From assembly GCF_014117445.1 (NCBI RefSeq), contig NZ_CP059851.1:2604001-2668000 (forward strand): 64,000 nucleotides of DNA. Direction: 5' to 3'. The translations under genes were made by a program, and so were the position numbers. Below are positions 1 to 64,000 of the stretch, in pieces. The stretch's first letter is position 1, and each line of letters starts with the position of its first letter. The notes beneath the pieces are model-generated. The model had not been told where the DNA came from and did no database searches. It saw only the letters and a program-made list of their open reading frames with translations. This stretch comes from Sandaracinobacteroides saxicola. Lineage in GTDB: Bacteria; Pseudomonadota; Alphaproteobacteria; Sphingomonadales; Sphingomonadaceae.

Positions 1-207
1 GATCATGTCGCTCTCGTTGATCGCCTTCCAGCCGGCGATCGAGGAGCCGTCGAACATGAAACCCTCGGTCAGATTGTCCTCGTCGACAACCCGCGTCGCC
101 ATGGTCAGATGCTGCCACTTGCCGCGCGGATCGGTGAAGCGAAGGTCAACCCATTCGATCTCCTTCTCTTTCATCAGCTTCAGCACGTCGCTCGGTTTCG
201 TTGCCAT
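1..207 (-). CDS. glnA: Glutamine synthetase, N-terminal part (runs off window)
   Basis: The 69 visible codons open with an N-terminus typical of type I glutamine synthetase and include [11 protein letters not shown], the beta-grasp loop conserved in the family. The enzyme makes glutamine from glutamate and ammonia with ATP and is the main ammonium-assimilation step in the cytoplasm. The start ATG (205-207) follows a good ribosome site (GAGAGGAACC). It lies 35 bp behind glnB on the same strand, so the two form a glnB-glnA operon driven by the sigma-54 promoter upstream of glnB. The active site lies beyond the window edge. Confidence 0.93.
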
Positions 208-242
208 GGGTCTCGGTTCCTCTCGTTGTTTTATGAATGAAA

Positions 243-656
<414 letters not shown>

Positions 657-793
657 TCAAGGCAAATCACCGCGGATCGCCCCGTCACCTGCCTGTTTCA
701 CAAGCAAATGCCCAAATATCGCTCATTCGCGCGCACCAGAGGAACCGCAAGGCCCCCCGCGCCTTCCATAGGCTCCAGCAACGGAGCAACCCC

Positions 794-1810
794 ATGTCCA
801 GCATTCCCCAGCCGAAACCCCTTCGCGATCAGGCGATCGTCATCACCGGCGCCTCCAGCGGCATCGGCATGGCCACTGCACTGGCCGCCGCCCAACAGGG
901 GGCCAGGGTTGCCCTGTTCGCCCGCACCACCACCGCGCTCGATGAAGTCGCCCAACAGATCCGCGCCGCCGGCGGCATTGTCCTTGTCCGCAGCGGCGAC
1001 GTCGCCGACCGCGCCGCCCTCGAAGCGCTTGCCGAAGACACTTTTGCCGCCTTCGGTCGCATCGACACCTGGGTGAACAATGCCGGCGTTTCGATCTATG
1101 GCGCGATGGACCGGATCAGCGAAGCCGACCTGCGCCGCCTGTTCGACACCAACCTGTTCGGCGTCATCAACGGCAGCCTCGCCGCCCTGCCCCACCTCAA
1201 GGCCTCGGGCGGCACCCTCATCAACCTCGGCTCGCAACTCGCCGACATGGCCGTGCCCGTGCAGGGCTATTATGTCGCCTCGAAATTCGCGGTGAAGGGC
1301 TTCACCGACGCGCTGCGCCAGGAGCTGGAGCATGACCAGGCGCCGGTCGGCGTCACCCTCATCAAGCCCGCAGCCATCGGCACGCCCTTCCCCGACCACG
1401 CCAAAAACATCACCGGCCGCCGCGCCACCCTGCCCGCGCCCATCTATTCCCCGCACGATGTCGCCCGCACCATCCTCCACGCCGCGCAGACCCGCGTGCG
1501 CGACGCCTATGTCGGCGGTGCCGCCCCGGCATCGGTCGCCATGGGCCGGCTGTCGCCGAGGCTTGCCGACCTGTTCAGCGCGAAGGTCATGGCCGACACG
1601 ATGACCGGCGAAGCGGCCCCGCCGCCGCCGGACAACCTCCACCACGGCCAGTCCGACGCGCGCCTCTTTGGCAAGCACGAGGAAAAGCGCATCCGCCGCA
1701 GCAGCTATACGGCGATGCGCACCCGCCCGATGACCACCTTCGCCGTCGGCGCCATGGCGCTCGGCGCGCTGCTCATCGGTCTGCGCAAGCGTCAGACCGT
1801 GGTGGCATAA
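794..1810 (+). CDS. Short-chain dehydrogenase/reductase with C-terminal membrane tail
   Basis: This 338-residue SDR has the cofactor motif GASSGIG near residue 20, NNAG near residue 95, and a YxxxK active site (YYVASK, around residue 160). The Rossmann domain takes the first 240 residues or so. The remaining part ends in a hydrophobic stretch (FAVGAMALGALLIG) followed by RKRQ, so the enzyme is probably anchored to the inner membrane. The substrate cannot be read. It is convergent with the next SDR gene, overlapping it by 19 bp at the 3' end. Confidence 0.85.
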   Translation: MSSIPQPKPLRDQAIVITGASSGIGMATALAAAQQGARVALFARTTTALDEVAQQIRAAGGIVLVRSGDVADRAALEALAEDTFAAFGRIDTWVNNAGVSIYGAMDRISEADLRRLFDTNLFGVINGSLAALPHLKASGGTLINLGSQLADMAVPVQGYYVASKFAVKGFTDALRQELEHDQAPVGVTLIKPAAIGTPFPDHAKNITGRRATLPAPIYSPHDVARTILHAAQTRVRDAYVGGAAPASVAMGRLSPRLADLFSAKVMADTMTGEAAPPPPDNLHHGQSDARLFGKHEEKRIRRSSYTAMRTRPMTTFAVGAMALGALLIGLRKRQTVVA

Positions 1811-2562
1811 CCCCCGTCGACGGTGATGACACTGCCGCACAGATAGGCGCTCGCCCGGCTGCCCAGGAACAGCGCCACGCCAGCCATATCATCGGCATTG
1901 CCCCACCGCGCCATCGGCGTCACACCCAGCATGTCGCGGTCGATCGCGTCGGCGATCCCCGCGGTCATCTTCGACGGGAAATAACCCGGCGCGATCGCGT
2001 TCACCGCGACATGCCGCTTCGCCAGGTTCTTCGCCATCATCCGCGTCATGTGCAGCACGCCCGCCTTGGACGCGGCATAGCTGTAGGTCTCGATCGGGCT
2101 GACATGCTGGCCGTCGATGCTGCCGATGTTGATCACCCGCGCATGATCCTCAGGCGTTGCCCCGGCCTCCAGCAACGGCATCAGCCGCTGCGTCAGGAAG
2201 AAGACGGACTTCACGTTGATGTCCATCACCTTGTCCCAGCCGACCTCCGGGAAATCGTCGAACGGCGCGCCCCAGCTGGCGCCGGCATTGTTGAACAGCA
2301 CATGCACCCGGTCGGTGTGCCTCGCCACTTCCGCCGCGAACCGGTCGATCTCCGCCATTTGGCTCAGGTCCGCCGGGATCGCCACCGCGGCCTCCCCCAG
2401 CGCCGCCGCCAGCCCCTCCACGTCGCTCGCCTTTCGGCTGGTCAGGATCACCCGCGCGCCATTCTCGACATAGGCCCGCGCGATCATCTCCCCGATCCCC
2501 CGGCTGCCCCCGGTGATCACCACCATCTTCCCCGCGACCGAAAAAAGCTGCTCGACCTTCAC
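1792..2562 (-). CDS. Short-chain dehydrogenase/reductase (FabG-like)
   Basis: A 256-residue classical SDR with GGSRGIG (cofactor), NNAGA, the YSYAASKAG active site and the C-terminal CGSVITVDGGY strand typical of the FabG-like group. I chose a GTG start at 2560-2562 because it overlaps the upstream MFS stop by 4 bp (GTGA), follows GGAGAGG, and removes 22 Gly/Pro-rich codons unlike the family. It probably shares a transcript with the MFS gene, suggesting that a transported compound is oxidised or reduced by this enzyme. Confidence 0.85.
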   Translation of the reverse strand: MKVEQLFSVAGKMVVITGGSRGIGEMIARAYVENGARVILTSRKASDVEGLAAALGEAAVAIPADLSQMAEIDRFAAEVARHTDRVHVLFNNAGASWGAPFDDFPEVGWDKVMDINVKSVFFLTQRLMPLLEAGATPEDHARVINIGSIDGQHVSPIETYSYAASKAGVLHMTRMMAKNLAKRHVAVNAIAPGYFPSKMTAGIADAIDRDMLGVTPMARWGNADDMAGVALFLGSRASAYLCGSVITVDGGYATTV

Positions 2563-4151
2563 ATCACCTCTCCCGCTGCCTGCGCCCGTGCCACCCGGCT
2601 CGCCTCCGCCGCCGGCAGCCGCCGCCACAATTGCCAGATGCAGAACAGGCTCAGCGGCGCCACCAGGAACAGCGCCATCACGCCCGTTGCCAGGCTGCCC
2701 GTCACCGCGCTCACCTTGCCGGTGAAATAGGGCCCCAGCCCCAGCCCGATCAGCGTCGTGCCGATGAAATAGGTCGCCGTCGCCGCGCCCCGCATCCGCG
2801 GCAGCACCAGGTCCTGGCTGGTCGCCGCGGCGATCCCCACATACATGCTGCCCACCACCGCCGGCACGATGTTGTACAGGTAAAACATCGTTGCACTGTC
2901 GGTGGTGAACATCAGCAGCACGAACGGCGCCGGCACCACGATCGCCAGGCTCGCCACCGCGATCCGCCCCGCCGGATGCCGGCCCTTCGCCCAGTCGGAC
3001 AATCGCCCGCCCATCACCACGCCCAGGAACCCGCCGGCGGCGCCGCTGCCGCCCAGGATCAACCCCGCCACCGCCGGCGTCGCCCCCAGCTCGCGGATGG
3101 CATAGGGCGCCGCCCAGAAGCCCAGCGAGTAACCGACGAACGCCGTCGTGCCGAATCCCACCACCAGAAACAGGAAACTCGGCGTCCCCCAGATCAGCGC
3201 GAAGGTGGCGGGGTCACGCTCCCGCAACCCCTGCGCCCAGGTCGTCACGGCATAGGCACCCGTGCACAGCGCGCCCCATTGCAGCTTGTCGCCGAAGGTA
3301 TTGCCGGAAACCCGCGCCATCAGCACCGCGAACAAGGTCCAGCCCAGCAGCGCCGCCACATTCACCATCAGCGCCCGCCGGCCATATTTCGCCGCATGCA
3401 GCAGCGTCAGCGGCGGCAGCACGCTGGTCAGATCCTCCCAGAACTTGCCCCACACATTCGTCGCAGGCGGCGTCACCATCCCGTCCGCCAGCCCGCGCAC
3501 CGGCTCGCGCAGGGTGGAGACCCACAGCGCCAGCAGCAACCCCGGAATGCCCACCGCCAGGAACGCCGCCTGCCACCCCACCAGCCCCATCGGGCCGCCG
3601 CCGGGAAACGCCTCGTTCCACTGCTGCTTCACCACCGCGCCGATGAACAGGCTCACCCCGCCACCGATGTAAAGGCCCGACGAATAGATGGCGAGCGCGG
3701 TTGCCCGTTTCTCCTTCGGGAACCAGTCGCTCAGCATGCTGAATGCCGCCGGGCTGGCCGACGCCTCGCCGATCCCCACCCCCACCCGCGCCGCCGCGAG
3801 GCCCGTGAAACTGGTGGCAAATCCGCTCAGCGCCGTCATCCCGCTCCACAGCGTCAGGCCCAGCGCCAGCAGCCGCGTGCGCACCCAATTGTCCGCCAGC
3901 CGGCCCAGCGGAATGCCGAACAGGGCGTAAAAGACCGCGAACGCCGTGCCATAGAGGAACCCCATCTCGACATCGCTGACCCCCAGGTCGCGCTTGATGT
4001 CCTCCGCCAGGATCGAGATGATCTGCCGGTCGATGAAGTTGAACATGTAAACGAGCACGAGCACCGACAGCACATACCAGGCATAGCGCCCGCCCACCTG
4101 CTCGCGCGCCGCCGCCTGGTCGGCTTCGCTCATCTCCCCCTGCCCGGCCAT
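2559..4151 (-). CDS. MFS transporter (spinster-like group)
   Basis: This 530-residue membrane protein has about 12 predicted membrane helices and the MFS helix 2-3 loop motif GRLADNWVRTR. The first helix carries FIDRQIISILAEDIKRDLG, a pattern seen in the spinster-like MFS group common in sphingomonads beside catabolic genes. Insertions of about 60 residues in the middle make it longer than the usual 430. The start at 4151 follows GGGGGAGAGAG; an alternative ATG lies six codons later. The downstream SDR overlaps it by 4 bp. Confidence 0.88.
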   Translation of the reverse strand: MAGQGEMSEADQAAAREQVGGRYAWYVLSVLVLVYMFNFIDRQIISILAEDIKRDLGVSDVEMGFLYGTAFAVFYALFGIPLGRLADNWVRTRLLALGLTLWSGMTALSGFATSFTGLAAARVGVGIGEASASPAAFSMLSDWFPKEKRATALAIYSSGLYIGGGVSLFIGAVVKQQWNEAFPGGGPMGLVGWQAAFLAVGIPGLLLALWVSTLREPVRGLADGMVTPPATNVWGKFWEDLTSVLPPLTLLHAAKYGRRALMVNVAALLGWTLFAVLMARVSGNTFGDKLQWGALCTGAYAVTTWAQGLRERDPATFALIWGTPSFLFLVVGFGTTAFVGYSLGFWAAPYAIRELGATPAVAGLILGGSGAAGGFLGVVMGGRLSDWAKGRHPAGRIAVASLAIVVPAPFVLLMFTTDSATMFYLYNIVPAVVGSMYVGIAAATSQDLVLPRMRGAATATYFIGTTLIGLGLGPYFTGKVSAVTGSLATGVMALFLVAPLSLFCIWQLWRRLPAAEASRVARAQAAGEVM

Positions 4152-4187
4152 GTCTCTCTCCCCCGTCGGGCTTCGCCCCTGTTCGCG

Positions 4188-4787
4188 TTACCGGCAGCGC
4201 CGGATCGGTCGTCCACGTTCGTCGATGCACGGATCGCCGATCTGCGGCACCGTCACCCAGTTGCGGTCCACCGCGAACCCGCGCTCGTTGCCGCTGAAAT
4301 CCGCCAGGCTCTTGCGGATGTCCGGCACCGCCGCCAGCGCCGCCGCCCCCAGCCGGCCCTTGCGCACCCGCAGTGCCTCCCGCCCCACCAGCGCCGCCGT
4401 CTCGCAGAACGCCCGTTGCGCATCGAAACTGGCATAGCTCTGATAGGTGCGCGTGGTATAGCTGTCGAACTCGCGCTGCGCCGTCTTCGCGCCTTTCACC
4501 CGGCGGTAATATCCCTGCATGCCGCGCATCGCGCCCACCAGTTCATCCGAATGATGGCGCAGGAAATCATTGTAGTTGCGCACCGTCGCCAGGAACGGCG
4601 ACTTCTGGCACTGCAACGCCGCAACGTTCAGCGCGGCGCGCATCGACCATACCGCATTGGCCTGCGATTCCGCGGAGGTCGGGTTCACCAGCTTCACCTC
4701 CGTCGGGATCATCGTCGCCCACAGCGGTGCACCCGCGGCGAGGAACACCCCCACCGGCATGCATCGGAACAGATATTTCAAGGACAA
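4188..4787 (-). CDS. Hypothetical secreted protein
   Basis: I do not recognise this roughly 199-residue protein. The frame is open further upstream, but a TTG at 4785-4787 with AGGA 8 nt before it gives a clean signal peptide (SLKYLFRCMPVGVFLAAG, then APLWA). The mature part contains Cys residues near the middle and C-terminus (LQCQKS, AFCETA, DPCIDE, RRC) that could form disulfides in the periplasm. An ATG at 4758-4760 is a possible later start. It lies 36 bp after the MFS start on the same strand, so the two are probably separate units. Confidence 0.55.
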   Translation of the reverse strand: MSLKYLFRCMPVGVFLAAGAPLWATMIPTEVKLVNPTSAESQANAVWSMRAALNVAALQCQKSPFLATVRNYNDFLRHHSDELVGAMRGMQGYYRRVKGAKTAQREFDSYTTRTYQSYASFDAQRAFCETAALVGREALRVRKGRLGAAALAAVPDIRKSLADFSGNERGFAVDRNWVTVPQIGDPCIDERGRPIRRCR

Positions 4788-4845
4788 AGCACGCGTCCTG
4801 CCACGGAGAAGGCGGGCCGGTTCGCTGACCCGGCCCGCATCCACC

Positions 4846-5148
4846 TCAACCCAGAATCTTGCCCAGCTGCAGCGCGATCCCCATGTCGCCTTCCACCTTC
4901 AGCTTGCCCATCATGAACGCCATCTGCGCATTCTGCTTGCCAGAGGCGATGTCGACGAAATCCGCCATGCTCACCTTCACGCGGCAATCGGTGTCGCCAT
5001 TGTCGTTGCTCACCGTCGCCGGGCTGGCCTTGCCGTCGATCCGCACCGCGCCATCGTCACCGAAATCGAACGTCACAACCTTGCCGGCGATGCCGCCGTT
5101 CGCTGCGACCTTCTCGGCCATTCCCGCGGTGATGTCTGCCAGGCTCAT
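4846..5148 (-). CDS. SCP2 sterol-binding domain protein
   Basis: A 100-residue stand-alone SCP2 domain: the segment after residue 40 (CRVKVSMADFVDIASGK, then QMAFMMGKLKVEGDMG) is the characteristic core. These small proteins bind lipids or acyl-CoAs in a hydrophobic tunnel; the ligand here is unknown. It starts at ATG 5146-5148, preceded by GGGAG. A hypothetical exported protein follows 58 bp downstream. Confidence 0.88.
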   Translation of the reverse strand: MSLADITAGMAEKVAANGGIAGKVVTFDFGDDGAVRIDGKASPATVSNDNGDTDCRVKVSMADFVDIASGKQNAQMAFMMGKLKVEGDMGIALQLGKILG

Positions 5149-5277
5149 GCTTCACTCCCTCATTCTTCTGGTCAATGATGGCGCTGACAAACCCGCTTTG
5201 CGCGCATTTTGCAAGCCGCTTCATCGCCCGTGGCCAACGGACCGCCCATCAAGGCAAGCACCATACCATGCAGCCAC

Positions 5278-5309
5278 AAAAAAGAAGGGCCGCCGAACGG
5301 CGACCCTTC
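5278..5309 (-). terminator. Intrinsic terminator after the Ala/Pro lipoprotein gene
   Basis: On the minus strand an 11-bp stem (GAAGGGTCGCC with GGCGGCCCTTC, one T-G pair) closes a GTTC loop and is followed directly by six T residues. It lies 22 bp after the stop codon of the lipoprotein gene, isolating it from the SCP2 gene downstream. Confidence 0.85.
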
Positions 5310-5331
5310 CCAATCCAGCGGTAAAGCCGAA

Positions 5332-5610
5332 TTACTTGGCGGCAGGCGCTTCGGCCGGCGCGGCCGGAGCAGCAGCGGCATCAGCGGCCGGAGCGGCAGC
5401 GGCGTCAGCAGCCGGAGCGGCCATGGCGTCCGTCGCCGGAGCGGCAGCGGCATCAGCAGCCGGAGCAGCGGCCATGTCGGTCGCCGGAGCGGCTTCGGTG
5501 GCGGCCGGCGCTTCCGCAGCGGCTTCCTTCTTTTCGCCGCAGGCGACGACGAGCAGCGCAACGCCGGCAACGATCGAAGCGGCCTTCACCTTTTGAAGCA
5601 GTTCACCCAT
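5332..5610 (-). CDS. Small Ala/Pro-rich lipoprotein
   Basis: This 92-residue protein starts with a lipoprotein signal ending in the lipobox LVVAC, with Cys near residue 24, so it should be lipid-modified. The rest is low-complexity: repeats built from AAPAADA with Glu and Asp interspersed and a final Lys. Such tails are flexible and may span the periplasm or contact peptidoglycan, but no function is known. It is a single-gene unit with its own terminator. The repeat is in the coding sequence and makes copy-number change by slippage plausible. Confidence 0.75.
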   Translation of the reverse strand: MGELLQKVKAASIVAGVALLVVACGEKKEAAAEAPAATEAAPATDMAAAPAADAAAAPATDAMAAPAADAAAAPAADAAAAPAAPAEAPAAK

Positions 5611-5717
5611 TCTCTGACTCCTGTTTATTTCTTATCCACGTGGAAGGTTCTCGGAAAGGATCTGGCTCAGCCCTGACCCCGAACCGTCGCCCCCTTTAGC
5701 GACAAAGTTTCATCGCC

Positions 5718-6392
5718 TCAAGCATCTTGATACATCATTTCTCCAGCGTCGGAAATCGAGTGCAGAAACGCCTCCCTCCCCGCCGCCAGCGCCGCATCCA
5801 GCGCCGCCATGTCCGCCGCCACCCCCAGCGCCGCCAGGCTGGTCACCCCCCGGTCGGCGATGCCGCACGGCACGATGCCCGAATAAGCCGCCAGATCGGG
5901 CGAGACATTCAACGCCATGCCGTGGAACGCCACCCAGCGCCGGATGCGCACCCCGATCGCGCCGATCTTCGCCACCGTGCCCCCCTCCCGCACCCAGATG
6001 CCGGTGTCGCCAGCGATGGTGAAGGCCGCCACCCCCAGCCGCGCCAGCGCGCCCACCGCCCACCCTTCCAACGCCGCGACATAGCCGCGCACATCCCGCC
6101 GCCGCGCGCCCAGGTTCAGCACCGGATACACCACCCGCTGCCCCGGCCCGTGCCAGGTATGGCGCCCGCCCCGCCCGGTCCGCACCAAGGGAATGTCCGG
6201 CCGCCCGACATGCTCCGCCGGGTCCGCGCTGGTGCCCGCGGTATAGACGCTGGCATGCTCCACCAGCCAGATCAGCTCGCGCGCCTCCCCGCGCGCTACC
6301 GCCTCGGCCCGCGCCTCCATCGCAGCCACGCCGGCGGCATAGTCCAGCAACCCCGGTTCCACCCGCCACGCCGGCGTCGGATGTTCGGTCAC
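5718..6392 (-). CDS. lipB: Octanoyl-[ACP]:protein octanoyltransferase
   Basis: A 224-residue LipB. It has the family signature GGRHTWHGPGQRVVYPV near residue 75, the catalytic Lys in AKIGAIGVR and the catalytic Cys in VPCGIADRGVTS. It moves octanoate from acyl carrier protein to lipoyl domains of 2-oxoacid dehydrogenases in the cytoplasm, the first step of lipoate synthesis. It overlaps the upstream penicillin-binding-protein gene by 4 bp (ATGA), so both are read from one transcript. Confidence 0.95.
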   Translation of the reverse strand: MTEHPTPAWRVEPGLLDYAAGVAAMEARAEAVARGEARELIWLVEHASVYTAGTSADPAEHVGRPDIPLVRTGRGGRHTWHGPGQRVVYPVLNLGARRRDVRGYVAALEGWAVGALARLGVAAFTIAGDTGIWVREGGTVAKIGAIGVRIRRWVAFHGMALNVSPDLAAYSGIVPCGIADRGVTSLAALGVAADMAALDAALAAGREAFLHSISDAGEMMYQDA

Positions 6393-8308
6393 TGCGGCGG
6401 CTCGGGTTCGGACAGGTCCGGCACCACCGGCGCCTCCGGCACCGCCATGTCCTCCATTGCCTGCAACGCCGCGTCGCCCGCGGCGTCCAGCGCCGCCTCG
6501 TCCGCGATCGGCGGCGCCTCCACCCGCACGCCCTGCGCCATCGCCCCGGTCTTCACCAGCGCCGCCCGCATGAAATCGCGCCAGATCAGCGCCGGCAGGC
6601 CGCGGCCGCTGACCCCCTTCATCGGCTGGTTGTCGTCATTCCCCACCCACACGCCCACCACCAGGTCGCCGGCGAACCCCACGAACAGCGCGTCGCGGTG
6701 GTTCTGCGTCGTGCCGGTCTTGCCGTAGGCGCGGATCGGCAGCTTCGCGGTCGAGCCGGTGCCGTTGCGGATCACCGTCTCCAGCAGTTGCAGCATCGAT
6801 TCCCGCGCCGGCCACGCCGGCAACGGCCGGTTGTCCACCGCCCGCTGCCCCGCCAGCCCCGTCGCCACCACCGGGTAGCGGCCCGACGCCACGGCGGCAT
6901 AGGCGCTCGTCAGCTCCATCAGCGTCATCGGGCTGGTCCCCAGGGCCAGGCTGGGCCAGGGGTTCAAATAGCTTTTCACCCCCAGCTTGCGCGCCTCGGC
7001 GATCACCGCCTCACTCCCCACCGCCTGCTGCAACCGGATCGCCGCGATGTTGCTGCTCGCCGCGAACGCCGTGCGCAGGTTGATGAGGCCGCGATATTTC
7101 TCCTCGTCATTCTTCGGCGCCCAGTCGCCGATCATGATCGTCGGGCTGTCATCCACCTGGCTGTCCAGCGTGAAGCCCCGCTCCAGCGCCGCCAGATAGA
7201 CGAACAGCTTGAAGCTGCTCCCCGGCTGCCGCTTCGCCTGCGTCGCCCGGTTATACTGGTTGCGCGCATAGTCGCGCCCCCCCACCAGCGCCACCACCTC
7301 CCCGTTCATCCGCATCGCCACCAGCGCCGCCTCGCTCGCCCCCTGCCAGCTGCCGTCACCCTTCAGGATGCGCTCCACCGCATCCTCGGCATATTTCTGC
7401 AACACGCTGTCCAGCGTGGAGGTCACCTTAACCTCGCCGAACTGCTCCTCGTTCGCCGCCCGCGCCTGCGGCAGCACCCAGTCCGCGAAGTAACTGCCCC
7501 CCGGCAGCTCCTCCCGCCCCGGCGTATAGCGCGGATAGCGCACCGTCGCCGCCTGGGCCGGCGTCAGGAAGCCCGCGTCCACCATCGCCGCCACCACCAC
7601 CCGGGCGCGCGCCGTCGCGCCCTCGATGTTGCGGCTCGGGTCCAGCCGGCTCGGCGCCTTCACCAGCCCCGCCAGCATCGCCGCCTGCCCCACCGTCAGC
7701 CGTTCCGGCGTGGTGTCGAAAAAGGTCCGCGCCGCCGCCGCCAGCCCATAGGCGCCATCACCGAAATAGACGCTCGACAGGTAGCGGCTGAAAATCTCGT
7801 CCTTGCTCAGCCAGCTCTCCAGCCAGAAGGCGATCAGCACCTCCTGCACCTTGCGCTTGTAGCTCCGGTCCATGGTCAGGAAGCTGTTCTTCGCCAGCTG
7901 CTGCGTGATCGTGCTGCCGCCCTGGCGCACGTCGCCCGCCTTCACATTGGTGAACAGCGCCCGCGCCAGCCCCAGCGGATCGACCCCCAGATGGTCATAA
8001 AATCGCCGGTCCTCGATCGCCATGAACGCCTGGCGCACATGCGCCGGCAGCTTCGAGGCGACCACCGGCGCCTCCTGGTAGCTCCCCTGCCGCGCGATCG
8101 GCCGGCCTTCCGCCGTCAGGATCACCAGCGCATTGTCCTTGCGCGGCTCCAGCGCGGCGCTCAGTGGCGCGGTAAAGAACAGCCAGGCGAAGGCCGCCAG
8201 AAAGACCAGCACGCCGGCCGCCAGCCCGATCCGCACCCAGAACCAGGCACTCCGCCGGCGCGGCGCGTCGTCCTCAGCCTCCGCCTCCTGCAACCACGGC
8301 TCGCTCAA
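6389..8308 (-). CDS. Bifunctional penicillin-binding protein (class A, glycosyltransferase/transpeptidase)
   Basis: This 639-residue protein has a cytoplasmic N-tail, one membrane helix (about 25-45), a family-51 glycosyltransferase domain with the catalytic Glu in AIEDRRFYDHLG and the motif GGSTITQQLAKN, and a transpeptidase domain with SxxK (PGSSFK), SSN and KTGTT. It polymerises and cross-links peptidoglycan in the periplasm. Length and order fit PBP1-type enzymes. The start is TTG (8306-8308), with only a distant AGGA; no better in-frame start exists nearby. The C-terminus is an acidic Pro/Glu/Asp tail. lipB follows with a 4-bp overlap. Confidence 0.92.
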   Translation of the reverse strand: MSEPWLQEAEAEDDAPRRRSAWFWVRIGLAAGVLVFLAAFAWLFFTAPLSAALEPRKDNALVILTAEGRPIARQGSYQEAPVVASKLPAHVRQAFMAIEDRRFYDHLGVDPLGLARALFTNVKAGDVRQGGSTITQQLAKNSFLTMDRSYKRKVQEVLIAFWLESWLSKDEIFSRYLSSVYFGDGAYGLAAAARTFFDTTPERLTVGQAAMLAGLVKAPSRLDPSRNIEGATARARVVVAAMVDAGFLTPAQAATVRYPRYTPGREELPGGSYFADWVLPQARAANEEQFGEVKVTSTLDSVLQKYAEDAVERILKGDGSWQGASEAALVAMRMNGEVVALVGGRDYARNQYNRATQAKRQPGSSFKLFVYLAALERGFTLDSQVDDSPTIMIGDWAPKNDEEKYRGLINLRTAFAASSNIAAIRLQQAVGSEAVIAEARKLGVKSYLNPWPSLALGTSPMTLMELTSAYAAVASGRYPVVATGLAGQRAVDNRPLPAWPARESMLQLLETVIRNGTGSTAKLPIRAYGKTGTTQNHRDALFVGFAGDLVVGVWVGNDDNQPMKGVSGRGLPALIWRDFMRAALVKTGAMAQGVRVEAPPIADEAALDAAGDAALQAMEDMAVPEAPVVPDLSEPEPPQ

Positions 8309-8506
8309 CGGAGGAAAGTTCCTGTCACAACCCCCCTATTAACCACCCTCGCGGCGATACGCCAGAGAGCGCATCGCGCACACCCCGCGGCAGCCGACCC
8401 CGGTTCCGGTCCGATGCCGTCGGCCCGCGACGCGTTCCGGCGTCATCGGCGCGTCACAAGACCTTCGCTGCACTGCAACACAGCCCGGGCAAGGGCGTGC
8501 AACCTC

Positions 8507-10822
8507 ATGAAAGTTGCTGCCATGAAATATCTGCTTCTCGCCGCGACTTTGCTCGCCACGCCCACGTTCAGCCAGACACCCGCCGCCACGACAGCGGCGG
8601 AGGAGGAGGTGGGCGAAATCATCGTCACCGCGCAGAAAAGCGCCCAGAAGCTGATCGACGTGCCCGTCACCATCACCGCCTACAGCGGCGAAACCCTGCA
8701 ACGCCTCGGCATCGGCCAGTTCGACCAGCTTTCCGCCTTCGTCCCCGGCCTGAACATCCAGGAACAGTCGCCCAACAACCCCGGCTTTGTCATCCGTGGC
8801 ATCACGTCCGACAGCGGCAGCGCGCAGGAGGCCGCCCGCGTCACCGTCTATTACAACGGTGTCGATGTCAGCCGCTCGCGCGGCAGCTATTTCGACCTGT
8901 TCGACCTCGAACGCGTCGAGGTCGTGAAAGGCCCGCAGGCGACGCTGTTCGGCACCGCGTCGGCCATCGGCGCGGTCAGCGTGATCAGCGCCCGCCCAAG
9001 CCCGGGGACCAGCGGCAACCTGTCCGCCGCCTATGGCAATTTCGAACAGTTCCGCCTGTCCGGCATGCTCAACAGCGCCGGCGAGCAATGGGGCGCGCGC
9101 CTCGCCTTCGCCGTGAAGAAACGCGACGGCGTCGTGCCCAACCTCTCCGGTCTGCCGGGCAGCAACCGCCCCGCCGGCCCCAAGAGCGAGGATCTGAACG
9201 GCCAGGACCAGATCGGCGTCCGCGGTTCGCTGTTTGCGCAGTTCAGCGACAGCCTGCGCGCCGACCTGATCGTCACCTATGATGGCCAAAAAGCCCCCGG
9301 CACCGCCTTCAAATCGGGCAACCTGCCCCCCACCGGCGGCAACACCAGCCCCTATGCCCCGGCGGAGCTCGGCGGCTCGCCCTTCAGCGCGCAGGTCCTC
9401 GGCGCCCCGGCGCTCGGCCTCAACCGCAACGTCTGGGACGTGAACCTGACGCTGCGCTGGAAACCCGACGCCTCGCCCTTCAGCGTCACCAGCATCACCG
9501 GCTGGCGCCGCTTCGACAGCCTCGAAGTGTTCGATGCCGACGGCTCCCCCGCCTGGTTCCTGGAATTCGCCGAGGACGCGCGCGGCCGCCAGCTCAGCCA
9601 CGAAACCCGCGTCAACTATGACGGCGACCGCATCCGCGGCTTCGTCGGCGCCAACATCTTCCACGAAACCGGCAGCCAGCGCGTGCCCTTCAGCACCGAG
9701 GAAGGCACCTACCTCCAGTGCGCCGCCCGCCTCATCCCCGGACTGCCCTGCGTCGACGCCGGCGGCACCGTGCGCGCCAACGCCGCCACCGCCCTCCTCA
9801 CGCGCGGTGCCGCCACCGTCCTCCCCTATTCATCCGAATTCAGGAATGAGGGCGACATCACGACAGGCGGGATCTTCGCCGACATCACCGTCCTCCCCAC
9901 CCCGCGGCTCGAACTCACCGCCGGCGCCCGCCTGCTGTGGGAACGTCGCACCAGCGGCTATTTCGCCCGCCAGCCGAACAGTGTCATCACCCGCGCGCCG
10001 CTGCTCCCCATCGTCGATACCGGCGGCGCCACCTTCACCGCGCGCGACACCAGCGACGCCTTCCTGCCGCGCTTCAACGCGCTGTTCCGCGCCACCGACC
10101 GCATCAACTTCTACGCCACCATCAGCAAGGGCCGCCGCAGCCCCATCGTGCAGCTCGCCAGCGCCCCCGGTCCCGTGCCCGCCCGCACCAACATCCCGGC
10201 GGAAACCGTCTGGAACTATGAAGGCGGGGTGAAGGCCGGCTTCGGCGCGATCAGCGGCTCGCTCGGCATCTTCCACCAGACCTACGACAATTTCCAGGTG
10301 CAGATTTCCGAGGGCGGCCGCGTCGTCACCCGCAACGCCGGCAGCGCGAAAAACACCGGCGTGGAGGCGGAGCTGAACGCCCGCCCCATCCCGCAGCTGC
10401 TGCTGTTCGGCAATGTCGGCTATATCGATGCCAAGATCGACAATATCCCGCAGAACGGCATTTTCGCCGGCCAGCGCTTCCGCCTGCAACCCAAATGGCA
10501 GGCCGCCGCCGGCGCCACGCTCACGCTGGGCCTGACCGAGACGATCGACTTTGTCGCCACCCCCACCGTCACCCACCGCAGCAGCCTGTTCTTCGAACTG
10601 CCCAACCGCCCCAATATCGCCCAGGGGCCCGTCACCCTCGTCAACCTGCGCGCCGGCGTGCAGGCCAGCGACGGCCGCTGGCAGCTGACCGCCTTCGCCA
10701 ACAACCTGACGGACAAGGAATATCTGCTCGACGCCGGCAACACCGGCGGCGCCTTCGGCACCCCCACCTTCATCCGCGGCCTCCCCCGCCTCTACGGGCT
10801 GGAGGCCACCGTCCGTTTCTGA
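8507..10822 (+). CDS. TonB-dependent outer-membrane receptor
   Basis: A 771-residue receptor: signal peptide ending near TFSQ, a plug domain starting with EEVGEIIVTAQKSAQKL (TonB-box-like region) and VERVEVVKGPQATLFG-type plug motif, then a 22-strand barrel ending in an aromatic residue (VRF). It imports a ligand that cannot be deduced, using TonB energy. Start ATG 8507 follows AAGGGCG; ATG 8522 is an alternative. The frame is open far upstream only as antisense to the penicillin-binding-protein gene. No regulator or enzyme partner lies beside it. Confidence 0.9.
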   Translation: MKVAAMKYLLLAATLLATPTFSQTPAATTAAEEEVGEIIVTAQKSAQKLIDVPVTITAYSGETLQRLGIGQFDQLSAFVPGLNIQEQSPNNPGFVIRGITSDSGSAQEAARVTVYYNGVDVSRSRGSYFDLFDLERVEVVKGPQATLFGTASAIGAVSVISARPSPGTSGNLSAAYGNFEQFRLSGMLNSAGEQWGARLAFAVKKRDGVVPNLSGLPGSNRPAGPKSEDLNGQDQIGVRGSLFAQFSDSLRADLIVTYDGQKAPGTAFKSGNLPPTGGNTSPYAPAELGGSPFSAQVLGAPALGLNRNVWDVNLTLRWKPDASPFSVTSITGWRRFDSLEVFDADGSPAWFLEFAEDARGRQLSHETRVNYDGDRIRGFVGANIFHETGSQRVPFSTEEGTYLQCAARLIPGLPCVDAGGTVRANAATALLTRGAATVLPYSSEFRNEGDITTGGIFADITVLPTPRLELTAGARLLWERRTSGYFARQPNSVITRAPLLPIVDTGGATFTARDTSDAFLPRFNALFRATDRINFYATISKGRRSPIVQLASAPGPVPARTNIPAETVWNYEGGVKAGFGAISGSLGIFHQTYDNFQVQISEGGRVVTRNAGSAKNTGVEAELNARPIPQLLLFGNVGYIDAKIDNIPQNGIFAGQRFRLQPKWQAAAGATLTLGLTETIDFVATPTVTHRSSLFFELPNRPNIAQGPVTLVNLRAGVQASDGRWQLTAFANNLTDKEYLLDAGNTGGAFGTPTFIRGLPRLYGLEATVRF

Positions 10823-10845
10823 CCAGCCCGTCGCCCGCTCCCGCA

Positions 10846-10887
10846 TCGCGCCTCAGGCGCGCTACCGCGTCGCGCCTCAGGCGCGCT
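10846..10887. repeat. 18-bp direct repeat over the prfC stop codon
   Basis: The 18-mer TCGCGCCTCAGGCGCGCT occurs at 10846-10863 and 10870-10887, a 24-bp period. Each unit holds the palindrome GCGCCTNAGGCGC-like core. The second copy contains the prfC stop codon (10877-10879), so the repeat is half coding. Confidence 0.7.
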
Positions 10888-12430
10888 CCCGAGTCGCGCT
10901 GAACCGCAGCCCCGGGTTGCGGTCGGCGGTGTACTTCAGCTCCCAGCCGTCGCGCGCCAGATACACCGGCGCGCCGTCGCGATCCTCGGCGCAGGCGCTG
11001 CGGTTCGCCTCCACGAACGCCTTCAACACCGCCGGATCATCCGCCGAAATCCAGCGCGCCGTCTCGAACGGGCTCGGCTCGAACTCGGCCGCCACATTAT
11101 ACTCGGCCTCCAGCCGCGCGATCAGCACGTCCAGCTGCAAGGCCCCCACCACGCCGACGATCCAGGCGCTGCCGATCATCGGCCGGAACAGCTGCGTCAC
11201 CCCCTCCTCCGCCATGTCGGTCAGGGCACCCCGCAGCTGCTTCGACCGCGTCGGGTCCAACAACCGCACCCGCCGCAGGATTTCCGGCGCGAAATTGGGG
11301 ATGCCCGTGAAGTTCAGCATCCGCCCCTCGGTCAGCGTATCCCCCACCCGCAGCACGCCATGGTTCGGGATGCCGATGATGTCGCCCGGAAACGCCTCCT
11401 CCGCCAGGTTGCGGTCGCGCGCCATGAACAGGATCGGGCTGTGCACCGCGATCATCTTGCCGGTGGACACCTGCTTCAGCTTCATGCCCCGCCGGAACCG
11501 TCCCGAACACAGCCGCATGAAGGCGATCCGGTCGCGATGCTGCGGGTTCATGTTCGCCTGCACCTTGAACACGAACCCCGCCACTTCCGGCTCGTCCGGC
11601 ATCACCGCCGCCGGCAGCGCCGGCTGCGCCCGCGGCCCCGGCGCCAGCAACGCCAGCGCCGCCAGCAGCTGCTCCACCGTCAGGTCGCGCAACGCCGAGC
11701 CGAACAGCACCGGCGTCTGGTTCCCCGCGCGGTAACTCTCCGCGTCCAGCGCGCCATAGCCCCCCAGCGCCAGCGCCGCCTCCTCCCGGAACGCCGCCGC
11801 CTCGTCCGCCCCGATCGCCGCATCCAGCGCCGGATCCGCCAGCCCCGCGAACCGCCGCACCCCGCCGCCGGGCAGCAGCAGGCTGTGGCTCGCGAAATCC
11901 CACACCCCTTTCAGCGTGCCCCCCATCCCCACCGGCCAGGTCAGCGGCGTCACGTCCAGCGCCAGCGTGTCCGCCACCTCGTCCATCAGGGCAAAGGCGT
12001 CGCGCCCCTCCCGGTCCACCTTGTTCACGAAGGTGATGATCGGCACGTCGCGCAGCCGGCACACCTCGAACAGCTTCCTCGTCTGCGCCTCGATGCCCTT
12101 CGCCGCGTCGATCACCATCACCGCCGAATCCACCGCGGTCAGCGTGCGATAGGTGTCCTCGCTGAAATCCTCGTGCCCCGGCGTGTCCAGCAGGTTGAAG
12201 GTGATGTCGTCGCGCTCGAAGGTCATCACGCTCGACGTCACGCTGATGCCGCGCTGCTGCTCGATCTTCATCCAGTCGCTCGCCGCCCGCCGCCGGTCGC
12301 CGCGCGCCCGCACCTCGCCGGCGATGTGGATCGCCCCGCCGGCCAGCAGCAGCTTCTCGGTCAGCGTCGTCTTGCCCGCGTCGGGGTGCGAAATGATGGC
12401 AAAGGTGCGCCGTTCGTTGGTCGCAGCCAT
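10877..12430 (-). CDS. prfC: Peptide chain release factor 3
   Basis: A 517-residue translational GTPase. G-motifs are visible: SHPDAGKTT (P-loop), DTPGHEDFSEDT (G3) and NKVDRE (G4), followed by RF3-specific segments such as FRRGMKLKQVSTGK and GVVGALQLDVL. RF3 recycles RF1/RF2 after peptide release and helps quality control on the ribosome. The start at 12428-12430 gives the standard MAATNERRTFAIISHP N-terminus; the open frame before it is not part of the family. Divergent from the carboxypeptidase gene. Confidence 0.96.
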   Translation of the reverse strand: MAATNERRTFAIISHPDAGKTTLTEKLLLAGGAIHIAGEVRARGDRRRAASDWMKIEQQRGISVTSSVMTFERDDITFNLLDTPGHEDFSEDTYRTLTAVDSAVMVIDAAKGIEAQTRKLFEVCRLRDVPIITFVNKVDREGRDAFALMDEVADTLALDVTPLTWPVGMGGTLKGVWDFASHSLLLPGGGVRRFAGLADPALDAAIGADEAAAFREEAALALGGYGALDAESYRAGNQTPVLFGSALRDLTVEQLLAALALLAPGPRAQPALPAAVMPDEPEVAGFVFKVQANMNPQHRDRIAFMRLCSGRFRRGMKLKQVSTGKMIAVHSPILFMARDRNLAEEAFPGDIIGIPNHGVLRVGDTLTEGRMLNFTGIPNFAPEILRRVRLLDPTRSKQLRGALTDMAEEGVTQLFRPMIGSAWIVGVVGALQLDVLIARLEAEYNVAAEFEPSPFETARWISADDPAVLKAFVEANRSACAEDRDGAPVYLARDGWELKYTADRNPGLRFSATRERA

Positions 12431-12512
12431 GGGTCGTCCTGTCGTGTCTGGAAAGCGCGCGCCCTTCGCATGCCCATCGCCACGCTGCAAGCACCGCAAA
12501 ATATTGCACACG

Positions 12513-12618
12513 GACTCTTGCCACACGACTCGACCACGGGTTAAAAGGCCGCGTGTGTCGTGATCGGGGGATTCAATGCCGATTCAAGACTCTAGGGTAA
12601 GGCGTTCACTTCTGAGTC
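12513..12618. promoter_or_regulatory. Cluster of six GANTC sites around the dac start
   Basis: GACTC 12513, GACTC 12527, GATTC 12570, GATTC 12581, GACTC 12588 and GAGTC 12614 lie within 106 bp spanning the divergent promoter region and the first codons of the carboxypeptidase gene. GANTC is the CcrM methylation site of alphaproteobacteria, and methylated promoters are read by GcrA with sigma-70. This predicts cell-cycle control; that is inference. Confidence 0.5.
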
Positions 12619-13556
12619 TAGCCGCGCTGGCCGCCGCATCCCTCGCCGCGCCCGCCGCCGCCGCCAGCCTGGTCGGCCAGCCCAAATATGCCGCCGCCCT
12701 CATCGACGCGAAATCCGGCGAACTCCTCTACTCCCGCATGGCGGACGAACCCCGCTATCCCGCCTCCATCACCAAGGTGATGACCCTCTACCTCGCCTTC
12801 GAACAGCTCGCCGCCGGCCGCCTCCGCCTCGATGACCGCCTCACCGTCAGCCGCTTCGCCGCCAACCAGCGCCCCTCCCGCCTCGGCCTCCGCCCTGGCA
12901 CCACCATCAGCGTGGACGAGGCGATCCGCGCCATCGCCTGCAAAAGCGCCAACGACATGGCGGTCGCGCTTGCCGAACGCCTCGCCGGCTCCGAATCCGC
13001 CTTTGCCGAGCTGATGACGCTGCGCGCCCGCCAGCTCGGCATGGCCAACACCAGCTTCTACAACGCCTCCGGCCTGCCCGATGCCCGCCAGCTCACCACC
13101 GCGCGCGACATCGCCACCCTCAGCCGCGCCATGATCCGCAGCTTCCCGCAATATTATGGCTATTTCCAGCAGCCGTCCTTCACCTACGGCCCCACCATCA
13201 TGCAGAACCACAACCATCTTCTGCGCACCATGCCCGGCGTCGATGGCATCAAGACCGGCTTCACCAACGCCGCCGGCTTCACGCTCGCCGCGTCGGCCGT
13301 CCGCGATGGCCGGCGCCTGGTCGCCGTCGTCCTCGGCGCCCCCGCCCGCCGCGCGCGGGACAGCAATGTCGAATCGCTCCTCAACGCCGGTTTCGACGTG
13401 CTCTCCGCCCGCACCCGCGGCGCCCGCGTCGCCGTCGCCGACCTGCTCGCCGAACCCGGCGACCTCAACGATGAACTGCTGACCGGCCTCGTCGAACAGG
13501 GCAGCGCCGACCCGCAACCCCGGGCGCTCAGCCGCGTTACCTACCGTCCCCGCTGA
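12576..13556 (+). CDS. D-alanyl-D-alanine carboxypeptidase (peptidase S11, PBP5/6-like)
   Basis: A 326-residue secreted enzyme with a signal peptide ending in AAPAAAA, then the three penicillin-binding motifs in order: SITK (about residue 66), SAN (about 126) and KTGF (about 226). It trims the terminal D-Ala of peptidoglycan stems in the periplasm, limiting cross-linking. It is shorter than PBP5 and lacks a clear C-terminal amphipathic anchor. Start ATG 12576 follows GGGGG. The promoter area carries six GANTC sites. An exported methyltransferase follows after 14 bp and is probably cotranscribed. Confidence 0.92.
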   Translation: MPIQDSRVRRSLLSLAALAAASLAAPAAAASLVGQPKYAAALIDAKSGELLYSRMADEPRYPASITKVMTLYLAFEQLAAGRLRLDDRLTVSRFAANQRPSRLGLRPGTTISVDEAIRAIACKSANDMAVALAERLAGSESAFAELMTLRARQLGMANTSFYNASGLPDARQLTTARDIATLSRAMIRSFPQYYGYFQQPSFTYGPTIMQNHNHLLRTMPGVDGIKTGFTNAAGFTLAASAVRDGRRLVAVVLGAPARRARDSNVESLLNAGFDVLSARTRGARVAVADLLAEPGDLNDELLTGLVEQGSADPQPRALSRVTYRPR

Positions 13557-13570
13557 TCAAGGCATCGCCC

Positions 13571-14425
13571 ATGCGCCCGCTTCTGCTCGCCGCCCTCCTC
13601 ACCACGGCCGCCACGGCGGTCGCCGCCCAAACCGTCATCCAGGCCCCCTTCGATCCCGCGCCCCCGCCGGTCAGCCTCCCCAACCTCAGCCTTGCGCAAT
13701 CCCCCGCCGCCCCCCCTGGCGGAGACGAGCAATACCAGCCCTCGGTCGGCCAGCCCGGCAAAGACGTCATCTGGGTCCCCACGCCCGACGGCCTCGTCAC
13801 CGCCATGCTCACCGTCGCCGCCGTCACCAAGGATGACTATGTCGTCGATCTCGGCAGCGGCGACGGCAAGATCGCCATCGCCGCCGGCAAGCAGTTCGGC
13901 GCCCGCGCCCACGGCATCGAATACAACCCGGACCTCGTCGCGCTCGCCCGCCGCGCCGCCGCCCGCGCCGGCGTCGCCAACCGCGTCACCTTCGCCCAAG
14001 GCGACATCTTCAAGAGCGACTTCACCCGCGCCACCGTCGTCACGCTCTACCTGCTCCCCAACCTCAACCTGAAACTCAAACCCATCCTGCTGGCCATGAA
14101 GCCCGGCACCCGCATCGTCAGCCACGCCTTCAACATGGGCGAATGGCAGCCGGACCGCACCATCCGCACCGATGACGCCACCGGCTATTACTGGGTCGTC
14201 CCCGCGAAAGCTGAAGGTCGCTGGGCGTTCGAGATCGGCGGTGACCGCTTCACCGCCCGCCTGTCGCAACAATATCAGATGCTCACCAGCGACGGCGCCT
14301 TCCGCGACGGCAAGATGACCGGCACCGCCATCACCCTCACCCGCACCGACGGCCGCATCCTCGAAGGCCAGCTCACCGGCGACACGATCACCGGCGGCGG
14401 CTGGCAGGCGAAACGGGTGAATTGA
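13571..14425 (+). CDS. Class I SAM-dependent methyltransferase with a signal peptide
   Basis: The 284-residue protein opens with a Sec-type signal (MRPLLLAALLTTAATAVAAQ) and a Pro-rich linker. A Rossmann methyltransferase core follows with motif I VVDLGSGDGKIAIAA near residue 95 and an acidic motif II (GIEYNPDLV). The last 80 residues form a separate beta-rich part. SAM is not normally found in the periplasm, so either the N-terminus is a retained membrane anchor or the activity is unusual. Proteins of this shape are found in many proteobacteria without known substrates. It lies 14 bp behind the carboxypeptidase gene. Confidence 0.75.
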   Translation: MRPLLLAALLTTAATAVAAQTVIQAPFDPAPPPVSLPNLSLAQSPAAPPGGDEQYQPSVGQPGKDVIWVPTPDGLVTAMLTVAAVTKDDYVVDLGSGDGKIAIAAGKQFGARAHGIEYNPDLVALARRAAARAGVANRVTFAQGDIFKSDFTRATVVTLYLLPNLNLKLKPILLAMKPGTRIVSHAFNMGEWQPDRTIRTDDATGYYWVVPAKAEGRWAFEIGGDRFTARLSQQYQMLTSDGAFRDGKMTGTAITLTRTDGRILEGQLTGDTITGGGWQAKRVN

Positions 14426-14429
14426 CCCG

Positions 14430-14720
14430 CCACACCCCTCCTGCCCGGCGAAGCGGAGAGCGGGAGTCGAAGACGACGCACAGCGTCAGCGGCGGCTCGC
14501 GCGACAGCGCGGCGGGGGTGGGTGTGCACAACGCGCGTTTTACCCCCCCACGCAATCGCAGCAAACCCAACCTGGCGGACTCAAAGACGACGCGAAGCAT
14601 CAGCGATGGAGTGGGGTGCTGCCGCACCGCACGAAAATCCCCTCCCCCCACGCGAAGCGTAGAGTGGGGGAGTCGAAGACGACGCGCAGCGTCAGCGTCA
14701 GGGTGGGGGGGTGCCGCAAA
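14430..14720 (+). repeat. Intergenic repeat block, at least three diverged copies
   Basis: No gene was found between 14426 and 15023. A core GACGACGCrCAGCGTCAGC-like sequence occurs at 14465-14490 and 14671-14696 (near identical) and, diverged, at 14580-14603. Each is preceded by a C-rich/G-rich hairpin arm and followed by GGGGTGGG-like sequence, so the copies look like REP-type palindromic units. 14720-15023 holds further C/G-rich inverted segments and then falls sharply in GC towards the next ORF. Confidence 0.55.
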
Positions 14721-15023
14721 GCACGCAAATCGCGTTGACCTTCTGTTGCCTTCCGCTCACGAGAGGGCCGGGGGCGGGGCGTGCCAGGGGCGAGCGGCAC
14801 GCTCCCCGTGGCAACACCCGACGCCCCCTTCCCCACGCGGGAGTCTGTCAATATTTCCGATGGCAGAGCTAGCAGTGCAAACCTGCAGGCTGGAACGCCT
14901 GATATTGCCATCACTTTCGCAGTCTCGGCCTCTTCCCTTTCCACCCGATTCCGCGTTACGTTCAGAACAGTGGCAGCAAGACTCTATCACAGGATGGGAA
15001 ACCCGCTTGATGGAGATTGATTA

Positions 15024-15239
15024 ATGGTTAAATTATCAGATGGCATTGAAGCCAAAAGCCTCATAGGCATCATTATCGCGCCGGCGATGATTTTTTTCAT
15101 CATAGCCGTTGAGTACATCAATAATATTTGGATTGTCATATTCATCTCGATTATTATTTTAATTGTTACAGCAAATTTAGCCCTTAGAATTGAAAGAAAA
15201 TATAGATCTATAAACAGTGGTAAAAAAATGGAGAAATAA
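15024..15239 (+). CDS. Small AT-rich two-helix membrane protein
   Basis: This 71-residue ORF has two hydrophobic segments (about residues 13-30 and 33-52) and a Lys/Arg-rich C-tail. It is very rich in Ile and AT-rich codons, unlike every neighbour, which points to recent acquisition. A ribosome site GGAGA lies 7 nt before the ATG, which supports it as a real gene. It lies 73 bp before an Rhs core remnant. A role as an immunity protein for a lost Rhs toxin is possible but unproven; I recognise no family. Confidence 0.5.
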   Translation: MVKLSDGIEAKSLIGIIIAPAMIFFIIAVEYINNIWIVIFISIIILIVTANLALRIERKYRSINSGKKMEK

Positions 15240-15312
15240 CTTTGACCATGAATTTATCATTGCAATGGAACTACCGTGAAAATTCGAGCAAAGTCCATTA
15301 GATCAACAGGCC

Positions 15313-15549
15313 TGCGACAAGGCCCGCTTCTAATCCCGCATGTTCGGAAGGTTCATGCAGACCAATCCCATCGGCTACGACGATGGCATGAATATGTATG
15401 CCTATGTGGGGGATGATCCGGTGAATGGTCGGGATCCGAGTGGGATGAGCAGGCGTCATCACCGTAACCGCCCAATGCTTATCCGTAAGACCCCAACAAA
15501 ACATCGCCCATCTCCAAAAAAAGCAGCCTTGAATAACATATCAGTCTGA
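15313..15549 (+). pseudogene. Rhs-repeat core fragment (C-terminal end), broken
   Basis: The frame reads KARF-stop-SRMFGRFMQTNPIGYDDG, then MNMYAYVGDDPVNGRDPSG. This is the conserved end of an Rhs/YD-repeat core (normally KARFYxxxxGRFxQTDPIGY...NDPVNxxDPSG). The Tyr codon is replaced by TAA at 15331-15333. Upstream core sequence is absent. Beyond DPSG the frame runs another 34 basic residues, the position of a variable toxin tip, and stops at 15549. It is a remnant of an Rhs polymorphic-toxin locus. Confidence 0.8.
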
Positions 15550-15573
15550 TTAATAATCGTTTGCCAATAATTC

Positions 15574-16029
15574 TTAGTCACGCAGTATTGCATACGTATA
15601 AAGCGCTAGGCAGCTCACAATTATAAGCGCGTAGGGGAGCATAACGAAACCTTGCATGGCGGCACCGATCAGTTGTCTCGTGCCATTGATGCGAGCGTAC
15701 CGCTCAAACCATTTGGCGTATATCTGCAAAGGATGGACGACGATGATCTCCCCGCGGAAATGCCTCTCCAGCTCTTGGATGCGAAGGCGGAGCGCATACT
15801 GAAAAATCTTCCAACTGGCCTCGAGATACCAAAAGCAAAGTGCAAACCCGGCCACGACGAGCAGGATCACCGGCGATTCTCCCTTCTGAAATCCTAGCGC
15901 GATGGCTCCCGCCGCGCCCGCCGAAATCCATCCCTTGATCGTCAGAGAACGGCGATCGTAATCCTCGTATTGGTCCTGTAGCTTCATGTACTCATCCTTG
16001 AGGAACTTGTCGCGCTCGACATCGTCCAT
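15574..16029 (-). CDS. Hypothetical membrane protein (two hydrophobic hairpins)
   Basis: A 151-residue protein with an acidic helical N-terminus (KDEYMKLQDQYEDYDRR), the segment LTIKGW leading into two membrane helices (about 33-70), a basic middle part and a hydrophobic C-terminal region (about 122-147). I do not recognise the family with confidence; the layout recalls small 2TM proteins tied to conflict systems. The ATG at 16027-16029 follows GGGAGGC. It is convergent with the Rhs remnant and belongs to the same lower-GC accessory segment. Confidence 0.6.
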   Translation of the reverse strand: MDDVERDKFLKDEYMKLQDQYEDYDRRSLTIKGWISAGAAGAIALGFQKGESPVILLVVAGFALCFWYLEASWKIFQYALRLRIQELERHFRGEIIVVHPLQIYAKWFERYARINGTRQLIGAAMQGFVMLPYALIIVSCLALYTYAILRD

Positions 16030-16380
16030 AATAGCCTCCCTGATCGCGCCGGCTAGCGAAATACATCGGGGACGATAATAACATCGGAGCGGTGAACTGT
16101 CCTAGGTTTTCCAGAGGCTGAAATTACGGTGGGAATTACGGTGATGTTGTGGACGGTGTTCTGTTAAGGGTTTGATTCGGCTATTACGTTTTAACTCACG
16201 AGCGACCGGCGACGGCTGGCGATCCAGAGCTGCAGCGATTTGCCGAATCGATTGCCCGGCTTCGCAAAGCCGGGCAATCGAACAGCGCTACTCAAGCGAA
16301 AGCTGAATGTATCTCGACATGACACCATCTGTCTGAGGTGTTGCACTTCCTTCGGGAACTCAGAGAAGCCCATTCGACAC
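16030..16380. other. Gene-free gap with one long hairpin
   Basis: No coding sequence is supported here. A perfect 14-bp inverted repeat (CGATTGCCCGGCTT at 16249-16262 and its complement at 16267-16280, loop CGCA) is the main structure. Two copies of GAATTACGGTG-like sequence lie near 16125-16150. No T-run follows the hairpin, so a simple terminator is unlikely. The gap looks like residue from past insertions next to the Rhs remnant. Confidence 0.5.
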
Positions 16381-17547
16381 TCACCGCGAAGCACCCCCCT
16401 GCCGCCTCCGCAAATTCCCCCGCGACAGCTCGCTCACCCGCGCCTTCCCCAGCAACCGCATCCCGCGCTCGATCTCGTCGCGTAGCGTCCCCAGCGCCCG
16501 CTCCACCCCCGCCTGCCCGCCGGCCGCCAGCGCGTAGAGGTAGAGCCGCCCGCCCGACACCGCCCGCGCCCCCACGCTCAGCGCCTTCAGCACATGCGTG
16601 CCCCGCGTCACTCCGCCGTCGCAGATAACCTCCACCCGGTCACCCACGGCATCGACGATCTCGGCCAACTGGTCGAACGGCGCCCGCGCGCCGTCGAGCT
16701 GTCGGCCGCCATGGTTGCTCACCATGATCGCCGACGCCCCGATCTCCACCGCCCGTCGCGCGTCCGCCACGCTCATCACGCCCTTCAAACAGAAAGGCCC
16801 GCCCCAAGCCGCGCGGATCGCCTCGGCATCCGCCCAGGACATCGTGGGGTCGAGCATGGTGTTGAAATAATCCTGCACCGACACCGAGGTTTTCGACCCT
16901 TCCACCAAATGGCTTTCCAGGTTGGGCAGCGCGAACCGCTCGCGGAACAGGTAGTTCAGCGTCCAGCGCGGGTGCAGCGCGAAACTCACCGCGCTGGCGG
17001 GCGTCAGCTTCGGCGGGCTGGTGAACCCCGTCCGCTTGCACCGCTCCCGATTGCCACTGACGATCGTATCCACCGTCAGCGCCAGCGCATCGAAGCGTGC
17101 CGCCTTCGCCCGTTCGATCAGCGCCGCGTTCAACCCCTTGTCGCGGTGATAATAGAATTGGAACAGCTTCGGACCGTCGCTCGCCGCACCGATCTCTTCC
17201 AGCCCCACCGTCGCCAGGCTGGAAATGCCAAAGAACGTCCCATATCTCGCCGCCGCGGCCGCCACCGCGCGCTCGCCCCGCCAGTGGAACAGCCGCTGCA
17301 ATGCCGTCGGGCTGGCGAACAGCGGCATCGCGATCCGCCGCCCCAGCACCTCCACCGACAGGTCGACCTCGGTGGTCCCCGCCAGCACATCGGGCACCAG
17401 ATCGACGTCGTCATAGGCTTGCGTATTCCGCCGCCGCGTCACCTCATCGTCCGCCGCGCCATCGATGTAATGGAACACCGGAAACGGCAGCCGCCGCCGC
17501 GCCAGCTCCCGAAAATCCCCGACATTGTGACAATCCGCCAGGCTCAT
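16381..17547 (-). CDS. FMN-dependent alpha-hydroxy-acid dehydrogenase (L-lactate dehydrogenase-like)
   Basis: A 388-residue FMN enzyme. Visible are FPVFHYIDGAADDE at the N-terminus, the Lys region CLKGVMS, and the active-site SNHGGRQLDGA containing the catalytic His, followed by the phosphate-binding CDGGVTRGTHVLKAL and GARAVSGGRLYLY. It oxidises an L-2-hydroxy acid, probably lactate or a relative, and passes electrons to a quinone or oxygen. The start is uncertain: ATG 17545-17547 fits family length, while ATGs at 17583 and 17580 also occur in frame. The C-terminus is basic. Divergent from the Fic gene. Confidence 0.85.
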   Translation of the reverse strand: MSLADCHNVGDFRELARRRLPFPVFHYIDGAADDEVTRRRNTQAYDDVDLVPDVLAGTTEVDLSVEVLGRRIAMPLFASPTALQRLFHWRGERAVAAAAARYGTFFGISSLATVGLEEIGAASDGPKLFQFYYHRDKGLNAALIERAKAARFDALALTVDTIVSGNRERCKRTGFTSPPKLTPASAVSFALHPRWTLNYLFRERFALPNLESHLVEGSKTSVSVQDYFNTMLDPTMSWADAEAIRAAWGGPFCLKGVMSVADARRAVEIGASAIMVSNHGGRQLDGARAPFDQLAEIVDAVGDRVEVICDGGVTRGTHVLKALSVGARAVSGGRLYLYALAAGGQAGVERALGTLRDEIERGMRLLGKARVSELSRGNLRRRQGGASR

Positions 17548-17643
17548 CACCAACGGATAGGACGGCCCCGGACGTTTCATCATCAACCCATAGCGTCGCG
17601 CACTGCCCGGCGCGACTCCCCGTTCGCACGGGCGCGACGACGC

Positions 17644-17699
17644 ATGGATATTTATGGGTCGATTTGCGGCTATGGTTTCACTCATGGATATTTACGGGT
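17644..17699. promoter_or_regulatory. 16-bp direct repeats upstream of fic, possible operator
   Basis: ATGGATATTTATGGGT (17644-17659) and ATGGATATTTACGGGT (17684-17699) are 40 bp apart and differ at one base. A third partial copy, ATGGATAT, begins at 17706 and contains the proposed fic start codon. The spacing and position suggest a binding site for the Fic protein's own C-terminal DNA-binding domain or another regulator. Confidence 0.4.
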
Positions 17700-17705
17700 A
17701 TAGAT

Positions 17706-18764
17706 ATGGATATGCCCATCAATACGGCCTCACTGGTCATCACCCCGCAAATGCTCTCGCTCATCGCCGAGATCGACGAGTTCAAAGGCGCGTGGCGCGC
17801 ACTGGGGACTCTTGCACCTGATCGTCTTTCGGCGTTGCGGCGCGTGGCGACGATTGAAAGCATCGGCTCTTCGACGCGGATCGAGGGAAGCAGGCTGTCT
17901 GACGGCGATGTCGAGCGGCTGCTGTCCAACATCGAAGTCCGCCACTTCGCCACCCGCGACGAGCAAGAGGTGGCGGGCTACGCCGAAGTCATGGAAACCA
18001 TCTTCGCCTCGTTCGACGCGATGGCGCCGACCGAGAACCACATCAGGCAACTGCACCGCGACCTGCTGGTTCACAGCAGCAAGGATGCGCGCCATCGCGG
18101 CAGCTACAAGACCAGCACCAACCATGTCAGCGCCTTCAATGCCGACGGCAAGGAAATCGGCATCGTGTTCCAGACGGCGACGCCGTTCGACACGCCGCGC
18201 TTGATGGCGGAGCTGGTCGAATGGCTGAACGAGACGCTCGATCAGAAGCAGCTTCACCCGCTTCTTGTGACGGCCATCTTCATCGTCGTCTTTCTCGAAA
18301 TCCATCCGTTTCAGGACGGCAATGGCCGCCTGTCGCGGGTGCTCACCACCTTGCTGTTGCTGCGCAGCGGCTATGCCTATGTGCCCTATTCCTCGCTCGA
18401 AAGCGTGATTGAGGCCAGCAAGGAAGGCTATTATCTCGGGCTTCGCCGGACGCAGGGGACAATCCGCAGCGACGCGCCCGCATGGGAGCCATGGATCGTC
18501 TATTTCCTCCAGTCGCTACGCCAGCAAAAAACAAGGCTAGAGGCGAAACTGGCCCGCGAACGGTTGATGGTAGAGCGATTGCCGGAACTTGCACTTCAGA
18601 TTCTCGATCTGGCGAAAGCACATGGGCGCATCACCAACAGCCAGGTCGTCGCCCTGACGGGCGCAAACCGCAACACGGTGAAGAAGCATTTGCAGCTGCT
18701 GGTATCGGCCCGCCACCTTGTCCAGCACGGCAGCGGCAAGGCGACATGGTACAGCCGCGCCTGA
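17706..18764 (+). CDS. Fic family protein with C-terminal winged-helix domain
   Basis: A 352-residue Fic protein with the catalytic motif HPFQDGNGRLSR (His activates the target hydroxyl; consensus HPFxxGNGR) near residue 200. The N-terminal part holds SSTRIEG, matching the inhibitory motif (S/T)xxxE(G/N), so it is a class II Fic that is probably self-inhibited. Residues about 295-350 form a winged-helix domain (NSQVVALTGANRNTVKKHLQ). Such enzymes transfer AMP from ATP to proteins. Start ATG 17706 lacks a strong ribosome site; ATG 17712 is an alternative. Direct repeats upstream may be its operator. Confidence 0.85.
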   Translation: MDMPINTASLVITPQMLSLIAEIDEFKGAWRALGTLAPDRLSALRRVATIESIGSSTRIEGSRLSDGDVERLLSNIEVRHFATRDEQEVAGYAEVMETIFASFDAMAPTENHIRQLHRDLLVHSSKDARHRGSYKTSTNHVSAFNADGKEIGIVFQTATPFDTPRLMAELVEWLNETLDQKQLHPLLVTAIFIVVFLEIHPFQDGNGRLSRVLTTLLLLRSGYAYVPYSSLESVIEASKEGYYLGLRRTQGTIRSDAPAWEPWIVYFLQSLRQQKTRLEAKLARERLMVERLPELALQILDLAKAHGRITNSQVVALTGANRNTVKKHLQLLVSARHLVQHGSGKATWYSRA

Positions 18765-18879
18765 CAGCTTTGGCTCAGAGGGGCGCATGGCCAACGCGCC
18801 CGCCAGAAACGTCCGAAGCGCCCGCGAAACTCGCGCGAGGTACGCCAAACCGCTCAAAGCTGAAAGTACCAGAGACCCC

Positions 18880-21522
18880 TCAGCCGCTGTTCCTGAGCGC
18901 CGTCGCAATCGCATTGATCGACAGCAGGATGCCCTCCTTCACCCGCTCGTCCGCCTCGCCGCAGCGGAACCGCCGCAGTAGCTCGATCTGCAACAGGTTC
19001 AGCGGCTCGATATAGGGCAGCCGCAACCTTATGCTGGCATCCAGCGCCGGATTGTCCGCCAGCAACCGCGCCTGGCCGCTGATCGCCAGCAGCCCGTCAT
19101 GCGCCCGCTGCCAGCTCTCCCGGATGCGCGGAAAGATGGCGTCGGCCAGCGCCCGGTCGTCCACCAGCCCGGCATAGCGCGCCGCGATCCCCATGTCCGA
19201 TTTCGCCAGCACCATTTCCATGTTGGCGAGCGTGGTGCGAAAGAAGGGCCAGGCCGCATGCATCTCCCGCAGCAGGCCATGGTCCGGAAAGGCCGCAAAC
19301 GCCGCCCCCGTGCCGAACCAGCCGGGCAGCATCACCCGCGCCTGCGCCCAGCTGAACACCCAGGGGATCGCGCGCAAATCCTCGATCGCGTCGCTCTTGG
19401 TGCGGCTCGCCGGTCGGCTGCCGATGCGCAGCTCGGCGATCTCGCGGATCGGCGTCATCCCGCGGAAAAACACCCGGAACCCCCCGGTCCCATACACCAG
19501 GGCGCGATAGGCCGCGAAGGCATCGGCGGACAGCCGCTCCATCGCCGCCGTGAACCGCGCGCGATCCGCCGCCGACAGCGGATCGCCCTCCACGCTCGCC
19601 AGCAGCGTCGCCGCCGCCATCGCCTCCAGGTTCGCCGCAGCGCTCTCCCGCGTGCCATATTTGGCGGCGATCACCTCCCCCTGCTCGGTGATGCGGATGC
19701 GCCCCTGCACCGTCCCCGGCGGCTGGGCGCGGATGGCGGCAAAGCTGCTGCCCCCGCCCCGCCCCACCGCGCCGCCGCGGCCATGGAACAGCTGCATCGT
19801 CACGCCAGCGTCGGCAAACACCGGCGCCAGCGCCAGCCCCGCCTGGTGCAGGCTCCATACCGAGGTCAGGTAGCCGCCATCCTTGTTGCTGTCGCTATAG
19901 CCGACCATCACCTCCTGATAGCCGCGCGCCCGCGCACAGGCCGCCATCTCGGGCAGCGCGAAAAAGGCCCGCATCACCCCCGGCGCCGCCTGCAAATCCT
20001 CGATGGTCTCGAACAGCGGCACCGGCATGATCGCGCACTCGGGCGCCGCGCCACCCCGCCACAGCCCGGCCTCCTTCAACAGGATCAGCACCTCCAGCAG
20101 GTCGCTGACGCTCGCCGCCTTGCTGACGATCCACGCCCGGATCGTCTCCGCCCCGAACGCCGCCCGCGCCGCCGCGGCCCCGCCCGCGATCGCCAGCTCG
20201 CTCGCCGTCTCCGCCGAATAGTCCCAATGCGGGTTCGCCAGCGGCCGCATCGAGGCCAGCTCGCCCCGCAGCAGCGCCACCCGCGCATCTTCGCCCAGCG
20301 CGCGGTAATCCGCCATCACGCCCGCCACCGCCAGCAGTTCCGCCACCACCCGCTCATGCACGTCGGCATTCTGCCGCAGGTCCAGCGTCGCCAGATGGAA
20401 ACCGAACAGCTCCACCGCCCGCACCAGCCCGTCGACCGCGGCGTTTGGCACCGCCAGCGACGCCGCGATCACCGCCAGATCCGCCGCCAGCTCCCCCGGC
20501 GTTGCATATATGGTCGCCCCATGCGTCGCCGCCCGCGGCGGCATCACCCCTGTCCGTGCCGCCAGCGTCGCGGCCAGCCGTGCATATATATGCGTCAGCG
20601 CCCGCCGCCACGGCTCGTCCGCCCGCGCCGCGCTCGTGTCACCGCTCGCGTCGGCCAGCGCCGCCAGCCCCGGCGATACCGCCGCCAGCTCCGACGACAG
20701 CGTCAGCTCCGCCCCCAGCGCATGCACCCGCTCCAGATAGTGGGTCAGGATTGCTGCCCCGTTGCGCCGGGTCGCCAGCGCCAGCTCGGCCGCGGTCACA
20801 AAGGGGTTGCCATCGCGGTCGCCCCCGATCCAGCTCCCCGGCGCCACGAACCCCGCCGGACGCGCCCCCAGCGCCCGTTCCCAGCGGGCATAGAGCGCCG
20901 GCAGCACCGGCACGAACACATCGCGCAGCCAGGCGAGCGCGGTGTCGATCTCGTCCGCCACCACCAGCCGCTCGCGCCGCAGCGCCCGCGTCCGCCACAG
21001 CAGCGCCACTTGGCCGTGAATCGCCGCCTCCAGCGGTTCGCCCTCGCGCGTCTCCGCCTCGCCCCGGTCGCGCGCCCTCATCAGCGCGGCGATGCCGTTG
21101 CGATGGTCGATCATCGACTTGCGCCGAACCTCGGTCGGATGCGCGGTCAGCACCGGCGCCACCAGCGCCCGCGCCAGCAATGCCCGCGCCGCCTCCCGCT
21201 GCCCCGGCCCCAGCGTCGCCAGCGCCTCCGCCAGCGTCGCGCCCGCTTCCGCCGCCACCCCCTGCCGGTCCTCCGCCAGGTTCGCCAGCATGGAGAACAG
21301 CATGAAGCTGCGCACGAAGGTCAGCGTGTCGTCCAGGCTCAGCGCATCCAGCCCGCTGTCGATCTCCGCCGCGCCGCGCGCCCGGTCCACCGAGGCGGCA
21401 CGGATATATTCGATCCGCCGGAACAGCGCCTCGCCCTCCGCCTCGCGGATGACATCGCCCAGGATGCGGCCCAGGAAGCGGACGTCGGGGTTCTGCGGAA
21501 GATTTTGCGGAATCGGGGCCAT
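18880..21522 (-). CDS. ppc: Phosphoenolpyruvate carboxylase
   Basis: An 880-residue enzyme of normal length. The catalytic-His site appears as VLTAHPTEVRRKSM near residue 115, the second active-site block as VMVGYSDSNKDGGYLTS, and the Gly-rich PEP-binding loop as HGRGGAVGRGGG. The C-terminus ends with ATALRNSG, close to the usual RNTG. It fixes bicarbonate onto PEP to make oxaloacetate, refilling the TCA cycle. It stands alone with a 115-bp gap to the Fic gene stop, convergent. Confidence 0.97.
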   Translation of the reverse strand: MAPIPQNLPQNPDVRFLGRILGDVIREAEGEALFRRIEYIRAASVDRARGAAEIDSGLDALSLDDTLTFVRSFMLFSMLANLAEDRQGVAAEAGATLAEALATLGPGQREAARALLARALVAPVLTAHPTEVRRKSMIDHRNGIAALMRARDRGEAETREGEPLEAAIHGQVALLWRTRALRRERLVVADEIDTALAWLRDVFVPVLPALYARWERALGARPAGFVAPGSWIGGDRDGNPFVTAAELALATRRNGAAILTHYLERVHALGAELTLSSELAAVSPGLAALADASGDTSAARADEPWRRALTHIYARLAATLAARTGVMPPRAATHGATIYATPGELAADLAVIAASLAVPNAAVDGLVRAVELFGFHLATLDLRQNADVHERVVAELLAVAGVMADYRALGEDARVALLRGELASMRPLANPHWDYSAETASELAIAGGAAAARAAFGAETIRAWIVSKAASVSDLLEVLILLKEAGLWRGGAAPECAIMPVPLFETIEDLQAAPGVMRAFFALPEMAACARARGYQEVMVGYSDSNKDGGYLTSVWSLHQAGLALAPVFADAGVTMQLFHGRGGAVGRGGGSSFAAIRAQPPGTVQGRIRITEQGEVIAAKYGTRESAAANLEAMAAATLLASVEGDPLSAADRARFTAAMERLSADAFAAYRALVYGTGGFRVFFRGMTPIREIAELRIGSRPASRTKSDAIEDLRAIPWVFSWAQARVMLPGWFGTGAAFAAFPDHGLLREMHAAWPFFRTTLANMEMVLAKSDMGIAARYAGLVDDRALADAIFPRIRESWQRAHDGLLAISGQARLLADNPALDASIRLRLPYIEPLNLLQIELLRRFRCGEADERVKEGILLSINAIATALRNSG

Positions 21523-21642
21523 GGCCGCAGCTTATCGCGCCGGCGTGAATATGCCAGCCGCTTTGCTGCGCCGCAGCACGACGCCCGCGATGCCCGCTGC
21601 ATAACATGCAGCATAATATGCAGTGGCGTGGGCAACGAATAA

Positions 21643-22020
21643 TGGCGGCCGGTGTCGCCACCGGCCGCCACTGTGTCGCGCCTTCGGGCCTCGATGCAAC
21701 CGGCACTTGCCTTCCGGCCAGCCTTGTCGCCTGACGCTCGCGCTACGGCACGTTTCGCGTTTCCCATCAATGCTGTTTCCAGCCCATCCGGTTCCCGCCG
21801 GAGCCGATCCAGACCTCCCGTTGCCGCGTCCCTCAGCCGGCGTTTCCACCTGCCCTGGTCCGCTTCGCAACCGGCGCCATTCCGGCCCCCGCCTCCTGCC
21901 CTTCCAGCGCCGGGCTTGCGCCCTTTGCCGGTCCTTCATTCGGCCATAACCGCCTGTTTTCCTTCGCCGTTTCCGGCTCCGTTCCACTCTTGGCTACAAC
22001 CGGATGCTCTCACCTTAGCC
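21643..22020 (-). ncRNA. Candidate large structured RNA with several GNRA-loop hairpins
   Basis: No convincing protein is encoded between ppc and the MFS gene. On the minus strand at least five short hairpins with GNRA loops occur within 270 nt: GCCG-GAAA-CGGC (21966-21977), GGGC-GCAA-GCCC (21912-21923), GGTG-GAAA-CGCC (21839-21850), GCTG-GAAA-CAGC (21772-21783) and GCC-GGAA-GGC (21709-21718). The strand is purine-rich, and the segment ends with a 12-bp hairpin (21643-21654 with 21659-21670) followed by a T-containing stretch. A GGCTA/TAGCC pairing can close the 5' part near 22016. I could not match it to RNase P RNA, tmRNA, 6S or a known riboswitch. Confidence 0.45.
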
Positions 22021-22048
22021 CGAGTCGTCCAAGCGGAATATGACGCTT

Positions 22049-23263
22049 TCACCCTGTGGATAACGGGGATATCGGGGATATCTTCGCCGGCACGCGCGGC
22101 AAAGTCGCGATCAACGCCGCCGCCAGCAGCAGCAACCCGCCAGTCAGCGTGAAGGCGCCGGCGAAATGCCCCGTCACCTCCGCCCAGCGCGTCGCCACCA
22201 CCGGCCCCGCCGCGCCCGCCAGCGTCTCCAGCACCAGCAGCGCCATCAGGATGCACGCCACCGCCGGCCCGGCGAAGGTGGAGGAGCTGAGCAGCTGCAA
22301 GGAGGCATAGTTCGCCCCCCACCCCACGCCGGCCAGCAGCAGCGCCGGCATCACCCATGCCGCATCCCCCCGCCCCAGCCACAGCAACCCCGCCGCGAAC
22401 AGCAGGATCGCCACCACCTGCACCCGCTGCGCCCCCACCCGGTCGGCGATCGCGCCGCCCAGCAGTTGCGCCACCATCGCCGCGGTGAAGAACAGCCCCA
22501 GCCCGCCGGCCGCCTGCGCCACGCTCTGCCCCAGCTCCCGCGTGCCGAACAGCACCAGGTTGCTCGTCACCGCGGTCAGCGCGAACAGCGTCAGCCCCGC
22601 CGCCACCCCCAGCTGCCAGAAGCGCCGCGTCCTCAGCGCCGCGGACAGCGCCGCCGTCGCCCCATCGGCCACCGGCGCCGCCGCGCGCGGCGCCGGCGCA
22701 TGACCGCCCACCACGAACCACATCAATGGGATCACCGCCGCCACCATCAGCGCCAGCCAGGGAAAGCTCGCCCGCCACCCGAGGCTCTCCAGCATCGCCG
22801 CGGTCAGCGGCGGCAGCAGCGCATTGCCCAGGCTGGACGCCGCCAGCACCACCCCCAGCGCCAGCCCCCGGTGGCGGTCGGTCAGCGTCGACACCAGCAC
22901 CACCACCGCGATCAACCCGGACAGGATCAGCCCCACCCCGAACAGCGCATGAATGGCATAGAGCTGCCACAGCGCCTGCGCCTGCCCATAGACCGCCAGC
23001 CCGCCGGCGATCAGAACCAGCCCTGCCACGATCGGCGCACGCACGCCCCATCGATCGATGATCGCGCCGCCGAACGGCGCCAGCGCCGCCACCGCCAGAT
23101 ACATCACCGTCTCGCGGAACTTCAGCGCGGTGGGCGTCACCCCAAGGTCGGCCAGCAACACCGGATCGAACACGAACAGCCCGCCATAGGTCAACGCATT
23201 GTTCAGCAACAGCATCAGCGCCGCCGACAGCACGATCGCCCGCACGCGGCGATCAGTGGTCAC
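22049..23263 (-). CDS. MFS transporter
   Basis: A 404-residue carrier with about 12 membrane helices; the motif GGAIIDRWGVR sits after helix 2 and GGAIADRVGAQR after helix 8, the two MFS half-repeats. The GTG start (23261-23263) overlaps the stop of the upstream isomerase-like gene by 11 bp and is preferred over the earlier open frame. As last gene of the minus-strand arm of the catabolic cluster it probably moves the substrate or an intermediate through the inner membrane. Confidence 0.85.
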   Translation of the reverse strand: MTTDRRVRAIVLSAALMLLLNNALTYGGLFVFDPVLLADLGVTPTALKFRETVMYLAVAALAPFGGAIIDRWGVRAPIVAGLVLIAGGLAVYGQAQALWQLYAIHALFGVGLILSGLIAVVVLVSTLTDRHRGLALGVVLAASSLGNALLPPLTAAMLESLGWRASFPWLALMVAAVIPLMWFVVGGHAPAPRAAAPVADGATAALSAALRTRRFWQLGVAAGLTLFALTAVTSNLVLFGTRELGQSVAQAAGGLGLFFTAAMVAQLLGGAIADRVGAQRVQVVAILLFAAGLLWLGRGDAAWVMPALLLAGVGWGANYASLQLLSSSTFAGPAVACILMALLVLETLAGAAGPVVATRWAEVTGHFAGAFTLTGGLLLLAAALIATLPRVPAKISPISPLSTG

Positions 23264-23996
23264 CGAGCAGCCTGCCCTTGCCCACGATGCGGTCGTCCAC
23301 GCCATGCTCGCGCAGCGCCTGCCACCAGGTCGCGGCATTGATCGCGATCACCGGCTTGCCCAGCACCGCCTCAGCCGAGGCGGCAAAGTCCAGCATCGAC
23401 AGGTTCGTCCCCACCTGCACGATGGCATCGGGCGCATGTCCGTCCAGCCGCAGCACCACCTCCCGGCAGCGTGCCACCGGCACATGGGCGATGGCGACCG
23501 GGCTTTCGCAGCGCAGGCATTCGTCCGCCACCACCTCGAAGCCGCACTCCGCATAAAATCGCCGCACCTCGGCATTGGCGTTCGGGAAATAGGGGCTGAA
23601 GAAGGCCACCCGCCGCACCCCGAACCGCCGCAGCGCCGCCGCCGTCGCCAGCGCGCCCGTGTTCACCGGCAGGCGCGCCAGCGCCCCGATGCGCGCCGCG
23701 AACGCCTCCGCGCCGGCGACCCCGCCATAAAAGCTGATCGCCGACATCCCCATGACGATCCGGTCGGGTTCTGAGGTCAGCACGCTGTCCAGCGCCGCAT
23801 CGACACTGGCGCTGATGGCATCGGTCAGCGCCGCGAACCCCTCGTTGCTGCCCACCGCCATGTTCCGCACCAGGATGCGGCTGTAATGCGCCGTCACGCC
23901 CGGCACCCGCAGGTCGTCATAATCCGGCTGCACGATCGTGTTGGTGCTCGGCGCCAGGCAGCCGAACTTCCCCCGCCAGCCGCGCGCGTCGCTCAA
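23253..23996 (-). CDS. Asp/Glu racemase-superfamily protein (maleate isomerase-like), cysteines missing
   Basis: A 247-residue protein with the fold signature CLAPSTNTIVQPDYD at the N-terminus and VGTNLSMLDF near residue 195. In maleate isomerases and relatives two Cys residues flank the substrate; at the equivalent places this protein shows MGMSAIS and QVGTN, so both appear replaced (Ser and Val). It may be a decarboxylase-like or inactive variant. It overlaps the flavin hydroxylase gene by 4 bp (ATGA) upstream and the MFS gene by 11 bp downstream, and has a paralogue at 27629-28375. Confidence 0.8.
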   Translation of the reverse strand: MSDARGWRGKFGCLAPSTNTIVQPDYDDLRVPGVTAHYSRILVRNMAVGSNEGFAALTDAISASVDAALDSVLTSEPDRIVMGMSAISFYGGVAGAEAFAARIGALARLPVNTGALATAAALRRFGVRRVAFFSPYFPNANAEVRRFYAECGFEVVADECLRCESPVAIAHVPVARCREVVLRLDGHAPDAIVQVGTNLSMLDFAASAEAVLGKPVIAINAATWWQALREHGVDDRIVGKGRLLGDH

Positions 23997-25186
23997 GCCA
24001 CCGCCTCCGCCTCGGCCAGCGAGGTGAACATGCTCTGCTTCATCAGATAGGCGCGCCGCTTGTCCGGGTCATAGCAATGGCCGCGCATCTCCTCATAATA
24101 GTCGTTCTGCGTTTCCTTCGATTCCATCATCGCCTTGTTGCGGATGGTCTGCGCCTGCACAAAGCCGTGCATCACGCTGCGCCGCTGCCGGTCGAAGCGT
24201 GCCAGCAGCGGCGCCGCCTCGGCCCCCTCCAGCAGGATCGGCTTCAGCTTCTCCACCAGGTTGATGGCGTCATGGATGCCGCTGTTCATCCCCAGCCCGC
24301 CCAGCGGATTGTTCAGGTGCGCGGCATCGCCGATCAGCAGCACGCGCCCATGGTCGTACCGGGTCGCCACCCGCTGGTGCACGCGATAGATGGTGCGGTG
24401 GCAGGTCTCCACGGCATCACCCTCGCCGATCAGCCGCTCGAACACCTCGCGCTTCTTGGCATCACCGCGCAGCTCGGCATCGGTCGCCGCCTCATGCGCC
24501 GGCACCAGCACCCGCCACATCGTCGGCACCCGCAGCAGCACGCGCCACTCGTCGGGATCGGCGACATAGTTCACCGGCGCCAGATCCTCGAAATGATCCT
24601 GCAACGGCCAGGTGGTGGACAGGCAGAGGAATTTCTCCGGATAGGTAAAGCCCTCGAACCCCACGCCCAGCCATTTGCGGATGATGCTGTTGGCGCCATC
24701 GCAGGCGATCAGATAGCGGGTGCGGTAATGCTCGATGGCGGTCGGCGTCTCCACCGCCACGCTCACGCCGGCATCATCCTGCATGAAATGCACCACCCGG
24801 CTGTTGAACCGCATGGCGCCCTGCGGGTGCGCCGCCAGCTTCCCTGCCAGCAGCCGCGCCAGCTTGAACTGCTCGGCCTGCAGGCGAAACGGATAGGGCG
24901 TCACATCGGACAGCTCGGTCAGGTCGAACCCCAGCACCTCGTTGGTCTGGCGGATGCGATATTGATAGACCGGCGCCTTCAGCCCCTGCGGCAGCAGCTC
25001 GTCCAGCACACCCAGCTCCGCCAGCATCTCCAGGCTGCTGGGGTGGAAGGTAGAGGCGCGCAGGTCCTCGGCGCAATCGGCGCCGGCCTCCAGCACCGCC
25101 ACCCGGATGCCCGCCTGCGCCAGGGCATAGGCCGCAACCGTGCCCACCGGGCCGGCCCCCGCGACAATGACATCATAATCGAACAT
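23993..25186 (-). CDS. FAD-dependent aromatic-ring-type hydroxylase
   Basis: A 397-residue flavoprotein monooxygenase of the p-hydroxybenzoate hydroxylase fold. It has the dinucleotide-binding GAGPVGTVAAYALAQ near the N-terminus, the DG motif (ACDGANSIIRK) and the second FAD motif GDAAHLNNPLGGLGMNSGIHDA. Such enzymes use NAD(P)H and oxygen to hydroxylate aromatic or heteroaromatic rings. The start at 25184-25186 gives MFDYDVIVAGAGP and removes 18 unrelated codons. First gene of the minus arm, 204 bp from the divergent TonB receptor. Confidence 0.9.
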   Translation of the reverse strand: MFDYDVIVAGAGPVGTVAAYALAQAGIRVAVLEAGADCAEDLRASTFHPSSLEMLAELGVLDELLPQGLKAPVYQYRIRQTNEVLGFDLTELSDVTPYPFRLQAEQFKLARLLAGKLAAHPQGAMRFNSRVVHFMQDDAGVSVAVETPTAIEHYRTRYLIACDGANSIIRKWLGVGFEGFTYPEKFLCLSTTWPLQDHFEDLAPVNYVADPDEWRVLLRVPTMWRVLVPAHEAATDAELRGDAKKREVFERLIGEGDAVETCHRTIYRVHQRVATRYDHGRVLLIGDAAHLNNPLGGLGMNSGIHDAINLVEKLKPILLEGAEAAPLLARFDRQRRSVMHGFVQAQTIRNKAMMESKETQNDYYEEMRGHCYDPDKRRAYLMKQSMFTSLAEAEAVA

Positions 25187-25253
25187 CTGGACTCGCCTTG
25201 CTTTGCCCGCCCTATCGGGCACGGCAGGCGACCGCGGCACGCAGGCGGGGTTT

Positions 25254-25272
25254 TTGACCGCCGGGCGGTCAA
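25254..25272. promoter_or_regulatory. Perfect palindromic operator between divergent catabolic arms
   Basis: TTGACCGCC-G-GGCGGTCAA is a perfect 19-bp palindrome, 68 bp from the hydroxylase start and 119 bp from the TonB receptor start. Its form is typical of TetR-family operators. One dimeric repressor could control both arms. No regulator gene is present within the cluster. Confidence 0.6.
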
Positions 25273-25390
25273 GTCTCTCGCCTTCCCGCCCATTTTATCC
25301 GACTGACGAATGTTCGCAGCCGCAGCACCCCCACCCTCCCGCCCCCTCATGCACAATTTGTCGCAGCTCAGCCCCCGGGGAGACTCAACC

Positions 25391-27541
25391 ATGCGCCGCC
25401 TGCTCCTTGCCACCGTCGCCTTCACCGCCACCGCCGCCACGGCCGTCACGGCCCAAACCGCCGCCCAAACCGTTGCCCCGGTGGCCGACGGCCTCGAAGA
25501 CATCGTCGTCACCGCGCAGCGCCGCGAAAGCAACCTCCAGACCACGCCCATCGCCGTCACCGCGCTCACCGCCACCGACCTCGCCTCGGCGCAGGTCAAC
25601 CGCACGCAGGACCTCGCCAAGTCCGTCCCCAACCTGCAGATGCTGCCCTTGACCGCCAGCCCCTCCAGCTTCCAGGTGGGCCTGCGCGGCGGCACCGAAC
25701 AGGCCGGCGCCATCGTCACCTCCGAACCCGCGGTCGCCATCTATGTCGACGATGTCTATCGCGGCCGCATCTCCGGCTCCAACATCGAGCTGTCGGACAT
25801 CGAGCGTGTCGAGGTGCTGCGCGGTCCGCAAGGCACGCTCTACGGCCGCAACGCCTTCTCGGGCGCGATCAAGGTGATCAGCCGCAAGCCCCGCAACGAC
25901 CTGTGGGTCAACGCCAGCCTCGGCTATGGCGCCTATAACGAGTTCAAGGGCAGTGTCAGCGTCGGCGGGCCCGTGGCGGACGGCGTCGGCCTTTCCTTCG
26001 CGGCGCTCTACCGCGACCGCGCCGATGGCTACATCAGCAACATCGCGCTTGGCCGCAAGGTCGGTGCCGAGGAAACGCTGGCGCTCAAGGGCACGCTCAA
26101 CCTGTTCGGCAACGAGCGGCTGAACGCCTTTGTCACCGTCGGCTACAGCCGCGACCGCAACGACGGCTACAGCGCCATCCCCGTCACCTACCCCGCCGGC
26201 CGCGTCGCCCCCTTCAACAGCGAGGAGGCGATCCCCAGCGCCGGCTGCGTGCTGTGCAACCAGTCCCCCACCGTGCCGCTCGGCCGCAACGACCAATGGT
26301 ATGCCACGCTCAACCTGTCCGCCGACCTGGGCGAGGTCACGCTGCGTTCGATCACCGGCTATGTGAAGGTCGACGACTTCTTCCAGTGGGACCTGTCCGG
26401 CGGCACCCGCACGCCCACGGGCTTCGCCGCCGGCTTCGAACGCGCGGCCGACGCCCGCAGCAAACAGTTCAGCCAGGAATTGCAGGCGCTGGGCAGCAGC
26501 GGCGGCCTCAAATGGATCGTCGGCGCCTATTATTTCTGGGAAAACAGCACCCAGGTCTTCAACGACAAGTTCGGCTTCCCGCTGCTCCCGACCTCGCTCG
26601 ACACCACCGCCAAAAGCTACGCCGCCTTCGCGGAAGCGACCTACGCCTTTACCGACGCGCTCAGCGCCACCGCCGGGCTTCGCTACACCCGCGACGACAA
26701 AAGGCTGGCGGGCAGCATCCAGTCCGGCTTCGCGCCGCCGGCCCGCCTGGTCAATGTCGCGCGCACGGATGATTTCGACGCCTGGACACCGAAATTCGGC
26801 CTCGATTTCAAGGCCAGCGAAGACCTCTTCCTCTACGCCAGCGTCAGCCGCGGCTTCAAGGCCGGCGGCTACAATGGCCTCGCCGTCGCCAACCCCGCCG
26901 TGCTCAACGCCGCCTACCAGCCGCAGACCATCTGGGCCTATGAGGTTGGCGCCAAGCTGACCGGATGGGACAATCGCCTGCGCGCCAACCTGGCGCTGTT
27001 CCGCAACGAACTGCGCGACCTGCAACAGACCGCCAACATCGCCCCGTTCAGCTTCGCCGTGCAGAATGTCGGCGACGCGCGCGTGCAAGGCGCCGAACTG
27101 GAACTGACCGCGCTCCCCACCGACGGCCTGCGGCTGTTCGCCAACATCGGCTACATGGACGACAAATACCGCCGCCTGTCGCCCACCAGCGAAGCCGCGC
27201 TGAACAACGCAAAACGCCTGCCGCTCATCAGCGAATGGTCGACGCAACTGGGCTTCGCCTATGACAGCGAAGCGCAACTGGGCAGCGTGCGCCTGAAACT
27301 GGGCGGCGACTGGAAATGGTTCGACGACTATTTCGGCAACGTCAACAACACGGTGAAGCTGAAAGGCTATCACCGCATCGACGCCTATGCCGGCCTCGCC
27401 ACGCCCGACGACCGGTGGGAATTGTCCGTTTCCGCGAAGAACCTCGCCAACGCCAAGGATTTCGGCAGCGCCGCCCAGTCCATCGCCCTCACCCCCAACA
27501 TGCCGCGCACCTGGATGGTAAATCTGCGTTACCGGATGTAG
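25391..27541 (+). CDS. TonB-dependent outer-membrane receptor of the catabolic cluster
   Basis: A 716-residue receptor: signal peptide (MRRLLLATVAFTATAATAVTA), TonB-box region EDIVVTAQRRESNLQTTPIAV, plug with SDIERVEVLRGPQGTLYGRNAF-type motif and a C-terminal barrel ending RTWMVNLRYRM. This is the sphingomonad type that takes up aromatic or other organic compounds. The ATG at 25391 follows GGGGAGA. It opens the plus-strand arm, and the following genes are closely spaced, so the receptor likely brings in the pathway substrate. Confidence 0.93.
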   Translation: MRRLLLATVAFTATAATAVTAQTAAQTVAPVADGLEDIVVTAQRRESNLQTTPIAVTALTATDLASAQVNRTQDLAKSVPNLQMLPLTASPSSFQVGLRGGTEQAGAIVTSEPAVAIYVDDVYRGRISGSNIELSDIERVEVLRGPQGTLYGRNAFSGAIKVISRKPRNDLWVNASLGYGAYNEFKGSVSVGGPVADGVGLSFAALYRDRADGYISNIALGRKVGAEETLALKGTLNLFGNERLNAFVTVGYSRDRNDGYSAIPVTYPAGRVAPFNSEEAIPSAGCVLCNQSPTVPLGRNDQWYATLNLSADLGEVTLRSITGYVKVDDFFQWDLSGGTRTPTGFAAGFERAADARSKQFSQELQALGSSGGLKWIVGAYYFWENSTQVFNDKFGFPLLPTSLDTTAKSYAAFAEATYAFTDALSATAGLRYTRDDKRLAGSIQSGFAPPARLVNVARTDDFDAWTPKFGLDFKASEDLFLYASVSRGFKAGGYNGLAVANPAVLNAAYQPQTIWAYEVGAKLTGWDNRLRANLALFRNELRDLQQTANIAPFSFAVQNVGDARVQGAELELTALPTDGLRLFANIGYMDDKYRRLSPTSEAALNNAKRLPLISEWSTQLGFAYDSEAQLGSVRLKLGGDWKWFDDYFGNVNNTVKLKGYHRIDAYAGLATPDDRWELSVSAKNLANAKDFGSAAQSIALTPNMPRTWMVNLRYRM

Positions 27542-27628
27542 CCGTTTTCTGACCGCACGCCGGACAGTCTCCGGCGGCCCCGCGCCCTTGCCGCGACACT
27601 GCGGCAAGGGCCGCGCAGGAGACCCCTG

Positions 27629-28375
27629 ATGCCCGATTCCCTCGGCTGGCGGCGCAAGTTCGCGGTCGTCGCGCCCAGCACCAACACCAGCGTGCAGCCG
27701 GAATATGATTCGATGCGCCCGCGCGGCGTCACCAACCATTTCAGCCGCATCAGCATCCCCGACACGCGCGTCACCGACGACGCCAGCTTCATGGTCATGC
27801 TGAACAACATCCGCAACGCCACCGCCTCTGCAGTCGATGTCGCGATGTCGATGCAGCCCGATTATCTCATCATGGGCATGTCCGCCGAAACCTTCTGGGA
27901 CGGGGCGGACGGCGCCGAAAAGATGCACGCCAGCCTGACGCAGCGCACCGGCGTCGGCGTCGCCATGGGCAGCCATGCCTGCGACGCCGCCTTTCGCTGT
28001 TTCGGTGACGTCAAACGCATATCGGTGATTACCCCCTACATGCCGGTGGGCGACGCCCAGGTGCGCAAATTCTTCGAGGACAGCGGCTATGAGGTCATGG
28101 CACTGAAAGGCCTGAAAAGCCCGTCACCCATGATGATCGCCCACGAAAGCGAGACCACCCTGAAACGCGCCATCCAGGAGGTGGACGACCCCCAGGTCGA
28201 GGCCATCGTGCAATGCGGCACCAACCTCGCCTTCGCCCGCGTCGCCGGCATCGCCGAATTCTGGCTGGAAAAACCCGTCATCGCCATCAACACCGCAACC
28301 TACTGGTATGCCCTGCGCCAGAACGGCATCATGGACAAGGTGGACGGCTATGGCAGCCTCCTTCTGGACTACTGA
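27629..28375 (+). CDS. Asp/Glu racemase-superfamily protein (maleate isomerase / arylmalonate decarboxylase-like)
   Basis: A 248-residue paralogue of the 23253-23996 protein, beginning FAVVAPSTNTSVQPEYDSM. Here the second cysteine is kept (QCGTNLAFARV) while the first position is Ser (MGMSAET). A single Cys at the second site is the arrangement known from arylmalonate decarboxylase, whereas maleate isomerase and racemases use two. The reaction is therefore probably isomerisation or decarboxylation of a diacid, not settled. GGAGA lies 6 nt before the ATG; the next gene starts 3 bp after its stop. Confidence 0.82.
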   Translation: MPDSLGWRRKFAVVAPSTNTSVQPEYDSMRPRGVTNHFSRISIPDTRVTDDASFMVMLNNIRNATASAVDVAMSMQPDYLIMGMSAETFWDGADGAEKMHASLTQRTGVGVAMGSHACDAAFRCFGDVKRISVITPYMPVGDAQVRKFFEDSGYEVMALKGLKSPSPMMIAHESETTLKRAIQEVDDPQVEAIVQCGTNLAFARVAGIAEFWLEKPVIAINTATYWYALRQNGIMDKVDGYGSLLLDY

Positions 28376-28378
28376 CCC

Positions 28379-29296
28379 ATGGACTACGCTTACATCCCGC
28401 TCCCCGAACGCCAGCCGCTCCGCTGGCCGAACGGCGCCCGCGTCGCGCTCATCCTCACCTTCAACCTGGAAACCTGGGACCTCACCAAGGACACCGACCG
28501 CGCCTACTACGCCGGCGGCCCGCCGATCCTGCCCGATGTGCTCCCCGGCCACACCCCCGATTTCCCCAACTACAGCTGGCGCGAATATGGCCAGCGCGTC
28601 GGCATCTGGCGGCTCTATGACCTCTTCGACCAGTTGGGGGTGAAGGCCAGCTGCACCACCAACGCCGTCACCTTCGACCGGCGGCGCGCCATGGTGCAGG
28701 CCTGCCTCGACCGCGGCTGGGAATTGCTCGCCCATAATTGGGAACAGGGCGAGCTGCTGACCGACTATGCCAAGGACCCGGCCAAGGAGCGCGAGATCGT
28801 CCTGCGCACGCTGCATAAATATGCAGAGGAGGTCGGCCGCCCCGCCCAGGGCTGGCTCTCCTCCTCGCTCCGCTCCACGCTGCAGACCGCCGACATCCTC
28901 GCCGAACAGGGCTGCACCTTCTACTGTGACATCATGAACGACGACCAGCCCTACCTGATCCGCACCCCCTCCGGCCCGATCGTCAGCATCCCCTACTCCA
29001 ACGAGATCAACGACTTCACCTTCATCACCCGGAAGAATTACACCACCGACCAGTTCCGCGACGCCCTCATCGAGGAACTGGACGTGCTGTACGAGGAAGG
29101 CGCCACTACCGGCCGCCTCATGAACGTCGGCCTGCACCCCCATGTCTCCGGCCGCGCCCACCGCATCCGCGCCCTGCGCGAATTCATCCAGCACGCGCAA
29201 TCGCTGCCCGGCGTCTGGTGGCCCACCCGCTCAGAAATCGCAGCCTGGTATCTTGCCAACCATGACTCCCATATTCCCGGTCAGCTGAGCCGCTAA
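28379..29296 (+). CDS. Polysaccharide-deacetylase-fold hydrolase (PuuE-like)
   Basis: A 305-residue NodB-fold protein. The N-terminus (RWPNGARVALILTFNLETWD) and the middle (GWELLAHNWEQGELL, then WLSSSLRST) resemble the PuuE group, which contains allantoinase-type cyclic-amide hydrolases as well as deacetylases. The usual metal ligands of the group are only partly kept: Glu stands where DxxD is common, and His occurs in AHNW and GLHPHVSGR. It probably cleaves an amide or ester of a pathway intermediate in the cytoplasm, as there is no signal peptide. It follows the isomerase after 3 bp. Confidence 0.8.
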   Translation: MDYAYIPLPERQPLRWPNGARVALILTFNLETWDLTKDTDRAYYAGGPPILPDVLPGHTPDFPNYSWREYGQRVGIWRLYDLFDQLGVKASCTTNAVTFDRRRAMVQACLDRGWELLAHNWEQGELLTDYAKDPAKEREIVLRTLHKYAEEVGRPAQGWLSSSLRSTLQTADILAEQGCTFYCDIMNDDQPYLIRTPSGPIVSIPYSNEINDFTFITRKNYTTDQFRDALIEELDVLYEEGATTGRLMNVGLHPHVSGRAHRIRALREFIQHAQSLPGVWWPTRSEIAAWYLANHDSHIPGQLSR

Positions 29297-29307
29297 GGAG
29301 ACCCGCG

Positions 29308-30558
29308 ATGGCCATGTCGATGCTCAACACCTTCCAGCAGGCGCCGCACGCCGTGCTGCCGATCGGCACGCATGACGAGCGCGCCCGGCAGGAATTCGCC
29401 AAAGCCATGAAGGGCTTCATCCAACAGGGGCTGCTCCCCGGCCTGGGACCGGTATTCGAAAAGCGCGTCGCGCCGCGCTTCGCCAAAGCCGAGGGCCGCG
29501 CCCCCGCCGACCGCCACGACATCCGCAAGGGGATGGTCGCCGATGCCTATTTCCAGCATTATGCCGCCGCCAACCGCATCGCGCAGGAACTGCTGTGGGA
29601 CACGGTGCTCGACACGCTCGACCGCGACCTCCCCGCGCTGGAGGCCGCCGCCGCCCGCCTCTCCGCCGCCTCCACCGCGCCGCTGGAAACCCGCGATGAT
29701 TTCGCCGTGCCGCGCTATGTCTCCGCGCTGGACATCCACTGCATGCCCGGCGGCTACGCCGGCGGAAGCAGCAGTGCCGGCGGGGGCATCGCCGCCGGCG
29801 CGCTCTACGACCGCGGCGTCTATCTCTACGCCATGGGCTTCATGGGGCCGAACAACGACGACATGGGCCGCAGCGTCGCCAATTACATCAAGCGCCGCCT
29901 GAACGGCTTCACGCCCACCCGCATCCTCGACATGGGCTGCACCTGCGGCCACTCGACCGTCCCCTACAAGGAGATGTTTCCGGACGCCGAGGTGATCGGC
30001 ATCGACGTCGCCGCGCCGCAACTGCGCTATGCCCATGCCCGGGCGAAGGCGCTGGGCCACGACGTCGGCTTCCTGCAACGCGACGCCGCGAACACCGGCT
30101 TTCCGGACGGCCATTTCGACCTGATCGTCAGCCACATCCTGCTGCACGAGACCAGCGGCAAGGCAATGCCGGCGATCATCCGCGAATGCCACCGGCTGCT
30201 TAGCCCCGGCGGCTACATGATCCACGCCGACCTGCCGCCCTTCAACCTGATGGACCCCTTCACCCAGTTCATCCTCGACAACGAGACCTACTACAACAAC
30301 GAGCCCTTCTGGGGCGCCATGCGCGAACTCGACCAGGTCGGCCTCGCCACCGCCGCCGGCTTCCCCGCCGACGGCGTGCGCTTCGACACCGCGCCGATGG
30401 CGGTGATGGAGTTCGCCGCCGCGGCCGAGGGTTACAGCGCCGAAGCCTCCGAAGCCGTCGCCGACCGGGAGTTCACCGCCGGCGAATATGCGCCGGGTGG
30501 CGGCTGGGAAGTGCTGATCGCGCAAAAGAGCGCCGTGGAACTGAGGGCCGCCGCATGA
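29308..30558 (+). CDS. SAM-dependent methyltransferase
   Basis: A 416-residue protein. The first 200 residues are helical and of unknown role. A class I methyltransferase core follows: motif I ILDMGCTCGHSTVPY (about 208), VIGIDVAAPQL (motif II) and the downstream FDLIVSHILLHETS. The unusual CTC in motif I replaces the common GxGxG-type loop, but the acidic and Gly positions are kept. It starts 11 bp after the hydrolase with AAGGAGA in front, and overlaps the following small gene by 4 bp. The methylated compound is not known. Confidence 0.82.
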   Translation: MAMSMLNTFQQAPHAVLPIGTHDERARQEFAKAMKGFIQQGLLPGLGPVFEKRVAPRFAKAEGRAPADRHDIRKGMVADAYFQHYAAANRIAQELLWDTVLDTLDRDLPALEAAAARLSAASTAPLETRDDFAVPRYVSALDIHCMPGGYAGGSSSAGGGIAAGALYDRGVYLYAMGFMGPNNDDMGRSVANYIKRRLNGFTPTRILDMGCTCGHSTVPYKEMFPDAEVIGIDVAAPQLRYAHARAKALGHDVGFLQRDAANTGFPDGHFDLIVSHILLHETSGKAMPAIIRECHRLLSPGGYMIHADLPPFNLMDPFTQFILDNETYYNNEPFWGAMRELDQVGLATAAGFPADGVRFDTAPMAVMEFAAAAEGYSAEASEAVADREFTAGEYAPGGGWEVLIAQKSAVELRAAA

Positions 30559-30899
30559 GCCTTGACCGTTTCGCCAAGGGCAAGCGCCCGGCCTTCTACC
30601 CGACCGAGGGCATGGATACGATGATGAGCATGATCCTCGTGCTCGCCACCGAGCTGAGCGCGATGCGCGACCGGCTGGACACCGTCGAACGGGTCGCCCG
30701 CGACGGCGGACTGGCGGAAGCCATCGAAGCCTTCGTCCCCGACCAGGCGACGCTGGAAGCCCGCGAAAAGCGTCGGCAGGAGCTGCTCGCCCGCCTCTAT
30801 TACCTCCCCCGCAAGGAAGCCGCCGAACTCGCCGCCCAGGACGACGATGCCCGCTATGGCGCCGTCCTCACCGACATCGCCGCCGGGCGCATGGATTAA
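30555..30899 (+). CDS. Small conserved-looking protein of unknown function
   Basis: A 114-residue, mostly helical protein with a short Met-rich segment (GMDTMMSMILVLATELSAMRD) and an acidic/basic C-terminal half (QEREKRRQ-like, AAELAAQDDDARYG). No signal peptide and no known motif are visible. Its 4-bp overlap with the methyltransferase gene and the 10-bp gap to the FAD oxidase indicate that it is translated as part of the operon; a subunit or accessory role for one of these enzymes is my guess. Confidence 0.65.
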   Translation: MSLDRFAKGKRPAFYPTEGMDTMMSMILVLATELSAMRDRLDTVERVARDGGLAEAIEAFVPDQATLEAREKRRQELLARLYYLPRKEAAELAAQDDDARYGAVLTDIAAGRMD

Positions 30900-30909
30900 G
30901 GAACCGACC

Positions 30910-32508
30910 ATGGCCACCGCCTTCGCCGACACCGCTGCCGACACACCGATCGACATCGTCACCACACTGACCGCCCTGCTCGGCGCCGATGCTGTGCTCA
31001 CCGCCGAGGACGACCGCCGCTTCTATGGCACCGACGTCTATCGCGCCGGCAAAATCCCCTCCGCCGTGGTGCTGCCCGGCAACGTCGAACAGCTCCAGGC
31101 CATCGTCCGCGCCTGCGCCGAAACCCGCACGCCGCTGACGGTGCGCGGCGGCGGCGCCAGCTATACCGATGGCTACACCCATGCCGCGCCGCGCGGCATC
31201 ACGCTGAGCACCGAACGGCTGAACAACATCGTCGAGATCGACGAGACCGATGCGACCGTGACCGTCGAGGCCGGCTGCACCTGGAAGGACCTGCACGAGG
31301 CGCTGGCCGCCAAGGGCTGGCGCACGCCCTTCTGGGGGCCGTTCAGCGGCATGGCGGCGACCGTCGGCGGCAGCATCAGCCAGAACGCCATCAGCCACGG
31401 CACCGGGGCCTATGGCGTCAGCGCGGAATCGCTGCTCTGTGTCGAGATCGTCACCGGTACCGGCGAGCTTCTGGCCACCGGCAGCGCCGGCAACGCCGTC
31501 GCCGATCCCTTCTTCCGCCATTTCGGCCCCGACCTGGCCGGCCTGTTCACCGGCGACTGCGGCGCGCTGGGCGTGAAGGCCCGCATCACGCTGAAGATGA
31601 TCCGCGCCCGCACCGCCTTCGAAACCGCCAGCTTCAGCTTCGACAGCTTCGAGGCGCTGCACGCCGCCATGCGCGCGATCGCCATCGAAAATCTCGACGA
31701 CGAGAATTTCGGCCTCGACGCCGCCCTGCAACAGGGCCAGATCGGCCGGCAGGAGGGTGTCGACGCCAAGGTCGAGATCGCCAAATCGGTGATGAAATCC
31801 TCGGGCGGCGTTGTCGCCGGCATGAAGAATCTGGCGAAAATGGCGATCGCCGGCGACCGCGAGCTGAAGGCCGCCAATTACGTCGCGCACTACATTGCCG
31901 AAGGCGTCGACAGCGCCGAGGCAAAGGCCCGCATCGCCCGCCTGAAGGCGCTCGCCGGCGCGCATGGGGACGAAATCGCCAACACCGTCCCCACCGTCGT
32001 CCGTGGCATGCCGTTCGCGCCGCTCACCAACACGCTGGGGCCGAAGGGCGAGCGCTGGGTGCCGATGCACGGCCTGTTCAGCCACAGCGCCGTCACTGGC
32101 TTCCATCACGCGCTGATGGCCTATTGGCAGGCCAACCGCGCCGTGATGGATGCGCACGGCATCTTCACCGGCGCCATGTTCATGGCCGTCGGCAGCAGCG
32201 GTTTCGTCTATGAACCGACATTTTACTGGCCGGACGCGCAGCACGCCTATCACGCGCGCGTTGTCCCCGCGGACCATCTCGCCGCCCTGCCCCGCTACGC
32301 CGCCGCGCCCGATGCTGCGGCGGAAGTGAAGCGCATGAAAACCGACGTCGCCGAGCTGATGCACGCGCATGGCGCCGCACACCTTCAGGTCGGCAAATTC
32401 TACCCCTATCTGAAAGGCCGCAACCCCGCCTCGGTGGCGCTGCTGCGCGCCGTCAAGGCCGCGCTCGATCCGCACAACATCCTGAACCCCGGCGCCCTGG
32501 GTCTTTGA
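30910..32508 (+). CDS. FAD-linked oxidase (PCMH/VAO fold, glycolate/D-lactate dehydrogenase-like)
   Basis: A 532-residue flavoenzyme. The N-terminal FAD-binding domain shows PLTVRGGGASYTDGY and TVEAGCTWKDLHEAL, then GGSISQNAISHGTGAYG; the C-terminal domain ends with KAALDPHNILNPGALGL, typical of FAD-linked oxidases of the vanillyl-alcohol oxidase group. It oxidises an alcohol, phenol side chain or 2-hydroxy acid. ATG 30910 is chosen because it sits 11 bp after the previous stop and gives the correct domain start. Last gene of the plus arm. Confidence 0.88.
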   Translation: MATAFADTAADTPIDIVTTLTALLGADAVLTAEDDRRFYGTDVYRAGKIPSAVVLPGNVEQLQAIVRACAETRTPLTVRGGGASYTDGYTHAAPRGITLSTERLNNIVEIDETDATVTVEAGCTWKDLHEALAAKGWRTPFWGPFSGMAATVGGSISQNAISHGTGAYGVSAESLLCVEIVTGTGELLATGSAGNAVADPFFRHFGPDLAGLFTGDCGALGVKARITLKMIRARTAFETASFSFDSFEALHAAMRAIAIENLDDENFGLDAALQQGQIGRQEGVDAKVEIAKSVMKSSGGVVAGMKNLAKMAIAGDRELKAANYVAHYIAEGVDSAEAKARIARLKALAGAHGDEIANTVPTVVRGMPFAPLTNTLGPKGERWVPMHGLFSHSAVTGFHHALMAYWQANRAVMDAHGIFTGAMFMAVGSSGFVYEPTFYWPDAQHAYHARVVPADHLAALPRYAAAPDAAAEVKRMKTDVAELMHAHGAAHLQVGKFYPYLKGRNPASVALLRAVKAALDPHNILNPGALGL

Positions 32509-32591
32509 CGCGGCCCGTAATAAGCCTTCCCCAATCGCCCCCGCTCGCTATATTGGTCGGCCAACAGGGTATCAGGGATAAGGGACGCTGA

Positions 32592-33695
32592 ATGAAGGTT
32601 GTCGTCGAACGCGCCACCTTGCTCAAGGGGCTGGGCCATGTGCAGTCGGTGGTCGAGCGGCGCAATACTATCCCGATCCTGTCCAACGTGCTGCTGAACG
32701 CCGGCGAGGGCGGGTTGCGCCTGATGGCGACCGACCTCGACCTTCAGGTGGTGGAGGTCGTCGAGGCGCAGGTGGAAACCCCCGGCGCCACCACCGTCAG
32801 CGCGCACACGCTGTTCGACATCGTGCGAAAGCTGCCCGATGGCGCGCAGGTGGAACTGACCGTCGCCAACAACCGCATGACGGTGGTGGCCGGCCGCGCC
32901 CGTTTCAGCCTGGCGACCCTGCCGCGCGAGGATTTCCCGGTGATCGGCGAGACCGACCTGCCGGTTGCCTTCACCCTGCCCGCCGAAACGCTGCGCAACC
33001 TGATCGACCGCACCCGCTTCGCCATCAGCACCGAGGAAACGCGCTATTACCTGAACGGCATCTACATGCATGTCACCGAAGCCGGCCGGATGCGCGCCGT
33101 TGCCACCGACGGCCACCGCCTCGCGCGGGTGGAACTGGCGCTGCCCGATGGGGCCGCCGACATGCCCGGCGTGATCGTGCCGCGCAAATGCGTCAGCGAG
33201 ATCAGGAAGCTGCTGGACGAGGCCGACGGCCCGGTCGAAATCAGCCTGTCGCCCTCCAAAATCCGTTTCCAGATCGGCAACGCGCTGCTCACCAGCAAGC
33301 TGATCGACGGCACCTTCCCGGATTACAGCCGCGTCATCCCCACCAACAACGACCGACTGCTGAAGATCGATCCGGCGACACTGGCCGAAGGCGTCGACCG
33401 CGTCACCGCCATCGCCAGCGAGAAGACGCGCGCCGTGAAGATCAGCCTCGATCGGGACAAGGTGACGCTGTCCGTCACCAGCCCGGAAAACGGCACCGCC
33501 GCCGAGGACCTGGCCGCGGACTATGCCGCGCAGCCGTTCGATGTCGGCTTCAACAGCCGCTACCTGCTCGACATCCTGACCCAGGTGGAGGGCGACAGCA
33601 TCGAGGTGCACCTGGCCGATGCCGCCGCCCCCACGCTGATCCGCGAACGCACCGACAGCGAGGCGCTGTACGTGCTGATGCCGATGCGGGTGTGA
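32592..33695 (+). CDS. dnaN: DNA polymerase III sliding clamp (beta subunit)
   Basis: A 367-residue beta clamp with three homologous domains. Recognisable parts are MKVVVERATLLKGLGHVQSVVERRNTIPILSNVLL, the loop RYYLNGIYMHV, DGHRLARVEL and the C-terminal ALYVLMPMRV, where the C-terminal Met-Arg-Val replaces the frequent MRL ending. It tethers replicative and repair polymerases to DNA. AAGGGAC precedes the ATG. It is not linked to dnaA or recF here, as is common in Sphingomonadales. Confidence 0.97.
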   Translation: MKVVVERATLLKGLGHVQSVVERRNTIPILSNVLLNAGEGGLRLMATDLDLQVVEVVEAQVETPGATTVSAHTLFDIVRKLPDGAQVELTVANNRMTVVAGRARFSLATLPREDFPVIGETDLPVAFTLPAETLRNLIDRTRFAISTEETRYYLNGIYMHVTEAGRMRAVATDGHRLARVELALPDGAADMPGVIVPRKCVSEIRKLLDEADGPVEISLSPSKIRFQIGNALLTSKLIDGTFPDYSRVIPTNNDRLLKIDPATLAEGVDRVTAIASEKTRAVKISLDRDKVTLSVTSPENGTAAEDLAADYAAQPFDVGFNSRYLLDILTQVEGDSIEVHLADAAAPTLIRERTDSEALYVLMPMRV

Positions 33696-33738
33696 GCATG
33701 ATGCGCGCGGCGTATCGCGCGCCCGCAGGACCTTAGCC

Positions 33739-34206
33739 ATGTTCAAGACGCCGAAGCCCGAGGTGCTGCCCAAGCCGTTCAAGAACCGGCGGGAGGCGCT
33801 GAAAAAGGAGGAGGAGGAGCGCAACGCCTTCTTCATCGCCCGCGCGCTCGATTCCGCGCAGGGGTTCAGCTGGTCACGGAACAATGCGCCGAAACCCGGC
33901 CTCATCGCCCGCTGGCGCGCCGTGCCGCTGTCCAGCAAGCTGTTCGCGGTGCTGGCCCTGGGCGTCGCGGTCACGCTGATCAGCAGCTTCGTCAACATCG
34001 GCAGCCGCGGGCTGGGGGAGCAGCGCCCCACCATCTTCTTCGAAAGCTGGAGCGCCGACCGCACCGCCGAGGATGCGGTGCGGGAGCGCGAGGCGATGGT
34101 GGCGAAACTGCGCGCGGAGATCGCCGCGGCCGAGGCCGCGCGGAAAGCCGCCGCCGAACAGGCGGCCGCGGACGCCGCGAAGGCCCCGGCCGCGGCAGGC
34201 AAATGA
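33739..34206 (+). CDS. Hypothetical single-pass membrane protein
   Basis: A 155-residue protein with a highly charged N-terminal region (KKEEEERN), one membrane helix at about 76-96 (FAVLALGVAVTLISSFV) and a C-terminal coiled-coil of Ala, Glu and Lys from about residue 120. I do not recognise a family. Its last 4 bp overlap ribD, so it is translated in the same operon. Its topology (basic N-side in the cytoplasm) places the coiled coil in the periplasm. Confidence 0.7.
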   Translation: MFKTPKPEVLPKPFKNRREALKKEEEERNAFFIARALDSAQGFSWSRNNAPKPGLIARWRAVPLSSKLFAVLALGVAVTLISSFVNIGSRGLGEQRPTIFFESWSADRTAEDAVREREAMVAKLRAEIAAAEAARKAAAEQAAADAAKAPAAAGK

Positions 34207-35159
34207 CCGACGCGCGCTGGATGGCGGCCGCGCTCGCGCTCGCCACCCGCGGTCGCGGCAGCAGCGCCCCCAACCCGAACGTCGGCTGCATCGTCACCGC
34301 CGGCGGCCATGTCATCGGTCGCGGCTGGACGCAGCCCGGCGGCCGGCCGCATGCCGAGGCGATGGCCCTGGCGCAGGCCGGTGCCGCCGCGCGCGGGGCA
34401 ACGGCCCATGTCACGCTCGAACCCTGCGCCCACGCCTCGCCGCGCGGGCCGGCCTGCGCCGACGGCCTGATCGCCGCGGGCCTCGCCCGCGTGGTGGTGG
34501 CGATGACCGACCCCGACCCGCGCACCGCCGGGCAGGGCATCGCCCGGTTGCGGGCGGCGGGCATCGACGTGGCGGAGGGGGTGGGCGAACAAGCGGCGCG
34601 CACCGAACTGGCCGGCTTCATCCGCCGGATGGCCGGCCAGGGCCCGGAGGTCACGCTGAAACTGGCGCTGTCGCTCGACGGCCGGCTGGCGCTCCCCGAT
34701 GGCCGCAGCCGCTGGATCACCGGCGAGGTCGCCCGCGCCCACAGCCATCTGGAACGCGCCGCCGCCGATGCCATCATCGTCGGGCACGGCACCTGGGCCA
34801 CCGACGCGCCCGCGCTCGATGTCCGCCTGCCGGGCTGGAGCGGCCGCCAACCCGCCCGCGCCGTGCTCGGCTCGACCGCCATCGATGGCATCCTCACCCT
34901 CTCCTCGCTCGCCGAGCTCGACGACCATGGCTGGCAACGGGTGCTGGTGGAGGGCGGCGGGGCGACCGCGGGCGCGCTGCTCGCCGCCGATCGCGTCGAC
35001 CGGCTGCTGCTCTATTGCGCCCCGATCCTGATCGGCGACGGGCGCAGCCTCGCCGGCCTGGCGCTGCCCGACCTCGCCGCCGCGCATGGTCGCTGGCGCC
35101 TCACCGACCGACGCCCGCTGGGAAGTGACAGCCTTGAGGAATATCGCCGCAACCGATAG
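34203..35159 (+). CDS. ribD: Bifunctional riboflavin deaminase/reductase
   Basis: A 318-residue RibD. The deaminase domain shows the zinc site HAEAMAL (about residue 49) and the Cys pair in EPCAHASPRGPAC; the reductase domain starts near residue 145 (VTLKLALSLDGRLAL) with the NADPH site VLVEGGGATAGALL. It performs two steps of riboflavin synthesis, deaminating then reducing the pyrimidine. The reductase part is shorter than in E. coli (total 318 against about 367). ribE follows after 10 bp. Confidence 0.94.
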   Translation: MTDARWMAAALALATRGRGSSAPNPNVGCIVTAGGHVIGRGWTQPGGRPHAEAMALAQAGAAARGATAHVTLEPCAHASPRGPACADGLIAAGLARVVVAMTDPDPRTAGQGIARLRAAGIDVAEGVGEQAARTELAGFIRRMAGQGPEVTLKLALSLDGRLALPDGRSRWITGEVARAHSHLERAAADAIIVGHGTWATDAPALDVRLPGWSGRQPARAVLGSTAIDGILTLSSLAELDDHGWQRVLVEGGGATAGALLAADRVDRLLLYCAPILIGDGRSLAGLALPDLAAAHGRWRLTDRRPLGSDSLEEYRRNR

Positions 35160-35169
35160 GTCTGCGGCC

Positions 35170-35781
35170 ATGTTCACCGGAATCATCACCGACGTCGGCC
35201 GGATCGCTTCCGCCAGCCGCGCCGCCGATGCCGACCTGCGGCTGTGGGTGCAGACCGCCTTCGACCTCGACACCGTCGATCTCGGCGCCTCCATCGCCTG
35301 TTCGGGCGTCTGTCTGACCGTCGTTGCGAAACAGGGCCAGCGCTTCGCCGTCGATGTCTCGGGGGAAAGCGTGCGCCGCACCGCGCCGGGCATGTGGGAG
35401 GAAGGCCGCGCATTGAACCTGGAACGGGCGCTGCGGCTGGGGGACGAGCTGGGCGGCCACATCGTCACCGGCCATGTCGATGGCGTCGGCCAGGTCAGCC
35501 GGGTCTGGCACGAAGGCGGCTCGATGGGGCTGGAGGTCGCGGTGCCCGCCGATCTCGCGCCCTTCATCGCGGCGAAGGGCTCGATCACGCTCGACGGCAT
35601 TTCGCTGACGGTCAACAGCGTGGCGGACGATGCCAATGGCACGCGCTTCACGCTGAACATCATTCCCCATACCGCGCAATGGACGACGCTGCGGCAGACG
35701 CCCGCCATCGGCCAGCCGGTCAACCTCGAAATCGACCTGATGGCGCGCTATCTGAAACGCATGCGCGACATTGCCAGCTGA
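35170..35781 (+). CDS. ribE: Riboflavin synthase, alpha subunit
   Basis: A 203-residue protein with two lumazine-binding repeats: MFTGIITDVG at the start, then GASIACSGVCLTVV and, in the second half, GHVDGVGQV and GSITLDGISLTVNSV. It joins two 6,7-dimethyl-8-ribityllumazine molecules into riboflavin. ATG 35170 is chosen because the conserved MFTGII is the true N-terminus. Just behind ribD in the operon and 10 bp before an esterase gene. Confidence 0.95.
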   Translation: MFTGIITDVGRIASASRAADADLRLWVQTAFDLDTVDLGASIACSGVCLTVVAKQGQRFAVDVSGESVRRTAPGMWEEGRALNLERALRLGDELGGHIVTGHVDGVGQVSRVWHEGGSMGLEVAVPADLAPFIAAKGSITLDGISLTVNSVADDANGTRFTLNIIPHTAQWTTLRQTPAIGQPVNLEIDLMARYLKRMRDIAS

Positions 35782-35791
35782 GGAAACCGCC

Positions 35792-36724
35792 ATGCCGCTC
35801 GATCCGATGGTCGCCCAGTTGCTGGAAATGGGGAAGGGCCTGCCCCCGGTCACCGCCGGCACGCCGCAGGACGCGCGCGGCCGCATGACCGCGCGCGTCG
35901 CCATCCTCCGGGATCTGGCGCCCAAGGATGTGACCGCGACCGATCTCACCATCGACGGCCCCGGCGGCGCCCTGCCGCTGCGCCTCTATCGAGACGAGGC
36001 GGTGCTCGGCGACCTGCCGGTGCTGGTCTTCCTGCACGGCGGCGGCTGGGTGGTGGGAAATCTGGAAAGCCATGACAATCTGTGTCGCGCGCTCGCCAAG
36101 GCCGGCCTGCTGGTGGTGGCGGTGGATTACCGGCTGGCGCCGGAGGCGCGCGCCCCGGCGCAACAGGAGGATGCCATGGCGGCGCTGCACTGGACGGCCG
36201 CCACCATCGCCGAACATGGCGGTGACCCGGCGCGCATCAGCGTGGGCGGCGACAGCGCGGGCGGCAACCTGGCGGCGCTGGCGGCGATTCGCGCCCGCCA
36301 CGAAGGGCCGAAACTCGCGTCGCAATTGCTGATCTATCCGGTGTGCGACACCGTCGGCGACCTTCCCAGCTATGCCGAAAACGCCGACTATGGCCTTTCC
36401 GCCGCCGACATGCAGTGGTTCTGGGACCATTGGCTGGGGGACAGCGCCGCATGCCCGCTGACGGCGCCGCTGCGCGAGCCCGACCTGCGCGGCCTGCCGC
36501 CGGCCTATGTGGTCACGGCGGAATATGATGTGCTGCGGGACGAAGGCGATGCCTATGCCCATCGGCTGGAAGGCGCCGGCGTGGCGGTGGAGCACCGCGC
36601 CGCGGCGGGCATGGTGCACGGCTTCTTCTCGATGACCGGCCTGGTGCCGGCGGCGACCGAGGCGGTGGCGGCAGCCGGGCGATGGGTGGCGGCGCAGCGC
36701 GGGGTGGCCACGCAGCAGGCTTGA
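35792..36724 (+). CDS. Alpha/beta hydrolase, hormone-sensitive-lipase-type esterase
   Basis: A 310-residue esterase. The oxyanion motif HGGGWVVGN (about residue 80), nucleophile GDSAGGNLA (about 150), the acid in [11 protein letters not shown] and the catalytic His in VHGFFSM give a complete family-IV lipolytic triad. It hydrolyses short acyl esters or lactones in the cytoplasm. The ATG at 35792 follows GAGGAAACC; an upstream TTG in frame lies within the ribE stop region. It follows ribE by 10 bp, perhaps by read-through and not by function. Confidence 0.9.
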
Positions 36725-36800
36725 CGGCAGCGAGGCTTTTGCCTATGCGCCGCGCTCTTCAAACCGCGTCCGCGCGGGCGATTCAGATTCCGAGGACAAG

Positions 36801-36968
36801 ATGGCCAAGCCGACCACCGTGAAAATCCGGCTCGTGAGCAGCGAGGGCAGCGGATATTTCTATGTCACCAAGAAAAACCCGCGCACGCAGACCGACAAGC
36901 TGACGTTCCGCAAATATGATCCGGTGCTGCGCAAGCATGTGGATTTCAAGGAAGCGAAGATTAAGTAG
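36801..36968 (+). CDS. rpmG: 50S ribosomal protein L33
   Basis: A 55-residue protein too short for many ORF callers. It opens [20 protein letters not shown], then [20 protein letters not shown], which matches the zinc-free L33 form (no CxxC pairs) common in alphaproteobacteria. It is a component of the large ribosomal subunit near the E-site. AGGACAAG precedes the ATG. A structured repeat element begins immediately after the TAG stop. Confidence 0.96.
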
Positions 36969-37158
36969 CCGAAGGCGGCTGCACACTGGAGGAGGATTGC
37001 GCAGCAATCGTCCGAAGGGTGCAGACTCGCCGCAGGCTTGGCCGGCGAGCGATTTTTTGCGACACCGTTGCAAAAATCGACTCGTCCGACAGCGCGGCTT
37101 TGACGCGCTTTTTTTCTGCCTTTTCCTGTCCCTCAACGGAGTCGCGGGCTTTGCCCGC
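36969..37158 (+). repeat. Structured 3' element, copy A (downstream of rpmG)
   Basis: Four stems in order: CTGCAC/GTGCAG at 36979-36984 and 37019-37024, containing GATTGC/GCAATC; a T-rich stem at 37050-37060 with 37070-37079; AGCGCG/CGCGCT at 37091-37096 and 37104-37109 followed by seven T; and GCGGGC/GCCCGC at 37144-37158. The unpaired blocks GCGGCTGCA, GCAGACTCGC, GGCTTGGCCGGC and GTCCGACAGCGCGGCTTTG are shared with copy B at 44007-44193, while stem sequences differ but still pair. The third stem with its T-run can act as terminator for rpmG. Confidence 0.75.
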
Positions 37159-37246
37159 GCCCGTCCCGTCGAGCTCTTTAACGGCGCATCGCTTTTTACC
37201 AAAAACCGGTTCCCACTTTTTGGCGCGATGCACTACACACCCCGCC

Positions 37247-37471
37247 ATGGACCCCATCCTCGCGCTTCGCGCCCTCACCGAAATCCTCAGCGACGAGACG
37301 ATGCGCGGCCGTTTCCTCGACCTCACCGGCTATGATCCCGCCACGCTGCGCGCCCGCGCCGGTGAACCCGATGTCGCCAACGCCGTCGCCAGCTTCCTCA
37401 ACGGCCATGAACCCGACCTGCTGGCCATCGCCAGGGCCCTCGACGTCAAACCCGAAGCCCTCGCCCGATGA
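37247..37471 (+). CDS. DUF3572 family protein
   Basis: A 74-residue protein beginning MDPILALRALTEILSDE, with the core GRFLDLTGYDPATLR and a helical C-terminus ending LLAIARALDVKPEAL. This is the small alphaproteobacterial DUF3572 group; its role is unknown. Upstream sequence in frame belongs to the repeat element and is not coding. It opens a four-gene operon in which every junction overlaps by 4 bp. Confidence 0.85.
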   Translation: MDPILALRALTEILSDETMRGRFLDLTGYDPATLRARAGEPDVANAVASFLNGHEPDLLAIARALDVKPEALAR

Positions 37472-38079
37472 AGCCGCTGCTGATCCTCGACTGCGACGGC
37501 GTGCTGATGCACTTCATCGCCCCCTTCCAGGCGTGGCTCGATGGCCGCCACGGGCTCGAACTGCGCATGGACAGCTTCGCCCTGCTCGGCAATTTGCGCC
37601 GCAACGGCGTGCCGCTGGAGGCGAGCGAGTTCGCGCCGTTGCTCGACGGTTTTTTCGATGAGGCGCAGCCGACCCAGACGCTGCTGCCCGGGGTGGCCGA
37701 GGCGGTGAACGGACTGGCGGCGCGCGCGGACATCGTCATCCTGACCAACATCGAACCGCGGCATCGCGAGACGCGGCTGGCGGTGCTCGCCCGCGAGGGG
37801 CTGAACTTTCCCGTGCATCCCAATGGCGAGGGCGTGCCGAAGGGCCGCGCCGTGGCGGCGCTGGCGGAAGGGCGGCCGGCGGTGTTCGTCGATGACCTGC
37901 CGCCGCACCATGGCAGCGTGGCAAGGCATGCGCCGCATGTCGGCCGCCTGCATCTGGTCGGCGAGCCGGTGGTGCAGGCGATCATCCCGGCGGCGCCGGA
38001 CGCGCATGCCCGGATCGATGACTGGGGCGCGGCGCGCGGCTGGATCGAGGACTGGTTTCACAAGGGAGTGGTGGCATGA
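37468..38079 (+). CDS. HAD-superfamily hydrolase
   Basis: A 203-residue HAD-like protein. Motif I is LILDCDGVLMHF (nucleophile Asp), motif II VILTNIEP, motif III Lys in GVPKGRAV and motif IV FVDDLPPHH. It is a probable phosphatase for a small substrate that cannot be named. It overlaps DUF3572 and the RidA gene by 4 bp each. Confidence 0.85.
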   Translation: MKPLLILDCDGVLMHFIAPFQAWLDGRHGLELRMDSFALLGNLRRNGVPLEASEFAPLLDGFFDEAQPTQTLLPGVAEAVNGLAARADIVILTNIEPRHRETRLAVLAREGLNFPVHPNGEGVPKGRAVAALAEGRPAVFVDDLPPHHGSVARHAPHVGRLHLVGEPVVQAIIPAAPDAHARIDDWGAARGWIEDWFHKGVVA

Positions 38080-38534
38080 GTGTGGATGCGAAACTGGCCG
38101 AACTCGGCCTGACCCTGCCGGCAGCGAGCGCGCCGGCGGCGAACTATGTCTCGACGGTGCTGCAGGACGGGCTGCTGCACGTCTCCGGGCAGATCCCGTT
38201 CGACGCCGGCGGCGCGCTGATCAAAGGCCGGCTGGGGGAGGACACCAGCATCGAGCAGGGCCAGGAAGCGGCGCGGCGCTGCGCGCTGGGCGTGGTCGCG
38301 CAGGTGCAGGCGGCGCTGGGCGGCTTCGGCCGGGTGGAACGCATCATCAAGCTCGGCGTGTTCGTCTCCAGCACCCCGGACTTCACCGACCAGCCGAAGG
38401 TGGCGAACGGCGCGTCCGACCTGATGGTGGCGCTGTTCGGCGATGCCGGCAAACATGCCCGCAGCGCCGTCGGCGTGGCGGTGCTGCCGCTGGGGGTGCC
38501 GGTGGAGGTCGACGCCATCATCGCGGTGCGGTGA
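38076..38534 (+). CDS. RidA/YjgF family protein (enamine deaminase-type)
   Basis: A 152-residue RidA-like protein. The parts LLHVSGQIPFD, RCALGVVAQVQAALGG and VFVSSTPDFTDQPKVANGASDLMVALFG fit the larger RidA subgroup; the deaminase Arg found in RidA itself is not clearly in place, so an imine-hydrolysing activity is likely but unproven. Cytoplasmic. It overlaps the neighbours by 4 bp on both sides. Confidence 0.88.
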   Translation: MSVDAKLAELGLTLPAASAPAANYVSTVLQDGLLHVSGQIPFDAGGALIKGRLGEDTSIEQGQEAARRCALGVVAQVQAALGGFGRVERIIKLGVFVSSTPDFTDQPKVANGASDLMVALFGDAGKHARSAVGVAVLPLGVPVEVDAIIAVR

Positions 38535-39667
38535 GCGAAGGGGAAATCATCGCCCGCATCCTGCACCGCGCCGGCGACATCGCCGCGGCGGACTGGGATG
38601 CCTGCGCCGGCAGGGCCAACCCGTTCGCCGCCCACGCCTTCGTCACCGCGCTGGAGGATTCGGGCAGCGTCTCGGCGCGCGCCGGCTGGCAGCCCGTGCA
38701 TCTGGTGGTGGACGGCGCCGCCGGCCGGCCGGCGGCGATCCTGCCCGGCTACCTGAAATCGCACAGCCAGGGCGAATATGTGTTCGATCACAGCTGGGCG
38801 GACGCCTGGGCGCGGGCCGGGCAGAGCTATTACCCCAAATTGCAGCACAGTTCGCCCTTCACACCGGCCACCGGCCCGCGCCTGCTGGGCGATCCCGCGC
38901 TGGCGCCGGTGCTGATCGCGGCGAGCGAAGCCCTGGTGCGGCAGAACGGCTTTTCCGGCGCCCATGCCACCTTCCTGACGCCCGACGACCGGGCGCGGTT
39001 CGAGGCGGCGGGGTGGATGCCGCGGCATGACGTGCAATATCACTGGTTCAACGAGGGTTTCGCCGGCTTCGATGATTTCCTGGCGGCGCTCGCATCGCGC
39101 AAGCGCAAGGTGCTGAAGCGCGAGCGCGCCGAGGCGCTGGCGGCGGTGGACGGGATCGACTGGCTGACCGGCGCCGACCTGACCGAGGCGGCCTGGGACG
39201 CCTTCTGGGCCTTCTACCAGGACACCGGCAGCCGCAAATGGGGGCGGCCCTATCTGACCCGCAACTTCTTTTCGCTGCTGAGCGAGCGGATGGCCGACCG
39301 GGTGCTGCTGGTGATGGCACGCAAGGCCGGGCGCTGGGTCGCCGGCGCGCTCAATTTCATTGGTGAAGACGCGCTTTACGGGCGAAACTGGGGCTGCAGC
39401 GAGGACATCCCCTTCCTGCATTTCGAGGTCTGCTATCACCAGGCCATCGATTTCGCCGCCCAGAGGGGCCTGGCGCGGGTGGAAGCCGGCGCCCAGGGGC
39501 AGCACAAACTGGCGCGCGGCTACCGCCCGGTGGCGACCACGTCCGCGCATTTCATCAGTGATCTGCGGTTTCGCGCCGCGGTCGCGGATTTCCTGACCCG
39601 CGAACGCCCCGCGGTGCTCGGCGAAGCGGAAGCGCTGGAAGCCTATCTGCCATTCCGGGCCATGTGA
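38531..39667 (+). CDS. GNAT/FemAB-like acyltransferase (DUF482 group)
   Basis: A 378-residue protein with two acetyltransferase-like halves. Signature parts are NPFAAHAFVTALEDSGSVSA, LPGYLKSHSQGEYVFDHSWADA and GCSEDIPFLHFEVCYHQAID, followed by AGAQGQHKLARGYRPV, all typical of the DUF482 'peptidogalycan biosynthesis' family. Its acceptor is unknown. The GTG start at 38531 overlaps the RidA stop by 4 bp (GTGA). Upstream frame is antisense or out-of-frame to other genes and is left out. Confidence 0.88.
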   Translation: MSEGEIIARILHRAGDIAAADWDACAGRANPFAAHAFVTALEDSGSVSARAGWQPVHLVVDGAAGRPAAILPGYLKSHSQGEYVFDHSWADAWARAGQSYYPKLQHSSPFTPATGPRLLGDPALAPVLIAASEALVRQNGFSGAHATFLTPDDRARFEAAGWMPRHDVQYHWFNEGFAGFDDFLAALASRKRKVLKRERAEALAAVDGIDWLTGADLTEAAWDAFWAFYQDTGSRKWGRPYLTRNFFSLLSERMADRVLLVMARKAGRWVAGALNFIGEDALYGRNWGCSEDIPFLHFEVCYHQAIDFAAQRGLARVEAGAQGQHKLARGYRPVATTSAHFISDLRFRAAVADFLTRERPAVLGEAEALEAYLPFRAM

Positions 39668-39688
39668 TTCTGATCCTCGGCTGCCCGT

Positions 39689-40618
39689 TCACAGCGCCCG
39701 CAGGAACGCCAGCAGGTCCGCCCGTTCGCCCGGGTGCAGTGGCGTGGCCGCCGGCACGCCCCGACGCCGCGCCGGGTGATCGGCATAGTGCGCGATCGCG
39801 GCTGCCAGGGTCGGCAGCGAGCCGTCGTGCATGTAGGGCGCGCGACCGGCGATGCCGCGCAGAGTCGGCGTCTTGAAGCGAAGCCCCTGGCCCGTGTCAG
39901 GCAGGCCGATGTCGTGAAGGCGCCCGTCGGTCAGCAGCGGCCCGGAATGGCAGCGCACGCAACCCGCCTTGCCGGTGAACAGCGCGAAGCCTCGCTGCTC
40001 GGCGCCTGACAAGGCCGAACCCTTGCCGGCGACGAAACTGTCGAACCGCGTGGGCCGGGGCGCGATGGTGCGCTGGTAGGCCGCGAGCGCCAGCGCGATC
40101 GACCGCCTGCTGACCTTGGGTTGCGCCGGGAAGGCACTGGCAAAAGCGCCCCGCATGCCGGGATCGGCTGCAAGTTCCGTCAACAGCGCCTCCAGGTCCT
40201 GATCCATCTCGAGCGGATTGGCGATGGGCATCAACGCCTGCGCTTCCAGCGACGCCACCCGTCCATCCCACATCAGGCGAGGCGAGGCACCGATACCAAG
40301 GAGGGTCGGCGTCGCCCGCTTGCCCGCGCGTCCGCCGCTGCCCACAGCGACCGGCCGGCCATCCTCGAACCCCCGATCCGGCTGGTGGCACGAGGCGCAG
40401 GACATCGTGTTCGCGCCCGAAAGCCGGACATCGAAAAACAGCTTCCGGCCAAGGGCCACCCGCGCATCGTCCACCACGTCAGCCGGTGCCGGAAGGGCAA
40501 AGGATGAGAGCGCAACCGGCCCGCCGTCATAGCGGACGCAGGCCGCCACCAGCGTCGGCAACAGGATGGCCGCGATGCCGCGGGCGAAACGCCGCCCCGT
40601 TGATTCCATCTTGCGCAT
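39689..40618 (-). CDS. Di-haem cytochrome c peroxidase / MauG-like lipoprotein
   Basis: A 309-residue exported protein with a lipobox-like LPTLVAAC near residue 27 and two haem-c sites, CASCH (about 74) and CVRCH (about 225). Between and after them are NPLEMDQDLEALL and a Met-containing APYMHDGSLPTL segment, typical of bacterial di-haem peroxidases. It reduces peroxide or oxidises a partner in the periplasm. AAGGGGAA precedes the ATG. It is divergent from a cupin gene; two palindromic operators lie between them. Confidence 0.88.
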   Translation of the reverse strand: MRKMESTGRRFARGIAAILLPTLVAACVRYDGGPVALSSFALPAPADVVDDARVALGRKLFFDVRLSGANTMSCASCHQPDRGFEDGRPVAVGSGGRAGKRATPTLLGIGASPRLMWDGRVASLEAQALMPIANPLEMDQDLEALLTELAADPGMRGAFASAFPAQPKVSRRSIALALAAYQRTIAPRPTRFDSFVAGKGSALSGAEQRGFALFTGKAGCVRCHSGPLLTDGRLHDIGLPDTGQGLRFKTPTLRGIAGRAPYMHDGSLPTLAAAIAHYADHPARRRGVPAATPLHPGERADLLAFLRAL

Positions 40619-40636
40619 GCAAATTCCCCTTGCTTT

Positions 40637-40674
40637 GTCACTCATCGGTGACATATAAGTCACTTGTCGGTGAC
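40637..40674. promoter_or_regulatory. Two TetR-type operators between peroxidase and cupin genes
   Basis: GTCACTCATCGGTGAC (40637-40652) and GTCACTTGTCGGTGAC (40659-40674) are near-identical palindromes spaced 22 bp start to start, about two helical turns. The same palindrome type (GTCACtnnTnGGTGAC) recurs at 42312-42327 at the tetR start. They probably bind the TetR protein encoded at 42331 and control both divergent transcripts. Confidence 0.75.
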
Positions 40675-40714
40675 AAGCAAGCGGCTTGTGCCGGCAAGGC
40701 AAAGGAGAACCCCG

Positions 40715-41332
40715 ATGACCGCCCACCCTCCCCACCGCCGCGCGCTGCCCGGCCAGCGCACGCCGCCCCGCGAAACCCTGATCAACCCCGTCACCGGCGA
40801 CCGCCTGACGCTGGTGCAATCCGTCTGGCGGGACGGCCGCCCGCTCCTCTTCCAGACCGATTTGCCGCCCGGCGCCGTCGGCAGCCCGCTGCACGCCCAT
40901 CCCACCATGGAAGAGACATTCGAGGTGCGGGCGGGCACGCTGGTGATGGAAATCGGCGGCAAGGGCCGCTTCCGCACCCTGAACGCCGGTGACCGTGTCA
41001 CCGTGCCGGCGGGGACATGGCACGCCTTCCGCAATGACAGCGACGAATGGACCAGCTTCCTCTCGACGACGACCCGGGGGGTCGAGTTCGAGCGCTTTCT
41101 GCTGTCGATGTTCGCGCTGGCGGGCGAAGGCCGCTGCAATGCCGGCGGCATGCCGCGCAACCCGCTGCACCTGGCGCTGCTGCTCGGCTATGCCGATCTG
41201 GTGGTGCCGGGCGTTCCCGTCGGGCTGCAGCGCGCCATCGTCGGCGGCCTGTCGGCGCTGGCACGGGGGCTGGGCGTGGAACGGCAGCTGTCACGCCACT
41301 GGCACAATGAACGCATCGGGAGGCTGGCATGA
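40715..41332 (+). CDS. Cupin-domain protein
   Basis: A 205-residue protein. The cupin barrel fills residues 20-115, with metal ligands in HAHPTMEETFEV and a His in WHAFRND. The last 85 residues (LLLGYADLVVPGVPVGLQRAIVGG) are hydrophobic and may associate with the membrane, an addition not seen in simple cupins. Reaction unknown. AAAGGAG precedes the ATG at 40715. It overlaps the next gene by 4 bp. Confidence 0.8.
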   Translation: MTAHPPHRRALPGQRTPPRETLINPVTGDRLTLVQSVWRDGRPLLFQTDLPPGAVGSPLHAHPTMEETFEVRAGTLVMEIGGKGRFRTLNAGDRVTVPAGTWHAFRNDSDEWTSFLSTTTRGVEFERFLLSMFALAGEGRCNAGGMPRNPLHLALLLGYADLVVPGVPVGLQRAIVGGLSALARGLGVERQLSRHWHNERIGRLA

Positions 41333-42084
41333 GCGCGCGCGCCGCCACGGGGGGCGCGATGCTGGCGCTGGGGCTGCTGTTCAACATCCCCTACTCGGTC
41401 CTCGCCGTGTCGTTCGATTATCCTGGCGTGCTGCGCCTGCCCGCGGCCGACATCCTTGGCCGGGTGGCGGCGGGCGGGCCGGCGCTGGTGCTGACCTGGT
41501 ATGGCTTCATGCTGTCGGCGCTGCTGTTGTGCGCGGTGGCGGGGCTCCAGGCCGTGTCGCAGCGCCAGCGGCCCGCCGCGATGATGGTGGGAACGCTGGG
41601 CCTGCTGGCCGGACTGCTGCAGGCCATCGGCCTGTCCCGCTGGGTGTTCGTGGTGCCCGCCATGGCGGCCGCCCATGCGGACCCGATGACGACATCGGCC
41701 GGCAGGGCGGCGATCGAGGCAGCCTTCCTCAGCCTCAACGCCCTGTCCGGGGTCGCGGTCGGCGAGCATCTCGGCCAGCTCTTCACCGCCGCCTGGGTGA
41801 TCGGTGTCGCGGTGGGCCAGAACGGCCGGCTTCGGGCGACCGGCCTCGGTTCGGCCATCCTGATCATCCTGGGTACCGGCGAAGGGCTGGCGATCGCGCT
41901 TGGCGGCGATGGCGCCCTGTTCAGCCTTGCCACGGTCGGTGGCTTCCTGCTGCTGACAGCCTGGCTGCTCGGCTCGGGCTGGGCCGTGCTTCGGCGTTCC
42001 GGCCGGCGGTCCGGCCGCGACGGCGGCTTTGCGCCGCCGGCGACCGCAGGCGCGACGATGACCCCGGCGGGTCCGCCATGCTGA
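41329..42084 (+). CDS. Integral membrane protein, DUF4386-like
   Basis: A 251-residue protein with about six membrane helices and a tail rich in Arg, Gly and Pro. The N-terminus (GGAMLALGLLFNIPYSVLAV), a long ectodomain loop with FDYPGVLRLPAADIL, and later helices match the DUF4386 layout. No transport motif was found. It overlaps the cupin by 4 bp (ATGA) and the next small gene by 7 bp, so it belongs to the TetR-controlled operon. Confidence 0.72.
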   Translation: MSARAATGGAMLALGLLFNIPYSVLAVSFDYPGVLRLPAADILGRVAAGGPALVLTWYGFMLSALLLCAVAGLQAVSQRQRPAAMMVGTLGLLAGLLQAIGLSRWVFVVPAMAAAHADPMTTSAGRAAIEAAFLSLNALSGVAVGEHLGQLFTAAWVIGVAVGQNGRLRATGLGSAILIILGTGEGLAIALGGDGALFSLATVGGFLLLTAWLLGSGWAVLRRSGRRSGRDGGFAPPATAGATMTPAGPPC

Positions 42085-42326
42085 TCCGCACCGGCAGGCG
42101 GGCGCCACGCAAGCGCCCTCCGGCAAACCAGCCCTTTGGTGCGAGCGCCCGCGCGCGGGGGCTGATCGGGGCGGCCATGCTGTCGCTGGTCATCGCCGCC
42201 AGCGCGGCATTCCCGGCGCCTGGACTGGCGGCAAGCCCGGCACCGGCCCACCAAGAGGCGGCCTCCCGCGACGACAGCGGCCAGGCCTGGTTGCATTCGT
42301 CCGGCGCAGCTGTCACTGATGGGTGA
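42078..42326 (+). CDS. Small exported protein of the TetR operon
   Basis: An 82-residue ORF beginning at ATG 42078, inside the end of the DUF4386 gene (ATGCTGA overlap). A basic N-terminus (RTGRRAPRKR) is followed by a hydrophobic segment (GLIGAAMLSLVIAASAAF) and an Ala-Pro cleavage-like site; the short remainder is polar. No family is known to me. Its stop lies just before tetR's start, and it covers the third operator. Overlap with the previous gene argues that it is translated. Confidence 0.5.
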   Translation: MLIRTGRRAPRKRPPANQPFGASARARGLIGAAMLSLVIAASAAFPAPGLAASPAPAHQEAASRDDSGQAWLHSSGAAVTDG

Positions 42327-42327
42327 C
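42312..42327. promoter_or_regulatory. TetR operator in front of tetR
   Basis: GTCACTGATGGGTGAC matches the two palindromes at 40637 and 40659 at 13 or more of 16 positions and ends 3 bp before the proposed tetR ATG. Its position implies autoregulation of the regulator. Confidence 0.7.
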
Positions 42328-42330
42328 ACG

Positions 42331-43032
42331 ATGACCGGAACAGCGCCGACGATGACCGACACGCCCATCGCGCCCACGCCCCGCACCCGCGATCGGGACG
42401 GTACGGAGGCGCGCATCCTTGCGGGCGCCATGGCCATCGTCGCCCGCGACGGCTTCGGTGCGCTGGGCGTCAATACCGTCGCGCGGGAGGCGGGCGTCGA
42501 CAAACAGTTGATCTACCGCTATTTCGGCGGTCTCGACGGGCTGCTGGAACGGCTGGGGCAGGACCTACGCCTCTGGCTGGGTGATCCAGCGACCGCCGCG
42601 ATCGGTGGATCAGGCTATGGTGAGGTGATCGGCGCGCAAATCGTGCAGCACCTCGCCGCACTCAGGGCCAGCGAGATGGTCCAGGCCGCGCTGTCGTGGG
42701 AACTGGTCGAGCGCGGCGACGCGGTCGCGCGGCTGGGCGAAGCCAAGAACCAGGCCATCAGGGAGTGGTTCGGGAATGTCAGGGCGGCGGCGGGCGAGCC
42801 GCCGCCCGGCATCGACGCGCCCGCGGTCAATGCCATCCTCATCGCCGCCGTCCACCACCTCGTGCTTCGCGCCCGGACCGCCGGCGAATTCGCCGGCCTC
42901 GACCTGAAGGCCCCTGAGACCTGGGCGCGCATCGAGCAGGCCATCGGGTTCATCAGCGGCACGATCTACGCACAGGATGCCGGCCCCGGCGCCCGGCCGG
43001 CGGCGGCGGGCGATGCCCGCATTGCCCGGTGA
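42331..43032 (+). CDS. TetR-family transcriptional regulator
   Basis: A 233-residue regulator. The N-terminal helix-turn-helix is clear: ARILAGAMAIVARDGFGALGVNTVAREAGVDKQLIYRYFGG is present in order (residues about 20-65). The C-terminal ligand domain is of the TetR_C type and unassigned. ATG 42331 is preferred over 42319 since the earlier one lies inside an operator. It closes the operon cupin-DUF4386-small protein, and likely represses both that operon and the divergent di-haem peroxidase. Confidence 0.88.
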   Translation: MTGTAPTMTDTPIAPTPRTRDRDGTEARILAGAMAIVARDGFGALGVNTVAREAGVDKQLIYRYFGGLDGLLERLGQDLRLWLGDPATAAIGGSGYGEVIGAQIVQHLAALRASEMVQAALSWELVERGDAVARLGEAKNQAIREWFGNVRAAAGEPPPGIDAPAVNAILIAAVHHLVLRARTAGEFAGLDLKAPETWARIEQAIGFISGTIYAQDAGPGARPAAAGDARIAR

Positions 43033-43064
43033 CATCGGCCACGACACGCTGACAGGAGACGGTG

Positions 43065-43964
43065 ATGGATGATCTCAACCTGCGCTGCGTTGCCCCGGTC
43101 GGCAATCTGTGCGGCGAGGGCGCGACCTGGTGCGCGGCGGAACAGGCGCTTTACTGGACCGATGTCAACCGCTTCCTCGTGCACCGCCTGACCGTCGCGA
43201 CCGGCGCGGTCGAAAGCTGGTTCTTCGATGAACCCTGCGTCGCGCTCTCCCTCACCGACCGCCCCGGCACGCTGCTGCTCGGCATCGGCTCCAGGCTGCT
43301 GCTGTGGCAGCCGTGGGGCGATGTCCGCACGCCCCACGGCTTCGCGCTCGAGCGCTGGCCGGCGGCGCGGCTGAACGAGGGGCGCGCCGGTCCGGGCGGC
43401 GAGTTCTGGATCGGCTCGATGAGCAACAATGTCGGCCCCGACGGCGGGCATGTCGAGCTGGAGGGCGCGCGCGGGCAGCTGTTCCGCCTCATCGACGGCC
43501 AAGCGCCGCGGATGTTCAAGGACGGCATCGTCATTTCCAACACCATGTGTTTCTCGCCCGACCGGCGGCACCTCTATTTCGGCGACACGGTGCCGAACGT
43601 CATCTGGCGCCATGACTATGACGCCGCGACGCGGTCGATCTCCAACGAAACGCCGTTTTTCGCCGGCTTCGACCGCGGCCGGCCCGATGGCTCGGCCATC
43701 GATGCCGAGGGCTGTCTGTGGAACACCCGCTTCGGCGGCAAGTGCCTGGTGCGCGTCGCGCCCGACGGTTCGATCGACCGCATCGTCGAACTGCCGGTCA
43801 GCAACCCCACCACCTGCGCCTTCGGCGGCCCCGACCTGCGGACGCTCTACATCACCAGCGCGTCCGTCTATCTCGACGGGCATGAGCGGCTGGCGGGATC
43901 GCTGTTCGCCTTGGACGCGCCGGCGCCGGGGCTGCCCGAAAACCGCTACCGGCTGGCGGGATAG
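43065..43964 (+). CDS. SMP-30/gluconolactonase family protein
   Basis: A 299-residue six-bladed beta-propeller. The metal ligands of the family are visible: Glu in NLCGEGATW, Asn in SNTMCFSPD-type strand and Asp in GRPDGSAIDAEGCLW. It hydrolyses sugar lactones or a similar cyclic ester. AGGAGA precedes ATG 43065. It is a single gene; a copy of the structured repeat lies 43 bp after its stop, in the opposite orientation. Confidence 0.9.
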   Translation: MDDLNLRCVAPVGNLCGEGATWCAAEQALYWTDVNRFLVHRLTVATGAVESWFFDEPCVALSLTDRPGTLLLGIGSRLLLWQPWGDVRTPHGFALERWPAARLNEGRAGPGGEFWIGSMSNNVGPDGGHVELEGARGQLFRLIDGQAPRMFKDGIVISNTMCFSPDRRHLYFGDTVPNVIWRHDYDAATRSISNETPFFAGFDRGRPDGSAIDAEGCLWNTRFGGKCLVRVAPDGSIDRIVELPVSNPTTCAFGGPDLRTLYITSASVYLDGHERLAGSLFALDAPAPGLPENRYRLAG

Positions 43965-44006
43965 CGCCCTGGCGGGCGGCAGGCCCCCGGCCATACCGTT
44001 GCCCCT

Positions 44007-44193
44007 GCGCGGCAAAGCCGCGCGAGCGCGGGCCGTGAGCGGAGTGGAAAGAAGGAAGAAGGAAGAACAAAAAAGCGCGGCAAAGCCGCGCTGTCGGACA
44101 CGACGATTGTGCGGGGATCTCCCCCGCACAATCGCGTGCCGGCCAAGCTTGTGCGAGTCTGCAAATAGCTCCGCTATTTGCAGCCGCACTGCG
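44007..44193 (-). repeat. Structured 3' element, copy B (downstream of fasciclin gene)
   Basis: Read on the minus strand from 44193 it shows the same block order as copy A: GCGGCTGCA, an 11-bp perfect stem (44173-44183 with 44159-44169), GCAGACTCGC, AGCTTGGCCGGC, a 13-bp perfect stem (44122-44134 with 44104-44116), GTCCGACAGCGCGGCTTTG with an 8-bp stem (44085-44092/44074-44081) followed by six T, and GCGCGGC/GCCGCGC at 44007-44023. Stems 1 and 2 differ in sequence from copy A yet remain paired. It starts directly after the fasciclin stop codon. Confidence 0.75.
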
Positions 44194-44763
44194 CTAGGGC
44201 ATTAACACCGTGTCAACCACGTGAATCACGCCGTTGGACTGGTTCACATTGGCGATCGTCACCATCGAGGTGCCGCCCTTCGCGTCGGTCAGCATCACCT
44301 TGTTGCCGGCCATCGTCGCGGTCAGCTTGCCACCATTGACCGTGGTCAGCTCGGCCTTGCCGCCGCCCGCTTTGATCGCCTTCATCACGTCGGCCGCGCT
44401 CATCTTGCCGGCCACCACATGATAGGTCAGGATGCCGGTCAGCGTGCCCTTGTTCTCGGGCTTCACCAGCGTTTCCACCGTGCCGGCGGGCAGCTTGGCG
44501 AACGCCGCGTTGGTCGGCGCGAACACCGTGAACGGACCGGGGCCGGACAGCGTGTCCACCAGCCCGGCGGCCTTCACCGCCGCCACCAGCGTCGTGTGAT
44601 CCTTCGAATTGACGGCATTCTCGACGATGTTCTTCGTCGGATACATGGCGGCCCCACCCACCATCACCGTCTTCGCGTCCACCGCGCTCATACCAACCGT
44701 GCTGACACCCGCCAGCATCAGCGCAGCCACGGCACCGCGCAGCATTTTCGCATTCATACGCAT
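44194..44763 (-). CDS. Secreted fasciclin-domain protein
   Basis: A 189-residue protein with a signal peptide (KMLRGAVAALMLAGVS) and a single FAS1 domain, including FTVFAPTNAAFAKLPAGTVETL (H1 motif region) and GVIHVVDTVLMP (H2). FAS1 proteins mediate adhesion or are exported under stress in sphingomonads. The ATG at 44761-44763 follows AAAGGAG. It lies 98 bp behind the anti-sigma gene with its own ECF-like promoter candidate. Confidence 0.92.
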   Translation of the reverse strand: MRMNAKMLRGAVAALMLAGVSTVGMSAVDAKTVMVGGAAMYPTKNIVENAVNSKDHTTLVAAVKAAGLVDTLSGPGPFTVFAPTNAAFAKLPAGTVETLVKPENKGTLTGILTYHVVAGKMSAADVMKAIKAGGGKAELTTVNGGKLTATMAGNKVMLTDAKGGTSMVTIANVNQSNGVIHVVDTVLMP

Positions 44764-44813
44764 GGGAACTCCTTTGATTGTCTCATGGAAAGCCACTGCC
44801 TTCCACATCCCGT

Positions 44814-44842
44814 CTTACGCGCCACACCCTGTCACAGTTTCA
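44814..44842 (-). promoter_or_regulatory. ECF-type promoter candidate for the fasciclin gene
   Basis: On the minus strand TGAAAC and CGTAAG are separated by 17 nt, 50 bp before the ATG. The -35 with an AAC core and -10 with CGT are typical of group-IV sigma promoters, so the ECF factor encoded just upstream is a candidate activator. This rests on motif shape only. Confidence 0.4.
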
Positions 44843-44861
44843 TCGGCGCCAGTGTCGCAGG

Positions 44862-45584
44862 TCAGACGGCGACCAGCTTGCCCGTCGCCACCACCGGCCC
44901 GGTCGGCAGCCCGGTCGGCGATCCGCCCCTGGGCTCCAGGCTCACCGCCAGCACCGCGCCCGCCGCCACCAGCTTCAGCACGGTCGCCGGCACCTTCACC
45001 TGCTGCTGCCCGCCCAGGCTGATCAGCCCCAGCGACCGCGGGCGCCCGTCGGCCGGGATGAGCCACAACTCCGGCTGCCGGCCATCGAGCTTCTCCGTCC
45101 CCACCGGCGCCAGCACCAGCGCCGACCGCGCGGTATCCACCGCCGCCGTCACCAGCGGCGCCTTGCCCTCGCCCGCCAGCGTCGCCGCCATCACCACGCC
45201 ATCGCGCGTCACCAGACGCTCCACCACCTGCGGCGGCCGCGGCACCAGCAGCAGCGCCACCGCCACCGCCGCCACGGCGCTGCTGGCAAAGCTGAGGCCA
45301 CGCCAGAGGCCCAGGCTCTGCCACCACCCGGCCCGCGCCGGCACCACCACGGCCGGGGCCTCCAGCGCCGCCTCGATCCGATCCCACAGCACCGCCGGCG
45401 GCGCCACCGGTGCGATGCCGTCGCCCAGCGGCGCCAGCCGCTCGGCCCAGTCCTCGCACAACGCCCGGAACGCCGGGTCGGACAGCATCCGCGCCTCGAC
45501 CGAACGCATGGCGTCCCGCTCCAGCGCGCCCAGCGCCCAGTCCATCGCCAGCGCCTCGTCGGTCGAGATGGGCTGGTCGCTCAC
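44862..45584 (-). CDS. Anti-sigma factor, RskA-like
   Basis: A 240-residue protein with an N-terminal sigma-binding region (DWALGALERDAMRSVEARMLSDPAF), one membrane helix at about 97-116 (FASSAVAAVAVALLLVP) and a periplasmic C-terminal domain with ELWLIPADGRPRSLG, as in RskA. It should hold the ECF sigma factor at the membrane until a signal triggers release or cleavage. It overlaps the sigma gene by 4 bp. Confidence 0.88.
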   Translation of the reverse strand: MSDQPISTDEALAMDWALGALERDAMRSVEARMLSDPAFRALCEDWAERLAPLGDGIAPVAPPAVLWDRIEAALEAPAVVVPARAGWWQSLGLWRGLSFASSAVAAVAVALLLVPRPPQVVERLVTRDGVVMAATLAGEGKAPLVTAAVDTARSALVLAPVGTEKLDGRQPELWLIPADGRPRSLGLISLGGQQQVKVPATVLKLVAAGAVLAVSLEPRGGSPTGLPTGPVVATGKLVAV

Positions 45585-46123
45585 GCCACCATCTCCCCGC
45601 GCAGCCTGATGAGCGCCCGCCGCACCCAGGTCTTCAGCGTGCCCACGGGGATGCCCTCCCGCTCCGCCAGCGCCTCATAGGTCAGGCCTCCGACATAGGC
45701 CGCGCGGATCACCGCCTGGTGCCGCGGGTCCAGCCCCGCCAGCGCCGCGTGCAGGCGGGTCGCCGCCTCGCTCGCCATCGCGCTGGCCTCGGGCGTGGGC
45801 CGCTCGTCGGCCAGCTCATGTGCCTCCTCCACCGGCACCGCCGCCCGCGTCCCCCGGGCGCGCACCCGGTCGATCGCGCGGTTGCGCGTGATGGTGGTCA
45901 TCCAGGTCATCGGGCTTGCCCGGCCCGCGTCATATTCCGCGGCCTTGCGCCAGATGGTAAGAAACACGTCCTGCAACACATCTTCCGCTTCCTGTCGGTC
46001 GGACAGGATACGCATCGCGACCGCGAACAGCTTCATCGACGAACTGTCATAAACCATGCGCAGCGCCGCGCGGTCTCCCGCGCCGACCCGCTGCAACAGG
46101 CTTGCCAGGTCCACGCCGCTCAC
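45581..46123 (-). CDS. ECF RNA polymerase sigma factor (SigK/ECF19-like)
   Basis: A 180-residue ECF factor. Region 2 shows DRQEAEDVLQDVFLTIWRKA and region 4 LTYEALAEREGIPVGTLKTWVRRALIRLR. The pairing with an RskA-like anti-sigma is the typical SigK arrangement. Its start overlaps the mlaF stop by 4 bp, so it is tied translationally to the lipid-transport genes. Expected targets include its own operon and the fasciclin gene. Confidence 0.93.
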   Translation of the reverse strand: MSGVDLASLLQRVGAGDRAALRMVYDSSSMKLFAVAMRILSDRQEAEDVLQDVFLTIWRKAAEYDAGRASPMTWMTTITRNRAIDRVRARGTRAAVPVEEAHELADERPTPEASAMASEAATRLHAALAGLDPRHQAVIRAAYVGGLTYEALAEREGIPVGTLKTWVRRALIRLRGEMVA

Positions 46124-46887
46124 CCGCCGCCTGCTCCCGCCATCCGGATCGGCCCGTCCGCCCGCCCCTTCACGAACTGGTCTACAAACTCGTTGCCGCT
46201 GTTGTCGAGGGCCTCGACCGGCCCTTCCCAGATGATCCGCCCCTGATGCAGCATCGCCACCCGGTCGGCGATCTTGCGCACGCTCGCCATGTCATGCGTG
46301 ATGGTCAGCGCGGTGACCCCCAGCGCCTTCACCTGGTCGCGGATCAGCGCGTTGATCACATCCGCCATGATCGGGTCCAGCCCCGTCGTCGGCTCGTCGA
46401 AGAAGATGATGTCCGGCCGCGCCGCGATCGCCCGCGCCAGCGCCACCCGTTTCTGCATGCCGCCCGACAGCGCCGCCGGCTTCAGCTCGGCCACCTCCGG
46501 CCCCAGCCCCACCCGCGCCAGATTGTCGATGGCAATCGCACGCAGCTCCTCCGCCCGCACATTCCGCCCGGCCGTCAGCGCGAAGGTGACGTTGCGCCAG
46601 ACGGCCAGGCTGTCGAACAGCGCGCCGCCCTGGAACAGCATGCCGAACCGGGCGCGGGCCGCCGCCAGCGCGCTGCCCTTCAGCCCCACCAGCTCCTGAC
46701 CATCGAGCATGATCGAGCCGGCATCCGGCCACAGCAGCCCCAGGATGCACTTCAGCATCACCGACTTCCCCGTGCCCGAGCCGCCGATCACCACCAGCGA
46801 TTCGCCCTTGCCGACGCTCAGCGTCACCCCGTCGAGGACGCGCTTCGGCCCGAACGCCTTTGCCACATCGCGCAAGCTCAGCGTCAT
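46120..46887 (-). CDS. mlaF: Phospholipid ABC transporter ATPase
   Basis: A 255-residue ABC ATPase: Walker A GGSGTGKS, signature LSGGMQKRVALARAI, Walker B IIFFDEPTTGLDP, then the D-loop and switch His. With MlaE it moves phospholipids between outer and inner membrane for outer-membrane asymmetry. MlaD-type substrate-binding and MlaC/B partners are not adjacent here. It overlaps mlaE and the sigma gene by 4 bp each. Confidence 0.9.
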   Translation of the reverse strand: MTLSLRDVAKAFGPKRVLDGVTLSVGKGESLVVIGGSGTGKSVMLKCILGLLWPDAGSIMLDGQELVGLKGSALAAARARFGMLFQGGALFDSLAVWRNVTFALTAGRNVRAEELRAIAIDNLARVGLGPEVAELKPAALSGGMQKRVALARAIAARPDIIFFDEPTTGLDPIMADVINALIRDQVKALGVTALTITHDMASVRKIADRVAMLHQGRIIWEGPVEALDNSGNEFVDQFVKGRADGPIRMAGAGGG

Positions 46888-47669
46888 GTGCCGAACACCA
46901 GGATGGTGATCACCAGGTTGGACAGCAGGATCAGGATGAACGCCGTCACCACCGCATTCGTCACCGCCCGCCCCACGCCCGCCGCGCCGCCGCTGGAAAC
47001 GAACCCATTGTAGCAGCCGGCCAAGGCGATGATGAAGCCGAACACCGCCGCCTTGATCATCGAGGAGACGACATCCTCCGTCTCCAGAAACCGCGACGTG
47101 GTGATCAGATAGGTGGCGCTGTTGAACCCCAGCCGCGTCGTCGCCAGCAGCCAGCCGCCCAGCACGCCGATGATGTTGGCGACCAGCACCAGGAACGGCA
47201 GCATCAGCGTCGCCGCCACCAGCCGCGGCGCGATCAGGTAACGGAACGGATCAGTGCGCAGGGTATAGAGCGCGTCGATCTGCTCGGTCACCCGCATCGT
47301 GCCCAGTTCGGCCGCCATCGCGCTCGACACCCGCCCGGCCACCATCAACCCCGCCAGCACCGGGCCGAGCTCGCGCACGATGGCGATCACCGTCACCGCC
47401 GGCACGGTGGAGGAGGCGTTGAAGCGGCTGCCGCCGACGAGAATCTGCTGCGCCAGCGCGGCGCCGGTGAACAGCGCCGTCAACCCGACCACCGGCAGGC
47501 TGAACCAGCCGATCAGGCCCATCTGCTCAACGAGGCGCGCCGGATAGAAGGGCGGCTGCACCGCCCGCGCCAGCGCCAGGCCGGCAAAGCGCGCCAGCCG
47601 GCCGATCAACGCGAACGCCCCGATGACGAAGCCACCCAGCGAAATCAGGAACGACGCAACAAACTTCAT
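46884..47669 (-). CDS. mlaE: Phospholipid ABC transporter permease
   Basis: A 261-residue MlaE/YrbE permease with five to six helices and conserved parts GWFSLPVVGLTALFTGAALAQQ, RELGPVLAGLMVAGRVSSAMAAELGTMRVTEQIDAL and a C-terminal AVTNAVVTAFILILL. Together with mlaF it forms the inner-membrane core of the system. Its N-terminus (MKFVASFLISLGGF) is longer than average. It overlaps alr by 4 bp. Confidence 0.92.
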   Translation of the reverse strand: MKFVASFLISLGGFVIGAFALIGRLARFAGLALARAVQPPFYPARLVEQMGLIGWFSLPVVGLTALFTGAALAQQILVGGSRFNASSTVPAVTVIAIVRELGPVLAGLMVAGRVSSAMAAELGTMRVTEQIDALYTLRTDPFRYLIAPRLVAATLMLPFLVLVANIIGVLGGWLLATTRLGFNSATYLITTSRFLETEDVVSSMIKAAVFGFIIALAGCYNGFVSSGGAAGVGRAVTNAVVTAFILILLSNLVITILVFGT

Positions 47670-48691
47670 GTCCAGCGCCGCTCATAGCGATGGCCCAACC
47701 CCGTCAGCAACTCATATTGCGATACCGGCCCGTCCGCAGCCAGCGTCGCCAGGTCGAAATCGGCGGTCAGCCAGTCCCCCTCCGCCACCCCGGCGCCGGT
47801 CACGTCCACCGCCGTCATGTCCATGGAAATGCGCCCCACCGTCGGGCACCAGCGGTCGCCCGCGCGCCAGCGCAACCGCGCCGCCACCCCACGCGGCAGG
47901 CCATCGGCATAGCCCACGTTCAAAGTCGCCACCTGGCGGCTGCCCACCGCCACCCAGGTCGCGCCATAGCCGACCGTGTCGCCATCGCGCACCGCCGACA
48001 GCTGGATCACCCGCGCCGACAGTGCCACCACCGGCGCTATACCGCCCACCGCCTCGGCGCGCGGAATGCCGCCATAAAGCCCCAGTCCCGGCCGCACGCC
48101 GTCGAAGGCATAGTCGCGCCCGATGCACACGCCGGCGCTGTTGGCCAGCATGTGCCGCGCGTCCGGCGTCGCCGTCGCCAGCGCGCGGAATGCCTGCAGC
48201 TGCCGCGCCGTCAGCGGGTGCCCCGGCTCGTCGGCGCAGGCAAGGTGGCTGTGCACCGTGTCCACCGCCAGGCCTTCCATGGCCGCCAGGTCGCCCAGCC
48301 CCAGCCGGTTCATGCCGGTCTCCACCATGACATCACACGCCCGCGCCGGAAACGCCGCCCGCCACGCCGCGCACTGCGCGGGCGTGTTCAGCACCGGCCG
48401 CGCCCAGGGCATCGCCGCGGCGTCGGCCGCGTCACACCGCGAAAACCCGTGCAGCACCAGCAGCGTGCAGCCTTCCGGCAGCACCCCCAGCGCTGCCGCC
48501 TCCGCCCAGCTGCTCACCGCGAACGCCCGGGCTCCCGCCGCCGCCAGCCGCGCCACCACGTCGCGCGCGCCCAACCCATAGCCATCGGCCTTCACCGCCG
48601 CCGTCACCGGCACGCCCGCGGCTTCTGCAAACCATCGGTAATTCGCCACCAGCGCATCGGTTGACAGCGTCAGGCGGAGCGCGGCGGGCAT
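47666..48691 (-). CDS. alr: Alanine racemase
   Basis: A 341-residue PLP enzyme. Lys34 in AAVKADGYGLG forms the Schiff base; GYGATW near residue 255 carries the catalytic Tyr, and the C-terminal SMDMTAVDVT and QYELLTGL fit the family. It makes D-Ala for the cell wall. The chosen start is 48689-48691; an in-frame longer version exists but has no ribosome site. It heads a run of five overlapping or closely packed genes (alr, mlaE, mlaF, sigma, anti-sigma). Confidence 0.94.
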   Translation of the reverse strand: MPAALRLTLSTDALVANYRWFAEAAGVPVTAAVKADGYGLGARDVVARLAAAGARAFAVSSWAEAAALGVLPEGCTLLVLHGFSRCDAADAAAMPWARPVLNTPAQCAAWRAAFPARACDVMVETGMNRLGLGDLAAMEGLAVDTVHSHLACADEPGHPLTARQLQAFRALATATPDARHMLANSAGVCIGRDYAFDGVRPGLGLYGGIPRAEAVGGIAPVVALSARVIQLSAVRDGDTVGYGATWVAVGSRQVATLNVGYADGLPRGVAARLRWRAGDRWCPTVGRISMDMTAVDVTGAGVAEGDWLTADFDLATLAADGPVSQYELLTGLGHRYERRWT

Positions 48692-48741
48692 GCCACGACC
48701 GATAGCGGCCCACCCGGGCAGCTGTCGAGGCGCAACCGGCC

Positions 48742-48770
48742 TTGACGACATACCAACCGGTCGGTATGCT
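48742..48770 (+). promoter_or_regulatory. Promoter with embedded TetR-type operator for the VOC operon
   Basis: TTGACG (48742-48747) and TATGCT (48765-48770) are 17 bp apart, a good sigma-70 promoter. The spacer holds CATACCAACCGGTCGGTATG (48749-48768), an imperfect-centre palindrome of the AcrR/TetR type (ATACCnACCGGTnGGTAT). A bound repressor would block the promoter. 48771-48955 is a leader with no clear gene; one frame reads KDGLTLSKAAND, which resembles the loop after a TetR helix-turn-helix, so a decayed regulator is possible. Confidence 0.6.
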
Positions 48771-48958
48771 TTACTCATGTCGAGTCGCACTGCCCTCACC
48801 CCCTGTCGCGCCCGCCCCGCTCGCCGCACCCGTGCAGGCGGTGTTGCAAGGACGGCCTCACCCTGTCGAAGGCCGCCAACGATCCGTCGCCCGCGCACGG
48901 CGGCATCGGGCACCTGAAACGCATTCTCCCGTTGTTGCCCACACGAAAGGACCGAATG

Positions 48959-49423
48959 ATGGACACCCCCTTCCGCCTGCCCCCCATCGTCCCCCACCTT
49001 GTCGTCAACCGTGGCGGCGACGCCATCGATTTCTACGCCCGCGCGCTCGGCGCCGAGCTCATGTCGCGCCTGGACAATGGGGAAGGGCTGGTGATGAACG
49101 CCGGGCTGACGATCAACGGCGCCGCCGTCATGCTCAACGACCATTTCCCCGGCATGTCCCCACCGCCGCCGCAACCGGGGCACTCGGCCGTCACCATCCA
49201 TCTTACCGTCGACAACGCCGACCGCTGGTTCGACCGTGCCGTCGCCGCGGGCGCCACCCCGGCCATGCCGCCCGCCGACATGTTCTGGGGCGACCGCTAT
49301 GCCGTGGTGCACGACCCCTTCGGCCACAGCTGGGCCTTCGCGCACAATTTGCACGGCCACCAGCTCGGCCATGACGAGATCAACAGCAATTTCGCCGCAT
49401 TCAAGGAAGGAGCAATGCAATGA
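48959..49423 (+). CDS. VOC-family protein (glyoxalase/bleomycin-resistance fold, PhnB-like)
   Basis: A 154-residue VOC protein. The two betaalphabetabetabeta units are seen as VPHLVVNRGGDAIDFYARALGAE and VTIHLTVDNADRWFDRAVAAG, followed by FGDR-like WGDRYAVVHDPFGHSWAF. PhnB-type members often lack full metal ligation, and substrates are unknown. The ATG at 48959 follows AAAGGA; ATG 48956 is equally possible. It is the first gene of a three-gene operon behind a TetR-type promoter. Confidence 0.88.
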   Translation: MDTPFRLPPIVPHLVVNRGGDAIDFYARALGAELMSRLDNGEGLVMNAGLTINGAAVMLNDHFPGMSPPPPQPGHSAVTIHLTVDNADRWFDRAVAAGATPAMPPADMFWGDRYAVVHDPFGHSWAFAHNLHGHQLGHDEINSNFAAFKEGAMQ

Positions 49424-49779
49424 GCTACATCGACGGTTTCGTGATCCCCGTCCCCGCCGCGCAGGAGGATGCCTACCGCCGGCTCGCCGCCATGATGGCC
49501 TCCATCCTGGTCGAACATGGCGCGCTGCACGTCGTCGAAACCTGGGAAGACGACATCAAGGACGGCACCCACACCGACTTCCGCACCGCGGTCAAGGCGG
49601 AGGCGGGCGAAAAGATCGTCTTTTCCTGGATCGTCTGGCCCTCCCGCGAGGTCCGCGATGCCGGCAACGCCAAGTTCATGGCCGACCCGCGCATCACCGG
49701 CGACGAAAACCCCATGCCGTTCGATGGCAAACGCCTGATCATGGGTGGCTTTCGCACCATCGTCGAGGAACGGGCATGA
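49420..49779 (+). CDS. DUF1428 family protein
   Basis: A 119-residue protein that opens MSYIDGFVIPVPAAQEDAYRR and continues HGALHVVETWEDDI and IVWPSREVRDAGNAKFM, matching the small DUF1428 (RNA-signal-recognition-particle-like) family of dimeric alpha+beta barrels. No activity is known. Overlaps of 4 bp with both neighbours place it firmly in the VOC operon. Confidence 0.9.
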   Translation: MSYIDGFVIPVPAAQEDAYRRLAAMMASILVEHGALHVVETWEDDIKDGTHTDFRTAVKAEAGEKIVFSWIVWPSREVRDAGNAKFMADPRITGDENPMPFDGKRLIMGGFRTIVEERA

Positions 49780-50249
49780 CCGCACTCACCCGCATCGCCC
49801 CCTGCCTCTGGTATGACGGCGCCGCGCGCGAAGCCGCCGACTTCTACGTCTCGCTGTTTCCGGAGTCATCGGTGGACGCCGTGCTGCCGGGGCAGGACGG
49901 CAAGCCACTGTTCGTCAGCTTCACCCTCGCCGGGCAGCGCATGCAGGCGCTGAACGGCGGTCCCGGCTTCCCGCACAGCAACGCCATGTCGCTCTCGGTC
50001 GCCTGCGACACCCAGGCCGAGATCGACCGGCTCTGGACGGCGCTCGGCGCCGACGGCGGCAAGGAGCTGGAGTGCGGCTGGGTCACCGACCGCTGGGGGG
50101 TCCCCTGGCAGATCGTGCCGAGCTTCCTCGAAGCGCGCATCTCCACCGGCACGCCCGAACAGGTCGGCCGCATGATGGTGGCGGTCTGGAGCATGAAGAA
50201 ACTCGACCTCGCCGCCATGCAGGCGGCATTCGATGGCGAAGGTTCCTAA
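49776..50249 (+). CDS. VOC-family protein (3-demethylubiquinone methyltransferase-like fold)
   Basis: A 157-residue VOC protein with RIAPCLWYDGAAREAADFYVSLFPES at the N-terminus and GWVTDRWGVPWQIVPSFL near the C-terminus, typical of the PhnB/UbiG-like subgroup named after a mistaken methyltransferase assignment. Its function is unknown. It overlaps DUF1428 by 4 bp and, at its 3' end, the convergent glyoxalase gene by 4 bp. Confidence 0.9.
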   Translation: MTALTRIAPCLWYDGAAREAADFYVSLFPESSVDAVLPGQDGKPLFVSFTLAGQRMQALNGGPGFPHSNAMSLSVACDTQAEIDRLWTALGADGGKELECGWVTDRWGVPWQIVPSFLEARISTGTPEQVGRMMVAVWSMKKLDLAAMQAAFDGEGS

Positions 50250-50833
50250 TCCCTCAGGATCTGGTTGATCTCGATCGCCGTGCCGTCCGGATCGAAGATG
50301 TTGCAGCCCATCACCCGGATCGGCGGCGCGCCGTTGCGCCCCTCATAGACCTGCAACCGCGCCTCCCCGGTGAAGCTCACGCCCGGCACCGTGGCGGCCA
50401 TGGCGCAGCGCTTCTTCGCGTCGTCCACATTCAGGATCAGCACATGCCCGCCCGGTCCCAGCCGGCGGGGATAGGGCTGGTCGCTGCCCGGCAACGGCGG
50501 ATCGGTATATTGCATCAGCCCGATCCAGCCGATGAAGGGATCATTGCCATTCAACAGCACCAGCCGCGTCTTGTTGCCCGGCACGCCGGCCGGCAGCGCC
50601 ACGCCGCTGACGCTGATCTTCGCGTCATAATTCACCTGCAGGCCGAACACGTCGCGGTACAGCTTCAGGCTGTTGTCGATATCGCGCACCAGGATGGTCA
50701 GCCGGCGGACGTCGGTCGGAATGCGTTCCTTCGGCGCTTCCACCCCCGCTGCCTTCACGCCGGTCGCCGTCTTCGCCGGCTCCGCCGCCTGCGCGCCGCC
50801 GGCCAGCAGCGCGGCCATCAACAATGCCCTCAT
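50246..50833 (-). CDS. Exported VOC/glyoxalase-like protein
   Basis: A 195-residue protein with a signal peptide (MRALLMAALLAGGAQAAEP) and a VOC domain: RRLTILVRDIDNSLKLYRDVFGLQV, GHVLILNVDDAKKRC and FDPDGTAIEINQI. Glu in EINQ is the usual last metal ligand. Periplasmic location is uncommon for this fold. GGGGAGGGTGGC precedes ATG 50833. A 146-bp inverted-repeat element sits in its upstream region. Confidence 0.85.
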   Translation of the reverse strand: MRALLMAALLAGGAQAAEPAKTATGVKAAGVEAPKERIPTDVRRLTILVRDIDNSLKLYRDVFGLQVNYDAKISVSGVALPAGVPGNKTRLVLLNGNDPFIGWIGLMQYTDPPLPGSDQPYPRRLGPGGHVLILNVDDAKKRCAMAATVPGVSFTGEARLQVYEGRNGAPPIRVMGCNIFDPDGTAIEINQILRD

Positions 50834-50845
50834 GCCACCCTCCCC

Positions 50846-50991
50846 AGAAATTGTTCGATAAATCGCCCATGCCGACGGCGAAAACGTTGATTTTCGAGCA
50901 CCGGAGCGCAGCGTGCTTATCGCACGTGAGCACCGGAGCGCAAAAAATCGGCGTTTGCAGCCCGGCATGGGCGATTTATCAAACAATTTCT
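50846..50991. mobile_element. MITE/BIME-like 146-bp inverted-repeat element
   Basis: Terminal inverted repeats of 29 bp (50846-50874 and 50963-50991) differ at a single base. The inverted symmetry continues imperfectly inwards (about another 20 nt). The centre contains the 15-mer GAGCACCGGAGCGCA twice, in direct orientation (50896-50910, 50928-50942), flanking a GCGTGC/CGCACG hairpin. No transposase lies nearby. It fits exactly between the SixA stop codon and the ribosome site of the glyoxalase gene; no target duplication was found. Confidence 0.75.
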
Positions 50992-51530
50992 CAATCGTCC
51001 GGTCCCAGCGACGGGTCCAGATCGCGCGGCCGCACGAACCGCGTCAACCGCCCCTTGCCCTCGGCCGCCTCTGCCCAGCGCGCGCCCTCAAAGACAATCT
51101 CCGCCAGCGTCGCGGTCGGATATTTCTTGTAGGCCTCCGCCCGCAATGGCGCATCATCCTCCGGTGTCGCGATCAGCGCCAGATCCTCCAGCCCGGGGTT
51201 GTGCCCCACCAGCAGCAGGCGCCCGGTGGCATCGCTTTCCGCCTGCACCAGGTCGAACAGCGTCACCGCGCTGGCCATGTAGATGCGCCGGTCGAACGTC
51301 ACCTGAAGCCTGCCGCCCAGGCCCTCCTCCAACCCCTCGATGGTCTGCCGGATGCGCAGCGCCGGCGAGGCGATGATGCGGTCGAACGCCAGGCCCTCGT
51401 CACGCAGATAGCGCCCCATGCGCACCGCCGCGCGCCGCCCCCGGCCGTTCAGCGGCCGGTCGAAATCGGTCTCCACCGGATCGTCCCAGCTGGATTTCGC
51501 GTGCCGCAACAAGCTCAGCGTGCGCATCAT
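50991..51530 (-). CDS. Histidine phosphatase, SixA-like
   Basis: A 179-residue protein of the phosphoglycerate-mutase fold with RHG-type motif LLRHAKSSWDDP at the N-terminus (phosphohistidine nucleophile) and VGHNPGLEDL in the second half. SixA-type enzymes remove phosphate from phosphohistidines or other substrates. The ATG at 51528-51530 overlaps the helicase stop by 4 bp. The TGA at 50991-50993 is the very edge of the inverted-repeat element, so the element probably inserted here without damaging the protein. Confidence 0.88.
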   Translation of the reverse strand: MMRTLSLLRHAKSSWDDPVETDFDRPLNGRGRRAAVRMGRYLRDEGLAFDRIIASPALRIRQTIEGLEEGLGGRLQVTFDRRIYMASAVTLFDLVQAESDATGRLLLVGHNPGLEDLALIATPEDDAPLRAEAYKKYPTATLAEIVFEGARWAEAAEGKGRLTRFVRPRDLDPSLGPDD

Positions 51531-54232
51531 GCCTCCCTGCTCCCCCCGATCATGCTTACGGGTGCGCCATCGCCGGCGCAACCGGCGCCGATGAACCCGC
51601 TCACACTTTCCACAGCCTCCCCCAGGGTCACCCGCTCGATTCCCACCTCGGGTGGAAAGGCGTTCAGCAGCCGGCTCGGCACCGCCGGCCCCAGCAGCAC
51701 GAACACCCCCCGGTCATCCGCCCGCCGGATGAGGCGCCCGAACGCCTGCGCCAGCCGCCGCCGCACCAGCGCGTCCTCGTACGCGGCACCGCCATTCGCC
51801 GCCCGCCGCGCCGCATGCAGCACCGTCGGCCGGCTCCACGGCAGTCCTTCCAGCACCACCTGCCGCAGGCTCTCGCCCGGCACGTCCACGCCGTCGCGCA
51901 GCGCATCCGTCCCGAACAGGCTGGCGCGCGGGTCGGCGCGGAACAGGTCCACCAGCGTGCCTGCGTCCACCGGATCGACATGCTGCGCGAACAGCGGCAG
52001 GCCCTGCCGCGCCAGCGTGTCCGCCAGCCGCGCATGGACGCTGCGCAGCCGCGAAATCGCCGTGAACAGCCCCAGCGTGCCGCCACCGCTCGCCGCGATC
52101 AGCCTGGCATAGGCATTGGCCAGCGCCGCCACATCGCCACGCTTCACGTCGGTCACGATCAGCACCCTGGCCTGGCGTGCATAGTCGAACGGGCTCGCCA
52201 CCTGGAAATGCCGCGGCACCACCGCCAGATGCGCCTCCCCCACCCCCTGCTCGCCCAGCGTCGCGCTGGTTACCACCACGCCATGCGCCGGCGCCAGCAC
52301 CGCGTCGGCCAGCGGCTTGGTCGGGTCCAGCCAGTGCCGCCGCACGCCGGTGTCCAGTTCCCGCCCCTCGTGCCGCACCAGCTCGAACCAGTCGACGAAC
52401 GCCGGATTGCCCGCCCCGCCGATCCGCGCCAGCAGCGCCCCCCACGCCGCGAGCAACTGCTGCCGCAGCAACAGCCCGTCGCTCGCCGACGTCACCCGCG
52501 CGAACGCCGCCGCATCCAGCCAGTCCGGCGGCTCGTCCAGCACGCTGAGCAACCGCGCCCGCAGCCGCGCGCACGCCTGCCCCAACCGCTCCAGCGCCCC
52601 CGCCGCGGCCTGCGCCGCCTCCACCAGCGCGCCGGGCGGATCGGCGATCTCCGTCTCCAGGGTGAAGCCGCTCTCCACCCCCTCGGCCCGCGTCAGCACG
52701 ACATCCCGCACCGCCGCCAGCAGCGCCTCCACCGGGCCGTCGGGAACCCCCTCCCCCAGCCGCCCCAGCCAGCCATCGCCGGGCAGGGCCCGCGCCGCGC
52801 CCGCCACCGCCTCCAGCGCCGCCGCCCCCGCCTCGTCATAGCTGCTCACGTCCAGCAGCCGCGCCGCCAACCCCCGCCGCCGGCCGCGGGCATTGCGTTC
52901 CGGCCCCAGCAGCCAGCGCCGCAGCTCGATCGCCTCCGCCCCCGTCAGCGCCAGCGCGAACGCCCCGTCCGCCGCATCCGCCAGATGATGCCCCTCGTCG
53001 AACACCAGCCGCTCCAGCCCCTGCCCCTCGGCCCGCCCGCGCACGGCGTTCGCCATCACCAGCGCATGGTTGGCGATCACCAGGTCGGCGCCGGCGCTCG
53101 CCCGCACCGCCCGCTCGATGAAACAGGATCGGTAGTGCGGGCAGGCGGCATAGACGCACTCCCCCCGCCGGTCGGTCAGCGCCGGCCCCGCCCCCCGGCT
53201 GAACAGGCCCGGCAGCCACCCCGGCAGGTCGCCGCCCACCATGTCGCCATCGCGGGAGTATCGCGCGAACCGCGCCACCAGATGCGCGAACACCCCCGCG
53301 CGCCCGGTGAAGGCGCCCTGCATCGCATCCTCCAGGTTCAGCAGGCAGAGGTAATTCTCGCGGCCTTTTCTCACCACCACCCGCTGTGCCCGTTCGCCGG
53401 CGTCCGGAAACAGCGCCACCGTCTCGGCATCCAGCTGCCGCTGCAACGCCCGCGTGAAGGTCGAAAGCCACACCGCGCCGCCGCTCTTCGCCGCATAGTC
53501 CGCCGCCGGCGCCAGATAGCCCAGCGTCTTGCCGATGCCCGTCCCCGCTTCCGCCACCACCATGTTCGGGCCGTCGGCGGACAGCCGCGGCGCGAACGCA
53601 TGCGCCACCGCCCGCGCATAGCCCCGCTGGCCTTCGCGCACCTCCCGCCGCTCCCCCCGCAGCGCGTCGAGCGCCGCATCCACGTCGCCCACGCCCTGCA
53701 CCACCGGGCGGGGTTTCGGCCTGGGCGCCGTCTCCTCCCACTTGCGAAGGCTCTCGAACAGCCCCGGCTCCCGCGCCTCCGGCCTTGCGATCCGCTCCAG
53801 CAGCAGCGGTGCCCAGCCCCAGCCCAGCCGCGCCAGCGACTGCGCGCTGTTCCACGCTCCCGCGCGCGCCGCCCAATCCGGCGGCGCCACCCGCGCCAGC
53901 AGCGCGCCGGCCGCCTGCCGCAGGAACAGCGCCTCTGCCGCGCCATCCGCCGGCATCGCCAGCCCCAGCCACCCCGCCAGCCCCGCTGCGGAGGGCACCA
54001 CGAACCGCGCCGGTGCCACGAAAGCGAACAGCTCCAGCACATCCAGCCCGGACAGCGCCGGATAGCCCAACCGCGCCGCCGTCACCGGCGCGTTCAGCAA
54101 CAGGTGCGGGGTATCGGCGGCCCGCGCCATCGCCTCCCGCCGGTCGGCCTGGCCCACCCGGCCGTCCGGCCCTGCCAGCCAGATGCCGGCATGGCTTGCC
54201 ACCAGCGCGGGGTATGGCAAAGGGGCGCTCAT
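51527..54232 (-). CDS. ATP-dependent DNA helicase, DinG/Rad3-type with Fe-S cluster
   Basis: A 901-residue SF2 helicase. The N-terminal 215 residues are an added region. Walker A is AGTGIGKT (about 230), the Fe-S cysteines are one in NYLCLLN and three in GECVYAACPHYRSCF, the DEAD-like box is DEGHH, and the C-terminal helicase motifs include FGTDALRDGVDVPG and QAFGRLIRR. It unwinds 5'-to-3' in damage or R-loop repair. The start at 54230-54232 shares bases with the divergent lysK ATG. The next gene (sixA) overlaps by 4 bp. Confidence 0.92.
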   Translation of the reverse strand: MSAPLPYPALVASHAGIWLAGPDGRVGQADRREAMARAADTPHLLLNAPVTAARLGYPALSGLDVLELFAFVAPARFVVPSAAGLAGWLGLAMPADGAAEALFLRQAAGALLARVAPPDWAARAGAWNSAQSLARLGWGWAPLLLERIARPEAREPGLFESLRKWEETAPRPKPRPVVQGVGDVDAALDALRGERREVREGQRGYARAVAHAFAPRLSADGPNMVVAEAGTGIGKTLGYLAPAADYAAKSGGAVWLSTFTRALQRQLDAETVALFPDAGERAQRVVVRKGRENYLCLLNLEDAMQGAFTGRAGVFAHLVARFARYSRDGDMVGGDLPGWLPGLFSRGAGPALTDRRGECVYAACPHYRSCFIERAVRASAGADLVIANHALVMANAVRGRAEGQGLERLVFDEGHHLADAADGAFALALTGAEAIELRRWLLGPERNARGRRRGLAARLLDVSSYDEAGAAALEAVAGAARALPGDGWLGRLGEGVPDGPVEALLAAVRDVVLTRAEGVESGFTLETEIADPPGALVEAAQAAAGALERLGQACARLRARLLSVLDEPPDWLDAAAFARVTSASDGLLLRQQLLAAWGALLARIGGAGNPAFVDWFELVRHEGRELDTGVRRHWLDPTKPLADAVLAPAHGVVVTSATLGEQGVGEAHLAVVPRHFQVASPFDYARQARVLIVTDVKRGDVAALANAYARLIAASGGGTLGLFTAISRLRSVHARLADTLARQGLPLFAQHVDPVDAGTLVDLFRADPRASLFGTDALRDGVDVPGESLRQVVLEGLPWSRPTVLHAARRAANGGAAYEDALVRRRLAQAFGRLIRRADDRGVFVLLGPAVPSRLLNAFPPEVGIERVTLGEAVESVSGFIGAGCAGDGAPVSMIGGSREA

Positions 54233-55844
54233 GCAGACCGGTTACAGCAGCTTCTCCGCCGATGAAATGGCCGCGCTTCGCACCGAGGCCGGCATCAGCA
54301 AGGCCTGGCCGTTCGAGGAAGCGCGCAAGCTGATCGCCCGCTACCCGCAGGGCTTCCCCGCCGCCGGCGTGGTCTTCGAAACTGGCTATGGCCCCAGCGG
54401 CCTGCCGCACATCGGCACCTTCGGAGAGGTCGTCCGCACCACCATGGTGCGCAACGCCTTCACCCTGCTCTGCCCCGGCATCCCCACCCGGCTGATCGCC
54501 TTTTCGGACGACATGGACGGCATGCGCAAGGTGCCGCCGCATCTCCCCAATCAGGACATGCTGACCGCCGCGCTCGGCCAGCCGCTGACCTCGGTGCCCG
54601 ACCCCTTCGGCACCCACGCCAGCTTCGGCGCGCACAACAATGCCCGGCTGATGGCCTTCCTTGACGGCTTCGGCTTCGATTACGAGTTCCTCAGCTCGAC
54701 CGACTGCTACCGCTCCGGCCGCTTCGACGCGACACTCCTGCGCATCCTCGAACACTATCAGGCCGTCACCGACGTCATCCTCCCCACCCTCGGCCCCGAC
54801 CGCCGCGCCACCTACTCCCCCTTCCTGCCGCTCTGCCCGCGCACCGGCCGCGTTCTCCAGGTGCCGATCACCGCGCACGATGCCACGGCGGGCACCGTCA
54901 GCTATACCGACCCGGAAACCGGTGAAAGCGTCACCGTCCCCGTCACCGGCGGCGCCTGCAAGCTGCAATGGAAGCCCGATTGGGCGATGCGCTGGGTGGC
55001 GCTCGGCATCGATTACGAGATGTCCGGCAAGGACCTGATCGACAGCGTCACGCTCGCCAGCCGCATCGTCCGTGTCCTGGGGGAGCGCCCGCCCGAGGGC
55101 TTCAACTACGAGCTGTTCCTGGATGAAGGCGGCCAGAAGATCAGCAAGACCAAGGGCAACGGCCTCACCATCGAGGATTGGCTGCGCTACGCCGAACCCG
55201 AAAGCCTGGCGCTCTACATGTATCAGCAGCCGCGCCAGGCGAAGAAGCTGCACCTGGGCGTCATCCCGCGCGCGGTCGAGGATTATGAGAAGTTCGCCGC
55301 CGCCTTCCCCGCGCAGCCCGCCAAGGAACGCCTCGGCAACCCTGCCTTCCACATCCACGGCGGCGCGCCGCCCTCGAACGACCGCCCCGTCAGCTTCGGG
55401 CTGCTGCTGCACCTCGTCGCCGTTGTGGGCAGCAGCGATCCGGCCATGCTGCGCGCCTATCTGAAACGCTACGCGCCCGATTGCGACCCCGTCGCCGACC
55501 CGAAACTGTCGGCCATGGTCGATCATGCCATCGCCTTCCACCACGACCATATCGCCCCCACCCTGCACCGCCGCGCGCCCACCGGGATCGAACGGCAGGC
55601 GCTCGCCGCGCTCGACCAGTGGCTGGCCGCCAACCCCACGGCCGATGCCGAGGCGATCCAGTTCGAAATCTACGAGACCGGCAAGCGCTTCGGCTTCGAT
55701 CCGCTGCGCGCCTGGTTCGCCGCGCTCTATGAAACCCTGCTCGGCAGCCCGCAGGGCCCGCGCATGGGCACCTTCATCGCGCTCTACGGCATCGGCGAAA
55801 CCCGCGCGCTCATCGCCTCCGCCCTCGAAAAGGTCCCCGCATGA
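54231..55844 (+). CDS. lysS: Lysyl-tRNA synthetase, class I
   Basis: A 537-residue class I enzyme (LysK type). It has the HIGH-type motif GPSGLPHIGTFGE near residue 55 and KISKTKGNGLT (KMSKS) near residue 305. It charges tRNA-Lys; many alphaproteobacteria use this class instead of class II. ATG 54231 is chosen because its N-terminal MQTGYSSFSADEMAALR is the start of the domain. The start lies within the first codon of the divergent helicase, so each promoter must be inside the other's coding region. The next gene overlaps by 4 bp. Confidence 0.92.
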   Translation: MQTGYSSFSADEMAALRTEAGISKAWPFEEARKLIARYPQGFPAAGVVFETGYGPSGLPHIGTFGEVVRTTMVRNAFTLLCPGIPTRLIAFSDDMDGMRKVPPHLPNQDMLTAALGQPLTSVPDPFGTHASFGAHNNARLMAFLDGFGFDYEFLSSTDCYRSGRFDATLLRILEHYQAVTDVILPTLGPDRRATYSPFLPLCPRTGRVLQVPITAHDATAGTVSYTDPETGESVTVPVTGGACKLQWKPDWAMRWVALGIDYEMSGKDLIDSVTLASRIVRVLGERPPEGFNYELFLDEGGQKISKTKGNGLTIEDWLRYAEPESLALYMYQQPRQAKKLHLGVIPRAVEDYEKFAAAFPAQPAKERLGNPAFHIHGGAPPSNDRPVSFGLLLHLVAVVGSSDPAMLRAYLKRYAPDCDPVADPKLSAMVDHAIAFHHDHIAPTLHRRAPTGIERQALAALDQWLAANPTADAEAIQFEIYETGKRFGFDPLRAWFAALYETLLGSPQGPRMGTFIALYGIGETRALIASALEKVPA

Positions 55845-56599
55845 AAGCCTTGGCTGTCGCCGCCGCCCTGCTGCTCGCCACGCCCGCGCTCGCCGGCCCG
55901 GCCGCGGACGCCTTCCGCGCCGGCAACTGGCCAGCGGTCATCACCGCCGGCCGCGCCGAAGCCACGCCCGACGCTCTCGTTCTCGCCGGCCGGGCGCAGA
56001 CCGTCGTCGCCGTCTATCAGACGGCCGACAAGGCCCGCGTCCGCACCCTGCTCGCCGCCGCCGAAGCCGATTTCGCCGCCGCCGAAAAGCGCGACCCCGC
56101 CAATCTGGACGCCATCCTGCAACGCGGGATCGCCGTCGGCTACGCCGCCAAGCTCGACCGTTCGCCGGGCGGTGCCAAGACCGCGCGCCGGGCCTTCGAA
56201 CATGTGCTCTCCAAACGCCCGAACGACGCTGTCGCGCTCGCCGCCATGGGCGGCTGGCACGGCGAATCGGTGGCCACGCTCGGCAGCTTCATCGCCGGCA
56301 CCGTGCTCGGCGCCAAACGCGCCGACAGTGTCCGCTTCTTCGACCGCGCCATCGCCGCCGACCCCACGTCGCCCGTCCATCCCACCTTCTACGCCAGCAC
56401 GCTGCTCGCGCTGGACGCCGACAATGCCGCGAAGGCCCGCACGCTGCTGGAGCGCGCCGACAAGGCGACTGCGAAAGACGGCTTCGAAGCCCTCCTGCAA
56501 CGCCAGGCCCGCGAAATCCTCGCGCCGCTCGCCAAGGGCGACATCAAAACCGCCCGCGCCACCGCCCAACGCATCGGCCCGCTGGGCACCGTCCGCTGA
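55841..56599 (+). CDS. Secreted TPR-like helical protein
   Basis: A 252-residue protein with a signal peptide (MKALAVAAALLLATPALA) and repeated helical pairs, such as ADFAAAEKRDPANLDAILQRG and FDRAIAADPTSPVHPTFYAS, that fit tetratricopeptide repeats (D-P at turn positions). It is presumably a periplasmic adaptor. Start overlaps lysS stop by 4 bp (ATGA). Confidence 0.75.
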   Translation: MKALAVAAALLLATPALAGPAADAFRAGNWPAVITAGRAEATPDALVLAGRAQTVVAVYQTADKARVRTLLAAAEADFAAAEKRDPANLDAILQRGIAVGYAAKLDRSPGGAKTARRAFEHVLSKRPNDAVALAAMGGWHGESVATLGSFIAGTVLGAKRADSVRFFDRAIAADPTSPVHPTFYASTLLALDADNAAKARTLLERADKATAKDGFEALLQRQAREILAPLAKGDIKTARATAQRIGPLGTVR

Positions 56600-56767
56600 C
56601 CACACCCCTCCCGTTCACGGGAGGGGCGACTCGGCAAAGCCGAGCGGGGGTGGGCCTCTTCCCCCAAACGCTCGCGGATGGGACAGGCTGTCGAGCCCCT
56701 CCCCCGCATGCGGGGGAGGTGTCGGCGCAGCCGACGGAGGGGGCCAGCACCGCCGGCACCGTTCAGC
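56600..56767. repeat. Two REP-like hairpin units
   Basis: Unit 1: CCCCTCCCG/CGGGAGGGG (56605-56613 with 56618-56626) then CTCGGC/GCCGAG (56630-56635 with 56639-56644). Unit 2: a perfect 22-bp palindrome (56698-56719), then GTCGGC/GCCGAC (56721-56726 with 56730-56735). Both consist of a C-rich palindrome followed by a short GC stem and a G-rich end, the same plan as the block at 14430-14720, but the sequences differ. No gene is present. The hairpins may act as bidirectional terminators between convergent genes. Confidence 0.6.
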
Positions 56768-58048
56768 CTACCGCACGACCACCCCACCCTTCATCACGAA
56801 CGCCACCGTCTTCAACGCCGTCACATCGCTCAGCGGATCCCCCGCCACGGCAATGATGTCCGCCGCCATCCCCGGCTTCAGCGCCCCCACCTGGTCCTTC
56901 AGACCGAGCAGGTCGGCCGCATTCACCGTCGCCGCGGCAATCGCGCTCGCCGGCGTCATCCCGAACTGCACCATCAGCTCGAACTCATCGGCGTTGCGGC
57001 CATGCTTGCTCACCCCCGCGTCGGTGCCGAACGCGATCTTCACGCCGGCCGGCACCGCCTTCGCCAGGCTTTTCCCCGTCACCGAAAGCCGCCATTTCAC
57101 CTTCTCCAGCACGGCGGGCGGATAGGCGTTCGGATCCTTCGCCAGCCGCTCCTTATACCCGTTGATGGTCGACAGCGTCGGCACATAATAGGCCCCCGTC
57201 TGCAGGAACAGCTTGACCGAGGCATCGTCCAGCATCGTCCCATGCTCGATCGAATCGGCGCCCGCCGCCAGCGCCAGATTCATGCCGTCGGCGCCATGCG
57301 CGTGCACAGCCACCTTCTTCCCCGCCAGATGCGCGGCTTCCACGATCGCCTTCGCCTCGTCCGGAAACATCTGCTGGCCGATGCCGGCACCGATCCGGCT
57401 GTTCACCCCGCCGGTGGTCGCGATCTTGATCACATCCACGCCGCGCCGCACCTGCAATCGCACGGCATGGCGGCAGGCATCGGCGCCGTCGCACAGGTTC
57501 GACTGGTCGATCGCCGGATGCAGCTCGTCCGCCAGGCTCAGCGTCGCATCCATATGCCCCGCCGTGACCGAGATGGAGCGCCCGGCGTCGATGATGCGCG
57601 GCCCCATCACCCAGCCGCGCGCCACCGCGTCGCGCAGCGCCAGCGTCGCGCCGCTGCCGTCGCCCAGGTTGCGCACCGTCGTGAACCCGGCGCGCAGCGT
57701 CTTCATGCCGTTCCACTGCGCCCGCAGCGCCGCCATGCCCGGCCCTTCCGTCACCCCCTCGATCAGCGCCGCCTCGCCGCCGGCGTCGCTGTCCAGATGC
57801 ACATGGCAGTCGATCAGGCCGGGCAGCACGAAGCGATCCTTCAGGTCGATCAGCGTCGCCCCCGCCGGCACCGGCGCATGGCCCGCCACCACCGACACGA
57901 TCCTGCCGTCCTCGACGGTGATGGTCGAAGGCCCCTTCGCCGCCGTCCCCGGCACATCCAGCAGCCGCCCGGCATGAATGACCGTCAGCGGCCCGGCGGC
58001 CAGCGGAACCGACAGCGCCAGGGCAACCAATGCAAGGGTGAAACGCAT
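56768..58048 (-). CDS. Secreted metal-dependent amidohydrolase
   Basis: A 426-residue protein with a signal peptide ending PLAAG and an amidohydrolase core: the first metal site DCHVHLD (about 80), carboxylated Lys region KIATTGGVN, HAHGADGM, SIEHGTML and FGTDAGVSKHGRN. It belongs to the imidazolonepropionase/Xaa-Pro dipeptidase-like group and may hydrolyse peptides or cyclic amides in the periplasm. The ATG at 58046-58048 lies 2 bp after the upstream stop, with GGGAGA inside the end of that gene, so it is translated from the epimerase operon. Confidence 0.9.
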   Translation of the reverse strand: MRFTLALVALALSVPLAAGPLTVIHAGRLLDVPGTAAKGPSTITVEDGRIVSVVAGHAPVPAGATLIDLKDRFVLPGLIDCHVHLDSDAGGEAALIEGVTEGPGMAALRAQWNGMKTLRAGFTTVRNLGDGSGATLALRDAVARGWVMGPRIIDAGRSISVTAGHMDATLSLADELHPAIDQSNLCDGADACRHAVRLQVRRGVDVIKIATTGGVNSRIGAGIGQQMFPDEAKAIVEAAHLAGKKVAVHAHGADGMNLALAAGADSIEHGTMLDDASVKLFLQTGAYYVPTLSTINGYKERLAKDPNAYPPAVLEKVKWRLSVTGKSLAKAVPAGVKIAFGTDAGVSKHGRNADEFELMVQFGMTPASAIAAATVNAADLLGLKDQVGALKPGMAADIIAVAGDPLSDVTALKTVAFVMKGGVVVR

Positions 58049-58050
58049 GC

Positions 58051-58890
58051 TCAATCTCCCATCGCCGATACCCGCATCGACAGCGTCGTCACCGCCTCGC
58101 CTCCCGGCGGCAGCGCGATGATGCCGGGCATGCCGGGCTGGTTCAAGGCCGTCGCCGGATGGCTGACCGGCTCGACGCAGAGGAAGGATTCGTCAACCGG
58201 TGCATAGATCACCAGCCAACCATGCGCCGCATGCATGGCAACCCGCAACCCGCCGCCGCTCAGCACCGCGCGCCCGTCATGCCCGGCAAAGACATGATCC
58301 AGCAGCGCGCCATCGTTCAGCCGGGTTGACAGGTCAAACCCCGGTTCACCCATGAAACGGGTCGGCAGAATCTCGCCGTCCGATTCCCACCAGCCGCTGT
58401 GAGCGGCCTGCAACCGCGTGTCCGGATGCCGCACGAACCAGGGATGCAGCCCGAACCCCAGCGGCATCACCCGCGCATCGCGGTTCCGCACCGACAGGCT
58501 GATGTCCAACCTGTCCTCGCCCAGCACAAGGCGTTGCTCCGCCGCATAAATCCACGGCCATTCATCGCCGCCGGCCGCCAGCGTCAGCGTCGCATGATCC
58601 TCGCCGCTGTCCGCCACCGCCCAGGCCCGCTGCCACCCCTGGCCATGGATGGCATGGGGGCTGCCACTCAGGTTCGGCGGCAACGCCACGTCGATGCCGT
58701 CCCATCGGAACCGCCCGTCGCGGATGCGCCCGGTGAAAGGCAGCATCGGAAAACAACCCATCTGCAAGGCATCATCCGCCCCCGCCGGCGCCGGCCGCAG
58801 GATGTCCCGCCCGCGCCAGCGCCACGCTGCGATGCTGCCGCCGACCGCCGGTGCCACGATCAGCTCCTGCTCGCCGTGCACCAACCTCAC
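58051..58890 (-). CDS. Aldose 1-epimerase family protein
   Basis: A 279-residue galactose-mutarotase-like protein. It shows APAVGGSIAAWRWRGRD at the N-terminus, HAIHGQGWQRAW (catalytic His) and LHPWFVRHPDTR (second His), with Glu in LCVEPVSHP. It interconverts sugar anomers. GTG at 58888-58890 overlaps the dapE stop by 4 bp. It sits between dapE and the amidohydrolase in one transcript. Confidence 0.88.
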   Translation of the reverse strand: MRLVHGEQELIVAPAVGGSIAAWRWRGRDILRPAPAGADDALQMGCFPMLPFTGRIRDGRFRWDGIDVALPPNLSGSPHAIHGQGWQRAWAVADSGEDHATLTLAAGGDEWPWIYAAEQRLVLGEDRLDISLSVRNRDARVMPLGFGLHPWFVRHPDTRLQAAHSGWWESDGEILPTRFMGEPGFDLSTRLNDGALLDHVFAGHDGRAVLSGGGLRVAMHAAHGWLVIYAPVDESFLCVEPVSHPATALNQPGMPGIIALPPGGEAVTTLSMRVSAMGD

Positions 58891-60014
58891 GCGAAATAGC
58901 GCCGCAAAATCAGATCATAAGTCGCTGCCAGAGCAGAAAGGTCAGCGATACTGACGCTCTCGTCCACCTTGTGCATCGTGGCGCCCGGCAGGCCGAACTC
59001 CACCACCGGGCACAGCCGCCGGATGAAGCGCGCGTCCGATGTCCCCCCCGTCGTGCTCAGCACCGGTGTTTCGCCCGTCACCGCGGCCACCGCGTCCGCC
59101 ACCAGCGCGGTGAAGCCGCACGGCTCTGTGATGAACGCCTCCCCGCTGATCCGCGTCACCACCTCGGCCAACGGCGCCTCCTCGGCGACCACGCCCTCGA
59201 TCCAGCGTTGCAGGTCGGAACCCCGGTGTTCACTGTTGAAACGGATGTTCAACCGTAAAGCGGCCTGTGCCGGGATCAAGTTGGTGGTCGGGTTGCCCAC
59301 GGAAAGGTCGGTCACCTCCAGGTTGCTGGCATCGAACCAGTCGTTGCCGTCATCCAGCACCCGCGCCTTCAGCCGGTCGGCGATCCGCACCAGCCGCGTC
59401 ACCGGATTGTCCGCCCGCGCCGGATAGGCGACATGCCCCTGCGCGCCATTCACCGTCACCCAGCAGTTCAAGGACCCCCGCCGGCCGATCTTCACCATGT
59501 CCCCCAGCACCCGCGCGCTGGTCGGCTCGCCCACCAGGCAGTGATCGGGCCGGTGGCCGTTCGCCACCATCCAGTCGAGCAGCGGATCGGTGCCGAACGT
59601 CGCCGGCCCCTCCTCGTCCCCGGTGATGATGAACGACAGGCTCCCCGGCGCGCCCCGCGCCACATGGGCGCCCGCCGCCGCCACCATCGCCGCCAGCGCC
59701 CCCTTCATGTCGTTGGCGCCGCGCCCGATCAGCACTCCCTGGTCGACAATCGCGGCGAACGGATCGACGCTCCACCCTGCGCCTGCCGGCACCACGTCGC
59801 TGTGCCCGGCAAAGGCGAAATGCGGCGCGCCCGTGCCTGCCCTTGCAAACAGATTGTCGACCGGCCCGTCGGGTGGCCCGCCGAACCGCAGCCGCTGCGT
59901 CGTGAACCCCAGTCCGCGCAGCGCCGCTTCCAGCACGTCCAGCGCCCCCGCGTCCGCCGGCGTCACGCTGGCGCAGCGGATCAGGGCCTGGGCGAGCGGA
60001 AGCGGATCGAGCAT
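58887..60014 (-). CDS. dapE: Succinyl-diaminopimelate desuccinylase
   Basis: A 375-residue zinc peptidase-like enzyme. Metal ligands are seen in FAGHSDVVPAG (His), GRGANDMKG (Asp) and TGDEEGPA (Glu pair), followed by GRRGSLNCWVTVNGAQGHVAYP and a C-terminal GGTSDARFIRRLCPVVEFGLPG with the final His in TMHKVDE. It produces LL-diaminopimelate for lysine and peptidoglycan. ATG 60014 is the family start; the frame upstream belongs to noncoding DNA and the antisense of a cupin. Confidence 0.95.
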   Translation of the reverse strand: MLDPLPLAQALIRCASVTPADAGALDVLEAALRGLGFTTQRLRFGGPPDGPVDNLFARAGTGAPHFAFAGHSDVVPAGAGWSVDPFAAIVDQGVLIGRGANDMKGALAAMVAAAGAHVARGAPGSLSFIITGDEEGPATFGTDPLLDWMVANGHRPDHCLVGEPTSARVLGDMVKIGRRGSLNCWVTVNGAQGHVAYPARADNPVTRLVRIADRLKARVLDDGNDWFDASNLEVTDLSVGNPTTNLIPAQAALRLNIRFNSEHRGSDLQRWIEGVVAEEAPLAEVVTRISGEAFITEPCGFTALVADAVAAVTGETPVLSTTGGTSDARFIRRLCPVVEFGLPGATMHKVDESVSIADLSALAATYDLILRRYFA

Positions 60015-60059
60015 CCGGCATCTCTTGCGCAACCCGGCGCGCGGGCGCAACCTCCAGCG

Positions 60060-60521
60060 ATGCCGAAAGTCGATCTCGCCAGCCTGCCGCACCTCACCAC
60101 CACCGGTTACCCGCCGCCGTTCGACCGCGCCGTCGCCGGGCGCAGCCGGCAGCAGGTGGCGCTCGCGCTCAGCGATTTCGCCGCCAACCTGATCACGCTC
60201 GCACCCGGTGCCTGGGCCAGCCAGCGCCACTGGCACAGCGCGGAGGACGAGCTGGTGATGATCGTCTCCGGCGAGGCGGTGCTGGTCGAGGATGGTGGCG
60301 AGACCCTGCTGCGCGCCGGCGACATCGCCACCTGGGCAAAGGGCGTTCCCAACGCCCACCACCTGCAGAACCGCAGCGACGCGCCCGTGGTTTTCCTCGC
60401 CGTCGGCCCCGACCGGCCGGGAGAGGACGTCTGCCTCTACCCCGACATCGGCATGCGCTGGAGCGCCGCCGACGGCTATGTCGTCGGCCCGCCCCGGACG
60501 CCGCCGATGAACCCTGAATGA
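60060..60521 (+). CDS. Single-domain cupin protein
   Basis: A 153-residue cupin with ligands in RHWHSAEDELVMIVSGE (His, His, Glu) and a later His in PNAHHLQNRS. A C-terminal extension (EDVCLYPDIGMRWSAADGYVVG) is typical of a sub-group found near amino-acid or auxin-type enzymes. Reaction unknown. It starts 45 bp from the dapE start, in divergent orientation, with CCAGCG before the ATG (weak ribosome site). Confidence 0.82.
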   Translation: MPKVDLASLPHLTTTGYPPPFDRAVAGRSRQQVALALSDFAANLITLAPGAWASQRHWHSAEDELVMIVSGEAVLVEDGGETLLRAGDIATWAKGVPNAHHLQNRSDAPVVFLAVGPDRPGEDVCLYPDIGMRWSAADGYVVGPPRTPPMNPE

Positions 60522-60733
60522 AAATGACGATTCCGACTCGCCCGTGACGGTAAAATGGGCTATGCGCTCAAATCAGGCGTAGTGTCGGTTCGACATTGCC
60601 CGGCCACAGGCGTGTGCCGGCCAATGTGATTCACCTGCCCTCGTCACCGGACAACTCCGGCGGCGTCTGACCAGTGGATCATGCGGCGCGCAGGCGGGGC
60701 AAGGTCGTGTAGAATGAATGAGACGGACAGCGA

Positions 60734-61600
60734 ATGAGTTACGATGACAAGCGCCGCGGACACCGCGGCCGTGGGAACGACCGGAAGCGTGGCGGCGACG
60801 ATTTCGAGGGCGGCGATTTTGGCGGGGGCGGCTTCGGCGGCGGCTTTGGGGGTGATCGCGGCGGCTTCGGCGGCGGCGGGCGCAGCTTCGGCGGCGGCGG
60901 CTTCGGCGGTGGCGGCAGCAGCTTCGGCGGTGGCGGCGGCAGCCGCTTCGGCGGCGGTGCTGCTGGCGGCGGCGGCGGTTTCGGTGGCGGCGGGGGTGGC
61001 TTCGGCGGCCCGCGGCGGGACATGAACCCCGGCATCGTCGTCGGCCAGGGCAAGGGCCAGGTCAAATTCTTCAACGCGCAAAAGGGCTTCGGCTTCGTCG
61101 TCCGTGAAGACGGTGGCGAGGATGTGTTCCTGCACATCAGCGCCGTGGAGCGCGCCGGCCTCAGCGCCATCGCCGATGGCCAGCCGATCGAGTTCACGCT
61201 CACCGAACGCAACGGCCGGGTGTCGGCAACCGACATCTCGCTGATCGGGGAGCCGCTGCCGGTCGCCGAGCGCGCCCCGCGCCCGCCCCGCGAAGGCGGC
61301 TTCGGCGGTGACCGCGGTGGCTTCGGCGACCGTCCGCCCCGGCCGGCCGGGGGTGGCTTCGGCAACCGCCCGCCGCCGCAGACGGACGGCACGCGCTATG
61401 AAGGCACGGTCAAATTCTTCAACGCGCAAAAGGGCTTCGGCTTCGTCTCGCGCGATGATGGCGGCGCCGACGCCTTCGTCCACATCAGCGCGGTCGAACG
61501 CGCCGGCCTGTCGGACCTGGCGCCCAACCAGAAGCTCAGCTTCGAACTGGAAACCGACCGCCGCGGCAAGCAGGCGGCCGTCAACATCGAAGTCATCTAA
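60734..61600 (+). CDS. Double cold-shock-domain protein with Gly-rich N-terminus
   Basis: A 288-residue protein. Residues 1-95 are a Gly/Phe/Arg-rich (RGG-like) low-complexity region. Two cold-shock domains follow, each with KFFNAQKGFGFV (RNP1-like) and DVFLHIS/DAFVHIS (RNP2-like), about residues 108-173 and 220-285, joined by a second Gly/Arg/Pro linker. It should bind single-stranded RNA or DNA and may condense through its Gly-rich part. Most bacterial cold-shock proteins have a single 70-residue domain. 60522-60733 is a gene-free leader with one hairpin near 60600. Confidence 0.9.
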   Translation: MSYDDKRRGHRGRGNDRKRGGDDFEGGDFGGGGFGGGFGGDRGGFGGGGRSFGGGGFGGGGSSFGGGGGSRFGGGAAGGGGGFGGGGGGFGGPRRDMNPGIVVGQGKGQVKFFNAQKGFGFVVREDGGEDVFLHISAVERAGLSAIADGQPIEFTLTERNGRVSATDISLIGEPLPVAERAPRPPREGGFGGDRGGFGDRPPRPAGGGFGNRPPPQTDGTRYEGTVKFFNAQKGFGFVSRDDGGADAFVHISAVERAGLSDLAPNQKLSFELETDRRGKQAAVNIEVI

Positions 61601-61622
61601 CGCCGGCCTCAATCCGGACCAA

Positions 61623-61653
61623 GGCCGCTCTCCCCCCGGAGAGCGGCCCTTTT
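61623..61653 (+). terminator. Intrinsic terminator of the cold-shock gene
   Basis: An 11-bp perfect stem GGCCGCTCTCC / GGAGAGCGGCC with a CCCC loop is followed by CTTTT. It starts 23 bp after the stop codon and lies just before the convergent transporter gene end at 61661. Confidence 0.85.
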
Positions 61654-61660
61654 CATGCCC

Positions 61661-62569
61661 TCAGCAGGGCAGATGCTCGCACTCGTGCAGATGGCTGGTC
61701 TCCAGCTGCAACGTCGCATGGCCGATGCCGAAGCGCGCCCGCAGCCCGTGTTGCAGCGCATGCAGCACGGCGTCGTCGCTTCCCGCCGGCCGGACCAGAT
61801 GCGCGGTCAGCGCCGGCTCGGTCGCGCTGATCGGCCAGATGTGCAGGTCATGCACCGCCGCCACCCCCGGCTGCTGCATCAGCCAGGCCCGCACCTCGCC
61901 GACATCGATGTGCGCCGGCGCGCTGTCCATCGCCAGGTCGAGCGACTCGCGCAGCAGCCGCCAGCTGCCCGCCACGATCACGCCCACGATCAGCACGCTC
62001 GCCAGCGGGTCGATCCACGCCGCCCCCGTCCACAGCATCAGCGCGCCCGCCACCACCACGCCGGCCGAGACCGCCGCGTCCGCCAGCAGGTGCAGCACCG
62101 CCGCCCGCCGGTTCACGTCGCCGGCCTGACCGCCGCTCAGCAACCAGGCCGAGCCGCCATTGACCAGGATGCCCAGCGCCGCCACCGCCATCACCACGCC
62201 CCCCGGCGGCGTCGCCGCATGTCCCCCCAACAGGCGCGACGCGGCCTCCGCCAGGATCGCGCCGCTCGCCAGCAGCAGCAGCAGGCAGTTCACCAGCGCC
62301 GCCAGCACGCCGGCCTTGCCGAAGCCATAGGTGCGCTTTTCCGCGCCCGGCCGCGTCGCCAGCCACGCCGCCCCGCCCGCCAGCAGCAGCCCCACCACAT
62401 CCGACGCATTGTGCCCCGCGTCCGCCAGCAGCGCCGTCGAGCCGACCGCGAACCCCGCCCCCAGCTGTACCGCCACGATCAGCAGGTTTAGCGCGATCCC
62501 CACGCCATAACGCCACCCCGCCACCGGATGACCGTGCCCGCCATGCCCATGATCGTGATGATGGCCCAT
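61661..62569 (-). CDS. Cation diffusion facilitator (Zn/Co/Cd exporter)
   Basis: A 302-residue CDF transporter. The His-rich N-terminus (MGHHHDHGHGGHGH) may bind metal; six helices follow. The transport site has ADAGHNASD (helix 2) and HLLADAAVSAG (helix 5). The C-terminal domain (IHV-like DVGEVRAWLMQQPGV, VHDLHIWPI) is the ferredoxin-like metal-sensing domain, ending with a His/Cys-rich tail (SHLHECEHLPC). It exports zinc or related metals from the cytoplasm. The start 62569 excludes an upstream extension without family similarity. Confidence 0.92.
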   Translation of the reverse strand: MGHHHDHGHGGHGHPVAGWRYGVGIALNLLIVAVQLGAGFAVGSTALLADAGHNASDVVGLLLAGGAAWLATRPGAEKRTYGFGKAGVLAALVNCLLLLLASGAILAEAASRLLGGHAATPPGGVVMAVAALGILVNGGSAWLLSGGQAGDVNRRAAVLHLLADAAVSAGVVVAGALMLWTGAAWIDPLASVLIVGVIVAGSWRLLRESLDLAMDSAPAHIDVGEVRAWLMQQPGVAAVHDLHIWPISATEPALTAHLVRPAGSDDAVLHALQHGLRARFGIGHATLQLETSHLHECEHLPC

Positions 62570-62665
62570 GCGCGTTTCATAGGTCACCCGGCCCCGAACC
62601 GCAAAGCCGCCCCTTCCCAGCCGCCACCATTGGGATATGAAGGCGCCATCATGAAGGGACCCCCG

Positions 62666-64000
62666 ATGTTTCGCATCCTGCTGCTCACCACCGCGCTCCT
62701 TGCTGCCCCCGCCATCGCGCAAGCCGCCGCCACCCCCGCCACCGCGCCACAACCCGCCAGCCAGGACCAGGCGCTCGCCGCCTTCTTCGACAGCTTCGAC
62801 CAGGCGCAACTGGCCCTCAACCCGCAGGCGAAGACCCAGCGCGGCATCCGCGACGCCGACTATGGCAAATGGACCGACGGCAGCGACGCCGCGGAGACCG
62901 CCCGCTACGCCCTGGGTCAGGACAGGCTCGCCGCGATGAAGCGCCAGTTCGACCCGGCGCGATTGTCGCCGCAATCACGCCTCAGCTATCGCCTGTTCGA
63001 ATACCGCATGACCCGCGCCGCACGCGCCTGGCCGTTCCGCCATTATGATTTCGAGTTCGACCAGATGAACGGCGTGCAGAGCGGCGCCCCCGCCTTCCTC
63101 ATCAACCTGCACCGCGTCGCCAACCGGGCCGAGGCCGACGCCTACCTCAGCCGCCTGAACGGCATGGGCGCCGTGATGGACCGGGCGATCGCCAACGCGC
63201 TCGCCGCCGAGAAGAAGGGCGTCGTCCCGCCGCGCTGGACCTTCCCCTATGTCATCGCCGACGCCCGCAACGTCATCACCGGCGCGCCGTTCGATGGGGG
63301 TGCCGATTCAGCGCTCTTCGCCGATTTCAAGGGCAAGGTGGCGAAGCTCGACCTGCCACAGGCCGACAAGGACGCGCTGGTCGCCGCCGCCGCGCGGGCG
63401 CTCACCACCATCGTCAAACCCGCCTACACCCGCGTCATCGCCTTCGCCGAGGCGCAAGCCAAGCGCGCCCCCGCCGGCGACGGCGCCTGGCGCTTCCCCG
63501 AAGGACGCGCTTATTATGCCGAACGCCTCGCCAACTACACCACCACCACCATGACCGCGGCGCAGATCCATGCGCTCGGCCTGGCCCAGGTGGCGCGCAT
63601 CCATGGCGAGATGACCGCGATCAAGGACCGCGTGGGTTTCAAGGGCGACCTGAAGGCCTTCTTCAAATATATGCGCGAACGGCCGGAGAATTTTTACCCC
63701 AACACCGCCGAAGGCCGGCAGATGTATCTCGACGAGACCGGCAAGGTCATGGCCGCGATGACCGCGAAGCTGCCCGATTATTTCAGCCCCGCTGCCACCC
63801 CGCGCGATCCGCTCACCATAAAGGCTGTCGAGCCCTTCCGCGAAAAATCCGCCGGCAAGGCCTTCTACCAGCGCCCCGCGCCCGACGGCTCCCGCCCCGG
63901 CGTCTATTATGTCAACCTCTACGACATGCGCGACATGCCCAACATCGAGCTGGAGGCGCTCGCCTTCCACGAGGGCGTGCCCGGCCACCATCTCGATGGC
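62666..64000 (+). CDS. DUF885 family secreted metallopeptidase-like protein, 5' part
   Basis: 445 codons are visible before the window ends. The protein has a signal peptide (MFRILLLTTALLAAPAIAQA) and the DUF885 pattern, including MNGVQSGAPAFLINLHRV and AFHEGVPGHHLDG, where HE...H is the presumed zinc site. Related proteins are peptidases or dipeptidyl-type hydrolases. ATG 62666 follows AAGGGA; ATG 62651 in the same frame is an alternative. The C-terminal part lies outside the window. Confidence 0.88.
   Translation, partial: MFRILLLTTALLAAPAIAQAAATPATAPQPASQDQALAAFFDSFDQAQLALNPQAKTQRGIRDADYGKWTDGSDAAETARYALGQDRLAAMKRQFDPARLSPQSRLSYRLFEYRMTRAARAWPFRHYDFEFDQMNGVQSGAPAFLINLHRVANRAEADAYLSRLNGMGAVMDRAIANALAAEKKGVVPPRWTFPYVIADARNVITGAPFDGGADSALFADFKGKVAKLDLPQADKDALVAAAARALTTIVKPAYTRVIAFAEAQAKRAPAGDGAWRFPEGRAYYAERLANYTTTTMTAAQIHALGLAQVARIHGEMTAIKDRVGFKGDLKAFFKYMRERPENFYPNTAEGRQMYLDETGKVMAAMTAKLPDYFSPAATPRDPLTIKAVEPFREKSAGKAFYQRPAPDGSRPGVYYVNLYDMRDMPNIELEALAFHEGVPGHHLDG

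What the first reader, a model, noticed from the sequence alone, without database searches (positions are those of the whole stretch)
21643..22020. Probable large structured RNA, unassigned, between ppc and an MFS gene
The minus strand of this 380-nt gene-free gap contains at least five hairpins closed by GNRA loops (GAAA three times, GCAA, GGAA) with perfect or one-wobble stems, is purine-rich, and ends in a 12-bp GC hairpin at 21643-21670 that could end a transcript. That density of GNRA hairpins is typical of big structured RNAs (tertiary contacts) and not of chance. It does not read as RNase P, tmRNA, 6S, a group I or II intron core, or a known riboswitch. A stand-alone HEARO/omega-type RNA or a new class are possibilities, but no IscB/TnpB-like gene is adjacent.
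Basis: partly seen in the sequence, partly recalled or inferred. Interest (0 to 1): 0.72.

Follow-up and report, generated by a model that had tools for sequence, protein, structure and literature searches.

The report
Replication-linked large RNA of sphingomonads
A 360-base stretch between two ordinary genes is the gene of a large folded RNA, in no RNA database we searched, that is kept across at least 35 genera of one bacterial family and whose switch carries the docking sites of the machinery that starts DNA replication.

Summary
The minus strand of 21641-22001 is a stand-alone noncoding RNA gene: GNRA hairpins 5 against 0.24 expected, none on the other strand; fold z -5.2. No Rfam 15 family matches it or its homologues. 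Homologues occur in at least 35 of 96 sampled Sphingomonadaceae genera, one or two per genome, beside unrelated genes. They are 0.3-0.8 kb long, fast-evolving inside, with covarying helices, no codon signal, a GNRA hairpin near the 5' end and the same GNRA-capped terminator hairpin. Box positions step by about 10 bp between loci and boxes occur in either orientation. The locus is not the origin (oriC lies 518 kb away at hemE). Best reading: a trans-acting structured RNA whose transcription is tied to chromosome replication by DnaA and CcrM/GcrA. RNA gene: well supported. DnaA/GcrA control: strong inference. What the RNA does: unknown. No transcript data were available.

The parts
22053..22080 (-). 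Three tandem 9-mers TATCCCCG-ATATCCCCG-TTATCCACA-GG; the last (22055-22063) is a perfect DnaA box; overlaps the 3' end of the MFS gene
   Evidence: (exact 19-base form TATCCCCGTTATCCACAGG occurs once in the genome)
22027..22032 (-). -35-like element TTGGAC
   Evidence: aligned in 69 and 76 sequences
22021..22027 (-). CGACTCG: GANTC site (CcrM target); its reverse complement CGAGTCG fits the extended GcrA motif YGAKTCG
   Evidence: motif from PMC7987155
22004..22009 (-). -10-like element GAGCAT, 17 nt from the -35-like element (not a canonical -10)
21641..22001 (-). Noncoding RNA gene; start inferred near 21997 (within a few nt), end at the terminator hairpin
21942..22001 (-). 5' domain: helix P1 (22001-21992 with 21951-21942) enclosing GAAA hairpin P2 (21977-21966)
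21916..21919 (-). GCAA loop of a hairpin in the variable middle
21843..21846 (-). GAAA loop of a hairpin in the variable middle
21776..21779 (-). GAAA loop of a hairpin in the variable middle
21641..21672 (-). Terminal hairpin AGTGGCGGCCGGTG-GCGA-CACCGGCCGCCATT, intrinsic-terminator-like, GNRA-capped; the same architecture in nearly all members

Best explanation
The region is the gene of a stand-alone, trans-acting, highly structured noncoding RNA of about 360 nt (0.3-0.8 kb in relatives). It has its own promoter and ends at a GNRA-capped intrinsic-terminator-like hairpin. Transcription is coupled to the chromosome cycle: DnaA binds TTATCCACA boxes upstream, whose positions differ between loci by about one helical turn, and the CcrM methylation site GANTC between the -35/-10-like elements lets GcrA-sigma70 fire the promoter, so the RNA should be made in a window around replication initiation or passage of the fork. 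The folded RNA (conserved 5' GNRA hairpin domain, conserved 3' hairpin, fast-changing GNRA-rich middle) most likely acts as a ribonucleoprotein scaffold or protein-binding decoy in replication or chromosome organisation rather than by one conserved antisense seed. Shown by computation: the gene, its approximate boundaries, noncoding nature, covarying structure, promoter motifs, distribution. Inferred: that it is transcribed, that DnaA and GcrA act there, and its function.
For: Structure and GNRA excess (201 GNRA hairpins against 21.1 expected in 75 members). Covariation: terminator with all 14 pairs formed in all 14 sequences, 6 pairs with double changes, 0 of 500 shuffles as high; genus-level alignments z -5.2 to -14.8 against column-shuffled alignments, e.g. 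59 pairs with double changes against 32.6 sd 5.5. Noncoding: substitutions equal in the three phases, most indels not multiples of 3. Separate locations: no neighbour shared beyond a few genera. Promoter core plus terminator found together: terminator criterion met in 69 of 76 members and in 15 of 20 and 13 of 18 weaker in-family hits, against 5 of 1520 random positions. Boxes: 106 of 121 loci have an exact TTATCCAC/GTGGATAA in the 140 nt before the GANTC site, control 4 of 1972; start positions cluster at -65/-64, -55 to -53, -47/-46, -37/-36, -27/-26. The loci found with box-free model R3 that have the terminator also have a box-like site. GcrA is encoded in this genome. In other alphaproteobacteria the same box array stands beside hemE, before gapR and before a DnaB-like gene.
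Against: No transcript or binding data. The -10-like element is not canonical. One strong member (G140) has lost GANTC in the core. Body folds without the terminator are only moderately better than shuffles (median z -2.15, 40 of 73 below -2), and no single consensus fold spans the whole family; 5'-3' closure appears in only 18 of 73 predicted folds. No functional partner was identified. For the members found with R1 or R2 the boxes were part of the search model, so their presence there is partly by construction.
Confidence: 0.72

Rival explanations
1. A structured RNA gene with a housekeeping or regulatory role unrelated to replication; the upstream boxes bind another protein, or DnaA only marginally.
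For: Function untested; the -10-like element is unusual; body sequence evolves fast.
Against: Exact DnaA-box octamers in 106 of 121 promoters, in both orientations, at helical spacing, with a GANTC site at a fixed place; the same array beside hemE, gapR and a DnaB-like gene in other orders.
Confidence: 0.17
2. A DNA-level element: a DnaA-titrating or DnaA-reactivating locus (like datA or DARS), or a secondary origin, in which transcription is incidental.
For: Boxes match the DnaA consensus better than those at the genome's own oriC.
Against: oriC lies at hemE, 518 kb away. GNRA hairpins are in excess on one strand only (5 against 0.24 expected on the minus strand, 0 on the plus strand), and a terminator follows in nearly all, which a DNA site does not need.
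Confidence: 0.06
3. A selfish or mobile RNA element (HEARO/OMEGA-like, intron-like), hence the changing neighbours.
For: Different neighbours in different genera; two copies in some genomes, in tandem or a few kb apart.
Against: No nuclease, reverse transcriptase or transposase gene noticed in the flanks read; no Rfam intron or HEARO match; usually one copy; promoter kept with each copy.
Confidence: 0.03
4. Decayed or rapidly evolving small protein gene.
For: A 151-aa GTG frame spans it.
Against: Substitutions equal in all three phases; 24 of 31, 17 of 17 and 10 of 12 indels are not multiples of 3.
Confidence: 0.01

Closest known systems
CcnA (Caulobacter cell-cycle noncoding RNA; PMC8959179)
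   Same: Alphaproteobacterial noncoding RNA tied to the DnaA/GcrA/CcrM/CtrA cell-cycle circuit.
   Different: CcnA lies at the replication origin and is described as presumably CtrA-activated; this RNA lies 518 kb from oriC and has DnaA boxes and GANTC but no CtrA box in its consensus. The two sequences were not aligned here.
EcpR1 (rhizobial cell-cycle sRNA; PMC4414408)
   Same: Trans-encoded RNA of alphaproteobacteria in the cell-cycle circuit.
   Different: EcpR1 is described there as a stress-induced small RNA modulating cell-cycle regulation; here the RNA is larger and GNRA-rich with a DnaA/GANTC promoter, and no conserved antisense seed was recognised.
Large ornate bacterial RNAs (OLE, GOLLD, ROOL, HEARO; from memory)
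   Same: Long, conserved, stand-alone structured RNA.
   Different: No Rfam match; different hosts; no associated gene; the promoter is the most conserved part.
DnaA- and GcrA/CcrM-controlled promoters (GcrA model of Haakonsen et al., as cited in PMC7987155)
   Same: DnaA boxes; GANTC between the -35/-10-like elements, in the extended form YGAKTCG read on the other strand.
   Different: Here they drive a noncoding RNA; such a combined promoter on an RNA conserved over a whole family was not found in the papers searched.

Membership tests
Any of 4227 Rfam 15 families | Covariance-model score at or above gathering in the RNA | tested here: not met
   best in the region is Transposase-2 at 22.8 bits against a cut-off of 42.7 (E 0.034)
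CcnA | Located at the chromosomal origin | tested here: not met
   oriC at hemE, about 3,144,300; RNA at 2,625,640-2,626,080
CcnA | CtrA boxes in the promoter | tested here: not met
   No TTAA-N7-TTAA seen in the promoter of the window or in the 69-sequence consensus, by inspection
HEARO / OMEGA RNA | Adjacent IscB/TnpB-like gene | tested here: not met
   Neighbours are PEP carboxylase and an MFS transporter; other, unrelated genes elsewhere
GcrA/CcrM-dependent promoter | GANTC, best as YGAKTCG, between the -35 and -10 elements | tested here: met
   CGACTCG (reverse complement CGAGTCG) in the window and most members; variants mostly CGACTCA, which keeps GANTC but not the first base of the extended motif read on the other strand, and CGAATCG
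GcrA/CcrM-dependent promoter | GcrA present in the genome | tested here: met
   PF07750 E 2.2e-43
GcrA/CcrM-dependent promoter | GcrA occupancy and methylation-dependent activity | not testable with these tools
   needs ChIP-seq and a ccrM depletion
DnaA-regulated promoter | Consensus DnaA boxes at a fixed phase to the promoter | tested here: met
DnaA-regulated promoter | DnaA binding in vitro or in vivo | not testable with these tools
   needs footprinting or ChIP
oriC | Position at the replication origin | tested here: not met
Protein-coding gene | Three-base periodicity and indels in multiples of 3 | tested here: not met

The most novel reading that the evidence does not exclude
A family-wide RNA arm of the DnaA regulon: a large structured RNA made once per replication cycle under DnaA and CcrM/GcrA, working as a ribonucleoprotein in replication or chromosome organisation, ancestral to Sphingomonadaceae and undescribed.
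Probability: 0.35. Interest if true: 0.92.

Novelty: categorically new. Interest (0 to 1): 0.8.

Why it matters
Large conserved bacterial RNAs without Rfam entries are rare finds, and several earlier ones came without a clue to function. This one comes with a strong clue: a promoter built from replication-initiator boxes and a cell-cycle methylation site, kept while almost everything else changes. It offers a testable entry point to RNA in the alphaproteobacterial cell cycle, in a family (Sphingomonas and relatives) with tractable laboratory strains.

Tried and rejected
blastn of the region against plasmids and phages: nothing. Single-sequence blastn over the family found mostly the terminator; the promoter models gave the family. 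Shared synteny with ppc: absent in the relatives looked at. oriC reading: rejected by hemE position. 5'-3' closing helix: only 18 of 73 predicted folds. Members outside the family: R2 over 385 class genomes gave only weak or box-only hits outside the window's own genome; those inspected are origin-like, gapR or dnaB-like promoters or chance; R3 over 163 order genomes gave one out-of-family hit, without terminator or boxes. In-family R3 hits without boxes (G066, G122, G094) also lack the terminator and are taken as chance. One pattern search was a wasted query. Whether 6S or tmRNA is missing from this genome was not tested. Group g54a wrongly includes G149 (genus g82).

Full report
The region and the observation. 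Window 21637-22020 lies between ppc (PEP carboxylase, PF00311) and an MFS transporter gene (PF07690), both on the minus strand. The minus strand folds far better than its shuffles (z -5.2; plus strand -2.5). Hairpins with GNRA loops of at least 4 bp number 5 against 0.24 expected; the plus strand and neighbouring coding pieces have none.

No known family. cmscan of the whole window and a permissive scan of the region found no Rfam 15 family at gathering level; the best is Transposase-2, 22.8 bits against a cut-off of 42.7. Homologues found later also match nothing at their RNA.

Homologues. blastn over 398 genomes of the GTDB family (named relatives are Sphingomonas, Sphingosinicella and others) found the terminal hairpin in many genomes and, in one, a 5' match about 690 nt upstream on the same strand. 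Reading these loci showed one anatomy: a conserved upstream element, a variable body and a conserved terminal hairpin. Model R1 (5' region) hit 90 of 398 genomes at E 0.01 or better. Promoter model R2 added loci with a different box arrangement, and R3 (GANTC core to P2, without the boxes) hit 230 of 398 genomes at E 0.1 or better, the weakest of these doubtful. As a test independent of the models I required an 11-bp or longer GNRA- or UUCG-capped hairpin with a T-rich end 200-950 nt downstream: met in 69 of 76 R1 members, 16 of 18 added loci, 15 of 20 and 13 of 18 weaker in-family hits, against 5 of 1520 random positions (the non-family loci counted in those outputs are left out here). Genera with both halves: 35 of 96 sampled (my count). 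Outside the family no convincing RNA member was found.

Structure. The terminal hairpin forms in all 14 sequences tested, with 6 of 14 pairs changed on both sides and no shuffle as high. The 5' domain P1/P2 scores 0.252 for covariation against 0.135 sd 0.028 shuffled. Genus-level alignments fold better than column-shuffled ones in all eight groups (z -5.2 to -14.8); pairs with double changes exceed the highest of 30 shuffles in six of them (g21, g51, g78, g54a, g92 and, by one, g22), not in g86 and g82. A GNRA hairpin lies 24-36 nt into the RNA in 38 of 76 members, against 3 in each of the next two windows and 0.6% on the other strand. Over 75 members GNRA hairpins number 201 against 21.1 expected. 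Limits: without the terminator single-sequence z is modest (median -2.15), and no single fold spans the family.

Not a protein. In three genus-level alignments substitutions fall evenly on the three phases and most indels are not multiples of 3. Neighbours are not shared beyond a few genera, so cis regulation of a neighbour is unlikely.

Promoter. The consensus of 69 sequences is TATCCCCGATATCCNCGTTATCCACAGG, a spacer, then TTTNCGCNTGGNGCGACTCGG, about 5 nt, CGTGANAGCTTC. The last 9-mer of the first part is the DnaA box TTATCCACA. In genera such as g30, g39, g61 and g69 the tandem array is replaced by separate or inverted boxes (TTATCCAC, GTGGATAA). Of 121 loci 106 have an exact octamer within 140 nt, control 4 of 1972, and box starts cluster at about 10-bp steps; in the tandem class the distance from array start to GANTC is mostly 53/54 or 43/44 nt, one helical turn apart. 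CGACTCG contains GANTC; its reverse complement CGAGTCG fits YGAKTCG, the extended motif of GcrA-activated promoters (PMC7987155). GcrA is present in this genome. In other alphaproteobacteria the same array occurs beside hemE, the usual place of the alphaproteobacterial origin, before gapR (PF10073) and before a DnaB-helicase-like gene (by sequence inspection). I infer that the RNA belongs to the replication-linked DnaA/GcrA circuit.

Not the origin. oriC of this genome is placed by rho-hemE-ppsR-maf order (hemE by model, the others by reading the sequence) at about 3,144,300, with its own weaker boxes; the RNA is 518 kb away and transcribed in the direction of the fork.

Mechanism. The evidence supports a trans-acting RNA with timed expression. 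A scaffold or decoy role is my preferred guess, because conservation is of GNRA-hairpin architecture at the two ends rather than of one unpaired sequence; this step is inference with low confidence.

Novelty. The claim rests on Rfam 15 and on an open-access paper library searched by words; papers on CcnA, EcpR1, Caulobacter cell-cycle ncRNAs and bacterial structured-RNA surveys gave no description of it. Subscription papers and survey supplements were not seen. 'Categorically new' refers to the RNA family; cell-cycle noncoding RNAs and large structured RNAs as such are known kinds.

Noticed in passing
L274 about 2821-2930 (-); L239/L349; L241; L246: In another alphaproteobacterial genus (g162) a similar DnaA-box array plus GANTC sites stands just before gapR (PF10073, for L274; near-identical proteins in the others).
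   Followed up: partly
L243 about 1507: A similar box array stands before a DnaB-helicase-like start codon in a different alphaproteobacterial family; identity by inspection only.
   Followed up: no
L167, L178: Box arrays with several GACTC sites just upstream of hemE (probable oriC) in Insolitispirillum and Terasakiella.
   Followed up: no
L095, L096, L097, L098, L099: Some genomes have two copies of the RNA gene: tandem about 400 nt apart (genus g22) or on opposite strands 3-4 kb apart (genus g54).
   Followed up: partly
L062 about 1500-1525 (genome 2301497-2301537): A second, weaker copy of the box (TCTCCCCGTTATCCACAGC) in the same genome, with no RNA recognised after it.
   Followed up: partly
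window 17295-18764 (+): Fic/DOC-family protein gene (PF02661) with a C-terminal DUF977-like part.
   Followed up: no
L095 71-123 (-): serC leader (RF00517, 48.2 bits against a cut-off of 35), an ordinary cis-regulatory RNA.
   Followed up: no
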